Part shown: one piece after another, positions 1-64,000 of the stretch
How the letters are laid out: every line of letters starts with the position of its first letter
Position numbering within the stretch: position 1 is the stretch's first letter
NCBI GenBank assembly: GCA_025786725.1
Contig: JAHLTZ010000030.1
Coordinates: 248,001 to 312,000 of the forward strand
Direction: 5' to 3'
Length of the DNA stretch: 64,000 nt
Source of the DNA: Syncephalis fuscata
Taxonomy: Eukaryota > Zoopagomycota > Zoopagomycetes > Zoopagales > Piptocephalidaceae
Notes under the pieces: model-generated
The model's database searches: none
What the model was told of the DNA's origin: nothing
The model's input: the letters and a program-made list of their open reading frames with translations, nothing else
Made by a program: the position numbers and the translations under genes

Positions 1-827
1 GTTTCCATGACCCAAATGGTAAATCGACGAATATCATTGAATGGCTGCAAATCCTTGTTATGAAAACGTACATTAATATAACTATAATAATAGCAATAAT
101 AAAAATTAGTTAATTAAACAATAAATGCATATATTACTTACCAAACAGGTCGTTTGTTATGATCAGTATTGTGAATATACGATTGACCAATTGTTAATGG
201 ACGTGTATTCAATCCGGCTTCACCCTCTCTAATGATACCGGCCACGTCTTCACGTATACGCCATTGAAGGGTTGTCATAGCCACGCCCAATGCCTTAACA
301 ACGGACCATTTACGGGCCCGTAGAAATCGCAACAATAAACTATCTGGATGATCGTGCATAATTAGATTCCAAAACTCTTGTTGCAACTCTTCAAGTGACA
401 CGGGTCGCTTTGAACTGCACGTAACATCTTCGTCTTCGGCGTCGGCTGCTTTGGGACGAGCCATTGAGGTAACGGTACTCAATCCATTGGCCAGACCGCC
501 CCAAAAGCCGCCCTTCTTTTTGGGTGCGTTATCTTCAGCCGCAGCCGCCGCCGCCGCAGCTGCAGCTTCAGCTTCGGCATCCTCTGCCGGTGTGGCAGTA
601 GCGGTATCGCCATTTCGCTTCAACACAATATCCACAAAGGCCTCCTCAATACCCAGCGATTTAATACGCTGTTGATCGTCATAGAGAAAGGCCAATAAAC
701 CATCCCACATTTGACGTAGACATTCTTGTTGGGCCGTAGTAAGTGCGCCTAAATGACCATAGGGCCGTCCATCTTCAGTCTTGGTGCCCATGGCCGTAGC
801 CGCTTCTTGTTCAACACTGTTCGACAT
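1..827 (-). CDS. CRAL-TRIO (Sec14-like) protein, 3' end outside the window
   Basis: Sec14-family proteins bind and transfer phosphatidylinositol and other lipids at membranes. Two exons are visible, 142-827 and 1-81, separated by a 60-nt intron (82-141, GTAAGT donor). The spliced frame reads KRPVCYINVRFHNKD and then DIRRFTIWVMET, which matches the start of a CRAL-TRIO lipid-binding domain. Before it lies a CRAL-TRIO N-terminal helix region (LLRFLRARKW, typical of Sec14). The first 130 residues hold an alanine run and a lysine-rich KKKGGFWGG segment, so a long low-complexity N-terminus precedes the domain. I chose the ATG at 827 (MSNSVEQEA); an in-frame TTG lies 18 nt upstream. The C-terminal part of the lipid pocket is beyond position 1. 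Family call is firm; the ligand cannot be told. Confidence 0.85.
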
Positions 828-3800
828 GATATCGTAGATGGACAAATAGAGTCGTTGCTGCTATAATTGTTGTTGTTGTTGTTGTTATTGTTTTCAACAA
901 ATAGTAATCACAACTATAACCAAATAGATATTAGTATTGCAATAGTGTCTAAAAAACAATTTGTTGTTGTCGTTATATTAAAACAAGCAGACAAGTGATG
1001 CATTAAGCAAAAGTTTTACGCTTTTACTACATTTGATACCGCGAAACTAGCACAACAATTGCCTGTGCCAGATGAAACTTGCCCTTACAAGTGTCAGATG
1101 TATATTACTAATAATACCCACACGTTATGACGTAAATAATAGCACTAATAGCTTTCAATAGTCTTCAATGATACAATAGTATTATAGTAATACAATTATT
1201 AATGGCTCATATACCCCCATACTACTTCTATTCACCATTCCACTCTCTAGCTAGTCACCAGTCCTTCTTCTCTTTTATAAACAGCTGAATAAACTTACAT
1301 GAAAGAGTTAGGTAGTAAAGAGGTGCCAATAACAATGGGGAGAGATGAGAATAATAGTGGTTTATCTTGCAATTGTGGTCGGCTGTGCGTCACGAGTCTT
1401 TTAAATGATGCGGATAAAAATAGACCGAGCCCTTCAGCTGATTAAACAAGAACTGTCAATAGAAGGAAAAGTTACTATTTATTTCCACCAATCGCTACTT
1501 TTAATTCAGCTATTTTACAGACGAATTAGCATAATAACAATGCTATTAACATTATTAATACTGTTAATGTTGCTAATAATAAAGAATTTATTGTTTATTG
1601 TTTATTGTTTATGGATAATAGAATACAAGTGTACACAATCCCTTTATATCATATAGTGTAACCATGCTGTATCTATAAACCACTGCAATTATAGTTTTAC
1701 TTAACCAAGCTGCTATTGCAGTATCGCTTGAATCATCATGTGGGATTATATGAGGATTGGTTACGGTAAAAAAAAACGCAAAAATCATACCCCATTTAAA
1801 GTTTAACAAAATAGTCTGTTGGGAAAACTGGCTTAGTGTAAAATTGCATCTATATGGTCATTAGATTATTTCAAATATAGCCAATAGTCATTCAATGGCA
1901 TGACCAAAGCTAGTAAGAGGAGGGATAGTGACATAATTCATAGTACTTGGGTGCAAAATAGCCAGTAGCCTAAAAACACTAACTATTTAATGCTGTTGAA
2001 CAATGTAATGATATATGCATACTGGGTAATAAGTTATGATTATGAGTATTTTGGTGATTGTGTTGGTGTTTGTTTTTGGTGACCAAATGACTAACACTTA
2101 ATAACATTTTTACTATTGAACATGATGATGGACGGTGAGTGACATCAATCATCAAATACTCATCATTGTAGATTCATTATTTAGTATGCATATATTCTTA
2201 TTCAATTACATCTTCAACAGTGTATGTTTATATATTTCAACACGTTATTTGGTTCTCTAATTGTGTTATATGCACTATAACTTTGACGTCATTATATATA
2301 TATATTCTATTGTATATTCATCCTGTGCAATATAATTCCATCATATAACGGTAATGCGCTACTCAAAACCAATGTTTTTTTACCACTAGCTGTATTATTA
2401 ATAAACTTTGACCCAGCTCATTTATTTTGCTCATTGAGTTGGAATATAGAACAAACAATACAGGTATGCTGTTACGATTCTGATATTATGTTATATTATT
2501 ATGATGTTATGACTAATAAACTATATTTGGCGTTAAATGCCATTTTTCTAATAATTTATTATTTGCTAATAACATGCTCTACAATAATGAGTTATTTTGG
2601 TAGTGAAATAACCTTAATACATTTATTCAATTACTTAATGGACCTATTATTTACTAATAACATGTTCTGTGAGTAGTTTTGATCTCTAGTAGAATTACTA
2701 TTACTAATTCGCTTATATTCACTAAATATCTGACAATCTACGTTCACACTTTTCTTTCTTTTTCTCCACACTTGACAGCATTCCCCATTGCATATACTTA
2801 TACGCTACATATATGCTACTTAATTGGTGTCAGTAACTGCTGGCTACTAGTCAAGTGCAAACACTCTTTACATTACTCTCTTGCATTGCTTTTCTTTACT
2901 CTTACCTTTTTGCAAATTGCCTTATCCAATTTGAACATTGGTATTGACAGCTTCTTTAACGCGGTAGGTGCCTTTCTGGTTTGTTTCTACGCTATGTTGA
3001 TTATATGCTATATTTCGCTATAGATTGCCACTAGAGGTCAGCTATTGCCTGCTTTACTATTCCAACAGTGGCAGCGTAATCTACTACTGTCGAGACGGTG
3101 CAGGCTGCTGTCAGTAGAGCTGCGGCGGCATTCTATAGCAAAAACAGCGTATACAGTGATTCTGGCGGCATATAACTAGCATAGTCGCCATGTATAGCTG
3201 CCTTATGCATACACCATAATATTAGTAAATCGAACTGCTAGTATAGTTGCTAAGTAAGTCTTCAGCGCCAGTACAACAGCGCGAGTTGCTACTGTCGCTA
3301 TTACTGTATGTGCACAGCTGTCAATACGATGACTGTGGTGACTATAAGCGCTGTTACTTCTCTACCAAGTATCTTTTCTGTTTTATTCTACTACCTGAAC
3401 ATTCTCGCTCAACACTACTTCTTTCTAAACATCGGCGTTTTCAAATGCAACAACTAATGCAATACCTAACACGCTAACTGTGTAGACTGTAGTATATTTG
3501 AGCAATTGTTGCTATTTGATCATTATCACCAACGGCTACAGGCTCTGTAATCTATGAACAGACATTGGTGTATATGCTGTCGTTTGATTAACAGCGTCTT
3601 CCATAGCATCCTGCTTAGTATGTAGTCAGTGGTACTTGTACGGTGCTTTATTTACATTCTAATTATTGCATTAGTTGTCCTGAGCCGGTACTGTAACTGG
3701 TGTCAATGTTTATGACAGGTTGCCGTTTGACAGTCTCTGACTATGTCTTATCAGTCTACATTTAAAGCATTTGCCGTTTCTTTGAAGTTACAGGTAAGCA

Positions 3801-5905
3801 TTGTTATGTTTTATTAAATATGTATTATTGTGCGGACAAAGACGGTGTAGCACAAATAGCCATGTACGCTTTTATAATCGGCTGTTTACTATGGTAAGAC
3901 AACTGGCGCTGCTACATAATAAATATTTGCTTATTTCTACCTCAAACCACTTACCGTTTGCTCAACTGTTATTTTTGTGTAAGTATTTGCATATGTCGTG
4001 TTAGTGTTGCTGTTTGCATTCATGTTACTATACTTTATTTCCAAATAATACCGACTTTAGGAAAGATTCCAAGTTATCTTTTTTACCATGCTAGAATATA
4101 AATAGTATAAATTCAGGTGAATAGTCAAATAAAGTATAAAATATTAATAATAAGGATGCTATATATGCACTGAAGTGATCCAAATTAAAATTTACAAAAT
4201 ATAACTAGTAACAAATAAACAAGTTTTATTAATAATGCATGATGAGTAGAGTAGCTATTATACCACTAACTGTTTACTAGTATAGGCAATAATAGCTATT
4301 TGTGTCATTGACTGTTTAGTGGGAAATCTGAAAATACACTATTTTTAAAATTATTAGTAAAATACACGTTTTTAAATTTTAAATAAATTTAAATTATTAA
4401 AATACTAGCTATATTGGCATTATAATAAACATATCAACATCTTTAATTCTATATTCCTTTATTTGCTTTAGTTGCAAGTGTTGTTCAGTTATTAAAAGCT
4501 CAACTATGGTAATCAATAATTAAAAAACACTCATTTATTGTTTATTTTATATTAGCATCATGTTTATACTATATCAATACGAGTAATTAATTAGTAATCA
4601 CTAATGCTTAAATAATAGAAGTAAGCGTAAAGAATTGGTAGCCATTAAGTTGCTGGTCGTCACAGTGTGCCACAAGTAACTGTAATAGTCTAACTGTATC
4701 TTCAATCACATACAATGTTTAATGGACTGCTTAAAAAAGCTATATTTACCAGTACCAAAAAACTGAGGATTACTATTGGCGAGTTTAGGCTTGTTGGCAA
4801 TTGTAATTTTAAAAGAAAATATTGATTCAACAAAAATTTGTCTTATTTGCCCTTTTAAAAACAATTCCGACAATAAACGTCGGTTTGTTTTAACTGCCAG
4901 AAAACAGAAAGCAGACTTAGTAAAGATTGTTCAATGAAATTTTAACCATTTAATGGCTGCCCATATGATTGTGATAATAATACTATTAAAGAGATTAATA
5001 AATATATTATAAATGGTGTTGTTACATTTTCAAATGTAAAAGCAAAAGATATACAAATAAAAGCGTTAGTTACATATTTACATATTCAATATACATTAAC
5101 AATTGTAATAGCTTAATAGATGTTATTGTTTTTTATTAAAAAGTTTGATTTGCCTTTGATTTAATAAAAGAAATAAAAGTAGTATCTTATTCAAGTGTTT
5201 TAATATCAATTTAATAAAAACATTATTAGTATCAAATGACTTTAACTTATAAAAATAGCTTAAATTAGCAGATTTATAACAAAAGTCGTGGTTGTATAAA
5301 TTCTGATATAAACGAAAATGATTTAGTTAATAGTCTAGAATTTAAAACAGTGTATTTTTCTAAATAAAATAAAAAACGGTCATTTTTGTAGATTCCCCAT
5401 TATTTAAAGTTACATACTACAAATGCATGCAAGTGATACAAGTACAAAACACTTATTGAAATAGTTCAACTCCATTATTTAGTATGAACATTATAAACAT
5501 TGGTTATATGCTTATTATACTTTTTATTGTTTAGTTATAAAAATAATGTTATTTATAAAGTTAATAATAGCAAAGGTAAATACACCTGAACAGTTGAAAA
5601 TTGCCGTCGCCAACTGTTGCTACTGAAGCTGATTCTTTGTTTTTGTCTACAAAGTGTTGTAAAACTCTTGTGAATGATTGCAGCTATTCCGTATGGCGTA
5701 GGCCATATATTTGGGCAAATTTGGGCAAATTGTAATTTGTTTGTAACCCGTGGACGTGATCTGCACGTAATAAACGAGCTGCAAAGCGCGTTATATTTTA
5801 TTGATAATATCGAGGGTTAGCAAATATGACGCTAAATGGTTATGCAACCATAGCGAACTTGGATCATCAGTATAATCACATGGTATTTTAATAATACTGA
5901 CCCTG
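828..5905. other. AT-rich intergenic region, no convincing gene
   Basis: This stretch holds only short hydrophobic open frames with AT-biased codons and no recognisable domain or splice pattern. CAA/TTG-rich low complexity lies just upstream of the CRAL-TRIO gene (about 860-900). A dispersed repeat lies at about 2010-2490. Around 3030-3300 the base composition is less AT-rich, with many CTG/GCA words and no frame that I can read as a protein. A short direct repeat of TTTGGGCAAA lies near 5710-5730. Confidence 0.5.
2010..2490. repeat. Dispersed repeat copy (TIR-element family)
   Basis: The segment from about 2085 (ATGACTAACACTTAATAACA) through GTGAGTGACATCAATCATCA and CTCATCATTGTAGATTCATT to TTAGTATGCATATAT repeats nearly word for word at 6970-7080 and 52570-52670. 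At 2010-2045 a GATATATGCATACTGGGTAA string is the same end in the opposite orientation. Interior similarity continues in AT-rich DNA (TTATATGCACTATA). No open frame is carried, so this is probably a non-autonomous element or fragment. Confidence 0.6.
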
Positions 5906-6275
5906 CTATAATAATTCAAGTAAATCGCCATTTGCTATATATTTACTGATGATACAAAGGCTGACCGCTTTGATCTCTATCAGAAGACTATTGCCAACCA
6001 AGTGCCAGCTTTGTGCAGCTTTAGCTGCAAGGTAAAATTCTCGACGATTATCATTGCCATGTAATCTATTGTCGCCGGTTCCAAGCCATATTAGACGTGA
6101 CACATTTCCATACGTTTGTCCTTCAATCAATTCAAGAGCTCTTCGTTTAGGTCCACACTTTTACTCCTCAATGCATGCTCATGTATAGTCTCAAGATGAC
6201 ATTTGAGTGAGCCTTTTATAGTTAGCACTCTTGGGCATTGATCACAGGCAAAAGGTGGAAATGATGATAGCGAAT
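5906..6275 (-). pseudogene. C2H2 zinc-finger fragment
   Basis: On the minus strand at about 6181-6246 one frame reads CDQCPRVLTIKGSLKCHLET followed by IH. This is a textbook C2H2 spacing (C-x2-C-x12-H-x4-H) with the usual leucine before the first histidine. An AATAG acceptor-like site precedes it near 6270. That frame stops about 20 codons after the finger, while a second open frame (5906-6130, 74 codons) overlaps it and runs on. It could be the last exon of a zinc-finger gene with a frame break, or a relic. No other exon was found around it. Confidence 0.35.
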
Positions 6276-6599
6276 TGTAGCTCTATTTAGATGTAAGAAA
6301 ACAGCGTTAATTATGTATTAGCAGCATTTTATTAAATATATGCATTATTATCCATTTTTAATAAATAACTTTTATTTAGATGGATTTAAAGTATATCAAT
6401 TGTAATTTTATATAAGCAAAAGTAATAAATTTCTGCTAGGATTCAAATAGCGTGTGTGTGTGTGTGTGCAAGGTGTATAAATTCATATTTGTTATATGAA
6501 TGCATTTTATTTATATAGGCTAGTAGGCTATCACCTTCCCTTTCCTAAATATATTAATGTATCATATCTTTACATAGATTGGCTTAAAAATTTTATGTG

Positions 6600-7640
6600 A
6601 CAGTAATTTCTAGATGATGAGTTTTTTAGAATACTTTTTAGCAATGTAGTTATTGTTTTACTGATGACATTGCTTTATGGTTGTATTTATTTCTATTGTT
6701 TATTGCCTGTCATTCATACTACGCCCATTATTTCACAAATGATACTATTCTATAATTACATGTACTTTTATGCAACTGATCTTTATTTTTTCTTTTATTC
6801 TACCACTTGAACAACTTCCTCATTTGTATTTCAATTTGTTCATAGTCTTTTTATGTACAATGCCATTCGATTTATGGCTTGTATATATCATCTCATTTAT
6901 TAATTAAATAAAGTAATCCTTTTACATTAAATAACTTATTGATGATTTATTGTTTTATTTGGTGGTTAAATGACTAACATTTAATAGCATTCAATCTATT
7001 AAACATGATGGTGGGTGATAAGTGACATCAGTGATCAAATACTCATCATTGTAGATTCATTATCCAGTATGTATATATTTAGTACGTACATATCTCTATT
7101 CACCTATATTATTTCCATTCTGTCTCACGTTATTATATATTATTGTACGATATACTAGACACATTTTATCCTTATATACACCAACACACTTTACTCATTC
7201 TACTTATTGCGTTATATGCACTATAGGTTTAACTTTATTTTATATAATTTTTCACGTATATTTATGATTTTATGTATCATTTTATACTCGCATAGCTTTT
7301 CTCTATTCAATGCTATTTTTGTTTTTGTTCTGACTTTATTATTAAAAAAGTTCGACTAATGTCGGTCATCTGCTTAATAACTTCAACATCGCTAATGTCG
7401 TTCAATATTGTATATTCATTACAATGTTTATCATGTCAGTTAGTTATTATTTTAATGTTAATCAAGCAAAGTGCGAGGTATATATAGTAATAACACATAC
7501 TGTGATGATATATGCATACTGGATAATGAATCTATGATGATGATGATTTGACGATTGATGTCACTTACCACCCATCATCATCATCATGTTTAAAATTCAA
7601 AATATTATTAAATATAGTCATTTAACCATCAAATCATACA
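6600..7640. repeat. TIR repeat element with an adjoining dispersed repeat
   Basis: The left end (about 6940-7080) reads GGTTAAATGACTAACATTTA, then ACATGATGGTGGGTGATAAG, then TCATTATCCAGTATG. The right end (about 7500-7640) is the reverse complement of the same string, with CATCATCATCATCATGTTT, so the element carries imperfect terminal inverted repeats of about 130 bp. The flank at 6650-6930 (CTTGAACAACTTCCTCATTT, TTGTTCATAGTCTTTTTATG) recurs at 26310-26490. No transposase frame is present; this looks like a non-autonomous, MITE-like element. Confidence 0.6.
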
Positions 7641-7729
7641 ACACTTTAATAATTTATTCATTTAATTCAACTCACTAATCGACTTTATATTTAATGAATT
7701 TAATATTAATTAATCATACTAATGCTTTA

Positions 7730-7732
7730 TTC

Positions 7733-7764
<32 letters not shown>

Positions 7765-7766
7765 TA
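7730..7766. repeat. (AAT)n microsatellite
   Basis: About ten uninterrupted ATA/TAA units lie just beyond the 3' end of the Mga2-like gene, next to a CACACACACA run. Confidence 0.8.
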
Positions 7767-7816
7767 ATAAACACCACACACACACATACAAATCTATTCT
7801 CCTACGACTTGCTGTC

Positions 7817-10800
7817 TTACAATATGCCATACACGCTCTTGTAGTACTTCATCAGTACAATGAAGCGGAATAGTGCTAGGGCAATCATGGCTAGCATCAT
7901 CGGTATCCAAAAGAGGAATATAACACGATCTCGTCGTCGTCGTCGTCGTCGTTCAAGTGTAGCAGTGCGTGGTGGTGTATTAATCACTGCCGATGCTTGT
8001 TGTTCCTCGCAAGTAATCGTGCGACTCATCGTTTCACCTACAAAATCAATAGGGGCTATCACTGTGGTTACTCTATTAGCAGTATGACTAGCCATAGTCG
8101 TGGTGGGTGAGCCGCACCCCTCCTCTTGAGCTAGTAGTTCGGTGGATTGATAAATAGCCTTTTCACGAGGTAATGGTATACTCGTTATTTCTTCTTTTAT
8201 AATAGTCATGGCCCTGCTATGATCAGATTGACCCGATATCATACGCCATACTTGAACTACTGGTGCAAAGGTCAATCCTATTCCATTTGATGACGGTGCA
8301 GTTGGCGATGACAAAGCCTTTTCTGCCGTTTTGGTAGACATGCCCGACCATTTCCATCCTTGTATCCAGTTGGGCCATGTCTTTTCCGTATTAGATGTAT
8401 TTACTTCTGCCGATTCTTTAACATCCAGTTGAATATCAATAACACTTGTGGATGAATATGGTGGTGGTGCTGTCGATGGCGTCATTAATAACAATGGCAT
8501 AGATGATTCCGGCTGTAATGGTGCAGCAATATCGACACCATTATAAAGATCGGCTATTGACGTCTCTTCTTCCTCTTCTTCTTCAATCGTTTCCATCGCT
8601 TTATTGGCTAATAAAGTAACAATGTTATCATGTGATCGTTGACGTGCCATATCAATTGGTAGTTGATCTGCATAATTGGTCACATCAATCAATGCACCAG
8701 CGGTTAATAACTGTTCTACAATAGACCGGTGACCTGTCCAAGCAGCATAGTGTAATGCCGTGAATCCATAGCTATCCTGTGCATCCAATGCAATACCATG
8801 AACAATTAAGAACCGACTTAATCGATCAAGACCAAGTAGTGTCGCTAGATGAAGCATAGTATGTTGTGTATTATTAGGCACTGAAATATCTGCTGCATTA
8901 TCACCATCAATCACTTGAAGTACATGTAAACTTTGTAGTACCATGGCTTCAAAGTCTAATGAGCGAGATGCTTCAGTGGTAGCAGTTGTTGTAGATAGCA
9001 ACGCTAATGCATCCGTAGCCAATACAACACTCGAGTGACTGTGTTGTCGATCCTGTGTACCTTCACCATGACTATTACTGCCACTACCATGACTATTATG
9101 CGATTCATCACCAACAATACGCATTGCTATTCGGTGAGCTTCTTCAAGTTGTCCCGTCATACGCAGTCCAACCACTTGTAGTGCTAGTTCCATCAATGCT
9201 CTATCCGTACCACCGGTATAGGTGAACAGTGCTACACCTTCCATGCCTGGCGATTCCTTCAATGTTACCGGTACAGGTCCAGGAACCGGCGATGGTGGCA
9301 ATAAACACACTAATGTACTGGATGACCAGAAATGAGTTGGTAAGGCAGCCATGCTGCCAAACATTAATGTAACACCAGGATAGAAATGCGCGCCCAATAC
9401 AGTAATCTCTAATCCACCGTGCATTGGACCTTCACTCGGTACCACACGATCAATACGTGGTGGCAATTCACTAGTCTGAGTGGTAGGTAGTATAGGTAAT
9501 GCCGATAACATAGCTGGTGATGGTGTAGTGGCAGTAACAGCACTAATAGCATCTGTACTAGTGGCTATGGATATCGGTGTCGTTGCCGTCAAACCATTCG
9601 CTGACTGGTAAATAGATGTAGATTGATTATGTAATTGTAACTGTAATAATGCATGGGCTTGCATCATTTCAGGACTTGATACAACACTTGATCCATGCAT
9701 TGAATAGTCATTAGCAGCTATATTGGCAGTAGTAGTTGCTATAGTAGTTCTAATGTTATTTTCATCAATCTCTTGTGGTGTTGTAGGTGTCATTGATGCA
9801 GATGTCCATGCATCAGAGAACAAATTCGTTGAATGAATAGGGAATGTATTGTTAGACATGTCAAATGTTGAAGTAGCTGTAGTAGGTGTTGTAATATCCA
9901 TCGAGTCATAGAAAGATGACGATAATGGTTGTTGTTGTTGTTGTTGCCATGTCATTGGAGTAGATACCATTTCTGATAATGGTGATGTCAACATTTCACT
10001 TAATGATTGAGCTGGTGAATGTGGTGTTGATACTTCAATCGGTAATGGTGATGCCCTAATACTAGTAGTTGTAGTAGTATTTGTAGTAGTGACTGATGGT
10101 TGTGTTAATGATAATGGTAACTGTCTAGGTGTATTACTACTACTGTTATTACTGTTATTACTAGAATCATTAAAACTTATTTCTTCACTTGTTTCCTTTA
10201 ATATCTTGCCAGTACTTAATGATTCCCTTCGAGCTGTTCTTTCCTCTTTAACGGCACTGTATTCACTTTGTGATTGACGGCGTTTTGCTTCTATTCCCTT
10301 CTTGCTTGCCTTATGATCATCGGTAATCATAATAGGTGGAGATGTGCCCATGGCAATAACACGGCCTATATTATCCTTGACAGTAAATAATATACTATTG
10401 ACGATCATTAGTTTATTATATAAACTATATACGTAGATAACCACTTACCAAAAGCCTTTCTTTTCCATATGATGTCTACAATAACAAGTGATTCGAGTGG
10501 GAAGTATTGTGCCACCACTAGTAAAATCCAGATCTTGATTACAATTGAATAACACAATTTTAGTCTTTTCCCGTTCCAATACCTAATAATAAGCGTCATT
10601 AGCTATTAGGCAATATAAGCCTATAATAAATAAACGCACTTCTTTATCTTCCAGATTTAGAAAATCTGTTTTGCCTGTCTTTTCTATTTCTTCTCGAATA
10701 TGTCGATTTTCCTTTTTCCTTAATGTACGTTTACGCTATAATATTATTAATAATATTATGAATATTTATGAATATTTATAAATAATGACTTACTTCTCGT

Positions 10801-12096
10801 TGTACACAGCCAACACAGGTAAATACTCGTCGTGTGGTATCGCTTGAACATACAACAGCCACTTCGAGATTTAATACATCTTCTTCAGGTGTAGGCTCTT
10901 TACCATCACGTCCTATAATAGTAATCGTGAATAAGTAAATACTTTCTATATCGTTGCTATTATTATCTATATAATTACTTACCAATCTTTGAACTACGGC
11001 GCTTTAAACAGTCTCGAGCGACCATATGTTCAGGTAGTCGAAGATGCGTCCATCGTGTTACCTTTTCACCTTCCTGTGTCACTAATTGTAAACACAGCTT
11101 GACTTGCGTCTCTACTCGAGACTTGGCACCTGTTTGTGGTATTCCCAATACACGGATTTGCATTCTACCATTCAATTAATAACCATTAAAACAACACTTA
11201 CAGATCTCTTACCCTTTTTCTAATAATGCTTCAATAGATATTGGTTCTGGTGATAATGACTGTGCCTCAGACAATGAAGATATTAGTGCAGGATCAAGTA
11301 TATCATCGGTATTCATCGTATTATTGGATAGCATGCCATTCTGGTCCATAGATTCACTAAATAAAGTTACTATACTATACTTGTATATTTACTCATTATT
11401 ACTTACAGTGGCCTATTATTACGATAACCGGTAAATGTAGACATTTACGAGCTAAAGCAGGAATGGCCTGAGGATAAGGTGATATATTCAATAACTAATT
11501 ATAGTTATTATTAATCAATATGTATCTATTGATAGTCATCATATCTATTAATAACTTACATTGAAACCACCCAGAAATGGAGGATAACATGCAGCGGTAG
11601 ACATTGCCTCAAGAGTATTTGTATTTGTTGTTTGAGATATTGATCCCAATGGGTGTACCGTATTAAATGTATTGGGCGTAGTTATAAAAGATTCAAATTC
11701 ATGGTGTTGTGAATGATTTAACAATGCATCTAAACTGACCAATGTATTTGTTATAGCATTTTCTTCTTTTACAACAATTTCCTCATCTTCAGCACTTGTA
11801 TCCGTCCATTCACTGCCGGGTGAGTCGGCCTTTTTAAAGTGTGCAACTCTATTCATGATTGGCTGTGACTCCAGTCCAGTTAGATAAGATGTATGAATAG
11901 CATTGAATAGTATATTGTCTATCCCGTTACTATTATTGCCACTGCTATTCTGAATATCGGTTGACTGTTGAACAGTGTTCAAATGGTTACTACTATTCTG
12001 ATTTGTCGTCTCTAGTGATTCATAGCCAAATAAAGGTTCAGGTTCGGCCAAGTGCCGGGTAGGCGATTCACTAAAGTCCATGGTATCGACTTCCAT
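7817..12096 (-). CDS. MGA2: Spt23/Mga2-type ER-tethered transcription regulator
   Basis: In yeasts Spt23/Mga2 are held in the ER or nuclear envelope membrane, ubiquitinated by Rsp5, clipped by the proteasome, and then activate fatty-acid desaturase genes. Eight exons fit: 11560-12096, 11407-11494, 11213-11369, 10983-11164, 10794-10912, 10640-10735, 10449-10582 and 7817-10394 (about 1,296 aa). Domains in order: an acidic N-terminus; the Spt23/Mga2 DNA-binding region (MQIRVLGIPQTGAKSRVETQ ... CYCRHH ... SPPIMITDDHK); a Gln/Ser/Thr-rich stretch; an IPT/TIG fold (about 9460-9210); ankyrin repeats (about 8880-8600); a PPPY motif (8457-8468); an Arg run; and one C-terminal transmembrane helix (about 7930-7850). 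The exon 2/3 junction needs a 37-nt intron. The alternative is an ATG at 11444 with a 50-nt intron, giving a shorter N-terminus. It is divergent from KGD4. Confidence 0.9.
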
Positions 12097-13428
12097 GGCT
12101 GTAGATGGTGGTGGTGGTTCAAAGTATGGGTGTTACAATATACGTATATATAGTATGTACACAATATAGTATATACACCATCCAAGTAGATCGACACAAT
12201 AGAAATAGTAGCAATATAGAAGTAGATTAGCAATTGGCCGTGTAAAAGATGTAAAAGAATACGATACAGAAAAACAAAACGTGAGAGTAATTTGTAAATA
12301 ACTACCGCTAATCGGAGTATTAGCAATAATAATAATAATAATAATAGCACGCCATTACAGTTGCTATTTTGCCATGCTCTATGGCTATGCTTGTTCTCCT
12401 TTCTCTCTGTCTAATAACCGGTATTTGCACTCTGGTTACAGCCAATCAATAGCCATTATGGTTGTTATTGACAAGTTGTATCCACTGTTCTAACACATAC
12501 CACGCCACTGCTGGCTAATATAAACATCGATATATCGATGACAGCTGCAGTCACACTTTTCAAAAATAAATACTTACCGTACAGTGTTGCATTCAACAAA
12601 CAAATAAGCTAACGAATGAATCACTTGTTCAGTTCACTATAAAGAGTAAATAGTCACAATTCAATTGATAAAGTAAAAGGGTTAAAAGAAAGTAGGCGCA
12701 AAGACATAAAAATAGACACCGATATCAATAGAGAGAAAGTGAAAGTGAGCAAATTGAACAGCGAACAGTGCTTTAAAGGCTAAAAAGATAGGCCTTGACA
12801 GTAGTTGTGTGGCCGTATATAATTTGTACGCGTAACAACGTACAAACAAACAAACAAACAAACAAACGGCAATAGTCGCTATTATCACTCTACTCGATAG
12901 TTGGCTAGTTAATTATTTGAATATAGCCATAAACAACTAGTACTAAATGTATATATAATATGTATATATAAATATACGTAGTCGTATTATAGGGAGAGAG
13001 AGAGAGAGCTGTAGAGACAAGAGATAGAAAATAACGTGCTAATTCAAGTTAATAAAAATTCGTTGGGGCAAATTTATTAATGTAGATCATTAAAGATACG
13101 ATCTCAATGGTGATTAGAAATAACAACATGATGCCATTCAAGTCTTATCAATCATTTAGATCTCGTGTAAATGAACACACTTTGTATCGGGTACAGTAAC
13201 AATCCTATGCCGAAATATAGATAAATATGAATAAACATAATAAACATAATAATAGAATACGTGTTTAATAAATAGTTTGTTAATTAATGTTAGTAGTAAT
13301 TATCAGATAACCGGATCAATCCAATCTATTCTTCCGTTCTTCTTTCTTCCAATTAGTACACTTTTACACTACTTGCTGGTTAACATACCAATCAATCTAT
13401 ACAATAACAATAACAATTATTTGTCACC
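12097..13428. other. Divergent promoter region between MGA2 and KGD4
   Basis: No gene was found. The region holds an ATT/TAA microsatellite (about 12324-12344), a CAAA repeat (about 12842-12866), a GA run (about 12991-13008) and the palindromic word ATCGATATATCGAT (12527-12540). It must contain the promoters of both flanking genes, but no specific site can be assigned. Confidence 0.4.
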
Positions 13429-13868
13429 ATGTATCCAACGCTACGTTGTGCCGCAGCTATTATTGCGCCTAAGCCACATGTACCGTTAATTCACTTTATT
13501 GGTAAACGATCATTATTAGGTAGGTACTATATTACTGCTATCAATATAATAAATTAAAATGAACGCGCTTCTACGTAATTACAACAACAAAGCCGCCCAT
13601 CAATCTAGTGGCAGCGATAACAACAATAATACAGCTGTAGGAGGAGAAAAGAAGGCACACAACGTCATTTCATACTCAATTACAGCTGATGAATTGCCAA
13701 AGCGATTCCGTTTCCAATCTATTTCACTAGAAGAAATGGAAGCAGTCGAGGTAAGTTGTTAACAACAATTGTGCTATAAATATTAAACTAAACGATGTAT
13801 TGTTATATTTGTATAATGTTTGGTCATTTCATTATTAGACAGGCGGTGCGACACATCTATCTACCTAG
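13429..13868 (+). CDS. KGD4: Kgd4/MRPS36-like subunit of 2-oxoglutarate dehydrogenase
   Basis: Kgd4 is a small mitochondrial protein that bridges the E3 subunit to the 2-oxoglutarate dehydrogenase complex (TCA cycle). Three exons fit: 13429-13519, 13593-13750 and 13839-13868, giving 92 aa with no frame conflict. The N-terminus MYPTLRCAAAIIAPKPHVPL is arginine-containing and free of acidic residues, as expected for a mitochondrial leader. IHFIGKRS and the C-terminal LPKRF ... EEMEAVETGGAT match the two conserved blocks of the Kgd4 family. The middle is a Ser/Asn-rich linker. Its 3' end lies 53 bp from the 3' end of the convergent mitochondrial carrier. The first intron acceptor (AAAG at 13592) was chosen because it alone joins the two conserved blocks in frame. 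Confidence 0.75.
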
Positions 13869-13921
13869 TACTGCCTATATAAATAATACAATTACTATTT
13901 CTACCAATAATCTAACCTACA

Positions 13922-15400
13922 TTATACGGTGTTCATCCATTTGTAAACGAGTTCATAGACGAGAAATGTAACGGCATTCACCGGAAATGCCCGAATTAAT
14001 GTGACGGATAAACCTCGGGTAAATCCGCGCCATCCTTCTTGTCGATAGAGTTGACGGGCACATTCAGTGGCTGATAGAGCATGTTGAGCATTTAATGGAT
14101 TAGATTGTGTTTGAATACGTGATTTGACCACATCTATATAATGTAATCAATGTAATTAGTGTATTTAGTGTATTCAATATAAGTGAATTAAATAAATGTT
14201 GTTTACTTACCCATTGGATAAATACTAGCCCATGTACAGATACCCGCAATACCACCACATAATAATAATTGTAATCCAATAGGATCAGCAACATGTGTAT
14301 ACGGTACATTTTCAATGCCTAATTGTCTTTTCATTCCTTCATATGCCCTACATCGAAATATATGTATATATCATAGTTAATAAGTGATTATTATTATAAT
14401 AATTATAATAAATTACCAGAAATAAACACCATAACCTAGGGCATCACGTAGAATAGTAATGCCACCACCACGATAAAAGCCTATTTATATAAATCATTAT
14501 AACCACTATTAAATAATAATAACAATAACAATAATAATAATAAACGTATTTAGTTACCTGTAAGACCATGTTGTCGAAAGACTTGTTTTGTAACTTGCCA
14601 TGAAGTGAATTGACCTTGTTCTGGTGATGATCGCGTATTTTTTAATATTTGGGCCCGACATTTAACGAGTTCAGTCGGTGTACTAAACACAATACACAAT
14701 ACACAATATATATAATACATTAATTAATTAATCTACTATAAATTAATCAATTAGATTTACCTCACAAGGAAACAAGCTGTACCTGCACCACATCCAGCCA
14801 TAAATACTCCCCATAATGGTAATAGAGGTGATGGTGATGGTGATGATGGTAAATCACCCTGTAGTGAAGGCCTTATTAATAAACGTGATATACCACCATA
14901 GGATGCAAATAGTATAGAATTAAGAGCAGCCAATCCAACTATTGGTGGAGCAATACCACGAAACCATGATGACCACTATAACAATATATATATATAAATA
15001 TAATAAGTTAAATGAGCTATTACATATGTCTATCTATATACTTACCCCTTCACTAATAACCATATGTTTTAATTGTGTTGTTGTTGGTGGTGGTGTTAGT
15101 GGTGCCGTTACACTACTTAATAGTGGTCTCCGTTCGGCATTAGTCATGCTAACAGTACTGGCATCTGTTTGTAGTCTTACCTAGACATAGTAATGAGTGT
15201 ATAAACATAACACAGCTACAGTAATACTAACTTTAATCACGTCTAGAGGACTGCCTACAATAAGACCAGCCATACCACCTACATAACCTATATATATATA
15301 TGTGTGTGTGTATAGTAAGACAAATAGTAAAAGTATACACCAAAGTCGTACCAGCTACAAAGTCTGCCACACTTTCCGCTTTTATGTTTATTATATAAGT
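13922..15400 (-). CDS. Mitochondrial carrier (SLC25) family transporter
   Basis: SLC25 proteins exchange metabolites across the inner mitochondrial membrane. All three signature repeats are visible after splicing: PLDVIKVRLQT, PTELVKCRAQ and PMDVVKSRIQTQ. Each is followed by its even-numbered helix (for example ALGYGVYFWAYEG and FPVNAVTFLVYE). The PTELVK second repeat resembles the carnitine/ornithine/basic amino acid branch (Crc1, Ort1, SLC25A29/45/48), so a substrate of that kind is likely but not provable. Exons: 15352-15400, 15232-15287, 15046-15180, 14761-14975, 14558-14682, 14417-14480, 14211-14347 and 13922-14133. The first coding exon is uncertain: the frame entering ESVADFVAG has no ATG before a possible acceptor at 15401, so a short upstream exon is missing or misread. 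A long, proline-rich loop follows the first signature. Confidence 0.85.
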
Positions 15401-15557
15401 CTAGTGTATATAGTGCCACTACTATTAACCCACCCATATTAGTTGTAGTAAAACACGAATACCATAGAATAGCAATAGTAACAAAAGAAAAGGAGAAGAA
15501 CTACAACCGGTTATATCAATAACCATAACCGTAATAACAACCATAACTTCTAGTTTA

Positions 15558-17058
15558 TTATTCATCACGTTGTGATTTTGTGCGCTTTTCATCTCCACTT
15601 GTCGTGTCAATTGTCTCTTCATCGGCCTTTCGTTTAGCGGCACTTTCATCGCTTGTCGTCTGTTTCTTCGTAGATCTTACTAACATAGTAATATCATTGA
15701 CTAATTTACTAGTGGTAGGGGCAGTGGTATCCTTCAATACAGCATCAGTAAGTGGATCAGTATTAATGACCGGTTTCTGAGCCAATTCTTCCATCTAATA
15801 ATAACAATAACATTATAATATAATAAACGTTTAAAATTACTTTGTAGATTAATTACCTTGGTGTCTACTTCTACTAATAAATTCAATATATCAGCCATTT
15901 CTGCCTCTTGAGCATTATCGCTTTGAGAAGACAAGGCTGACATTGGCTGCTTTCCTTTATCGGTACTCTTGCTTTCATTAGTATCTTCATCTTGACGAAG
16001 ATGCTTTAGACGTTGCTGTAGTACATGGGCTACACAGCGCAATTGTTCAATGGCATCCTCCTTCCGGTTGGTATACTCACATCCCAATGCATATTTATAA
16101 TGAGTGTAATAGAGTTAAGATAGATGACTATAATAAATGGTATAATATTGAATCTATAAAGGATATGCCTCGGCTAAACGGCGATCATCTGGCTTGTAAA
16201 GTGCTTGTTTGATTTGAAGTGCATCTTCGTAATCTTTATAGGCTTGATCAAAGTTTTCTATTGATAATAACTATTAATAATATACACTCTATCTAGTAAT
16301 ACGCTATTTACCTGATTCTAATGACACATCACCTAGTAGCATATATACATCGCCTAGCTTCTCTTTACTCTCTTCATTGTCTTCTCTTGCATAAATGACT
16401 CGTGCTAGATCAAGAATCTCCCAGGCCATACCAAAGTCATCGCTTGGTTCTTCATCTTGCTCCTCTTCGCCTTCCTCTTTATTATCCTTTTGTTCTTCTT
16501 GGTTATCGTCACCTTCTTTAGCGTCATTATTATCTTCTGATTCCTTTTCATCTTTCTCCTCTCCTCCTCCTCCTCCTCATCATCATCATCATCAAGTTCA
16601 GCATCTCCCATGAATTGTAGTAGTTTGGCTAGTACGGGTGCAGTGGCTAAATTTATATACATAAATCAATATTTGTCAATGTTTATTAAACTCATAATAT
16701 TATAATTTACCTGCATCATCGGCGTTATCTTCGGCGGTAGAGGCCATGGCGGTAGCGTCTTGACCAAGTACGCCGTTCTGTTCTACTGCATTTTGCAATA
16801 AAGCACGCCCATAAAGCACAAGAACATCGGCGTATTCTGGCGCGTCCTCGCCCAATTGCTCTCCTCTAGCTGTTTATTAGCGCACTATACCATACTAGAC
16901 TTGACTAAACCTTACAAAAGCTGAGATGCTTCACCGTATGCCTGTACGGCTTCTTCATATTGTCGTAGTGCCAATGCGCGGTTACCTCGCTTTAACGCCT
17001 GGTCCACTACTGGCACATCACTAGTAGCGGCAATGGAAAGTGCATCAGACGTCGACAT
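15558..17058 (-). CDS. NASP/Hif1/Sim3-type histone chaperone with SHNi-TPR repeats
   Basis: NASP-family proteins bind H3-H4 (and CENP-A) with tetratricopeptide repeats interrupted by an acidic tract. Exons: 16916-17058, 16711-16865, 16312-16646, 16167-16257, 15857-16103 and 15558-15794 (about 402 aa if one base is restored). TPR1 reads ALKRGNRALALRQYEEAVQA; a following repeat includes DAPEYADVLVLYGRALL. The acidic stretch is DDDDDEEEEEE and onward; a third repeat begins MAWEILDLARVIY; the SHNi core follows with RLAEAHYKYALGCEY. The C-terminus is lysine-rich (KRKADEE), like a nuclear localisation signal. Two oddities: the intron after exon 4 is a U12-type AT-AC intron, and the frame slips by one base inside the GAG run at 16560/16561. 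Start ATG at 17058 is the first in frame. Confidence 0.85.
16104..16166 (-). other. U12-type AT-AC intron in the NASP gene
   Basis: The 63-nt intron starts ATATCCTTT, exactly the U12-class donor, and ends AC. A TATCTTAAC branch-site match (consensus TTCCTTAAC) lies 10 nt before the 3' end, the spacing typical of minor-spliceosome introns. No GT-AG choice restores the frame here: reading through gives a TAG stop two codons later. AT-AC splicing instead gives RLAEAHYKYALGCEY, the conserved NASP SHNi-TPR core. Confidence 0.9.
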
Positions 17059-17166
17059 TTTAAAGCTTAGACTATAAGAAAGAAGAAAAAACACGGAAAA
17101 TTCAACACTGTACTTTTCCACGATTTATTTACAAATGCGCGTAGATCTTAACCAGTCAACATAGCA

Positions 17167-17682
17167 CTAAAACAATATGGCACTGCCATCAGACTGGTCT
17201 TGGTAATTGCCACTAGCGTTGGACTCTTTTGTACTTTTATTGCACCTTGCCGAGTCATTGCTCTCTTCTACAGGAGTTATATCGCACGGTGGAAGTTGTG
17301 GCAGATTTTCTTGGGCTGCCCAGGCAAGTTTACCGACATTTCCTGTCTCAACCCAGTGCCTACAATATAGAATAGGTTAGTCTGCATAGTAGCCAATCTA
17401 CTTCAGTTACCAGTTGGATTCCTCGGGTGAAGGCATAATATCAACCAGATCTTCTAACGAATGTGGCTGGTGCGCACTAACCTGTTGGCGTCGTTCTGCC
17501 TCTTGTTGATTGGCATTATATGCCGTGTCTGAAAGACCGTGGCATCGATTATTTACATCGACACTAAATTCACCAGCTGTCCCAAGTGTCGATGATGTGT
17601 TGTGAGGACGTGTATAATGATGTCCATGTACATGGTGTATTTGATTTTTGTTACTACTGTTACCACTGTTATTGATGTCCAT
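17167..17682 (-). CDS. Small conserved-looking protein of unknown function
   Basis: Two exons, 17411-17682 and 17167-17359, joined by a 51-nt GT-AG intron, encode 154 aa without frame conflict. The N-terminus is rich in Asn, Ser and His (HHVHGHHY). The middle has a PHSLEDLVDIMPSPEESNW segment. The best-ordered part spans the splice site: NWHWVETGNVGKLAWAAQE then LPQLPPCDITP. The C-terminus is polar. There is no signal peptide or membrane helix. I do not recognise the family. The gene lies 108 bp upstream of the NASP gene on the same strand. Start is the ATG at 17682; the preceding in-frame TTG is not needed. Confidence 0.6.
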
Positions 17683-18230
17683 GATTGTAAAAGTAAAAAG
17701 CAAATAGTTATTGTAGCAATGAATCCATCGGGATAACGAATGTATTGTGGTTTCATATGCGGATTCAACAAGTGAAACATGAATGCATCGTTGTAGATGC
17801 GTATTTTGGCATAGAATGGAGTTGTTATTATTTAAATAGCAACGTTATAATTTATTACTTAACTAAAGTGTTCTATGACTAAATGATGGCTGTATATTAA
17901 ACAGTTATACAATTGATAGTATTATCACAACCATCAAATGGTTTATTAACTAAATTTACTATTTATCTTGTGAATTGTATATTAAGTCTAGCTGCTTAAT
18001 GTTATTACTATCGATTATAAGCTTATTTGGATAGTAAAGTGTGTTTTTATGACAATATACAGTCTTTTTGCGTATACGTTAATAAATGAAAAGCTAAACT
18101 ATTGTAAGGCTTGGCCGCATAGAAGGCAGAGTTTGACTTCTAAATACGGAAGCCAAGCATATTATATAGTTACAACAGACCCAAGCGTGACACGATGATT
18201 ATTGCCAAGAAAGCGACTAATGTAATAAGT

Positions 18231-18296
<66 letters not shown>

Positions 18297-18732
18297 AATA
18301 AGTTATATAGCAGTATTTTTGTTCATAAACCAAATCATATCAGTATTAATTGTATAGCATAGCATGGCTATATAGCACTGCTAATACTATAACTATAACA
18401 CTCAAAACTTAGGCTTTATCCTTTCATTCCATGTGGATATTATGAAGCGTTTAGTATAATCTAATTCTGTAAAAATATTTAAACGGGTTTAATGCACGTT
18501 TCGCCTATGGCTTCTATGTGAATAACAGGGTGCGTTGTCCAGTAAGGTGAAGTTGTATGTTATATGTTGAATGGAAAGCCGGTTATACAAAAGCATGCCT
18601 ATGCTATAAACCCCACCTATTGTATAAATATTCTTTTGTTTCAACCTATTTGTCGCCATCTAACACTATAGCCACATAGTGTATATCCTCATTTTAATTG
18701 TAAAGAACAATCGTTGTAATAGTAGTATCATA
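17683..18732. other. Intergenic region with a poly(T) insertion
   Basis: No gene is visible. The only structured element is the poly(T) tract with flanking duplication at 18221-18306, described separately. A pyrimidine-rich, TATA-poor segment (18590-18730) precedes the plus-strand membrane-protein gene. Confidence 0.4.
18221..18306 (-). mobile_element. Poly(T) tract flanked by a 14-bp target-site duplication
   Basis: A pure run of 58 T (18235-18292) is bounded on both sides by the identical 14-mer ATGTAATAAGTTAT (18221-18234 and 18293-18306). A homopolymer between perfect direct repeats of this length is the signature of target-primed reverse transcription of a poly(A) tail. Here nothing but the tail was inserted, oriented on the minus strand. 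Confidence 0.65.
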
Positions 18733-19647
18733 ATGGGACTGTTTAATATTTATTTTGATCCATTAGGCGAAATGTCTGTTTGGGACTTTTTGATGCTACA
18801 CACCATTTAGAAGATGCACAAAAACGAGCTCATAGCAATTTTAAACAAACACTTATCAACAGTGTGTTGCTAGTCATTTTTACACGCAATCTTTGGAGAG
18901 CGTTCAAGCTCGTGTATCATAGTAGCACTAGCATATCAAGTTGGTGCTGTTTCTTACAAGCACTGATGGGTGTTATTAACTCAAGTATCTGTATTTTGTC
19001 AATCTTTCCGCATGGTCCAACGTGCCGTCATAGCGTTTGGTCGGCAGCATTTGGCATGGGATTTTCTAGCACCTGTGTTAGTATTTGCCTTTTTACGGGA
19101 GCCTATGTTGGCATAACTATAACCGAATGATTTTGCTACTGGGAATCGTTCTAATACTACCTCAGCCTTCTACTATCGTTGTGGCCTGGCTCTTTACCAC
19201 AGTGGAAAATACGGTCGATGAGGCATGTATCGTTAATATTCCCAACTATTATCCATGGCTACGTTTAAGCACCGATCTCTCGTCCAACCTCGTACTATCT
19301 GTTTTGTTTCTTCGAGTCGTGATAAAACTGTATTTTAAAATGGGTAGTAAATGCTGGGAACGACTAAAGTCGGATGGTTTTTTGTACACTTTTGGCGTTA
19401 TTATATCAAATATTTTATGTGCAATATTCACAGTAATGCAATTCGGCGGCCGTTTAAGTGAAATGATGTTTCTTTGTGACTGTAAGTACCGTAAATTAAA
19501 CCAGAATGACCGCCAAACTAATTATTAATGCTTAAAGGGCTGATAACTTCTGTTTTGCTTATATATCAACACGAAGGAATGCGTAAGGCGTTTAGTAATC
19601 ATAGCAACAAAACAACTTTCAAAAGCTTCCCTTACAAAGTTAAATAG
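18733..19647 (+). pseudogene. Seven-helix membrane protein, paralogue A (frame broken)
   Basis: One of three related genes in the window. Seven hydrophobic segments can be read: LINSVLLVIF, WCCFLQALMGVINSSICI, GMGFSSTCVSICLF, ILLLGIVLILPQP, LSSNLVLSVLFLRVV, FGVIISNILCAIFTV and the helix spanning the intron. The layout resembles a receptor-type 7TM protein, but I cannot assign it to a named GPCR class. The intron (19482-19537) joins CD to WLITSVLL in the same place as in paralogues B and C. The frame is interrupted twice, near 18800 and near 19120, each by one base, with similarity to paralogue B continuing across both breaks. Either it is a young pseudogene or the sequence has indel errors. 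Convergent with B, 202 bp apart. Confidence 0.6.
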
Positions 19648-19849
19648 TTTATTTTATTGTGGTGTAGTAGTAGCTAAATTAGAAAGTATAATATTAATAA
19701 TATTAATAAATTTATTTTATTTATAAACAAGATGTAAAGAATATATATAAGCAATAGCTTATATATACCAATAGCATTTGAATAATATTATACATACATA
19801 TATACGTACTTATATATATATATTGTATAATCTAAGATAATCCAAACAA

Positions 19850-20816
19850 TTAGCGAAATTTATTTAGGCTACGATTCATATAATGGACATGTTTCTGTTG
19901 CGTATCTGGACCATATGAATCAAATGCCCGACGCATACTAGCATGTTGATGAATAAGAAGACTTGAAGTTAGCACCCCTAAAGTGTAATGTAAGTGTCTA
20001 TTACAGTTATGGTTATTATTGCATTACTTACAGTCAAAAAGAAACGTCATTTCACTTAAATCGCCGGCCAATTTGAACGCCGTTACAATAGCACAGAAAA
20101 TATTCGATAAGACAACACCAAATAGATAGACTACACCGTCTACTTTTAGCTTTTTCCAACAATCACTGCCTACTTTGCGATATTGCGCAATAATAACACG
20201 AAGAAATATAATAGAAAATATACAATTAATGGTAATATCAAGTACAAATCTATACCATGGAAAGTACGAAGGAAAGGTAACAATACACGCAAACTCGACA
20301 GTATTAGTGCTGGGCTTGTCCAAATGATCCAAATGGTTCCAGGCAGTGGAATATTAGTAGGATGCCCACTACAAGCAAGACACGGCTACGATCCGCTATA
20401 ATGTAGGCGCGGATAAGCAAACAAATGCTTACACAAATGCTTGACACCACCATGCCGAGTGACGACATCCATATGGTTAGACGGCAGGGGACAGCACCTG
20501 GCAGAATGGCCAGTACGTTGATGCCTTCGACAATAAGGCCCATGAATGCTTGTAAAAAGCAGCACCAACTAGCACTACTTGTATGCTTGTAATAAATCAG
20601 TTTTGACGCGTGCCACGTGTTGCGTACAAATACAACTAGAAATATTGTATTAATAAATCCTTGTATATAGCAGCTAAAGGCCCGCTGTTGCGCATCCTCG
20701 CGGTTCGTATGTTGCAATAGAAACTCCCAAGTTGATACTTCGCCCTTTGGATTCAAATCAATAAAGCCCCATAATAAATGTGGGGCTGGAAAATTCGTAA
20801 CAGTATTAGTGTTCAT
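19850..20816 (-). pseudogene. Seven-helix membrane protein, paralogue B (frame broken)
   Basis: Starts at ATG 20816 (MNTNTVTNFPAPHLLWGF). Shared blocks with paralogue A are EFLLQHTNREDAQQRA, SASWCCFLQAFMG, SSICVSICLL, FACIVTFPSYFPWYRF and GDLSEMTFLFDW. The intron 19978-20031 splits the DW pair, and the last exon (19850-19977) encodes a polar tail ending NRSLNKFR. One frame break lies near 20350, between the fourth helix and the YSTAWNHL segment. Everything else, including splice sites, is intact. Seven helices and a short cytoplasmic-type tail suggest a receptor-like protein; ligand and signalling partner are unknown. Confidence 0.6.
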
Positions 20817-22612
20817 GGTATGTCTAGTATGATACTAAATAGCTCAATTAAGTAAATAAATACGGCCAACTATCATACAGAGCAAAAAGGGAATTGTTTA
20901 GTTGACGATGCGGTTATCAATGACGGGTTCGCAGTATGTTAAGAGCCAGTACATATGGATATGTTGAATACAGCACAAGTATTGCAAGCACTGTCCTGCT
21001 CTGTCTTTTGCATATGCATGTCGTGCTTCATTTGCAGCTATCCTTGAGGTATTCCCTTGAAATATACTTTGTGCATTATAAACGCATGTTGGTACATCAC
21101 CATTCGTATGTGGCATTGAATAATCAGCACTTCTTACAAAGGATAGTGCCAATTATCCAGTACTATACGCCATATAGTTCATTCTTTAGTCATATGATAC
21201 ATAATTTGAATAAACAAATACCGATGATTGGTACATGACCTATATTCTATGGATAAAACAGCCAGACAAGCAATAAAGAACTCAAACACATGTTGTCTTT
21301 TCTAAAAATAATCCTAGTAATAATGCAGCATTTGCTGGATGTTCTGATAAAAGCCTATAACTTGTTTAGGCGTCCTGTGTTACTATAACCTGTCTTCTGC
21401 AGTAGCTATAATCAAAAGCACATTTAATAATTTGTTACTAGCAAGTAATGTGCCATCATGCTTTCTAGCAATTATTTATGCACAAAAATCAAGCAATACA
21501 TCAACTCTATATAAAAATGAAACTTGTGGCATTGTGATTGATTTAATTATTGTGTTTATTAGATGAAATACAATCCGGTCTTGATATAAAAAATATAAAG
21601 ACGTGGTAAACAGGTCATGCCAATTAATAAGCAATACGACCATATGGTAGACAAGTGCATGCAGAACAAGATTGAACAGATAAACAAAATGTCGAGCTAT
21701 CAAAGCCGAAAGAACTGCCGGCATGATAAGCATAACTAGGTATATTAAAGCAAATTAAAGGGTGTTGTGTAAAAATTGTTTGCATTTAAAATAACAGCCA
21801 TTTAGTTATTGAACCTAACCAGACAACTATTTTAGAAGATAGAAGTGTATATAAGTATGAATAAATATGTATAAAAGCAATTTTAATGGAACACAATATA
21901 TGGAATAAAATGGCGACTTACTGGTCGAACTGTACCTTGATTCCCACATCTGTTTCCAAAGTACAATCGTTCCAATCAGAGTCATACCGTTATTATGCAC
22001 AACATAGTTATATTACTTCCCATTAAAATACTGTTAATAAGTTTATTTAAATAGACAATGTAACATACCATTTGATTCCATTGAAACATTTGAGGCCAAT
22101 TATTGTGTTGTTGTTGGCCATGTGTAGAAAGATTGATCAATATTAATAGAAGTCATATGATTGCAATTCCATGTCATTCCGCGTTTGTTGTTATTGTTGC
22201 TACATACAGCATGAATTATTGATCTAAATAATCTTTTCTATTTTCTAATATTCTACTATTACATTTTGGGCATATTTGTGATGTAAGATTAAGATTAATA
22301 TAATTAGTATAAATGTCGTTTATTAAACAGCCACTTTTCTATCGCCAATCTGACTAAATAAATGACAATATATATATATTAAAGCAATAATGATATAACT
22401 AATTAATTACATTATTTTATTGATAATTACACATGAATTAATTAGTGTTGGATGTAATATTATACATGGAATAGTGATGAGTGGATGTTTAATTGTGTCT
22501 AAAGTGTTGAGGGGTGAAATGAGTAAATAAAAAATGTGAGTCGAGATACGGTAGCTCCTAATCTAATTATAGTTCTTTCTTTACTTCTTACAGTCTAATC
22601 TTTATATTCGTC
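20817..22612. other. Divergent intergenic region with weak coding relics
   Basis: Two minus-strand open frames, 20898-21152 (84 codons, polar) and 21476-21733 (85 codons, strongly hydrophobic), have no partner exons or known motif. They may be relics of another membrane-protein gene. The rest is AT-rich and includes the promoter of MED9. Confidence 0.3.
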
Positions 22613-23407
22613 ATGACTTCCACGCTATTGCCATCTGCTATAGCAGTGGGAGGACTGGCCGGTGGAGACACGTCGCCTACAAGCGCGACTGCGACATCTC
22701 CCACTGGTAGTAGTAATGCTCCCATGTCAGTAGCATTAGGCCGCTCGTCTTCTAGCCATTCGTTACCGTCGCGTGCCGGACAAACGACATTTCGACGCGA
22801 TCATTTCCAGTTTCTGCCTCGTCTAGCACAAATACTTGATCTAATCGCGTCGGGTGGCAGTGCAATTGAGGTTGCTAAAGCGGTAAACAACGTATTTTAT
22901 ATTAATAGTACATCAAACGCTAACAACACACGGTTATCTACGTATACTATATACTATATACTGTATACTGTATATAATAATATGATAACATTAGACCACT
23001 GAGTTAAATGATAGCTTCCAACGTTGTCTACAAACACTCGACGCACTACCAGGTGCCGATTTGACTCGAGAAGATCAACAGCAACGACTTGCCGAACGAA
23101 CGGCTGAATTGGCACAAAAACGGTAGATATATTTAATAGCGAGATGACATTCATATTACTAACATTTATTAGACAACAGCTAGATACTTATGCCAAGCTG
23201 GCAACATTACACTGGTCTATTTCTGCTTCAGATGTTGAAATACCCACAATTAGCAATGAGCTTGATACTAGCAGCAATCTACAAGTTGCTACAGATATTC
23301 CTATAGCTAATATGGATACATTCGCTAGTGAGCCAATACACGAGACAGTGGACGATCTCGATCCTATCATTTCAATTATGGATGAGGACGATGACATTAG
23401 CATATAA
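22613..23407 (+). CDS. MED9: Mediator complex subunit 9
   Basis: Med9 is a small subunit of the Mediator middle module that links activators to RNA polymerase II. Three exons, 22613-22882, 23004-23122 and 23173-23407, encode 207 aa without conflict. The N-terminal 60 residues are a Ser/Thr/Gly-rich tail. The Med9 helical hairpin follows: FLPRLAQILDLIASGG, AIEVAKALNDSFQ, then LPGADLTREDQQQRLAERTA and KRQQLDTYAKL. This matches the family pattern of helix, LPG-D-S/T-x-E-x-Q, helix, K-x-x-L-x-x-Y. The C-terminus is an acidic extension (DDLDPIISIMDEDDD). Exon 2 uses the GAG acceptor at 23001-23003, because the later TAG does not keep the frame. The 3' end is 95 bp from the convergent AGXT gene. 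Confidence 0.75.
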
Positions 23408-23502
23408 TGCCAATTAATGTACAATAATAAAGTATCTATAAATTCAGTTTATTGAAAGTCTTCAATATAAACCAACCATGTTGACACAGCCAGAGTTCGA
23501 CA

Positions 23503-25342
23503 TTAGTTCTGAATCTGATATCCAGCCTCAGTCAACGACTGCTTCAATGCCTCTAGAGTTGTTTCAACATATTTACGCTGTGGCTCATATACAGAAATAC
23601 CCATGTGTCTAGACAACGGATGGAATGTTAGCTACAATCTACGTGTATCATTTCATTTTACATACCCAATGCGGAAGTATTTAGGAGCAATTTCTGGATG
23701 AAGACCTCCAGCCATGACAACGCCATGGTTTGCCATACGTCCAAGTAAATCGACTGCAGCGACACCTTCTGGATAATAGACTGCAGTCATTGCATTGGCA
23801 GCCATTTCATTGGTTTGTGGCACCTAAAGAATGATGTAAAGATTAATAACGCCAATTAATGAAAAGTCCATTTGATGTCTTACCAATTTAAGACTCCAGC
23901 TCTGAACCAACTGTTTGACGTGCTTGCTAACTGCTACGTGTTCAGCAAATATCTTTTCCATACCGTGGCTAAGAATGATTTTTAACGATACATCCATAGC
24001 CATAATGAGCTGGACTGGTGGAGTGCCAAAGTATGAGCCAGTGCGTTTCTCATAAGCATGCATGACTATAGAAAAATATCGTTAGTAGTTGGTAGATTAG
24101 CCATTGCCATAATCGTTCAATCGACTTACTAGGTAACCAGCGCTTCCATGAGGTGTAGTAGTTGGTGACTGGTGTCTTGCGGTTATGGAAAGTATTCTAT
24201 AACCGACATTGCTATTAATCATCTATGTTAAATCCATATGCCATAAACTTACCATAGCACGCTCACTTGCCAATACAACAGCTAGGCCTGGCGGTGTTCC
24301 AAGGCCTTTTGTCCTGCAGACATAACAACATCAATGCCCCAAGCATCCATATGGATGGTCTCAGCTGCTACCGAGCACACACCATCTACCTGTAATACAT
24401 ATAAATATAAACTTAATATCAAAGCATCAAAATAGCCATCGACCAATAGCTTACCAGAATCAACGTGTCCGGAGATACACGCTTGACTACTTCAGCAACT
24501 GCTTTAATATCCGTCAATACACCGGTTGATGTGTCGACATGTGTGAGGGTAATTAGACGGTATGGACCATCAGTGGTAAGTGCATGTTCAATGTCTTGAA
24601 GAGATGGACGACTACCGACTGGTGCACGAATATAAGACACATTTGCACCGTAGACAGATAAACTAGAAATGAGCATTAATTATTAGCTACTCTTTAATAT
24701 GATTATTACGTAAATCAACTTACCATTCGCCCATACGATCTCCAAACAAGCCTGTATTATGGACAAGAGCCTTGTCACCTTGCTCTATCAAATTAGCAAC
24801 AGCCAAATCCCAACCAAGTGTGCCGCTGCCGGCCACAACGAATGGCTGGGCAGTCTTAGTAAGCAAAACATGGCGGAGATTTTCAAGAACACGACCAAAG
24901 CAATCGATAAAGTTAGGCGCGGTATGAGAGGTGGCCGGTGTGGCCATTGCGGCCAAAACATCCTCATGGAACTCCACGGGACCTGCAGTTACGATAAGTC
25001 GATATCTAAGCAAAATCTGTATTTGTTCCTACCTGGAATCATGCAAAGCTTGTGAGGTGCAGCCATACTGGATATTGCCTGAGTAAAGATGGACGCAGTT
25101 CGAACAAAAGGCACAGGTAGATTACGAGGTGTATCAATCGCGGACGCGTCAATAAAGGCGGCCGAGGCATATAACAAGAAAAGAAACGAGGTAGCGTGGT
25201 TAGCGAGGCTTTTCGTTGATATTGTATTGCGCAGTTCATCCTATTGTACAAAAGCAAATAGCAAACACACACACACCGAAGGTGCTAGCACATTAGCAAG
25301 CTGAGTAAGACGACGCTGTGCCACTGGGATCGAGGTATCCAT
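23503..25342 (-). CDS. AGXT: Alanine-glyoxylate / serine-pyruvate aminotransferase
   Basis: A class V PLP-dependent aminotransferase that converts glyoxylate to glycine, usually in peroxisomes or mitochondria. Nine exons fit: 25277-25342, 25033-25240, 24724-24982, 24455-24662, 24253-24389, 24130-24196, 23884-24065, 23666-23823 and 23503-23608 (about 463 aa). Family motifs are MIPGPVEFHEDV, AGSGTLGWDLAVANL, HNTGLFGDRMGEW, THVDTSTGV, DGVCSVAAE and the PLP-lysine region SAGQK. The YFGTPPVQLIMAM and FRIGHMGISV blocks follow. A single A is missing in the run encoding the lysine region (about 24307-24310 on the plus strand), which puts a TAG just downstream. Everything else is in frame, so an assembly error is likely. 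About 80 residues precede MIPGP; an internal ATG at 25066 (MAAPHKLC) would give the usual family length. Confidence 0.85.
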
Positions 25343-27326
25343 ATTGGTACGATAAAAAAGAAAGGTATAGACGAAAAGATGCAATTATTATAAACGACTG
25401 GAGCGACGATTGCTTGTGTTAAAGATAATTGTTACTAGTGTAGTAAAAGGAAATGGTACTATGCCAGAAAGCGGAAGAAGCGGAGAGGGTGGAGAGTTGT
25501 GGGCGTTTGCCAAAGTTGGTATGATCCACGTACACACAGACATCGGCCATCTTGCAAGCAGATGACATTTGTGCCGAGTACTATATAATAGTGTAGCAAC
25601 AAAGACAAACGTCTAAGAGAGTGCTAAATGAACTACTGGCACGCAGCATTTGGCTGACTTGTGCGCATTTACTGTTTACTGCGACATATGTAAATCAATA
25701 GTATAAACAACTTACCCGTTTCTAATCAGTGTTAAAAAGCTAGCGAGAACAAAACACAAGAAAAGATTAGAGCGTATGTAAATGTTAAACACAACCAAAG
25801 TTTTGTCCGTTTGATTGGAAAAGCAAAAGTAATGAAATTGAAGTAGTATGAGAAACAGAGATAGCCGCTGATGACGCAATGATTTGACTTGATTAAATTG
25901 TGTTTAAACAATCATTTACAATAAATATTAATGTAACATCATCATTCGCAATAAACATTAGTATAATGTAATAACATCATCATTTTCATGAAATACAATT
26001 AAATGTAATAGGACATTGTATTAGTAGTTGCTATTTTAAACATTTATTTTACTCAAGTGGCGCGTTAGGTATAACCATTTATACTAATCTTTCTTATTAA
26101 CTCTTTCTTTCTCTATTGATGGATCACTGTTTAATTACAAATACAAAGGCGTAGTTTAGAATAGATTATTTACAAGTATTTTATTTAACACTCGATAAAC
26201 ACTGTTGCTTATATACTGAATCTAATGCTTAAAAGTTTAGCTGTCGATTATAACATCATGCTCTATGATAATGACATTTGTTTACACATTAATATCCATC
26301 CTTCATATTTTACTGATGACATTGTTCCATAATTATATTTGCTTTTATGCAATTGATCTTTATTCTTTCTTTTATTCATCACTTGAACAATTCCCTCATC
26401 TGTATTTCAATTTGTTCATAGTCTTTTTATGTACAATGCCATTCAATTTATGGTTGTATATATTACATTATTTATTAATTAAATAAAATAACTATTTTTG
26501 CATTAAACAATTTATTAGTCATTTAATGTGATTTGGGGTAAATAACTTTTTTGTCAATATTTGCGCAATTGAACTGCACACTCAACCTATTGAACATGGA
26601 ACTGAATGGTAAGTGACATTAAATAATCAAATTATAACGCTTTGAATACTTTACAGTGACAATAATAGGGATTAGCATTTATTTATTTATCATATTTTAT
26701 TGTAAGTAACATGAAATACTATTTAATATCTATTTTGATATTGAAAATAGTGCAAATTAATTGAAAACAGCAACCAAACATTGAGTGCTACAATTCTCAT
26801 GCGACTTTCATTATTATGAATGGACTTGGTATTTTGTACCTCGGAATTAAGATACAACCAATGCATTGGTTTCGGCAACACAAATTCACCGAATTCATTC
26901 AACGCCTTAGCACATATGTATCTATCCGCATGTATTATAGATTTTTCTAATAATTCGGTGTTCTAGCGTACTTATCTCTCGCGCGCACAAACCATATTTG
27001 TTCAAATTGATATAAATGGATGACTAATCTGATTACATAGTAATATATAAGCAAGATGGGGTATAAATATGAACGCTTTCGTTATTTTGGTAACATATTA
27101 ATAAAGGCCTTGATTGAAGATATTAAACAGGTTTTTGTTTAATGCATACCAATATCTTGGCCTGCTATTTCGAGCCTGTCATTTCATATACTTGTTAACT
27201 TTCGCCTTTTGTTAACAAGCTCACTTTATCGTTTATTTTATTTTATCTTTGCAAATACACGCTGTCTAACTTCCATTGTTTTACTACCTACATCGGGTAG
27301 GATATTGCGTTTGTAAACGCTGTACG
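25343..27326. other. Intergenic region with dispersed repeat
   Basis: No gene is visible. At 25920-25990 the word AATGTAACATCATCATT is nearly duplicated. A dispersed repeat at 26290-26700 is listed separately. Confidence 0.4.
26290..26700. repeat. Dispersed repeat copy
   Basis: The stretch 26310-26500 (CTGATGACATTG, GCAATTGATCTTTATTC, TTGTTCATAGTCTTTTTATG, TACAATGCCATTCAATTTAT) aligns along its length with 6650-6930. The adjoining 26560-26640 part (GCGCAATTGAACTGCACA, CTATTGAACATGG, GGTAAGTGACATTAA) matches 52450-52530. It thus ties together the copies at 6.6 and 52.4 kb. Confidence 0.6.
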
Positions 27327-28354
27327 ATGGAACAATCTAAAGGTGTTACAACGTTTTGGGGAATACCTTTACACCCACTTGGAGAACTCGGCGCGACTGA
27401 TTATGTATTTGAGTTTCCTGAAAACTATAGTCTGATACGAGAACGTACACACGGATTAATGTGGCAGCTGTTTTTCTCGGCAGTCTTCAATATGATATTA
27501 TATATAATGTGGGGCAATCCATTCGAGTGCTGCTACTTCGACCGCGTGCTCTATCGGTTGGCTTGTTTACTATCGTCATCGTTGGCTGTATCTTCACTTA
27601 CATATGCTGTTCTTTCGGCTTATCTGATATAATTAATTGTAGAAAAATTATATGGTACACTTTTACGAGTGTCATCGTCTCTTCCATGTGTAATAGTGCT
27701 ATTATTGTGCAGCGTACCTATGTGATTCTTCTTCGCAAGCGCTGGGTATTAGCCTTAGGCTTCTTAATTATACCATCGCAACTGTGTTTTTTTATTTATA
27801 GTCTGATGATGGCACCAATCACAATTACTACCACAATTGGTTGCCTACTCAATTATGATAACATGACCTCACTCTTATGGACCTTAGTGACAGTCCCAAT
27901 CAACGCTTTTCTGTCGGCAATATTCGTCTATGTTGCCTTTAACAGTATAAAGTTCATAAAGTTAATGCATGGAAAGAGCTAGCTCATCATGACCTTCAAA
28001 TATTATGTATAACCGTAGTATTCAGGATATTATGTGGACTAGCCACCATTTTTCGCATTGATGGAGATTACTCGGAACTCTTTTTTATTATTGACTGGTA
28101 GGTATTTATTTATTTTTTGTATAATATGTGTTTTAATATTAACTAGGGTGTTTTCATCAACGGCTGTAACACACAATTGTCAAGCTAGTTTTAATGGTAT
28201 CAGCAAATTTATTAGCTCAAAACCTTTACATCCTATTGATCACGAAGACGGTGAACCAAAGTCTACCGTAGCAGAGGCAGTTTTAGGAAATAGACATAGT
28301 ATCCAATCTAGTGTAGGCTCTAACTCACGTTTAGCAGTTACCAGCCATTTGTAA
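27327..28354 (+). pseudogene. Seven-helix membrane protein, paralogue C (frame broken)
   Basis: The third and most divergent family member. Start ATG 27327 (MEQSKGVTTFWGIPLHPLGE) lines up with the WGF-x-L-N-P-x-GE start of paralogue B. Hydrophobic segments include WQLFFSAVFNMILYIM, VGLFTIVIVGCIFTY, VIVSSMCNSAIIV, WVLALGFLIIPSQLCFF and LWTLVTVPINAFLSAIFVYV. The frame breaks near 27520-27560 and again near 27968. After the second break WKELAHHDLQIL and GDYSELFFIIDW match the B block GDLSEMTFLFDW. The intron at 28098-28146 sits in the family position. The C-terminal exon is a longer polar tail (70 codons). Same alternatives as for A and B: decaying paralogue or indel errors. Confidence 0.55.
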
Positions 28355-28823
28355 CCTATAAATGCTGACGCTGTACTATAATTACAATTATTAAGAGTAA
28401 TAAAAAATAAAATGATAAATCGGTAATAAATAGTAATATATGTGTACAAATCTATAGTGCAATATCGCTAAATTTAACAATTTATCTAATAATAAACAAG
28501 TATTGAGCGTTTGATAACAGCATTATACTAGCTGAAACCGTCTTTTGAAAGATTCTATCGCATATAATCGGTTTTCAATTAATACAATTTTAATGTTTTA
28601 AAAATGAAATTGTTTGCTTTTGACTGGTACTGGTTCTTCCATAGAATAAAACCAATCAAATCTGATTTATGGTTTTAGATATTGTTTAGCTCAGCTAATA
28701 TTAATTTTGAATCGTTTATTTAGTTAACAACAAAAATGATCAGCTACCGTTACCTTGGACGTGGCGGCAATCTTTTTCTTTAACTACCAAAGCAACATCG
28801 ATATCTTACACTTTTCAGTCGTA

Positions 28824-30154
28824 ATGAATTCTACAACTAAAAATATGCGCCAGCAGGATTTGGACAAGCAGTTTAACCTTGCGTGCACTATTATACGTGA
28901 CTGTCAGCGCCCAGCACGTTGGAACGGTGGATCCAAGGACACCAGACTGCCGCGACTGCCACTTTCAGATAGTAACGCAGTGAGTATTGCCATAATACTC
29001 GGGCTAATAACATTAACCTGTATTTAGCTTTATGGGCTTTTTAAGCAAAGCACTGAGGGAGATTGCCTTTGTCCACGTCCCGGAAGATTGGATATACTTG
29101 GTCGAGGCAAATGGTAGGCTTTAAACGGACAAATAAAAAGAAGATAACTTGAAAATTAGGTTGCCAGGGATGCATGGAAATCACTGATAGGACTATCAAC
29201 TGAGGAAGCTAGGCGACAATACATTAGCTACACTATTAATGCAAGTAATTATTAATTGTCGCAACTGTTTTTGAATTACTGGTTAATACTTAATATCGTG
29301 TAGTATTTACGAAATCACGATAGCTATTCTCGAGCCTGCATACTGCTTACTCAACTAAACGATCTTTCCGGTTCCACATCGTCAGTTGAGGCTACAGATT
29401 CAATCAAAACAAATTTAAACAAGAGTACTGACGAAACAGTAATAGATATGAAGACGCCTAACGAGGCCAATAAAAGTATTAGCGAAAAGCCTGACAGTCC
29501 TCCGTCAATAAAAGACGGTATGTTATTGTTTTATTTTAAGCTATATCTAAGTAATGACACTTTATTTGCAGAACTAAAAACGACTCAATACAAAAAACCA
29601 GCTGCCAAACATAAAAAAAGTCAAACAGATGATTTAAAAACCACTCATGATACACTATTGGCCTTAGAGGAACGATTGCAGCACATCAAGCAGGCTGAGC
29701 AAACGCTCGAGAAACTGCAAACCGAACTGGCTGCGATCCAGGAACACATAGCACAGCATAAACACGATGAAGATGAGCGTCGTAGAATTGAAAAATTAAA
29801 AACAACAGGACCACGCAGTTGGTTACGTGTAAGTAATTAGGCTACATTTAATACTTGTTTATTCATCGGCTACGTTAGGCATTGGTTCGACATGCTTTTA
29901 TCCATTCCGCATTGCTCGTGATTTCGTTGTTAGCATACCGACTAACCACCTCCACTCAGCCAACTGAAGCCATCAGCATTTTTAATACTACCGCCATTAA
30001 TTCAAGTATAGCTAGTGCGACTCCTGATGTAGAGTCGGCGATCGGTCGACCTGCATGGCCGCTTTCAATGTTTGTACGCTGGATAGACCGATGGCTAGCA
30101 CAGCTATCAGAAACCATTCGACGTTTTCTTAATCTACAAGCTGCTCGCCAGTAA
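28824..30154 (+). CDS. Acyl-CoA-binding domain protein with coiled coil and C-terminal helix
   Basis: The protein binds long-chain acyl-CoA. The ACBD4/5 group has an N-terminal ACB domain, a coiled coil and a C-terminal membrane anchor, and acts at peroxisome-ER contacts. Exons: 28824-28979, 29028-29113, 29168-29244, 29304-29517, 29572-29828 and 29879-30154. The ACB core is plain: FNLACTIIRDCQRPARWNGG, ALYGLFKQSTEGD, RPGRLD, KWDAWKSLIGLSTEEARRQY. It is followed by a Ser/Thr/Lys linker, a coiled coil (LLALEERLQHIKQAEQTLEK) and a hydrophobic helix FIHSALLVISLLAY, with about 70 residues after it, longer than a classic tail anchor. The junction between exons 3 and 4 is off by one base, so one indel or an unusual donor must be assumed there. 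Confidence 0.75.
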
Positions 30155-31947
30155 TTTGTCATTGAGTTTACAGTTTCAATATCTAAGCAATTATATATTA
30201 AATCTAACGCCGAATACCTCGTAAACAATATAGCAAACTGTTTATGGTCCGTAACTATAATTAAAAACAATAATATTTACTATACATACACCATGACTTT
30301 ATAACATTTACTTTAGCTTAGCTTAAATTGCACTGTTAATGATATTGTAGCTGTTTTAATATATTTAATATAAAGCATGCACAACAATCATTTAGTATAA
30401 ACCTATGTTGATTTGAACGTCGCTATATTATTATAGCTAGTAAATTTAATTTTAAACTATAATCATGATTGAAAGTATAATGTTTATTTTATTATAAATC
30501 AGCAAACTGCTATAGCTACTTTAATCAATATAAAAGCAGCGTAATAATCCTAATAGTCAATTCCAATAGATCTTGCAAATAGCAGCACAGTATAAATCTT
30601 GGCATTTCATACAGTTGCAGAATATTAATGTGGCTTTATTAAAATTGTTTTTTTTGGCTTATTCAATAGTAATAATTAATTGTTGTTGGGCTAATCCACA
30701 TTTACACATACACTTGTTTTTTCAGCAGATACCTTTTTTACATGTTGAAAGTAGCCCAACTTTTTTATTAAAACCGCAAGTCTAATCTTTTTTATTACCA
30801 TTATCAAAAACGATCGCAATAAAAGAACCAACATTGATATTTATATAACTAATTACAATAGTACTTACAAGCTTTATTAGTAAAAATAACAATTTTAGAT
30901 GATAAAAACAAACACGCTAGCAGCCGCAACAGTTAATGAAAACTTGAAAGATTTTATATTAATATTTTTATAAAATATACTAGATTTGTAATTATAGCGC
31001 TAAAATTCTGTACAAATAAAGTTGTATAAAACAGTACTGATTGCTTAAAATGATGATGATAATGGTATGGCGGTAACGTTGAATGTTGTAAAATAATCCA
31101 AGGTTGCCCTTTTTATATTGTAACAAAAGCGCAGATTTGATGTTACGCCCATTTTTTATTTTTGACACAGTACACTCATCTTTATTCATTTTTACCCCAG
31201 TTTCTTACTATATTCTACCTCTTTCTTTGCTTTTGATCTAAAGACTATGCGGAGACAGATATCTTAGTTCGCGCGAATATAAAAAGTGCGCTAATTAAGA
31301 CGCTTTATTAAAAATTATTTTGCGTTTATCTTTGGATTTAATCATATTATTTGCCTGGCTTATATTTTATTGTAATAATACTCGCACAATGTTTAAAACT
31401 GTTACGACAAATATTGTTAACAGCACATTATTAATAGTTGTTTGCTTGTTGTTGGTAATTAGCGCTGATATTAATATGCGCATTATTCTTTCAACATTTG
31501 CATGTAACATTAACAGATCATCTAGTTACATTATTATAATAATATGCTTATTAAATACTCATTAACTGCGATAATATTATATGAACTGAAGCGGTACTTA
31601 ATAGTGAGATGTCTCAAAAAATTCAATCATTATTATTAGTTATATTTAATATAAAATGATAGCTTTAATAAATAAAAATAAAAATAATTAGTTTTAGTCC
31701 CATTGTTACAAAACCAGATATATGGTATTGTAAGGTGGGCTAAACAACAAAATAAGAGGAAGAGTAATGGAAATGGCTTAGTCAGTGTGTGTATATTAAG
31801 TTAATAAAAATTATTAATTTAATAGCTTAACAACTCTTATTACCAATAAATAGCTTTATTCAGTAGTTTAAAACAGAAGTCTCAACTGTATAAATCTGAA
31901 AGTAAGCTAAAAGTAATTGGAAGTAAAAAAGTTGTTTATTTAATGTT

Positions 31948-31985
31948 TGGCCGGCAGTATTAAGTATTTATAATACTGCCGGTAA
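31948..31985. repeat. Short inverted repeat (stem-loop)
   Basis: CCGGCAGTATTA and TAATACTGCCGG are perfect reverse complements separated by a short AT spacer, so transcripts from either strand could fold into a hairpin with a 12-bp stem. It is not followed by a T run that would argue for a terminator. Confidence 0.5.
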
Positions 31986-32239
31986 TTAAACGGCGAATAA
32001 ATGAAATGAACCCTGACGAGAAAACCTTAATTAAGGTACAACGAAGCTTAAACTGAACATTGTTGAATCATTTAATTTGGTCCATAATAACAACATCAAA
32101 AACTAAGATCAGTCTAAAGTAAATCGGAAGCATTATACAGTGCCAAAACAAGTATAAAAGCGACTTAATATACATAAAGCCGATGTACTGTTGCAGTTTA
32201 TGCCATAGATATACAGATAGCTTAGATCTCCGTTAACTA

Positions 32240-32895
32240 ATATTTAAACGTAAGCTGCATTTTGACTAAATTTTATTGAAAATTTTTTTGTTCTATATTT
32301 ATATTAAATGGTACAACCGAACATGGAGAATGCGAATCCGGCAATGATTTTGTTGTGTTTTAAATATATAGGCCATAAGCGGTATAAAACTGTTGTGTTT
32401 GCACGTTTATTAGTGTATCGGCATAACCATTGAGTCAGTATGCAATACAAGTGTACTACACTTTGTCAATAGCTATCTATTTGTCATAGGTATATGTGTG
32501 CAAAATATCACACAGTTTGCTTCATTGTAAGTAAAGTTATACATATTATTAACAACGCTTACTGAACGTATTAAAAAACGTAAATTACATTTTGACTATT
32601 TTTTTTGTAAAAATCATTATTATATAATTTATACCATACAGTATATTTAAGCATGGAGAACTCAAATTCGGCAATAATCTTGCTATCTTTAAGTATATAT
32701 GCTATGGCCGACAAGAAACCGTTGTTTTTACGCATTTATTAGCGTATTAATACGATTACTACATCATCACGTAATACAATTGCAGTATAATTTGCCAATA
32801 GCTATCTATATATTATAAGTACATTTAGATAAAATATCATACATTTTGCTTACAATGAAGCAAAATTATACATAATCATAGTAACTTTTATTAAT
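32240..32895. repeat. Two diverged direct repeats of about 330 bp
   Basis: Matching words recur with a spacing near 330: ACATTTTGACTA (32250s and 32580s), CATGGAGAA followed by TTCGGCAAT, GCCAATAGCTATCTAT, AAAATATCA and CAAAATTATACATA. The copies share order and orientation but differ at many positions, so this is an old tandem duplication. No open frame is conserved between them. Confidence 0.65.
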
Positions 32896-33503
32896 TAAAT
32901 GATTGCTATTATTTTTAATACGCATTCCATTGTATTTTACTATTTAATTGTATAAACACTTTATTATTAATGTATAATAGTTTTGGATCAAATAGCGCTG
33001 GAGAGAATAAAGTGGGTATGAGAATTATAATATTTATTAGAATTTATATGTTGTTAAGCTAATTTGTAATTATGATATTTGTTAGTATATGTATTAAAAG
33101 TGTTAAATGCGCGTTTTTTATATTAGAAAATAATTAAAAGATTGTCAGTGATCATACCAATCTTATTTATAAAAATTCAATGAAGGCGGTGTGATTAATA
33201 TTGCTATAATTCTACCACGAGTAAACAATTGCAAGAACAAACATATAGCTATAAACTAGATGTCTATTTGTTTATTGTGTTTCGCATATTTTTTAGCATA
33301 GAATGAAATTATTATTTTTCTTTGAGCATAAATTGATATTTAGTACAACTATTATAATGTTTTTTATAAATATTACACACTAGCTTTAATAAACAAAATA
33401 AAACGACAATTAAAAATTTTAACACACTAATTATTTACAATTAAAAAGACAATAAAATACAATGAACAATTAAAGCTATTTATTGTTCCAGTAGACGAGC
33501 ATG

Positions 33504-36443
33504 CTATTGAGTAATCTTGTACATCAATTGCATTGTACCCGATTGGATTCTCATATCTGCACCAGTAACAGAAAGCTTGGTCATGACCGAGGTAGACTTG
33601 CCGGTGGTTTGGGTGGAAATTCCTTGGCTTTGGGCAGATGCACCGTAAAGTGCGGCAATTCCTGTGACGGTAACAACTGGAGAAAGCCATGTGTCGTATG
33701 ATGAGCGAACGTTAAGTGAACCATCTGGCGAGTATGGACGATAGGTAAACAAGCGCAGTTTGTACTGCCCATCCTGAACAGGGGTGATGCTAGTTCCTGG
33801 CTGGTTGAAGCTAGGCATTGGCTGGATTAAACCATTCCAGTAGCACCATGTATCGTCATTAGGATCATCCTTGGTGGCATCCAATGGCCCACCATTGGCG
33901 TCGTAGGCCATACCAATAATGTTACCGTTGAGATCTTCGACTGCAACAAGAGCCCATGGCGATGGTGTGTCGAGACGGAAACGTACGGCCACGTAATCTC
34001 CAGCAGCAGTTACAAGGCGGGTCTTTGAGGTGCTAGTGAAAAGATTACCATTAGCATCCATATAGTCAAGTCTAGGATAGTTGTCATCACGACGAAGTGG
34101 ACCAAGAACACGTTGAGCACCACGGGTCGTCTGATATGGAATATGGCGGATGGTTTGTTTGCCGGTCTTGGCATCAGTATGAATTGCCTCAATAAGACCA
34201 TTGAACACCATATAGTAGATGGGATCAGCTTCATATGGTGGATAGATGGTGATGCTGGTCTTTTCTGTGCGGCGTGTGTTGATGTTTTTGATTGTGCTAG
34301 CTTTGGTGATAGTAATCTTAGATGGATTAGCAGTAAATGAGCTTACTGCACCATCGATAACATAGTAATCATGTTTACGATTATTCCAGCTGGATACACC
34401 CCATCCTGGCTTGTGCTTGAAAGTGATAGTGCCAGGAGGAATGTCACCAGTAAGAGTTACATCAAATGTGTATGCAGCGCTAGAGCCACCACTGTCTGAG
34501 CCGCGGAATCCAGCTGACAAAGGATAGAGTCCCCAGTTTGTCTCGCTTGAATCCACTAGACGAGCAATACCAGCACCTGCGGATATAATAGGAGAGGTGT
34601 ATGTATTTTTGTTTGTGGTCATATCTTCAAGTTCAGGTGATGTCTGAGCAACTGATGTTTGCATAAGCAAACGACGAACAGCTTCAGGGCGTTCAGTGGC
34701 AGATATAGTCGATCCAAGTCGTTGGATTGCTGCGGCAGCCAAGCCAGCAACCTGTGGAGATGCCATACTGGTTCCACTTAAAATAGCGTACGAACCAAGT
34801 TTGGTGAGATATGTACTAAAGACTGTTTCACCAAATGAAGTAACTTCTGGCTTGATGTTGGTAATGTCAGCAACTGGACCGTTGGAGCTGAATTCTGACC
34901 ATTGATAGGTATTGTAATCAGCATCATATTTTGTGACGGTTTGAGTCCATTTGACAGTAGTACTATCGCTGGTAGTTGGCAATAACTTGTAGAGATTTTG
35001 TCCTTGACTGTAGCCAATGATAAGAACGTGAATATTTACAGGAGCATCAACAACTGGGAAGTTGAGTTCGTCATAGTCATTAACAACTATAATGCCGAGA
35101 GCGTTGGCGTTTTGTGCGTTAAGGGCCTTCTGTGTAAAGGTACAGCCACCACGGTTAAGCACAACAAACTTGCCGCTGTAGCCAATGCCATAGGGTGCAC
35201 AGCTATCAGTGTTGTTCTTCTCCACGCGCTTGATTGTCTTGAAAGTAATGGCGGGTACGACAGTTTGATTTGCTGACAAGTAATACACGTTGGTGCCGTC
35301 ACTGTCCAGCTTGAACGAAAATGAGCTCAATTTCGGTCTTCCCATAGAGCCAACGGTAATTACATTTGGTGCAACACCGGGGCTGGATAGTGTGGTCAAT
35401 CCACCAAGACCGTCATTACCGGCTGATGCGACTACAACAATACCACGAGCAGTCAACCGTTGTGCAGCGTCGGCATCAGCATAGTCCGTGTAAAATTTGC
35501 CGGTACCAATGGAAATATTGACAACGTCCATACCATCGGAAGCGGCACGCTCCATAGCGCTTACGATAATATCCATGGCCACACTTCCAGTGCAGCTAAG
35601 GACACGGTAAGCACCAAGTGTGGCGGCAGGAGCATTACCGGTAACCAGATCAGAGCTGGCTGCAACAAGACCAGCAACGTGAGTGCCATGGCCGTTGCAA
35701 GTATCAAGCGGGTCGCTATCTGGAACGGGTTTCCATCCTGGAGCAGGATAGTCAGCACCGGTGTAGGCATCACCGACAAAGTCCCAGCCATAGGCTACTT
35801 TACAGCCAGCACCAAAGCAGCCACCAAGAGCGGGATGTGTGTAGTCGATACCAGAATCAATGATACCGACTTTGATGTCTTTTCCGGCATTTGGATCAGG
35901 TTTACTCTCAACGGACTGGCGACGGCGCAAGGCTACGGCCTCGGTACCAATAGCGTGAGCTACTGGTGCATGTTTGGCGCCACCGCCGATTGGCCGGACA
36001 CTCTTGATACCAGAAAAGTTGGTAATTGAATTAAGGCCCCATTCACCATCGTCGAGAATATCCAATGAGACAGCGTTGAAAAGCAAATTGAAGTTTTGGC
36101 GGACTTGAACATTTAACTTTTGTTTAGCGTAGGCAAGAAAATCAGCTTGTTGTTTGGTAGCCGCGCTAGTACCAGGTGCGGCATCGAGTTCGAAAATGTA
36201 AGTGGTGGGCAGGTAGCCATATACAGGAGTTCCAGCTGATGTGGTATTGTCGGCACGGGCTATAAGCCTATGTAACAGATAAGACGAATCACGACGAGTG
36301 ATGGCATTGGATTGAGTTTTCTTATGTTGAAGTGGACTAAATGGAAAGCGGAAACCATTTTTTGCAGCATCGCTTAGAGCAGCATTTGCGGCAACGGTAG
36401 CAATAATAATTGCCGAAAAAGAGGCAAGCTTTGTAACAAGCAT
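33504..36443 (-). CDS. Secreted subtilisin-like serine protease (S8) with PA domain
   Basis: A single exon of 979 codons. Residues 1-22 are a signal peptide (LASFSAIIIATVAANA). An I9-like propeptide follows to about 170, with an RRRQ site before the mature enzyme. The catalytic triad is clear: D196 in VGIIDSGID, H252 in NGHGTHVAG and S559 in LSGTSMASPQVAG; the oxyanion N343 lies in ASAGND. A PA (protease-associated) insert lies between 400 and 490 (GKFVVLNRGGCTFTQKA). About 400 residues follow the catalytic domain, with a beta-sandwich character like the C5a-peptidase/Vpr group. The likely role is extracellular protein digestion. Start ATG 36443 directly heads the signal peptide. Frame is intact throughout. 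Confidence 0.92.
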   Translation of the reverse strand: MLVTKLASFSAIIIATVAANAALSDAAKNGFRFPFSPLQHKKTQSNAITRRDSSYLLHRLIARADNTTSAGTPVYGYLPTTYIFELDAAPGTSAATKQQADFLAYAKQKLNVQVRQNFNLLFNAVSLDILDDGEWGLNSITNFSGIKSVRPIGGGAKHAPVAHAIGTEAVALRRRQSVESKPDPNAGKDIKVGIIDSGIDYTHPALGGCFGAGCKVAYGWDFVGDAYTGADYPAPGWKPVPDSDPLDTCNGHGTHVAGLVAASSDLVTGNAPAATLGAYRVLSCTGSVAMDIIVSAMERAASDGMDVVNISIGTGKFYTDYADADAAQRLTARGIVVVASAGNDGLGGLTTLSSPGVAPNVITVGSMGRPKLSSFSFKLDSDGTNVYYLSANQTVVPAITFKTIKRVEKNNTDSCAPYGIGYSGKFVVLNRGGCTFTQKALNAQNANALGIIVVNDYDELNFPVVDAPVNIHVLIIGYSQGQNLYKLLPTTSDSTTVKWTQTVTKYDADYNTYQWSEFSSNGPVADITNIKPEVTSFGETVFSTYLTKLGSYAILSGTSMASPQVAGLAAAAIQRLGSTISATERPEAVRRLLMQTSVAQTSPELEDMTTNKNTYTSPIISAGAGIARLVDSSETNWGLYPLSAGFRGSDSGGSSAAYTFDVTLTGDIPPGTITFKHKPGWGVSSWNNRKHDYYVIDGAVSSFTANPSKITITKASTIKNINTRRTEKTSITIYPPYEADPIYYMVFNGLIEAIHTDAKTGKQTIRHIPYQTTRGAQRVLGPLRRDDNYPRLDYMDANGNLFTSTSKTRLVTAAGDYVAVRFRLDTPSPWALVAVEDLNGNIIGMAYDANGGPLDATKDDPNDDTWCYWNGLIQPMPSFNQPGTSITPVQDGQYKLRLFTYRPYSPDGSLNVRSSYDTWLSPVVTVTGIAALYGASAQSQGISTQTTGKSTSVMTKLSVTGADMRIQSGTMQLMYKITQ

Positions 36444-39400
36444 TGTAATACTTATATGTAACGGATATACACAATTATTAAGAATATGGGCTATTAAGTA
36501 TAAGTACTATTAGATAGATGGCGCGGATTGAACAACAGTAGTCTACGACGGCTATTTATGTAGCTGTAGAACACTGGTAAACGACGTTGTAAATTTCTTA
36601 GAATTCCTATTGGAAATCAATGAGTATGTATTGGAAGACGCAACTATTGTTTACCCCGATAAAACTCCGATTAAATGGCTTTGAGAAAATAATGACATCA
36701 CACAATCTAAACATGCAAATTATTAAATTGCTGAATTTTATTAGTATAAAGTTTAATCACAATTATTGTTATACTATAAAATTAATTTATTGTTACATAT
36801 GTCATAATAAGCATATAATGTTAAATATTACTACAGCTTGATCGTTACAACCGTTCACGATCTATCATAAGTTACATAGAAGCAAATACGCTGGTATTGA
36901 ATTGCGTCTAAATTTAGCAATTAAATTCAATTCCCATGACTCAACCACCCAAAGTATTATTTATTTATTGTTTTTATTAAATCTGGCTTTAGGTAGAAAA
37001 TACATTAAACTTGAATAAAATTGTTTACTGATAACCAAACAGCTATTTAAAAATTAATCAAGTTACACGCTGTAAATGCTATATTTTTATTTAATACATT
37101 ACATTGTAGCGGTAGACAACCCAAAACTTTTAAAGTATAAGAAGCAGAAAGTAGAGTAAAAAATAGACTAAGATTTCATTTTAATAAGGATGTATTATAT
37201 TTGTATTACTATTGGACTTTATAATTAATGGTTGATCTAACATTAGCTTGTGCATGCGCATAGCGGATGCGACAACATATTTAAAATCTATGTGAAGATT
37301 TAATGAATACATCTTTATTAGTAAATGTTAGAAGCAGCTGCATTGGCAGTATTATCGTCGTCGCTATATCCATTATTTTTCGTTAGTTTTTTTCACGTAG
37401 TACTATATATGGTAAAAGTTAAATACTTATAGCAATATATTCACACAATTTAATAATAACTATAAGTAGAATTTTTATGGAAAAACATTTAGACAAAGAC
37501 ACTAATTATAGAAAAGAGCGGTAAAATCAGATATCTATATTCACATCTAGTTAATTTCTATTATTTTTATTGTATGTACATATAAGATAAATTCACTTTT
37601 ATCAATAATAGCACAATTTCTGATTGTCTACAAATGACAAAAATTTTCTATTCTGAGCATAAAATTATGCACTTTTAAAATACAACATAATAAAGAAATT
37701 CCATTGGCCAGTTAGGATTGCTTGAATAAGAGCTAAATATTTTATATAACCAATCTGCTAACGCTGTGTTCCAGCATTGATTTAGAGATTGTAATTTAAA
37801 TGATTAAACAACACTTTACTTTGATATTGAATAAAGCTATCATTTTATAGTAAATACAGCTAATAATAGAGCAATACAAAGTTAACTGAACATAATATTT
37901 CTAGACAAAAACTATCTAACCATCAAAGCAGATAAACCAATCTGAAAACAACAAATTCAACTAGAATAGATACTTAATTTAAATTTAGATTTTATTAAAT
38001 ATATTAAACGGCAAATTCTTAAGCTTTTTGTTTATTATTAAACGTTATAAGCAATTTAATGATTATCCAGTTTGTTAGTAGGTACCGATTACTTTACAGT
38101 TTTATTTTATTATCATTATTGATGTTAGTGCCCTATATTGTCGAATAGCTATGCCAATATAATTAGAATATAAAGACTGTATCTAAAGGCATTGCTGTAA
38201 TCATTAAGTATATCGCCATACGTTTACTATTGTTATAGCCATCAACACTCAGCACCTATTATAAACTACTTAGTTTATTCAGTCATTTAAATTTGAAGGT
38301 AAAGATTGTAATAAACCAATTCACTTTTCATTAATAGCGGCAAGATGTTTTGAATATTGACATTGAAATCATCTAGTGCCATGCACAAATACTAAATTAG
38401 AAAAATTAAAGCTTAAACCTTCAAATCTTTCAAATGGCTACAATGATATTGCATAGATCTAGATACATGTTTTTTAAACATTTTTAGTTAGAATCAAAGT
38501 ATAGCAATATGAACACCATGCATAATAATAGCATTATTTATTTTAAAATTTATACCAATGCAATCACATTAGCAGCAATTAGGCAAAAAGACCAATGTTA
38601 TAAAACAAAAAGAAAAGGTTTATTGCATGACAGTCCCAGTCACACGCAAGTAACAGCTTAGCATTAGTTGTCGGTGCCATTTTCAACCGACTAGCAATAG
38701 AATTGTACACAGCTGTTTGCATAGTATCATTTGTGTTTGCAGAAATCTATTAAATCAATAAATGCAGCAATGCTTATTTAATAATTTAAAATGACACGTA
38801 TTTAAACTATAAACTAATAGGTTATATATCTAGAAAGTACGTGGTCAATGGTTGGCCACGAATGCTGACACCGGCTACACTACTAGTCCAGGAAAAGTAG
38901 CGCAATAATGAAACTTTCGATGCAATATTGCTTAGTCACAACAGCTACTTTTCAGGAACAAGTACTGATGAGTGGGATTATTCAGGTGGTGGAAAAAGCA
39001 ATGAAGGCAGTTGGTGGAAAGGTAACAGCGCAGATAGCTAACATATCCATCGTATTGATAACTGTGCAGATACACAGTAGCAGATCACACTGCTGTACTG
39101 GCGCTAAAGACTTGCTCAGCGACTATACTAGCAGTGCGATCTGCAGTAGTAGTCATAACAAAAACAAAGCATACAGCGAGGCTTTACAACATATATTCAA
39201 CATAGTATAAAAAGTCAAAGTTGCAATTACTATGCCAACAAAACCATTAATACTAATGATCAGAGTGATAAAAATGATTTGTAAAAAGAGGTCGGATTAC
39301 AAAAGAGCATTGTATGAGAGTAATGTAAATATTGTTTGTACTTGACTAATAACACTATCTATGAAGCATATGTGGAATGTACAAATATATGCTGTCAAGT

Positions 39401-39943
39401 GTAAAGAAAGAGAAAGGAAATGTGATGACGTAGATTGTGAGATGTGAGCCTGTCAGTCAATATTTATAAACAGCCGAGTTTAATTGATTAATAAATGCAA
39501 TGTAAATAATAAAAGTCAATCCACCCAACATGTCAGTACATCATAGAACAGATTAATAGTAAATGAACAAATGCATTAAGAATAAAAGTTATTTGACATT
39601 AAAACTACTCATTATTATAGAACATATATTCAGTATACTAAAAGATCAATTAAATATAAAGGTTATTTTGCTACTAAAAACAAGTCATTATCATAAAGGC
39701 ATGCTATTACAACAATGTAGCGACAGTTTTTTACTTTAATGATTTATTTTATCCATAAGAGGATAATTTTAGAATGTATTAGTTTAAACAGTAGACAAAT
39801 TATTACCATTCTAAAGAAGATACTGGATTATAGTATCACCGTTTCAGATTGAGAGAATTGATGATTCACATTGTATCGTTGAATTTATAAAACAACTATT
39901 TAACTATGTATGGAAAAATTTAGGATAAATATTTTCTTTTCCA
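36444..39943. other. AT-rich intergenic region
   Basis: No gene is supported. The frame 38908-39210 (100 codons) lacks a recognisable motif and overlaps an inverted repeat. The rest is A/T-rich with no coding periodicity that I can see. Confidence 0.4.
39079..39145. repeat. Inverted repeat with 15-bp arms
   Basis: AGCAGATCACACTGCT (39079-39094) and AGCAGTGCGATCTGC (39130-39144) are reverse complements except for one mismatch, with about 35 bp between them. The arms are unusually GC-rich for the neighbourhood. Confidence 0.5.
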
Positions 39944-42412
39944 ATGTCGTTAAAGCAAGTTAACAAAACAGAACAAGCTGAAATACTTGAAACAGTTAAA
40001 CTAATTACACGGGCTGGCGAGAATGAGCCCAATGCTCAACACTTGAAGGTTGGTTGACAACGCATAGTGCAACTATAGCCTTGACAACAGCGGCAGCAGC
40101 AATAATAACAATAACAACAATATATTGCCTTGTAGACGTTCAAAGCATTTTGCAAAGCATCCAACGAGCATACGGCGGCAGCCTATGAAGTGCTTTTTAT
40201 GCAGCTACGTACAAAGCATGCTCAGGTATGAAGTACTACCATAGCTGGTAATAAGCTATGCTGGCGAGTTTAATAGCGCACTAACAGGACAGTACCTAGG
40301 TACGGCTGGCCACGGTACAATTACTTGTTGTATTATATGAGCGGTCGCAGCATGCACGTACTCTGGTGCATGGCGATATTAACGACTGGATACAACTAAC
40401 CGTCGGCGTACATAATGAACGACTGCCACCACCCAAAGAATATGCCAACCGATTGCGCCAGTTAATGCTTAATAGTATACGCGATTGGTATGATCGACGC
40501 GGTGACCGACATCGAGAGGTAAACTATACAAATATTGTGTTTTTAGCTATCTAATGATATGTCAGTTACGGCTAGCATACGAATATTTAAAGCAAAATGC
40601 CGGTGTCGATTTTGGCAATACAAAAGGATCAGTGGCTCGTATGACACACCGTAACGACGAAACAGCCGAAGAAAAACAAGTAAATAGACTGATGGATAGT
40701 GGTGATTGGATATTTATTTGAATATAGGAAAGAATTCAAAGAAATGCTCGATTGAAACGATATGAAGCTATTCGACAAACCATTGAACGTGGCACTTTGA
40801 CCGTTGTAGAGAATCTTACAGATATGGTAAGTAGTTAGATAAATAGTACAGCTTTTACTTATACACTATTGTAGGAAAGCTGCTTTGATATTCTTGTGCC
40901 AAAGTTATTTGAAGATACATTAGAGAAACCAATGCAGAATAGTGAAGAGAAATATAATAATAATAATAATACAACATTGCGCCAGGTGATTCAAATAGTT
41001 TAGTTAATTTATATAAATGTACTCATTCATTTTGCTAGATGGTACATGAGCATGGCTTAGGATCATCACGATATGCTTTGACAATCAATCTAAATGATTC
41101 CGATCATGCTGAAGTACAAGAAATTCCAGAAAATCGTATTTTATTTGAAGAACTTCGTACAGGCCGTCGTTTATTGAAAACACGCCATTTAGAACGTATT
41201 ACTGGATGGCTTGATGCGCTTGGTCATTCAGAAAGCGAAGTAAGCTGCTACTAGTAATACGACAATCTTATTGAGTTATAAACATTAGAATCCAGTTGAA
41301 CGGGAAACATTACTAAAAGATTGTATTGATTTAAAGGAGCGCATTGAAGAGGCACTAAATAAATGCGATGAAATGGGCATTACCGATGAACGAGATGAAG
41401 ATGATTTATTTGAGGTTGTTGCCGTTAATGCCGAGCCAGTTGATTCAGCCAACCAATTAGAGGATATACAAACGAATGCAGCTAGTATACAGTCTACTAA
41501 ATCTACACTTCAAGGTTTATTTGCACCCAATGATTTTCCTGATATTGAACAAGATCCAACTTATGCACACAATACATCTCGGCCATTGGCACAATCTGAG
41601 GTGGCCAAGGGAAAACAGCCGATGGTAGCCGATAAAGACGAAGATAATGAAGCTGAATCGTCAGATCCACAACGTGCAGGTATTTAACATTACCTTAACA
41701 ACATTATGTTATTATAATTAGTTAACACTTGATTTTAATAGCATTAATGGCTACAGCACCGTATATTGAATATGGCGATGATATCCACTATTGGAATGAT
41801 CGCGAAATATCTATTAATTCATCGGGACTTGGTATGAAATATTTATAGTTGATATATAAGCCATTAACATTTAAATTATTAGAATTATCGCATCGGTTCT
41901 ATGGCACCGCCAATCCAGATAGTGTTTTATCAAATGCTGGCATGGAGCGATATCGATTACGTGCCGTGCCACTAAGTCATATTACAGATGCATCAACCAG
42001 TAGTACTAATGATCCTAGTACTAGTACTAATGCTAGCAATACTAATAGCAGCTGCAAAGTGAATCCATCGATTAAATCATCTGCCAACTCGTCTAAACAG
42101 TTGTGGGAACAAATTGCCGATGATGTTGGCAAACAAACCAATGCACCCGCAATAGTTAATGGTCGATCACGACGTAAACGTACAAAGTATGATGGACCTG
42201 GTCTTATTGATATTTATAAACAGCCTAAAAAGACGGCCCATGAACGCATTATTGAACGATTCTCCGATAAAGGTACACGTAAAATGGCTGAACAAGTAAG
42301 TTGTGTTTATTAATAGTACATTAAATTAAAGGAGTACTAATGACCGAGCCATTAGAGTATGGTGTATCGTCAGCGACTGCGTGATCGAGATCGCAAACTA
42401 GCACGTTGGTGA
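39944..42412 (+). CDS. UVSSA: UVSSA homologue (transcription-coupled repair), no C-terminal zinc finger
   Basis: UVSSA recruits TFIIH and USP7 to RNA polymerase II stalled at DNA lesions. Eleven exons keep one frame of 629 aa: 39944-40047 or 40048, 40136-40225, 40300-40518, 40566-40679, 40728-40826, 40875-40985, 41039-41239, 41289-41679, 41742-41831, 41883-42295 and 42356-42412. The N-terminal VHS-like helical region includes FKAFCKASNEHTAAAYEVLF and VRLATVQLLVVLYERSQHAR. The conserved middle/C-terminal block reads IEYGDDIHYWNDREI followed by LSHRFYG, the UVSSA signature. A basic SRRKRTKYDGPG and helical end (HERIIERFSDKGTRKMAEQ) follow. The CxxxC-type zinc finger that follows HRFW in animal proteins is absent. 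The acidic, Ser-rich centre (about 41370-41680) would be the TFIIH-contact region by analogy. Confidence 0.8.
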
Positions 42413-42767
42413 TTTAAGGGATAGTATAGAGTTTAGAGGGGATACTATTTTCATTTACTTAACAACCGCCATGGCAAGTAAAAATAAACGATTGTTTACC
42501 CAGGTTACCTCGGTTATTCTTTCTATCAAGGCATAAGATCTAAAGATAATAAAAGCCGCGATTAATTTGTTAAGGAATTTGTAAATTATTACTTGTTAGT
42601 CATTTTAATTTATTCTCTCTCTCTCTCTATTATAATTGATAAGGTTGTGTTAATAATAGCAAGTTATTTTGTGCTGCTATTATTATTATTGCCTATCCGA
42701 CTCTATTATTTAAGTGGATTTAAACAACAGTTTTGTTATAAACAACGCATTTAATTAGCGTAGTAAA

Positions 42768-45148
42768 ATGCGGTGGCCTAAGACTTGTCTGATGAGGTCA
42801 TCATTATCGGCGGCCTTGCTTATTGGTGCCGCCCTGCTTGGTATTATTGGTGTTGAAGCCAAATACATTCCAAAGCATCATACAAAAAATATTAGTAAAG
42901 GAGGGGATGCTACATTGGCCCATACAAAAAGCAATAGTAGAGGAAATGGTGCTACATTGGCCCATACAAAAAGTAATGGCAAATGCCAACATCAAATAAA
43001 CTTGTACTGTATTGGGGCCAGAACTCGTTTGGTGCTACTCATGGCAACGATAAGACGCAATGGGAGAATCGTCTTACTCATTATTGTGAAAGTGGCCTAT
43101 TAGATACGGTTGTGCTATCATTTATGCATGTATTTGGTCTATCGCCCGACACACAAATGGACTATGCAAACCATTGTCCACCAACTCAATTAATTGCCGG
43201 CACTAAATTGCTCGACTGTCCTGAACTGCGTGGAGATATTCAACGATGCCAAAGCTTAGGTGTTAAGGTGCAGCTAGGACTGGGTGGTGCCGCGGTAGTT
43301 ATGGATTCAATAATGACGAACAAGCCATAACATTTGCTAATCAGCTATGGGAGAGTGCTTTCTCCGGTAATGGTAAAATAAGACCGTTTGGTGACGTGGT
43401 TCTCGATGGCGTTAATCTTGATATCGAGGGTGGCAATCCATACAACTATGCAGCCTTTGTCGATCAGCTACGACAGCTTCATAGTAAAACGGGACAAGCA
43501 ACCCATACATCAAAACACAACACTAACATGGCAGTATCGGCAAATCATCGTACTCGTCCACTGATTATTACAGCTGCTCCTCAGTGCCCCTATCCCGATG
43601 CTTATATGCACGATGTACTAACAAAATCTGAAATTGATGCTGTTTACGTGCAATTCTACAACAATTATTGCGGCACACAAGCCTTTGGCACATCCAACTT
43701 TAATTTTGATGTTGGGATGAATGGTCGCGCAAGATTGCTAAACGGGCAGGCGCCAAAATCTTTTTAGGTGTACCGGCTTCACCAACAGCCGCTAATATTG
43801 GCTATGTTGCGCCAGACAAGCTACAAGAAATTATTACATCGGTCCAGACGCGTTACCCATCGTTTGGCGGTGTTATGATGTGGGACACAAGCCAAGCGTT
43901 TGCCAATCAAGATGATGGTAGTCGTAGTTATGCTATAGTGCAGTCAAAGCACTCAATGCTGCCTGTGGCCAATCTGTACCTATGGAAGCGGAAATAAGAG
44001 CAGCAACTACGGCATCAATTGCTAATTTAGAGACAGCAATGGTAACAGCAGCAGCAGCAGCAACACAGAGGCAACAGAAACAGCAGAAGCAACAGCAGCA
44101 TTAGTGCCAGATACATCAAATGCTTCGGCTGAAACATTATTGTCGACACTACAGTAACACTAGACCAAAATACGGCGTCTTCACCAGTCGAGACTCCTCA
44201 ATCCCAACCAGTTATGACGCATCATCCAGTTGCTAAACCCATACCGGTAGCACAATCCTCACCTACTTCATTGGACAAACATCGTGAAGACCACAATCAA
44301 ATGAATAACCATCCTAGTAATAATAATAATAATAATAATAGCGAATCATGTCCAGTGGCCAACACGGCCTGTCGTGACTCAACATTCGATTGCAACGGTA
44401 ACCAATTTGCTCAATGTGTCTTTGGTAAGTTTAGTACTTTAATTCTAATATGAATATATCAATTGATTTATTGATTTATTGATTTATTAATGCATTTATT
44501 TTTATTAGGTCGCTGGGTCATGCGCACTTGTATGAGCGGCACAGTTTGTCATCGCACGGCCGATCTTAATAGCGTCTTCTGTGATTTCCCCACCGACTTG
44601 ACACCATCATGCAGCAGTCGCGGTCGAGTCACGGCCGCACAGAAATTGGCCGTCGCCTCTGAGCGCCATTCACTTTGGGTGTCACGCGAACAAGCAACTG
44701 CTGATTTATTGCCCGACCAGAAGGTGCGTATGGTGTACTTGAACGCCAATAGCACACATATGGAGGCATTAGCAAGTGCTTCAGCGGGCAAACAGCCATT
44801 TGGCCGCGATTGGGAGTTTGAATTGGCCGTTCCGCACGGCACACGCGTCGTTAGAGCTATTCGTACACAAGGACCTCGTCATGAAAAAATGGTCAGCCAC
44901 TCGAAGTGGTCGATCCCATGCTAGAGGCTGACTTGGATGGCACCGGTGCTACACGGTCACTCTTTGTTATACGTGGCAATCGTGACTACGAACCAAACCA
45001 AAGTATGCGCGTTGATGTTCTTGTAACGCTAGCAGCGGACAAACTAGATACCGACTCGGATTTGTCCATTCATCCTGTCGTTGCCGCAAATCAAAAGGGC
45101 GCTGCCTGGAGTGAAGTTGTTTCTAGTTCGGAATTGAAGCGTCTCTAA
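42768..45148 (+). pseudogene. GH18 chitinase with CBM19-type module, multiply frame-broken
   Basis: First of three tandem chitinases. Start ATG 42768 gives a signal peptide (AALLIGAALLGIIGVEA), then a duplicated ATLAHTKSN unit. The GH18 domain is recognisable in pieces: [66 protein letters not shown] and [14 protein letters not shown] poly-Gln/Thr linker follows, then a CBM19-like module split by an intron (44425-44508), then the C-terminal domain ending KRL at 45148. The frame breaks by single bases near 42985, 43297 (one G short), 43714 (one T short), 43940 (one A short), in the linker near 44080-44150, and near 44888. Its two neighbours are unbroken, which favours real decay. Confidence 0.8.
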
Positions 45149-46331
45149 TTAGTGGCACTATAGCTTGCGTGCGTGTATAACATGTGTGTGTACAACTTGT
45201 TAGCAAGTCTGTTCGTTTATTTGCTCACCCAATGATTGGTTTTTTTATGAATTATTGAATAATAAACCGAGCCCACGTGATACATTAAAGAATTTCTATC
45301 GTGCAACTTAATGTTTGATAATCATTTATTACACTCTCTTTTTACTTTTGAAGTAATATTTTATCGTTGTTTAAAAATATTACAAGTGATCTCTTTACGT
45401 TTCTAGTAATAAAAATGTCAATAAACGTGCTAGTTGCCTAGTTTTTTATCTTAAGTAAAATATCTTTAATGGGATGTAATAGACTTGTTACATTTTATTC
45501 ACAATAGAATGTACGACCAGAATGTTGTAACACGTTAAAGAATTTCTATCGTGCAACTTAATGTTTGATAATCATTTATTGCATTCTTTTTTACTTTTGA
45601 AGTAATATTTTACCGTTGTTTAAGAATATTACAAATGATTTCTTTACGTTTCTAGTAATAAAAATGTTAATAAACGTGCTAGTTGTCTAGTTTATTGTCT
45701 TTTTGGTAAGTATTTTTTGATACAATGTAACAAGTCTATTGTATTGTATTCACAATAGAATATACGACCAGAATGTTGTAACACAGCCCTTGTTTAACGC
45801 TTACCCCCCTTAAGCCAGTTTATGTTGCAATGCCCGAAGTGCGTATACGTCATAGCACATAATATATTGCCTACAGCTATAGTTACAGTTACTAATACGA
45901 TGACTAATGTTATCATGAATACTGTAATAAATAATGGTTAAAATAGTAAAATATAACATGTAATAAATAGAGCAATGCTTAAAATGAAGAAACACCAATT
46001 ATATTTATTAATAGAAGCTTATTGGTACTATATCTCTTTGGCGCGTAAATAAAAATGGCATTAAAAATATGAACAAGTACTTATTAAATTATAAAAAGCG
46101 GAAAAGGCAGGTTAATTCGTATTACTATATTTGGTAGCACAGGCATTGTGAAGTATTATTGCTAGCTATAAAATGATGCATGTCTGGGCGATCCACTACA
46201 ATTGCTTCTATATTCTTAACAACACGCTATTGTAAGGCTATCACGTCTACAAACGATCTTTCAACACTTCTTGTTTAAATTTACGATTTTATTTTGTTTT
46301 TAACAATTTTATTTGATACTTTAAAGTAACA
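45149..46331. other. Intergenic region between chitinases with tandem repeat
   Basis: Apart from the two 250-bp repeats (45282-45783, listed separately) no feature is seen. A T-rich stretch (46260-46320) precedes the second chitinase and probably forms its leader. Confidence 0.4.
45282..45783. repeat. Tandem direct repeat of about 250 bp with an inverted core
   Basis: Unit 1 (45282-45531) and unit 2 (45532-45783) share long identical strings: AAGAATTTCTATCGTGCAAC, TTAATGTTTGATAATCATTT, GTAATAAAAATGT, AATAAACGTGCTAGTTG and ACGACCAGAATGTTGTAAC. One 18-bp core is flipped: TGTAATAGACTTGTTACA (45475-45492) in unit 1 versus TGTAACAAGTCTATTGTA (45726-45743) in unit 2. The pair lies just downstream of the broken chitinase. 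Confidence 0.85.
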
Positions 46332-48074
46332 ATGTTCAAATTAAAGCTATTGGTCACTGGCCTGTTATTACTCGCAACGATGGCCGGCATCAACGCGGCC
46401 AACGTATCACTGCGTCCACGGCCTTCGGTTAAAACTGCTAAAGCAACATGTAGTCCACAATTGGTCTTTTACTGGGGTCAGAATTCGTATGGTGCAAACA
46501 ATGAAAAAGATACGGCCAACTGGGAGAAGCGACTCGCTTATTACTGCCGCACAAAACAAATCAGCAATATAGTCATCTCGTTTATGCACATATTTGGCCG
46601 AGTTCCAAGCGAATTTGACCTTAGCAGCCATTGCGATGCAAGCAAGCGCATACCGGGCACAAAGCTGCTTGATTGTCCTGAGCTGCGTGAAGACATTAAG
46701 ATTTGCCAGGGACTTGGTGTTAAGATTGAGCTTGGATTAGGCGGAGCAACAGGCAACTATGGCTTCGCAAACGATGCACAGGCCGTTAAATTTGCCGAAG
46801 AATTGTATAACATTGCATTTGCCGGTAAAGGCAAAGCACGTCCTTTTGGGCCAGGTTCACTGGATGGCGTCAATCTAGACATTGAAACGGCAAAAACAAC
46901 AAGCTATCCAGCATTTGTGCGTCGACTTCGTGAGCTGCAAGGCAAACAAGGCCTACTTGTCACAGCTGCTCCACAATGTCCTTATCCAGACGCCGCGCTT
47001 CACGATACACTTGTGAATTCCGAAGTTGATGCCGTCTACGTGCAGTTCTACAACAATTACTGCGGTATGCAGGCATATGGTACAAAAAACTTTAACTTTG
47101 ACACTTGGGCCGAATGGTCGAGCAAGGTTGCTAAAAAACGCGGCGCTAAAGTCTATTTGGGCATTCCGGGATCGCCCAAATCGGCCGGCAGTGGATATGC
47201 GTCGGCAGCACGCGTTAATGAAGTAGTAAAAAAACTGGCCAGCGCCTATCCAAGTGTATTCGGTGGTGTAATGATGTGGGATGTCAGTACGGCCTACATG
47301 AATAAGGATGGCGGCAGTAACTTTGCCAATGCTGTCCACAACTCATTAAAGGCAGTTTGTGGTAAAACACAAGCAGCGCCTGTTGAAACATCCATTGTAT
47401 CGGATCAATCAGATGTGTGTCCGGCAGTTGGTGCATCTTGCACTGAAGGTGCCTACAGCTGTGCTAATGAGAATGTCAGCATATGTATCAACGGTCATTG
47501 GACACACCAGCCTTGCGGTTCTGGCACAGTTTGCCAACATACAGCCGATTACACTAGCGTATTTTGCGATGTCCCTAACGCTTTACAAGCAAGCTGTACC
47601 AAGAATGCTACGACAAAGACCGCCAATTTAATTGATATAAGCCTTAAAGCTAATGCTGATGTCAGTGCAGCGCTTAGCCTTGTCTATCAACAAGCCAATG
47701 CAACACACTTAACCGTCAGAGTTGCTGCACGCGCTGAAAGCAGCAATACTGCCAATACCGCATTCCGCAACGAATGGACATTCCGCGCGCAAGCGCCAGT
47801 CGGCGTTCAGCTTGTGGCTACCTCACGCGGTCGTATCGTTTCGCGTGGTGAAGCAAACAACGACAATAACGTCATCAGCATCGTTTCAGAAGCGGCTAAA
47901 GAGCCAGCAAGTAGCATGCTTGTAGCGTTTGAGCTTGTATTGAAACGTAGTGAATCTGAAGCTGCCACTAATAATCGTTCTACTGTTAGTCTATCTAATG
48001 ATAAGATAGTTGCATTAGCGCCAACCAACCTAAATTCTGCTGCTTGGCTTCATGTTTTGAGTAATGCTCAATAG
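46332..48074 (+). CDS. GH18 chitinase with CBM19-type module
   Basis: An intact single-exon gene of 580 aa. Residues 1-22 are a signal peptide (LLVTGLLLLATMAGINA). The GH18 barrel runs from about 42 to 345: QLVFYWGQNSYG, ISFMHIFG, IELGLGGATGNYGF, the active-site strand LDGVNLDIE (E185), [20 protein letters not shown] and [11 protein letters not shown] cysteine-rich chitin-binding module of CBM19 type follows (CTEGAYSCANENVSICINGH, CGSGTVCQ). The C-terminal 140 residues match the same region in the third chitinase. It hydrolyses chitin at the wall or outside the cell. Asn replaces the first Asp of the usual DxDxE, as in both paralogues. Confidence 0.92.
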   Translation: MFKLKLLVTGLLLLATMAGINAANVSLRPRPSVKTAKATCSPQLVFYWGQNSYGANNEKDTANWEKRLAYYCRTKQISNIVISFMHIFGRVPSEFDLSSHCDASKRIPGTKLLDCPELREDIKICQGLGVKIELGLGGATGNYGFANDAQAVKFAEELYNIAFAGKGKARPFGPGSLDGVNLDIETAKTTSYPAFVRRLRELQGKQGLLVTAAPQCPYPDAALHDTLVNSEVDAVYVQFYNNYCGMQAYGTKNFNFDTWAEWSSKVAKKRGAKVYLGIPGSPKSAGSGYASAARVNEVVKKLASAYPSVFGGVMMWDVSTAYMNKDGGSNFANAVHNSLKAVCGKTQAAPVETSIVSDQSDVCPAVGASCTEGAYSCANENVSICINGHWTHQPCGSGTVCQHTADYTSVFCDVPNALQASCTKNATTKTANLIDISLKANADVSAALSLVYQQANATHLTVRVAARAESSNTANTAFRNEWTFRAQAPVGVQLVATSRGRIVSRGEANNDNNVISIVSEAAKEPASSMLVAFELVLKRSESEAATNNRSTVSLSNDKIVALAPTNLNSAAWLHVLSNAQ

Positions 48075-50170
48075 CAAATAATGCCTAATAGCTGGCAACT
48101 AGCAGTTATTATGTTTTTATGAATTTGCGATGTCGACAACTAACTATAACTGCTCAATAAACAATTGATGATTTATATATATTGCTTTATTTTCTTAAAT
48201 AATAATACTAATACTAAATATGGTGATATGAATTTAGAAAAATCTTTAAAAATACCAATTTAATAAAAATATTAATTCATATCCGTTTGTTTGTGTTACC
48301 ATCATTTCATTTTGTAATAGCTAAAAGATAAAAATGGAAATTAATTTATGATGGGGTTTAAAAGTCATACTTATTCATAAATCATAGCGTTACCATCTAG
48401 TACGTGCTGTGGCTGCACTTCCGACGATGTACTACACTTATGATGCCATTACCTATCGTATGATAACAATATTAACGAATGGAGGTACATAGTTAACTAA
48501 CACGGCAATAGCGGTAACAATAACAGTAACGGATGCATAGTGACTGTTCATCTGTAGAAGCACAGCAGTTACTAGATTATCATAGCGAATCAGCAGCCAT
48601 TTTTATTGGAATACACCGGAAGTGATACAACAGACAATAGGAAGAATAGACGAGTATTTTTCTACCAATAGAACTAGCAATGCTCTCCTGCATTCGATGT
48701 GTCGCGTAACACCTGAGCCATTTATGTTACTACATTACTTTCTACTCGAATTTACTTGGAACAAGCAAATAAGTGAATTAGAACACTCTTATTGCCTCCA
48801 ACACTTTGAGTCTAGATCTCCGAATGACCTACACTATAACAAACAACCGGATATACCCCAGACATTACAGCACGTGTTCTATGTCCCCCGCCTTTACTCT
48901 CACGCACGCACACGCACACACTACTAAACCACGAAGAAATCCATTGTCCAAATGATTCTCCATTAATTCTATCAAATTTTAACTTCGTACAACAATACAA
49001 AGTAAGTCATGACGGCCTGTTGTTTTCTTAATGGAAAGCGAACAGTTGTACGCACGCCAACACTTTGGACACTGAAACGACGATCCTTTGTCCTCGTTAT
49101 GTGTACGAGCGTTGGTCGTTAAACGGCAACGACGCTTCCATTTTTTTATGATTTACTAACAACAACAGCACTCGATCCCAAGACACATCCATGAATGGTT
49201 TAATATCAGCTGTGTTTCACGAAGTTAAATCCAATGTGGCTGCCGCTCCTTATTCCTTACTCCTTACTCTGGATCAAATGTAGAATAGCAGCATTCTACA
49301 GTACACTATTTGAATTAAGAGCATGCTGATCCAAAAAACAGCTATCCCGTGACATACCGTACGAGCCTTTGCCAGCACAGTATCGTCATTTCAACGCATG
49401 ATGCTGCTACTGCTTGTCGTTTACTTCTAAACAGCATCATAGTGGAATGATACACAACTATTGAGTTGTGCAGTTGTGGAAATAAGAAAACCGGCCAAGA
49501 ATGTGTGTTCAGAAGAAAACAGCGATGCAGTATAGGTAGTTCCATATGCACGTCTCTTTATTGTGTGACGTGGACAGCTGATCACGCGCCTTTTAGTTAA
49601 CGCATGTTCATATAATGATTTCATTAGCCATTTCTCATATCTGCAATGCAGTGGGGTACTCGGCATAAACGGGGTCACATTGGTTGTTGGCTCATTCCAT
49701 ACACACACATCACAGACTGGTGGGTTGGTTAATAAAATGATGATTTCTTATACATGTGTGTACTACAATTATCATTATGGATATGAATTATTACTGCGAT
49801 GACTACACATCCATCATGTCAGGTGTTCTGTGACCGCTGAGTCACGTTCGATTGTCTATTCGAATCAATGGCCGTATGACATTACACTTTGCCATTCAGC
49901 GTTGTTCATATCTTGTACGTAATATATGAAAACCATTATAAAAGATAATACTACTAGCCTTTAATCTACTGTTCTGCATACTCTTACCTCCTCTTGTTAT
50001 CTACTCCCTTTAACGCAAAAAAGCTTACGATACGAACAATTTTCAAGTGTTAACCTTGTATTTATTTCTTTTCTTTTTGGTAAGTCTCTAGCTTTGAAAT
50101 TGTAACTAATAATCATTATAATGAATACTAATCATTTTATTTGCTATTATTACTACTATTTTATTAATAG
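48075..50170. other. Intergenic region between chitinases
   Basis: Short frames at 48622-48927 (+) and 49342-49708 (-) have a less AT-rich composition than typical spacer but no recognisable motif or splice partners. They may be gene relics. The 3' part contains the promoter and the 5'-UTR intron of the third chitinase. Confidence 0.35.
50080..50170 (+). other. Probable 5'-UTR intron of the third chitinase
   Basis: A GTAAGT donor at 50080 follows a T/C-rich leader, and the TTATTAATAG acceptor ends immediately before the ATG at 50171. The 91-nt length and the sites fit the other introns in the window. Confidence 0.6.
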
Positions 50171-52171
50171 ATGAAATCTAACAAAATGATGACTGATCGC
50201 TACTCCTTTTGGCAACTTGCCGCGGCCACGGCCATTTTGATAACTGCTTTTCCTGTATCAAGTTATGCGGCTGCAGCCGGCACTCGTAGTGTCGATGCAC
50301 CAACCAGGGCAACGATGGCCAGTGCGCCAGAAACATGTAGTCATGATACCAAACTCGTCCTTTACTGGGGCCAAAATTCCTTTGGATCGGCAAATCCGGC
50401 TGATAAAACAAAATGGGAAGGCCGCCTTGCTGACTATTGCCGGTCAGGCAAATTAGGCACTGCTGTACTTTCATTTATGCACGTTTTTGGCCAGGGTCGT
50501 GATAGGACACAAGTTAACTTTGCTAATCACTGCGCACCTGAAAATACGCTGCCTGGATCACAATTGCTTGACTGTCCCGAACTACGCGAAGACATCAAGA
50601 TCTGCCAGGACCTCGGTGTTAAAGTCGAGCTTGGACTGGGTGGTGCCGCTGGTAGCTACGGTCTAAGCGACAACAAAGCAGCCGTTGCATTTGCCGACGA
50701 ACTTTGGGACACCGTATTTGGCGGTGATAGCAAGACACGTCCATTTGGTTCAACTGCACTCGATGGTGTTAATCTCGATATCGAGGGTGGCAGTCCATTT
50801 GGCTATGCTGCTTTTGTTAATCGACTTCGCGAACGCCAGAGCAGTGCCGGCTCAAAGGCTCGTCCACTTATTGTCACTGCTGCACCTCAGTGCCCATATC
50901 CCGATGCCTACCTTGATGATGTCATGAAAAATGCAGCAGTCGATGCTGTTTACGTGCAGTTCTATAACAATTACTGCGGTACACAAGCCTTCGGCACTCA
51001 AAACTTCAACTTTGATATCTGGGATGAGTGGTCGAGCAAGACTGCTAAGATTAAGGGTGCCAAGGTCTTCCTTGGTATACCAGCCTCGCCATCTGCTGCT
51101 GGTAGTGGCTACGTTCCAGCCTCGCGTTTGCGTGATATCATTTTTGATGTACGCAAATATAACTCATTCGGCGGTGTTATGATGTGGGATAGCAGTCAAG
51201 CTTTCGGCAATATGGAAGGTGGCAAGTCTTATGCTGAATTGGCCGTTGCTTCATTAGAAGCGGCTTGCAACGGTAAGACCCCAACTCCTTCGCCAGTACC
51301 AGTACCAGTGCCTTCGCCTTCGCCCTCTCCTGTACCAGCGCCTTCACCAACTCCAGTGCCGTCACCAGTGCCTTCGCCCTCTCCTGTACCGTCACCATCG
51401 CCTTCACCAACTCCAGTACCGTCACCAGTGCCTTCACCAACTCCAGTACCGTCACCATCGCCTGGTAATGGTGATGTCTGCCCTGTAGAAGGCGGTGCTT
51501 GCCAAGAGGGTAGCTACGACTGTTCAGGCACACAATACGCCCAATGTCTATTCGGTAAATGGATCTTGCGACCATGTCAGTCGGGTACTGTCTGCCGACG
51601 CACTGCCGATCGCCGCAACGTCTTCTGTGACCTACCAAACTCGACCGATTTGCCTTGCCGCCAGCCATCGACGCCTGGTTTCACCCCAGCTGAACGCCTA
51701 CAAATCTCGACGACCAATGCTGCAGCTGAACGCACACGTGCCGCTGCCTTCACCGGTAATGGCCATCCAGCTGATGTTAATGTCGTTTACCAATCAGCCA
51801 ACGCAACACACATGACCGCCCATATCGAAGCAAGCGTCAGTGCAGCCACTCGCAAGTCAGCCATCAACTCATTCAGCAATAGTTGGACACTTTCCTTTGC
51901 GGCACCCAACGGTGTTAGCCCAGTATCTGTAAGTCGCGGCACAATAAACAACGATCAAACTCATGCTACTGCTACAACTGGCGAGGAATGGCGCCGCTTC
52001 GAAGTAAAATCAGAACCATCGAAGGAGCCAGCTAAAAACATGCGCATTGTAATGGATGTTGTGCTTAAACGTGCGGCACCAACTGCCACAGCAGGTTCAT
52101 CGGACGACATTAAGGCAGCATCTGCTCCATGGCTTCAAGTATTGAAGGATGTTCAATTGCAGTCGCAGTAA
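50171..52171 (+). CDS. GH18 chitinase with Pro-Ser linker and CBM19-type module
   Basis: An intact gene of 666 aa. Signal peptide to about residue 35 ([16 protein letters not shown]). The GH18 domain spans about 60-360, with [35 protein letters not shown], active-site [11 protein letters not shown] (E205) and [12 protein letters not shown] linker of about 65 residues of PSP/PTP repeats follows (51283-51465), probably O-glycosylated and flexible. The chitin-binding module is [20 protein letters not shown] followed by CQSGTVCR, then the C-terminal domain shared with its neighbours. The broken first gene is the closer paralogue (both read NSFG and DIEGG). Single coding exon, with a likely 5'-UTR intron just before the ATG. 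Confidence 0.93.
51283..51465 (+). repeat. Coding minisatellite (Pro-Ser/Thr linker)
   Basis: Repeated CCTTCGCCNTCNCCN and CCAACTCCAGTNCCGTCACC units encode PSPSPSPVP and [11 protein letters not shown]. Unit identity at the DNA level suggests recent slippage, so the linker length probably varies between strains. Confidence 0.8.
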
Positions 52172-54342
52172 AATGTTTCATCTGCGATAACAAGATACGA
52201 CGTTACGATTTCATTCTATCTATCAGTGAATTATACTAATTCATAACGCTAACTAATGGTTAATTTTTATAAATATCTTATTTTATTCTTATAAGAAATA
52301 AACACTTTCTTATCAGATATGCTAATTGAATAGTAACAAATGTTAACTGTATACAACTTTACAAATTATTATAATTTTACTTATTAATTAATACGTAATT
52401 TTTTCAGTTATTACATATAATAAAAGCTGAAGATCAAATGACTAGATATAATAATATTGCGCAATTGCACTGCACATTCATCTATTGAACATGGGACAAG
52501 TGGTGAGTTTTATTTAATCATTACATCATCACATTTATTGTTTGCATGGTGGTCAAATAACTATTTTTAATAACATTCATCTATTGAACATGATGATGGG
52601 TGGTGAGTGACATCAGGTCATCAAATACTCGTCATCATAGATTTATTATCCAGTATGCATATATCCACCATTTACCTATATCATTGCCATTCTATTTATA
52701 CTACTATGTATCATTCTACGATACACTAGACACATTCTATTGTTTATATGCTTCATTAAATTCATTCATTCCTCTCATTGCATTATATGCACTATAGCTT
52801 TAACATCGTTTTATATGCTTTGTTACCGTACATTTATCATTCTATATTCGCATAGCCTTCCTCTATCCAATACTATTTTTGTTTTTTGTTCTAGCCTTAT
52901 TATCAATAAATGTTGACTAATTCCGCCCATTAATTATGCATATATGTTCAATAACTTTAACATGATTAATCGTCGTTCAATATTGTATATTCATTATATT
53001 GTATATTATTTTATTAAATACTGGTTATGCGCTGTCTAGAACTGTTGTCTGTCTAGTCTTAACTTTATTACCAGCAATTTTGACTCATTTTAGTCATTTT
53101 AATCATTGAGTTATACTGCTAGAACAAGCAATACAAGTATGTGTGATGGTTTATTAAAAGTGTTTATTAAGTTTATTTATAACTAATTATGGCTGAGATA
53201 GTTGGTGTTAGCTAGCTAAGCTTTGACAGATTTAATTTAGATAATAAAGTACGTATAGGAGTAGCAAGCTTAAAGAAAATGGATTAATACGAAATAAAGT
53301 AGGTTAGAAATAAAGATGGCGCAATCAACAATAGCTCAATGTTGTGCAAGTATAACGATATAGCGGTGTTTACAATAAAGGCTGTATTTGTAATGAATAA
53401 ATGCATACTAAATATAAATATGCAATAATGAGTATTTTTGATCACATACCATTCGTCACTCAGCTTTATCTTCAATAAATTAAACGCTATCAAAAGTAGT
53501 CATTTAACCTCAAATCATACCAAGTAGATACTCAAATGCCTAATATTAATCCAATAGTCTTGACATAAATAAATTATTGATACGCCTCTAGACCTACTTA
53601 CAAAACTCAACTAACTAAACAAACAAATATTCTTGCACTTGCCCTTTAATAAGTACAACTAGATACTTAATAACAAATAGTAACTTTAGATATTTTATTA
53701 AATCAACTTTTGCTGTGTATAAATAGCAAGTGAAACATACTAGTGGTGTTAGACAAGTGGCGATCACAAGCCATAAGCTTTGGCCTAGTTTTTTATTGTG
53801 AATTGTTAACAAAAACTAAACATCTTACAGCGTTTCTCAATGTTGCAGCCCTACACTTATCCGGTAATATTGCAGCACCTTGACCACTATCGCATTATAA
53901 AACGGATTGGCTAACATGGTTACAGCATTGCCGCCTTACCGTGAAACCTCCTTGAAGTAGCATCATTCAGCTCTCTATCTCTCCCTCTATCTTCAGTACT
54001 TGCATGCGGGGTGGGCGTATGTTCTCGCCTTCTCCTCTATTTCGCTTCTCTCTTTCTCTCTATTTTATTGCAGTGGTTGTGTGAAGGTTACTTTCTGTTT
54101 TACACTTTTCCCTTTGGCCGTTGTTACGCTACGCCATTTTAGTTTTGCGTATTCCCATTTTCTTGTTCGGACCACCAGCTTATCACTTCCACTCTAGTGT
54201 TTGTTTTCTTTATCGGCCTTTGGCCCGACCGTCTTCTTCGTTGTATATCACCTTGGCCGTTATTACTATCGGCATAAATACACACACGCACGTCATCTAG
54301 TTTGCGGGACTGTTACCTGTCTTTTGCTTCAAGGCTATCTTG
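52172..54342. other. Intergenic region containing a TIR element
   Basis: The repeat at 52440-53520 is listed separately. The part 53950-54340 is C/T-rich (CTCTCTATCTCTCCC, CTCTCTTTCTCTC), as expected of a fungal promoter, upstream of the PA-RING gene. Confidence 0.4.
52440..53520. repeat. TIR repeat element, longest copy
   Basis: The left end at about 52550-52670 (GGTCAAATAACTATTTTTAA, ACATGATGATGGGTGGTGAG, GACATCAGGTCATCAAATAC, TTATCCAGTATGCATATAT) is matched in reverse complement at about 53400-53520 (TGCATACTAAATATAAATAT, GTAGTCATTTAACCTCAAAT). The interior shares AGACACATTCTATTG, TTATATGCACTATAG, TTCGCATAGCC and GTTCAATATTGTATATTCAT with the 7-kb copy. A head fragment at 52450-52530 matches 26560-26640. 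No protein is encoded. Confidence 0.6.
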
Positions 54343-55981
54343 ATGTTTAGTCACCGATCAAGCTTCGTTCGTCGTTGGTTGCAGCTGTTTAGTCTCCTAG
54401 TGCCGGTGTTGCTCTCTACGTTCGGTGTTGTAGTGACGCCGCATGTTGCCAATGGAGATATCATTGTTCTAGTGAGTAACGCCTAATCTGCACCTTGTTC
54501 AATTACTTACGCTATGTATGCCGCACGTTGCTAATTGACCTATAGGCTACCAATGAAACGTTTGTGGTAAGTCTATAGCTTAATAATAGCTATTGAATGT
54601 AAATTAATACTGACTACTTTATTTGCTACATACATATATCTATCTATCTACCCATCCATGTATATATGCATCTACCATATTATTGACGCTGCTAGTCTCG
54701 TATAGCAGCATTTGGACCTCGCATTTACGACGATGGCACTCCACCCGAGAAAGGCGAGCCACCGCTACCGTTTCCAGGACCGGTAGGCCAACTTTTACCA
54801 GTGGAAAACATTATGCCGAATAATCAGCGAGGATGTCAGCCCATTCCTGAGTCATTAAAACAAAAGCTACCAAACCAGAAATGGATTGCTTTAGTAGAGC
54901 GTGGTGATTGTTCATTCATTGATAAAGTACGAGCCATGCAAGACTCGGGTGCAGCAGCTGTTGTTGTAGGCGATAATCGTTGGGATAGTCTTATTACTAT
55001 GTTTGCTGCTGGTAAGTTCAATTTAATAGACGAATATATTGAATAACACGTACTAATTCTACACCGATATAGAGGATACATCAGATGTCAATATTCCATC
55101 TGTATTTACTCTTCAAATCGATTACCACCAACTGCGATATCTAGCATCGCACCTAGACCAGCCATTTATTGTTAAACTGCTTAGTGATGATGTAATTTCA
55201 TGGTAATGATTACATGAGCGCTTTTGCTCATTATTCTATTATAGTTTCAATAGCTAACACGGATTGAATAGGCCATTACTTGATATTCTTATTGTTACCA
55301 TTATAACACCTACGCTAATGATGGTATTTATCTACGCTATTTGGTATGTGCGCCAACGACAAGATCAACTGGCCGATTTAGCACCACGCCAAGTTGTCAA
55401 CAATCTGCCAACGAAACTATTTTCACAAGACAAATACCAGCGAAAATGATCCAGCCGAGTGTGCCATTTGTTTGGATGATTTCGTCGATGATGACCAATT
55501 GCGTGTCATGCCTTGTCGACATGAATTCCACATAGCCTGTATTGACCCGTGGCTGACTACACGAAAGCGATTCTGTCCAATTTGCAAACAGGATATATGT
55601 CCAGCCAACGAGCGAACACCATTGCTGGCCAGTCTAGGCGGCGGCGTCTCCAATGGTCGTCGCATGTTAAATAGACACTTTTCACTTTCTGGCATTCGAT
55701 CACGACTGGCATTGCCGACAACCACTAGATCGTATTCAAGCACCGATAATGCAGGTGAACACGAACCAGCATTATTACCATTATCGAGTGCAGGGGATGA
55801 GCTAGAACAGGGACAGGAGCAAGAACAAGAACAGGATGTACCTGGAGAAGAAGAAGGGGCATTGCTTAGTGTACTAGTTGTGCACCATTCTTCAGAAGAA
55901 GGAGAAGGAGAAGCGGAAGCAGAAGTGGAAGAAGAAGCTGTAACTGAAGATAACACAGCTCGTTCGGATACAAACCATTAG
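54343..55981 (+). CDS. PA-TM-RING (RNF13/RNF167-like) ubiquitin ligase
   Basis: Membrane E3 ligases of this group sit in endosomes or vacuoles with a lumenal PA domain and a cytosolic RING-H2. Exons: 54343-54471 (signal peptide, [14 protein letters not shown]), a 21-nt mini-exon 54546-54566 (ATNETFV), 54706-55011, 55073-55202 and 55272-55981. The PA domain reads [20 protein letters not shown] followed by AAAVVVGDN. The transmembrane helix is [20 protein letters not shown]. The RING-H2 is [28 protein letters not shown] (C3H2C3). The tail is Glu-rich. The frame is off by one base at the mini-exon junction (54566/54706) and again in the TTTT run at 55420-55423; both fit single-base sequence errors, since both flanks are conserved. 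Confidence 0.8.
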
Positions 55982-56686
55982 TTTTAGTCTTTAATCTATT
56001 GTTGCAGTTCAATTTATAATCTGTGATGTTATTGTTTATAAGATGTAACGTGATATAAAACAACCAACAACAGTGAAATGCCTTGTACGAATAAAGTTAT
56101 TAAGTAAACGACAATTATGATTAATATTAATAGTAATAAACACCAATATTGTAATAATCCTGCAAATTAAACTTGCTGAAATGATGTGCGTAATGATAGA
56201 AAATACGTTATTATCTTGCATCGTTGGAATTCTTATTTCCTTTCTGTGTCCTCCGTTAATGGTCACACCATGTACGACCCACAGGAAAATAGTCTCCATG
56301 TTCTCCTTTTCCGTTCAAAAAAGAAATTGGCATGCAAAGGAAATGCTTAAACAACTCCTCCTTTACTGACCAGAAGACTATTAGTTAAACATATCAGTCA
56401 ATGTGTTTTGTTTAAATACAAGCTATGGGGCAATATAACTGACGATTTACATCTGTTATTATTGCTATTATCATTTATTGTATTTATCAATAGTTTACAC
56501 ACTTTATTAGCAACATTGATCAACGTTGCTTTAGTGCTTTATTACTGCGTTGCTACTCTACTCCTGCAACTGTGTGTGTATATATATATATATGCATACG
56601 TGTGTGCATAGTATGACTGGGCACTTTTTGTATCTATATTTCACTTTGTACTAGTCGTTATTACCTTCATTACAGCAATCGCAACG
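55982..56686. other. Intergenic spacer between the RING genes
   Basis: AT-rich, with a TATATATATATGCATAC microsatellite near 56580. No gene is seen. Confidence 0.4.
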
Positions 56687-58252
56687 ATGCATACTTTGAA
56701 ATGGAGCTGGTCATCTTGCTACCACCTATTATTCTGTTCGTTGTTTGCTCCAATTCGTAAATGGTTAAGCTATATAGCTATTTCATGGATAGTGTTGCAA
56801 TGTCTAATGAATGAGCACCAGAATAGTTTATTTAGTGGGCACGTTGGTGTTAAGGCGGCCCCTACGTCCAAAGTAGGTGATTTAGCGTATTTCTACTATC
56901 TGATAGACTAACGATAGGCTAGATACGGTTGATGTCACCAGAACAAGGTAGATACGCGCTAAATAGTGCTAATTGATACTTAATAGATTGAATACTTGTA
57001 GCTTTATTAGATGCTCAGAAACTATTATCGACTATGACCTACTCGAATGCTTCATCAACTATAGATATGATACATGAAGCGATGGGACAACAAGTATTGA
57101 CGGTTGATGTGTCTTATCCTTCATCAACGATATTGCCAAAAAATAAAGATTGTGTGGCATCGGGTCTACTACCATCGGCAGATGAGTACCACGAATCAAC
57201 AAGTGAGGATGGTCAATCAAGATGGTGTCTCCATCCATATACTATGACATCAGCCGTATTAATTCCGAAACATGTTTGGAAGGACAGTGCAAATCATCGT
57301 CATAATAATAATGACGACACAGGCCATGGCGATTCAACGTGGATTGATTTTGACGATTTTATCGATACGGCATTTGAATTCATACGGACCGCGCTTTATT
57401 ATTTTATTGTCATTTATGTTATATTTCTTAGCATTGCTCTTCCCTATATACTGTATACCCAAATGCGTCGATGTTTTCTATGGTTTATGGGCAGTAATAC
57501 AAACGAGGGGGCCACAGATCAGTCGACGAGGCCACGAGTGCAGCGGGTGCACAACGGCCGTGTTGCCACCACCACGTATTGTGGCTTACCGATCAATTCG
57601 TACGCGACGACATTATGGAGGCACGGAAAATACACGTGTTAATTTATCTGAATTAAGCAGTGACGAGGAAGATAATAGGCCACTCGGTATACGATATACG
57701 ACTCGTATCAATCATTTGTCCGTATCGGCACCGGCTTCTGCATCAACCCAGCCACTTGTAGCATCATCACCATCACCACCACTAAATGAGGGACACAGTG
57801 GACATGAAGCACACTATCGCATTACTAATGGACACCATCCATCAGAAAATTACACCGCACAAGAGGAAGAGGAAACGATAAAGGCCCTAGATATAGAACA
57901 GAATGGATTGACCAACACGGTAGAGTGTCCCATCTGTTATGATCCATTTGTAGATAGTGATATTGTCATGGAATTGGGTTGTCGACACACCTTCCATTCA
58001 GGCTGTATTGGACAGTGGCTACGTCGACGTCACCCCACGTGTCCTATGTGTCGGGCTCATATACCTACGCATGGTTTAGATTACCGCCTATTAAGAATGC
58101 CATCACGCTATTCGAATGGATTCAATGCGCTAAATTATGCAGAAGATCCAACCTACCGACTAAGTCGAGACTATGCGTCACATTTTGTAAATCATCAGAT
58201 GAATGACGATCCAACCAATGGAGAGCGACGACCTCTACTACTTGATCGTTAA
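56687..58252 (+). CDS. Membrane RING-H2 ubiquitin ligase
   Basis: Exon 1, 56687-56872, starts with a hydrophobic leader (CYHLLFCSLFAPI, YIAISWIVLQCL). Exon 2 begins at 57019 after a 146-nt intron; using the CTCAG acceptor rather than the earlier TTAG keeps the frame. A lumenal region of about 110 residues is followed by one transmembrane helix (FIVIYVIFLSIALPYILY), a Ser-rich acidic linker (LSELSSDEEDNRPLG) and RING-H2 CPICYDPF, CRHTFHSGCIGQWL, CPMCRAH. The frame changes by one base between about 57480 and 57580, between helix and linker. The order leader, lumenal domain, helix, RING parallels the upstream neighbour, but no clear PA motif is seen. Tandem arrangement suggests an old duplication. 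Confidence 0.7.
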
Positions 58253-59118
58253 GTAGCTAGACTTTAGTCACTATAATTCATACTATTTTGTTGGTTTTTA
58301 TCATGAAGCAAGCGCTATGTAATTATTGTTATTTACTAAACTGTTTATTTGGCTAAAAAGTAGTGAATATAACTATAATAAATGTATATTTGGTAATTGT
58401 AGCTATATTTAAGCAAAATAATGTGGCTAAAGTGTTAATTAGCTAATTTACATTATTGTCTATAGTTTCAATAGTTAAGCAAATCTTTTAAGCACAATAA
58501 CGATTTACTATTAAACTAGTTAATTGCTATTATATTTAAGCCTATGGCCTTTGCTGTACTGTACCTGCATGCCATAAACCTGTAGCAGTACCACTTAAAT
58601 AATCATAAGCTCATTAGTTAACTATTTGTTTATTTACTAGAGAGATGGTAAATAGTACAATTTAACATAAACCAATTTTATTATTACTAATACTATTGTA
58701 ATAAATACTAATTAAAGTTATTTAATATACTAGTAATAAGTTATCTAGGCTACAAATCATTTGACCGATAGCTTGGTACACTGTTATTGTTAATCCATTC
58801 TCTATTACTATTATCATAATCATAGTATTATTATTAGCCTTTCAGTCTATTCATAGTGATTAAATAAGCAATTATGTTGCCTTATAAGCAATTCCATACG
58901 CTTAACTGTAACCTTGAATGCATATAAATTAAAGGGTCTATAAAATGACATACTATTTGTACTACTACAATTCGTATATTAGAACGTTTTGACCATTCCT
59001 TCGTTAATAAAATGAAAAAAAGAAACATCTAACCCTCGTTTCGCGCCAATCTCCTTTTCAACACCTTCAGCTTATTGCTTTCTTTTACATCTTCTATCCT
59101 ACTCGATTATAGCAAGCA
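58253..59118. other. Intergenic spacer upstream of TRA2
   Basis: AT-rich, no gene. A pyrimidine-rich leader (59030-59110) precedes the TRA2 start codon. Confidence 0.4.
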
Positions 59119-60476
59119 ATGGAGCCCGAGTATAGTAACGGCTGGGATGACAATATTGACAGTGGTCTTGGAGGTAACGATGCATCTTCGACCGCCTTAC
59201 GTCGCTATTCTCCCTCGCCGTCTCCTAAGCGTAATTTATCGCGATCCCGTTCACGATCGCCAATACGCCAGTCTTTGAATAACGGCAATAACGGTGGCGG
59301 CTACAGCCGGTAAGTCAGCCAGTAATGCGATGTGTGTGCTCTATACCAACAACGATCTATATAGTCATGACGAAGGTAGACGCAACTATCGTCGGCGTTC
59401 TCGATCCCGGTCGCCAGCCAACAACAATCGGTAGGCATAATATGATGACAATCGTCATAGAGTTACACCTATGCTTATCTATTTATATCTATATTGTTAC
59501 ATTTACTGCTTTATTCTTTTTCAGCAGACATGGTCGTCCCTTTTACCGGGATGGGTCCAGATCACGCACAGACGATAGATATCGTCGAGGACCTTCACCT
59601 GGTCGCCGTGACCGACGCAGTCGATCGCCAAATAGCTCGTAAGTACTTTATACAGCTATTACTATATAGCACTGCATTTATATAATATAAACTATAACTG
59701 TTTACACTTATTTTATGCATAGATTTATGCCTCAGGCCCCACCACGACAAGCTAGAGTAAGTTGTTATTTGGCATTAACACTAATCTATTACTATTTGTT
59801 TACTTACTATGCTACACGCATATAGGAAAATCCTGAACCAACCAATGTTCTAGGTGTATTCAATTTAGACTACTATACCGATGAACGTGAACTACGTGAT
59901 TTATTCTCTCCATTTGGCGGCTTGGAACGTGTAGTAGTAGTGATGGACCGACGTGTAAGTATACAGAATAGCAACATATATTGCTAGACTAACTTGTATG
60001 CTAGAACCAAAGATCACGTGGATTTGCATTTGTCTACTTTTCCGATGTTAACTGTGCAGCTCGAGCACGTGAAGCAACGAATGGCAAGGTAAAGTATTAA
60101 TTTATATATATAAATTAAATATAACGACTTTATACTAATTATATTACAGATGATCAATGATCGTGGTATCCGTGTAGACTTTTCTATTACCAGGGAGGCT
60201 CATAAACCCACACCAGGTGTTTATATGGGCGAAATGGAATACAATAATGCTCCTAGTAATCGAGGCCGTGACAATCGTCGTGGCGGTGGTGATCGTGGTG
60301 GTCGTGGTGGTGGTGGTGGTCGCGGCGGTGATCGCCATGGCCGTCATGGCCGTCGTCGATCCCGCTCTAGATCCCGTTCTAGATCCCGTGATCGCTATGA
60401 GCGTCGTTCCAATCATCGTATCTCGCCACCGGCACCGCATTCGCGTCGCTATCGCAGCCGTAGCAGATCAAGATAA
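59119..60476 (+). CDS. TRA2: Transformer-2-type RS/RRM splicing regulator
   Basis: TRA2 binds GAA-rich exonic enhancers and promotes exon inclusion. Seven exons: 59119-59309, 59365-59430, 59525-59638, 59723-59756, 59826-59954, 60005-60088 and 60150-60476 (314 aa). The layout is the classic RS1-RRM-RS2. RS1 contains RNLSRSRSRSPIRQ. The RRM has RNP2 LGVFNL, RNP1 RSRGFAFVYF and the TRA2-specific tail RVDFSITREAHKPTPGVYMG. A glycine/arginine-rich spacer (GGRGGGGGRGGD) and RS2 (RRRSRSRSRSRSRDRYERR) end the protein. Exon 3 has a CAGCAG tandem acceptor (59522-59527), so one Arg can be added or skipped. Codon slippage is visible in the GGT and CGT repeats. Confidence 0.92.
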
Positions 60477-61056
60477 ATTAACCGCGATGGTGGCAATATA
60501 GCCGCATCTCGTTCATTATGACATGTTTTTTCCTTCTTTGATCATTTACCTTTATTCATTTATAACAACAATAACAGTAACAGCGACAATAGCAATAATA
60601 ATAATAATAATAACGACTACTACGATTACTACTACGATTACTAAGCAGTCATTATTATTCTTGTTATTGAATATTGGTTATCGACATACATTTATTCAAG
60701 AGATGCATCGAGATTTTTTGTCTTTGCTTTCCGTATAAGCATCATTTATGCGTCATTCAATTGATAAAGAAGCAAATTCATGACAATTGAGGAAGAATAA
60801 ACCATAATGGCCGTGTGTATAAGGGCTTCAACAAGAAGTGGAATAGAATAGATATTGAAAACTTGTGAAATAGTTATAGAATAGATACACAAATAGATAC
60901 ATACAATAGATACATACATGCATTAATTACAATACAAAAACAAACTCAGTCTATGACAACAATACAAAACAAATTCAATAGATGACAACGTACTAACAAT
61001 GACAGCAATTATTCTTATTCTTATTCTTATTATTGTTATAGTAATTGTGTTGATTA
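60477..61056. other. Convergent 3' intergenic region of TRA2 and SEC12
   Basis: It contains a CAATAATAATAATAATAATA run (about 60590-60615), ACTACTACGATTACTACTAC (about 60620-60640), several ATAGATACA repeats at 60880-60915, and a TTCTTATTCTTATTCTTATT tract at 61010-61031. No gene is seen. Confidence 0.4.
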
Positions 61057-61911
61057 CTAAAGATCTTCTTCAGCTTTAAACCAGGTGGTATCAACAGATG
61101 GTGAAGATATGGGATTTGCAGCTGAAGAAGAGGAAGAGAGTAGAGCTTGTCCGTGATATTTGGTCAATTCGGTCAATAGTTCGGGATATTTTACTACAAA
61201 ATAGCTGACTAGTCCAATTACAATAAGAATAACCCATAATGGATCCATATTACGTGCTATAATGGATATATCAATATAGCCAGGTATTTGGCCAATATTT
61301 AATACAAATAAATGAATACATCAATAGGTAGTCTACATACCTTTCTTCATATGAACCGGTAACGGCATAACATGGCAAGAAGCAGCCGCCGATCCACTAA
61401 CCAGCAAACGAGCATCTGGACTAAATGCCAAGGAGGTGATGGCAAAATTATGTACTTGAGCTACATGCCGTACAACCTATACAGTATACAATATATGATA
61501 TAGATGAGTCTATATAGAATGAAGTAGAATATGTCTATATATTACCTGAAGTGTATGCGCATCAACTACACCAACGGATAGATCAGCTGATGCAAAGGCT
61601 AACCATCGACCATTATCGCTATACAAGATGTGTTAACAGGTAAGTATTTGTATATCTAATATTAATGTATCCATTCATTTATAATGATTAAATGATTATA
61701 ACAACTAACCTAATGGTGAAAGCGGTGGTTGGACACCGTCCAATACCTTCTTGAGCTATTTTACGATAACTAATAGTGTGTAATTTACACACAGTTGAAT
61801 GTTTACGATCAATGCTATTAATAATAACAAAGATGGCACCAATTGATTCACCTCGACCAAATCTAATAGATGTATAATATAATGAACAAGTTGTAACTAC
61901 TGATCTATCTC

Positions 61912-61946
<35 letters not shown>

Positions 61947-63085
61947 GTTACATACCGACAAGCCCGGAATTGGCATTCAATAGCATTGTTCAGTTTTGGA
62001 CTATCCAGTGTTTCGAGTTGTCTACCCGATGCCAGAGACCAGAAGCTCAATTCTTTGCCACATATCACGGCCATCTAATTGAATAGAGAATATGAAAGTT
62101 TAATAATAATTAATAATAATATGTCTATTAAGTGTTGTATCATTCCTGTTTACCTTATCATCTTCTGTATCAATATCCAAATCAAGTATATCTTGTTCAC
62201 CATGTCGATGAGGATAGATTGGTTCCAAAGAAGGATACGATAAAATGGATAACTATCACCAAACATTGTTAGTATTGCAGTTTGATAATATTAGTTCAAT
62301 AGACACTTACTCCACCTGATGAACTACCACAGGCAATTCTACGACCATCCTTGCTAAATCGAATAGCTTTCTAATAGTACATTATTGATGATATTTAATT
62401 AACTAATATATATATATATATATATACTAATACTTACTAAATAATCATCATCTGTATCCTTTGTACTTGATACTGTTGACTGTGTCTTTAATAGTTTAAT
62501 AGAACATGAAGAATTCTCTCTATTAGTTTATAAATATTAATTACTTTCTATAGTATTATATTAGTGTTATCTACTTACGTATCTTCCTCAGTCAGTTCAA
62601 ATACTCGACAATTATTATTATTATTGTTGTTGTTGTTGTTGTCTTGTTTATTGTCTTCAGCTGCGTTGATACCACAGGCAAATACATTATTCTATTATAA
62701 TATAACACGTTATGAGCTATTTGCTATTACCAATAACAAAACAATAATAAAAAGTATTGTAGTTATTAGAATTGAATACAATACTTGCCTCGTTATTGAG
62801 CGATAAACACATTGGTGCATCTTCATTTGGATTCAAATCCAATACTGCTGCTTCTTCAAGTCTACCTTCATCGAGGTCAATATCATAAAGCGCCTAGATG
62901 AATCACATCATTAGACGGCGCCTTTATCGTTTAAACAACGAGCGGCCTAGAGCTACTTGCCAATTTGTTTTTAATGCCACTCTTGTTATCACCACCGCCA
63001 CCACCAGCCATATACGGCCTTGCTTAGTAAAAGCAAGACAGTAGATTGGAAAGTCGGTAGCATAACTAAAAGCAGGACGGTCCAT
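61057..63085 (-). CDS. SEC12: Sec12/PREB guanine-nucleotide exchange factor for Sar1
   Basis: Sec12 is an ER membrane protein whose cytosolic WD40 propeller loads Sar1 with GTP to start COPII coat assembly. Eleven exons: 62961-63085, 62789-62893, 62579-62691, 62438-62519, 62311-62370, 62154-62252, 61956-62074, 61710-61862, 61546-61618, 61341-61476 and 61057-61256 (about 421 aa with one base restored). Propeller motifs include YMAGGGGGDNKSGIKNKLA (the Sec12 K-loop region), KAIRFSKDGRRIACGSSSGG, RWLAFASADLSVGVVDAHTL and ITSLAFSPDARLLVSGSAAA. The single helix WVILIVIGLVSYFVV follows, then a short lumenal tail. The first two introns use GC donors (GCAAGT). One base is missing near 63010-63016, before the glycine-rich loop. 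Confidence 0.88.
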
Positions 63086-63556
63086 TGTAGTAAACTACGA
63101 AGTAAAAGAAGTAGAAGTAGTAGTGGAATGAAAGCTGTTCCAATTCGTGAATTGTTTAGTGTTGACGTCAAGAACTGTTAAATAGTCATATATTTTATAC
63201 AAGTATTATGCTAAATGATTAATAGTTAATTAATGTTTAATAGTATTATTGTCACCATTTGTTATCTGTCAAATAGACAAATATATTCACTTATACACCT
63301 ACACATACACCACATGTCTATTCTCTGTGACTTTCTCCTCAAACACTTTTAACTATCTTTAACTAACCACTTCACCCTTCCATAGTCATACCTTAACACA
63401 CACACACACTTTCGCTCAAGCAACTCATCCTTCTATCATTTGTAGTAGTGCCAACTGTTCAATTAACCAAACTACAACTATTCTGGCGACTCACTTCAGC
63501 CCTTACACTAACTAGACACTTTTAGTTAGTCATTCCCTTCTACAGAAGGAATTATT
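63086..63556. other. Divergent promoter region
   Basis: Shared upstream region of SEC12 (-) and the last gene (+). A CACACACACAC run and C/T-rich strings are seen at 63300-63480. No specific site is identified. Confidence 0.4.
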
Positions 63557-64000
63557 ATGAATCTTGATCGAGGTGCTATACGATTGGACGCGCTCTCACC
63601 TACCACACCCACTACACCACCACTACCTATGACCGCCACAACCAACAACAATGCAAGCAACAGCAACAATAACAACAACAACAACAGCGATAGTAGTCGA
63701 CCGGCAGAGCCAACGGCTTTCTATGCATCTGAAGGTGTCTATCAAGCAACAAGGCATTTTTTATCGACCAAGCGGTCCCCAACTTGGCCATCGGCACACG
63801 TATCACATTGGTGACGGTTAAATCACGTGATCGTTTATCTAATAACGAGGATGTACCACTTGACAACAAAGGAAAATACGTACATCTTCAAGAACAGTAA
63901 TAGACTTAGTGTACAGCCACCTAATGGTGGTGTGGCCACGAACGAGGCGGCATCGTCGGCCAATTCATCATTAGTCGTACAGACGATGAAGAAGGGGGTG
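63557..64000 (+). CDS. Unidentified protein, 5' part only
   Basis: The ATG at 63557 starts MNLDRGAIRLDALSPTTPTT, a Pro/Thr-rich then Asn-rich low-complexity N-terminus (NNNNNNN). It is followed by an ordered stretch AFYASEGVYQATRHFFIDQA and VPNLAIGTRITLVTVKSRD. The frame slips by one base in the T run at 63757-63762 and again near 63845-63870. After that a Ser/Asn-rich reading (NRLSVQPPNGGVATNEAASS) runs off the end. I do not recognise the family from this fragment. Confidence 0.5.

Follow-up and report, generated by a model that had tools for sequence, protein, structure and literature searches.

A very probable U12-type AT-AC intron in the NASP gene of Syncephalis fuscata and sequence support for a retained minor spliceosome

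Introduction

Does the histone-chaperone gene NASP of Syncephalis fuscata, a fungus of the order Zoopagales in the phylum Zoopagomycota, contain a minor-class intron with AT-AC termini, and does this organism keep the spliceosome that would remove it? The question is raised by positions 16104-16166 of a 64,000-nucleotide stretch of S. fuscata DNA, the whole of which we refer to as the window. According to the established mechanism of minor splicing, U11 and then U6atac pair with the donor, and the branch region is recognised by base pairing with U12.

Minor introns are already known from Basidiobolus, Rhizophagus, and Mucoromycotina. Bartschat and Samuelsson (2010; PMC2846911) give one AT-AC and 2-3 GT-AG minor introns for Rhizopus as well as 8-9 AT-AC and 8-12 GT-AG minor introns for Phycomyces, depending on which of two methods is used. 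Larue and Roy (2023; PMC10639083) count 205 minor introns for Rhizophagus and 249 for Basidiobolus and infer a pronounced minor-intron loss in the ancestor of Zoopagomycota. Their survey of more than 3000 genomes classified annotated introns; the authors acknowledge that some minor introns are unannotated and argue that such introns belong to genes that are themselves unannotated. The main text of this survey does not mention Syncephalis, none of the titles among the literature matches listed deals with minor introns in this genus, and a term search of PMC6717393 returned no mention of NASP, RPF2, or ZNF593. PMC7466969 names an S. fuscata strain, S228 v1.0. About 24-26% of human minor introns are AT-AC (PMC10639083, PMC8280824), and De Wolf et al (2021; PMC8280824) link A-type minor introns in human cells to CENATAC, whose strongest interactor is TXNL4B.

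Results

Structure of the NASP gene and of its AT-AC intron

The NASP gene lies on the minus strand and is divided into six exons. Exon 1, coding from the ATG (16916-17058), and exon 2 (16711-16865) are followed by GT-AG introns at 16915-16866 and 16710-16647, respectively, and exon 3 (16312-16646) by a GT-AG intron at 16311-16258. Exon 4 (16167-16257) stops at the AT-AC donor with ...RRLAE and the first two bases of the following codon, and exon 5 (15857-16103) resumes with A|HYKYALGCEY. After a further GT-AG intron (15856-15795), the last exon (15558-15794) reads MEELAQ...KSQRDE and ends in a stop codon. Thus, the remaining four introns of the gene are all GT-AG and measure 50-64 nt each.

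Directly read from the window, minus strand 16166-16104 is ATATCCTTT...TATCTTAACTCTATTACAC, an intron of 63 nt in phase 2. Its donor ATATCCTTT (16158-16166) matches the RTATCCTT consensus, the U12-type branch site TATCTTAAC is located at 16114-16122, and the AC acceptor at 16104-16105. From the branch motif to the intron end we count 10 nt, or 11 nt from its second A. The junction codons are GCC GAG GC|T CAT TAT, with phase 2 referring to the frame of the downstream half. Accordingly, the exact U12-type donor, the branch site 10 nt before AC, and the length of 63 nt that the original prediction had described are all seen in the sequence. By chance, the strict AT-AC pattern defined below is estimated to occur about 0.01 times per window (from about 2.9 expected and six reversed-pattern matches per genome), and here this rare pattern coincides exactly with the join that the NASP protein demands.

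The specificity of this join was assessed by enumerating GT-AG, GC-AG, and AT-AC pairs that enclose introns of at least 20 nt and keep the frame to the end of the protein. Among the 54 pairs obtained, the exact RLAEAHYKYALGCEY is restored by AT-AC 16166-16104 only. Two further AT-AC pairs, which lack U12-type donors, keep the core but add extra residues, and the sole GT-AG pair (16179-16030) removes it. All 53 other pairs were rejected, as none gives the family sequence exactly. It had been claimed beforehand that removal of the intron restores the NASP core and that no GT-AG alternative does so; both statements hold.

The spliced peptide matches Pfam SHNi-TPR (PF10516) with 58 bits (E 6.5e-16, cut-off 21), and TPR_12 covers the AT-AC junction with 34.8 bits (cut-off 30.1), placing 66 residues on 66 profile positions. 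Aligned to NASP of ten other fungi, the junction is free of gaps against nine; the exception, Syncephalis plumigaleata, has extra residues at the junction, spanning six columns. Moreover, deposited S. fuscata proteins match the NASP pieces at 100% over 52% and at 99% over 42% of the query. The SHNi-TPR match, the deposited pieces, and the alignment bear out the identification as NASP. Since the pieces match S. fuscata deposits and this organism belongs to Zoopagomycota, the gene was also rightly called fungal.

One irregularity was found elsewhere in the gene. Within an acidic GAT/GAG repeat of exon 3, the frame shifts at about 16545-16580 of the window (minus strand), and the NASP gene is therefore imperfect in this assembly. 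The deposited protein P0005 omits TAPVLAKLLQFMGDAELD, the stretch before this frame break, and a similar form occurs in S. plumigaleata. The break may be an assembly slip, a polymorphism, or a tiny intron. Apart from NASP, Pfam searches of the window revealed on the plus strand two adjoining GH18 chitinase-like frames with CBM19-like parts (46317-48074 and 50171-52171) and two RING-finger frames close together (55382-55981 and 57263-58252).

Deposited gene models and footprints in relatives

Three genes with AT-AC introns, NASP, Bud20, and RPF2, were compared with their deposited models. For NASP, P0005 ends with ...RLAEAYPL, which corresponds to reading through the donor to a stop inside the AT-AC intron, and also bears an upstream reading frame ahead of NASP. 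The second model, P0002, begins downstream with MHWDEDAIEQL... from the NASP end and continues into a mitochondrial carrier. Consequently, the gene is cut at the AT-AC intron into two fused models. In the deposited Bud20, a 67-nt GT-AG pair is used whose start lies 17 nt into the AT-AC intron, and the protein reads TKDILLKAIHDDL at a place where Basidiobolus and a metagenome relative read TKDLDQIHEDL. A JGI metagenome contig no longer than 2.3 kb encodes a Bud20 of 122 residues (P0243) that shares 79% identity with the S. fuscata protein across 91% of the query and perhaps comes from a relative.

The deposited RPF2 carries the AT-AC join LKNLLLDFFQGEK, which according to the enumeration is obtainable only from the AT-AC pair and two base-shifted equivalents of it. 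This correct join likely came from transcript evidence. Because the end of this model is wrong, running into a GT intron further downstream, RPF2 provides imperfect support for AT-AC splicing.

Deposited proteins of related fungi display what look like traces of the same introns. At the NASP junction, S. plumigaleata reads AEAYPLTSRLTRYALGCEY, with AYPLTSRLTR where others have AHYK. Thamnocephalis reads LLDILAWRWRGEK at the AT-AC position of RPF2 and TKDILTIHEDL in Bud20. AYPL or DIL is the expected translation of GCATATCCTT or GATATCCTT. Thamnocephalis NASP is clean at the AT-AC position, and RPF2 of S. pseudoplumigaleata has a clean join. These footprints fit shared AT-AC introns, and S. plumigaleata NASP would carry the same intron, its donor having been read through by the gene caller.

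Minor-type introns across the genome

The window occupies bases 248001-312000 of contig 224 in an assembly of 28.95 Mb with 299 contigs. This assembly was searched with the strict AT-AC pattern ATATCCTTN{20,50}CTTAACN{7,14}AC, and the pattern read backwards served as control. The genome contains 31 matches against six for the reversed pattern, and the corresponding GT...AG version yields 13 against one. With a third-order Markov model built from the window, about 2.9 matches of each pattern are expected per genome, a figure that rests on two raw hits per pattern in 20 Mb.

The 31 AT-AC matches derive from 29 distinct donors, for 21 of which a join was chosen, including one (L018) whose downstream side comprises 14 residues. 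Seven donors were set aside. At four of these sites (L021/L022, L028, L029, and L031), no join leaves 15 open residues on each side; L041 likewise lacks an open join, L044 has an AG join only, and L024 has an open join but was read as a chance match within coding sequence. The remaining donor, C289:410479 (L064), has open joins including AC, and was left out of the 21 chosen joins and of the Pfam scan. In three contigs, AT-rich sequence of the form ATATCCTT...TACTTAACTTT... (loci L021, L028, L029, and L031) mimics the AT-AC pattern and is probably a repeat.

Together with 13 GT-AG introns, the chosen joins number 34; the introns measure 52-75 nt, of which 10-17 nt follow the second A of the branch site. 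Phases 0, 1, and 2 occur 4, 7, and 10 times among the AT-AC and 1, 5, and 7 times among the GT-AG joins, counts that lean toward protein sense, as phases and acceptors were picked with the protein in mind. Joined peptides were scanned against Pfam for all 21 AT-AC and for 10 of the 13 GT-AG joins (L054, L055, and L057 were left out). An above-cut-off domain spans the junction in 10 of 21 AT-AC peptides (AAA, WD40, Brix, NASP TPR_12, HECT, SMC hinge, YL1, PPR, CDC45, and Exo84) and in 6 of 10 GT-AG peptides (M18 peptidase, protein kinase, Vps35, EIF3I, nucleotidyl transferase, and Laa1), 16 in all. For the other 11 AT-AC and four GT-AG joins, Pfam gave no above-cut-off domain across the junction, and some of these presumably resemble MTG1, RPC1, UBL5, and CPSF4.

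The original prediction had described AT-AC as the rarest subtype, which does not fit this genome with its 21 AT-AC and 13 GT-AG chosen joins. Compared with 26% for human, the AT-AC share is raised both in the full set (21/34, binomial p 1.2e-5) and among joins with a spanning domain (10/16, p 0.002). As the strict pattern may favour AT-AC and chance matches are still included, this share is a lead rather than a census.

Minor spliceosomal RNAs and proteins

Candidates for three minor snRNAs were found with Rfam models, each over the full model length. The U11 candidate scores 47.5 bits (cut-off 39, E 1.9e-6) and contains 5' AAAAAGG, AUCAAGA, and AUAAUUUUU, whereas the U12 candidate, which has AUGAGUAAGGA, remains with 34.6 bits below its cut-off of 53 (E 4.1e-4). 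For U6atac, a candidate with AAAGGAGAGA reaches 37.8 bits (cut-off 33, E 1.0e-6). Fourteen prokaryote genomes served as controls and gave three matches for U12, eight for U6atac, and one for U11 at E <= 1, none of them above the Rfam cut-off. A weaker U6atac match (L011) was rejected as a U6 gene; L012 and L013 are further weaker matches.

U4atac was not found, either with Rfam RF00618, for which 48 of 793 candidates were scored, or with two patterns derived from complementarity to this genome's U6atac, the second of which gave no match. One locus considered as U4atac (L058) was dismissed as coding-like by eye and without an Rfam match. Thus, the snRNA complement expected at the outset was recovered in part, with candidates for U11, U6atac, and, below cut-off, U12, and with U4atac missing from these searches. 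For CENATAC (PF14968), the genome yielded no candidate, and no control genome matched either. The DIM1 family matched at one place only (G000:C245:308169-308677, three exons), which we take to be TXNL4A-like; TXNL4B was not seen in this search.

The U12 candidate (L009 1501-1672) has GUAAGGAUAU at a position where human U12 has GUAAGGAAAA. Three bases ahead of CTTAAC, 15 of the 34 chosen introns carry A and 14 carry T; elsewhere, T is preferred at this position. Conceivably, though weakly indicated, the two features represent a matching change. Upstream of the U12 (L009) and U6atac (L010) candidates, TTAAATAGG occurs about 27-29 bases away in both cases, and the U11 candidate (L014) has only AAATAGG, about 54 bases away. 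TTAAATAGG is perhaps a common promoter element.

Discussion

On the sequence evidence we call the intron real: with a probability of roughly 0.95, window positions 16104-16166 constitute a true AT-AC spliceosomal intron of the minor (U12-type) class in S. fuscata NASP. The strongest competitor, itself very unlikely, accepts the AT-AC termini and assigns their removal to the major (U2) spliceosome. U2-type AT-AC introns do exist, two human ones being named by De Wolf et al (2021; PMC8280824), and the negative U4atac search (RF00618, 48 of 793 candidates scored, and two patterns) would agree with such a route. Donor ATATCCTTT and the CTTAAC branch 11 nt from the intron end are nevertheless both U12-type, the genome holds candidates for U11, U12, and U6atac, and the pattern recurs genome-wide above its control.

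We give hardly any credence to the reading that there is no intron and that the two deposited genes are right, one ending in ...RLAEAYPL and the other starting downstream. P0005 and P0002 say so, but each is half of one conserved protein that in other fungi crosses the junction, and both models are visibly composite, the former with its upstream frame before NASP and the latter with its fusion to the mitochondrial carrier. Just as improbable is the use of an overlapping GT-AG or GC-AG intron that yields a divergent NASP. The deposited S. fuscata Bud20 does use such a pair over an AT-AC intron; in NASP, however, the only frame-keeping GT-AG pair, of 150 nt, deletes RLAEAHYKYALGCEYTNRKEDAIEQLRCVA, and every GC-AG pair listed deletes at least AHYKYALGCE. 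A minor-class AT-AC intron remains our preferred reading of the NASP junction.

For this intron, U11 and then U6atac would pair with donor ATATCCTTT, U12 would pair with the region around branch TATCTTAAC, and excision would leave an uninterrupted SHNi-TPR protein. NASP RNA is presumably spliced in this manner in the cell, and by inference the organism also has U4atac and the U11/U12 proteins. Retention of a minor spliceosome, as originally proposed, is supported by the candidate U11, U12, and U6atac and by the recurring minor-type introns. The survey criterion of Larue and Roy (PMC10639083) asks for three or more minor introns, two or more minor snRNAs at E <= 0.01, and a corrected minor-intron fraction. 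S. fuscata agrees with two of these three parts, namely the intron count, with 16 pattern-defined introns that have a Pfam domain across the junction, and the snRNAs, with E values of 1.9e-6 (U11), 4.1e-4 (U12), and 1.0e-6 (U6atac).

Like Rhizopus oryzae and Phycomyces blakesleeanus (PMC2846911), S. fuscata has minor-type introns of both the AT-AC and the GT-AG kind. Its introns also follow the minor-type consensus, as do donor and branch site in Rhizophagus irregularis, which resemble those of animals and plants (PMC10639083). Further, minor snRNAs in the genome, here as candidates, are a feature common to S. fuscata and fungi described as having U12-type introns. In contrast to Rhizopus, Phycomyces, Rhizophagus irregularis, and Basidiobolus meristosporus, S. 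fuscata belongs to Zoopagales, and its ratio of 21 AT-AC to 13 GT-AG under the strict pattern is near or above that of Phycomyces and above that of human. Enrichment in AT-AC introns is likewise described for Blastocystis, at 77% (PMC10639083). This unrelated stramenopile differs by its shorter introns, with a median of 39 bp compared to 52-75 nt in S. fuscata, and by the proportion in phase 0, 49% compared to 5 of 34 chosen joins.

What is new here is the order Zoopagales, the AT-AC-rich set, and the manner in which annotation hides AT-AC introns. Taken jointly, these observations could mean that minor introns of Zoopagales are mostly AT-AC, partly common to Syncephalis and Thamnocephalis, and spliced with neither TXNL4B nor CENATAC detectable. 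Gene callers insisting on GT-AG would have hidden them in fusions or in wrong but alignable proteins, so that some of the loss assigned to the Zoopagomycota ancestor would be an artefact of annotation. We regard this combined reading as tentative and, in its entirety, rather unlikely.

With S. fuscata, Zoopagales joins the fungal lineages for which there is evidence of a kept minor spliceosome. The survey (PMC10639083) argues for unannotated minor introns in unannotated genes; against this stand concrete AT-AC introns inside annotated genes, where they appear as fusions and short wrong stretches. Because AT-AC introns can be concealed within annotated genes in this way, genome-first searches could alter how much minor-intron loss is estimated for fungi. 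Should the AT-AC majority hold true and TXNL4B and CENATAC indeed be absent, the dependence of AT-AC splicing on those two factors could be tested in this lineage.
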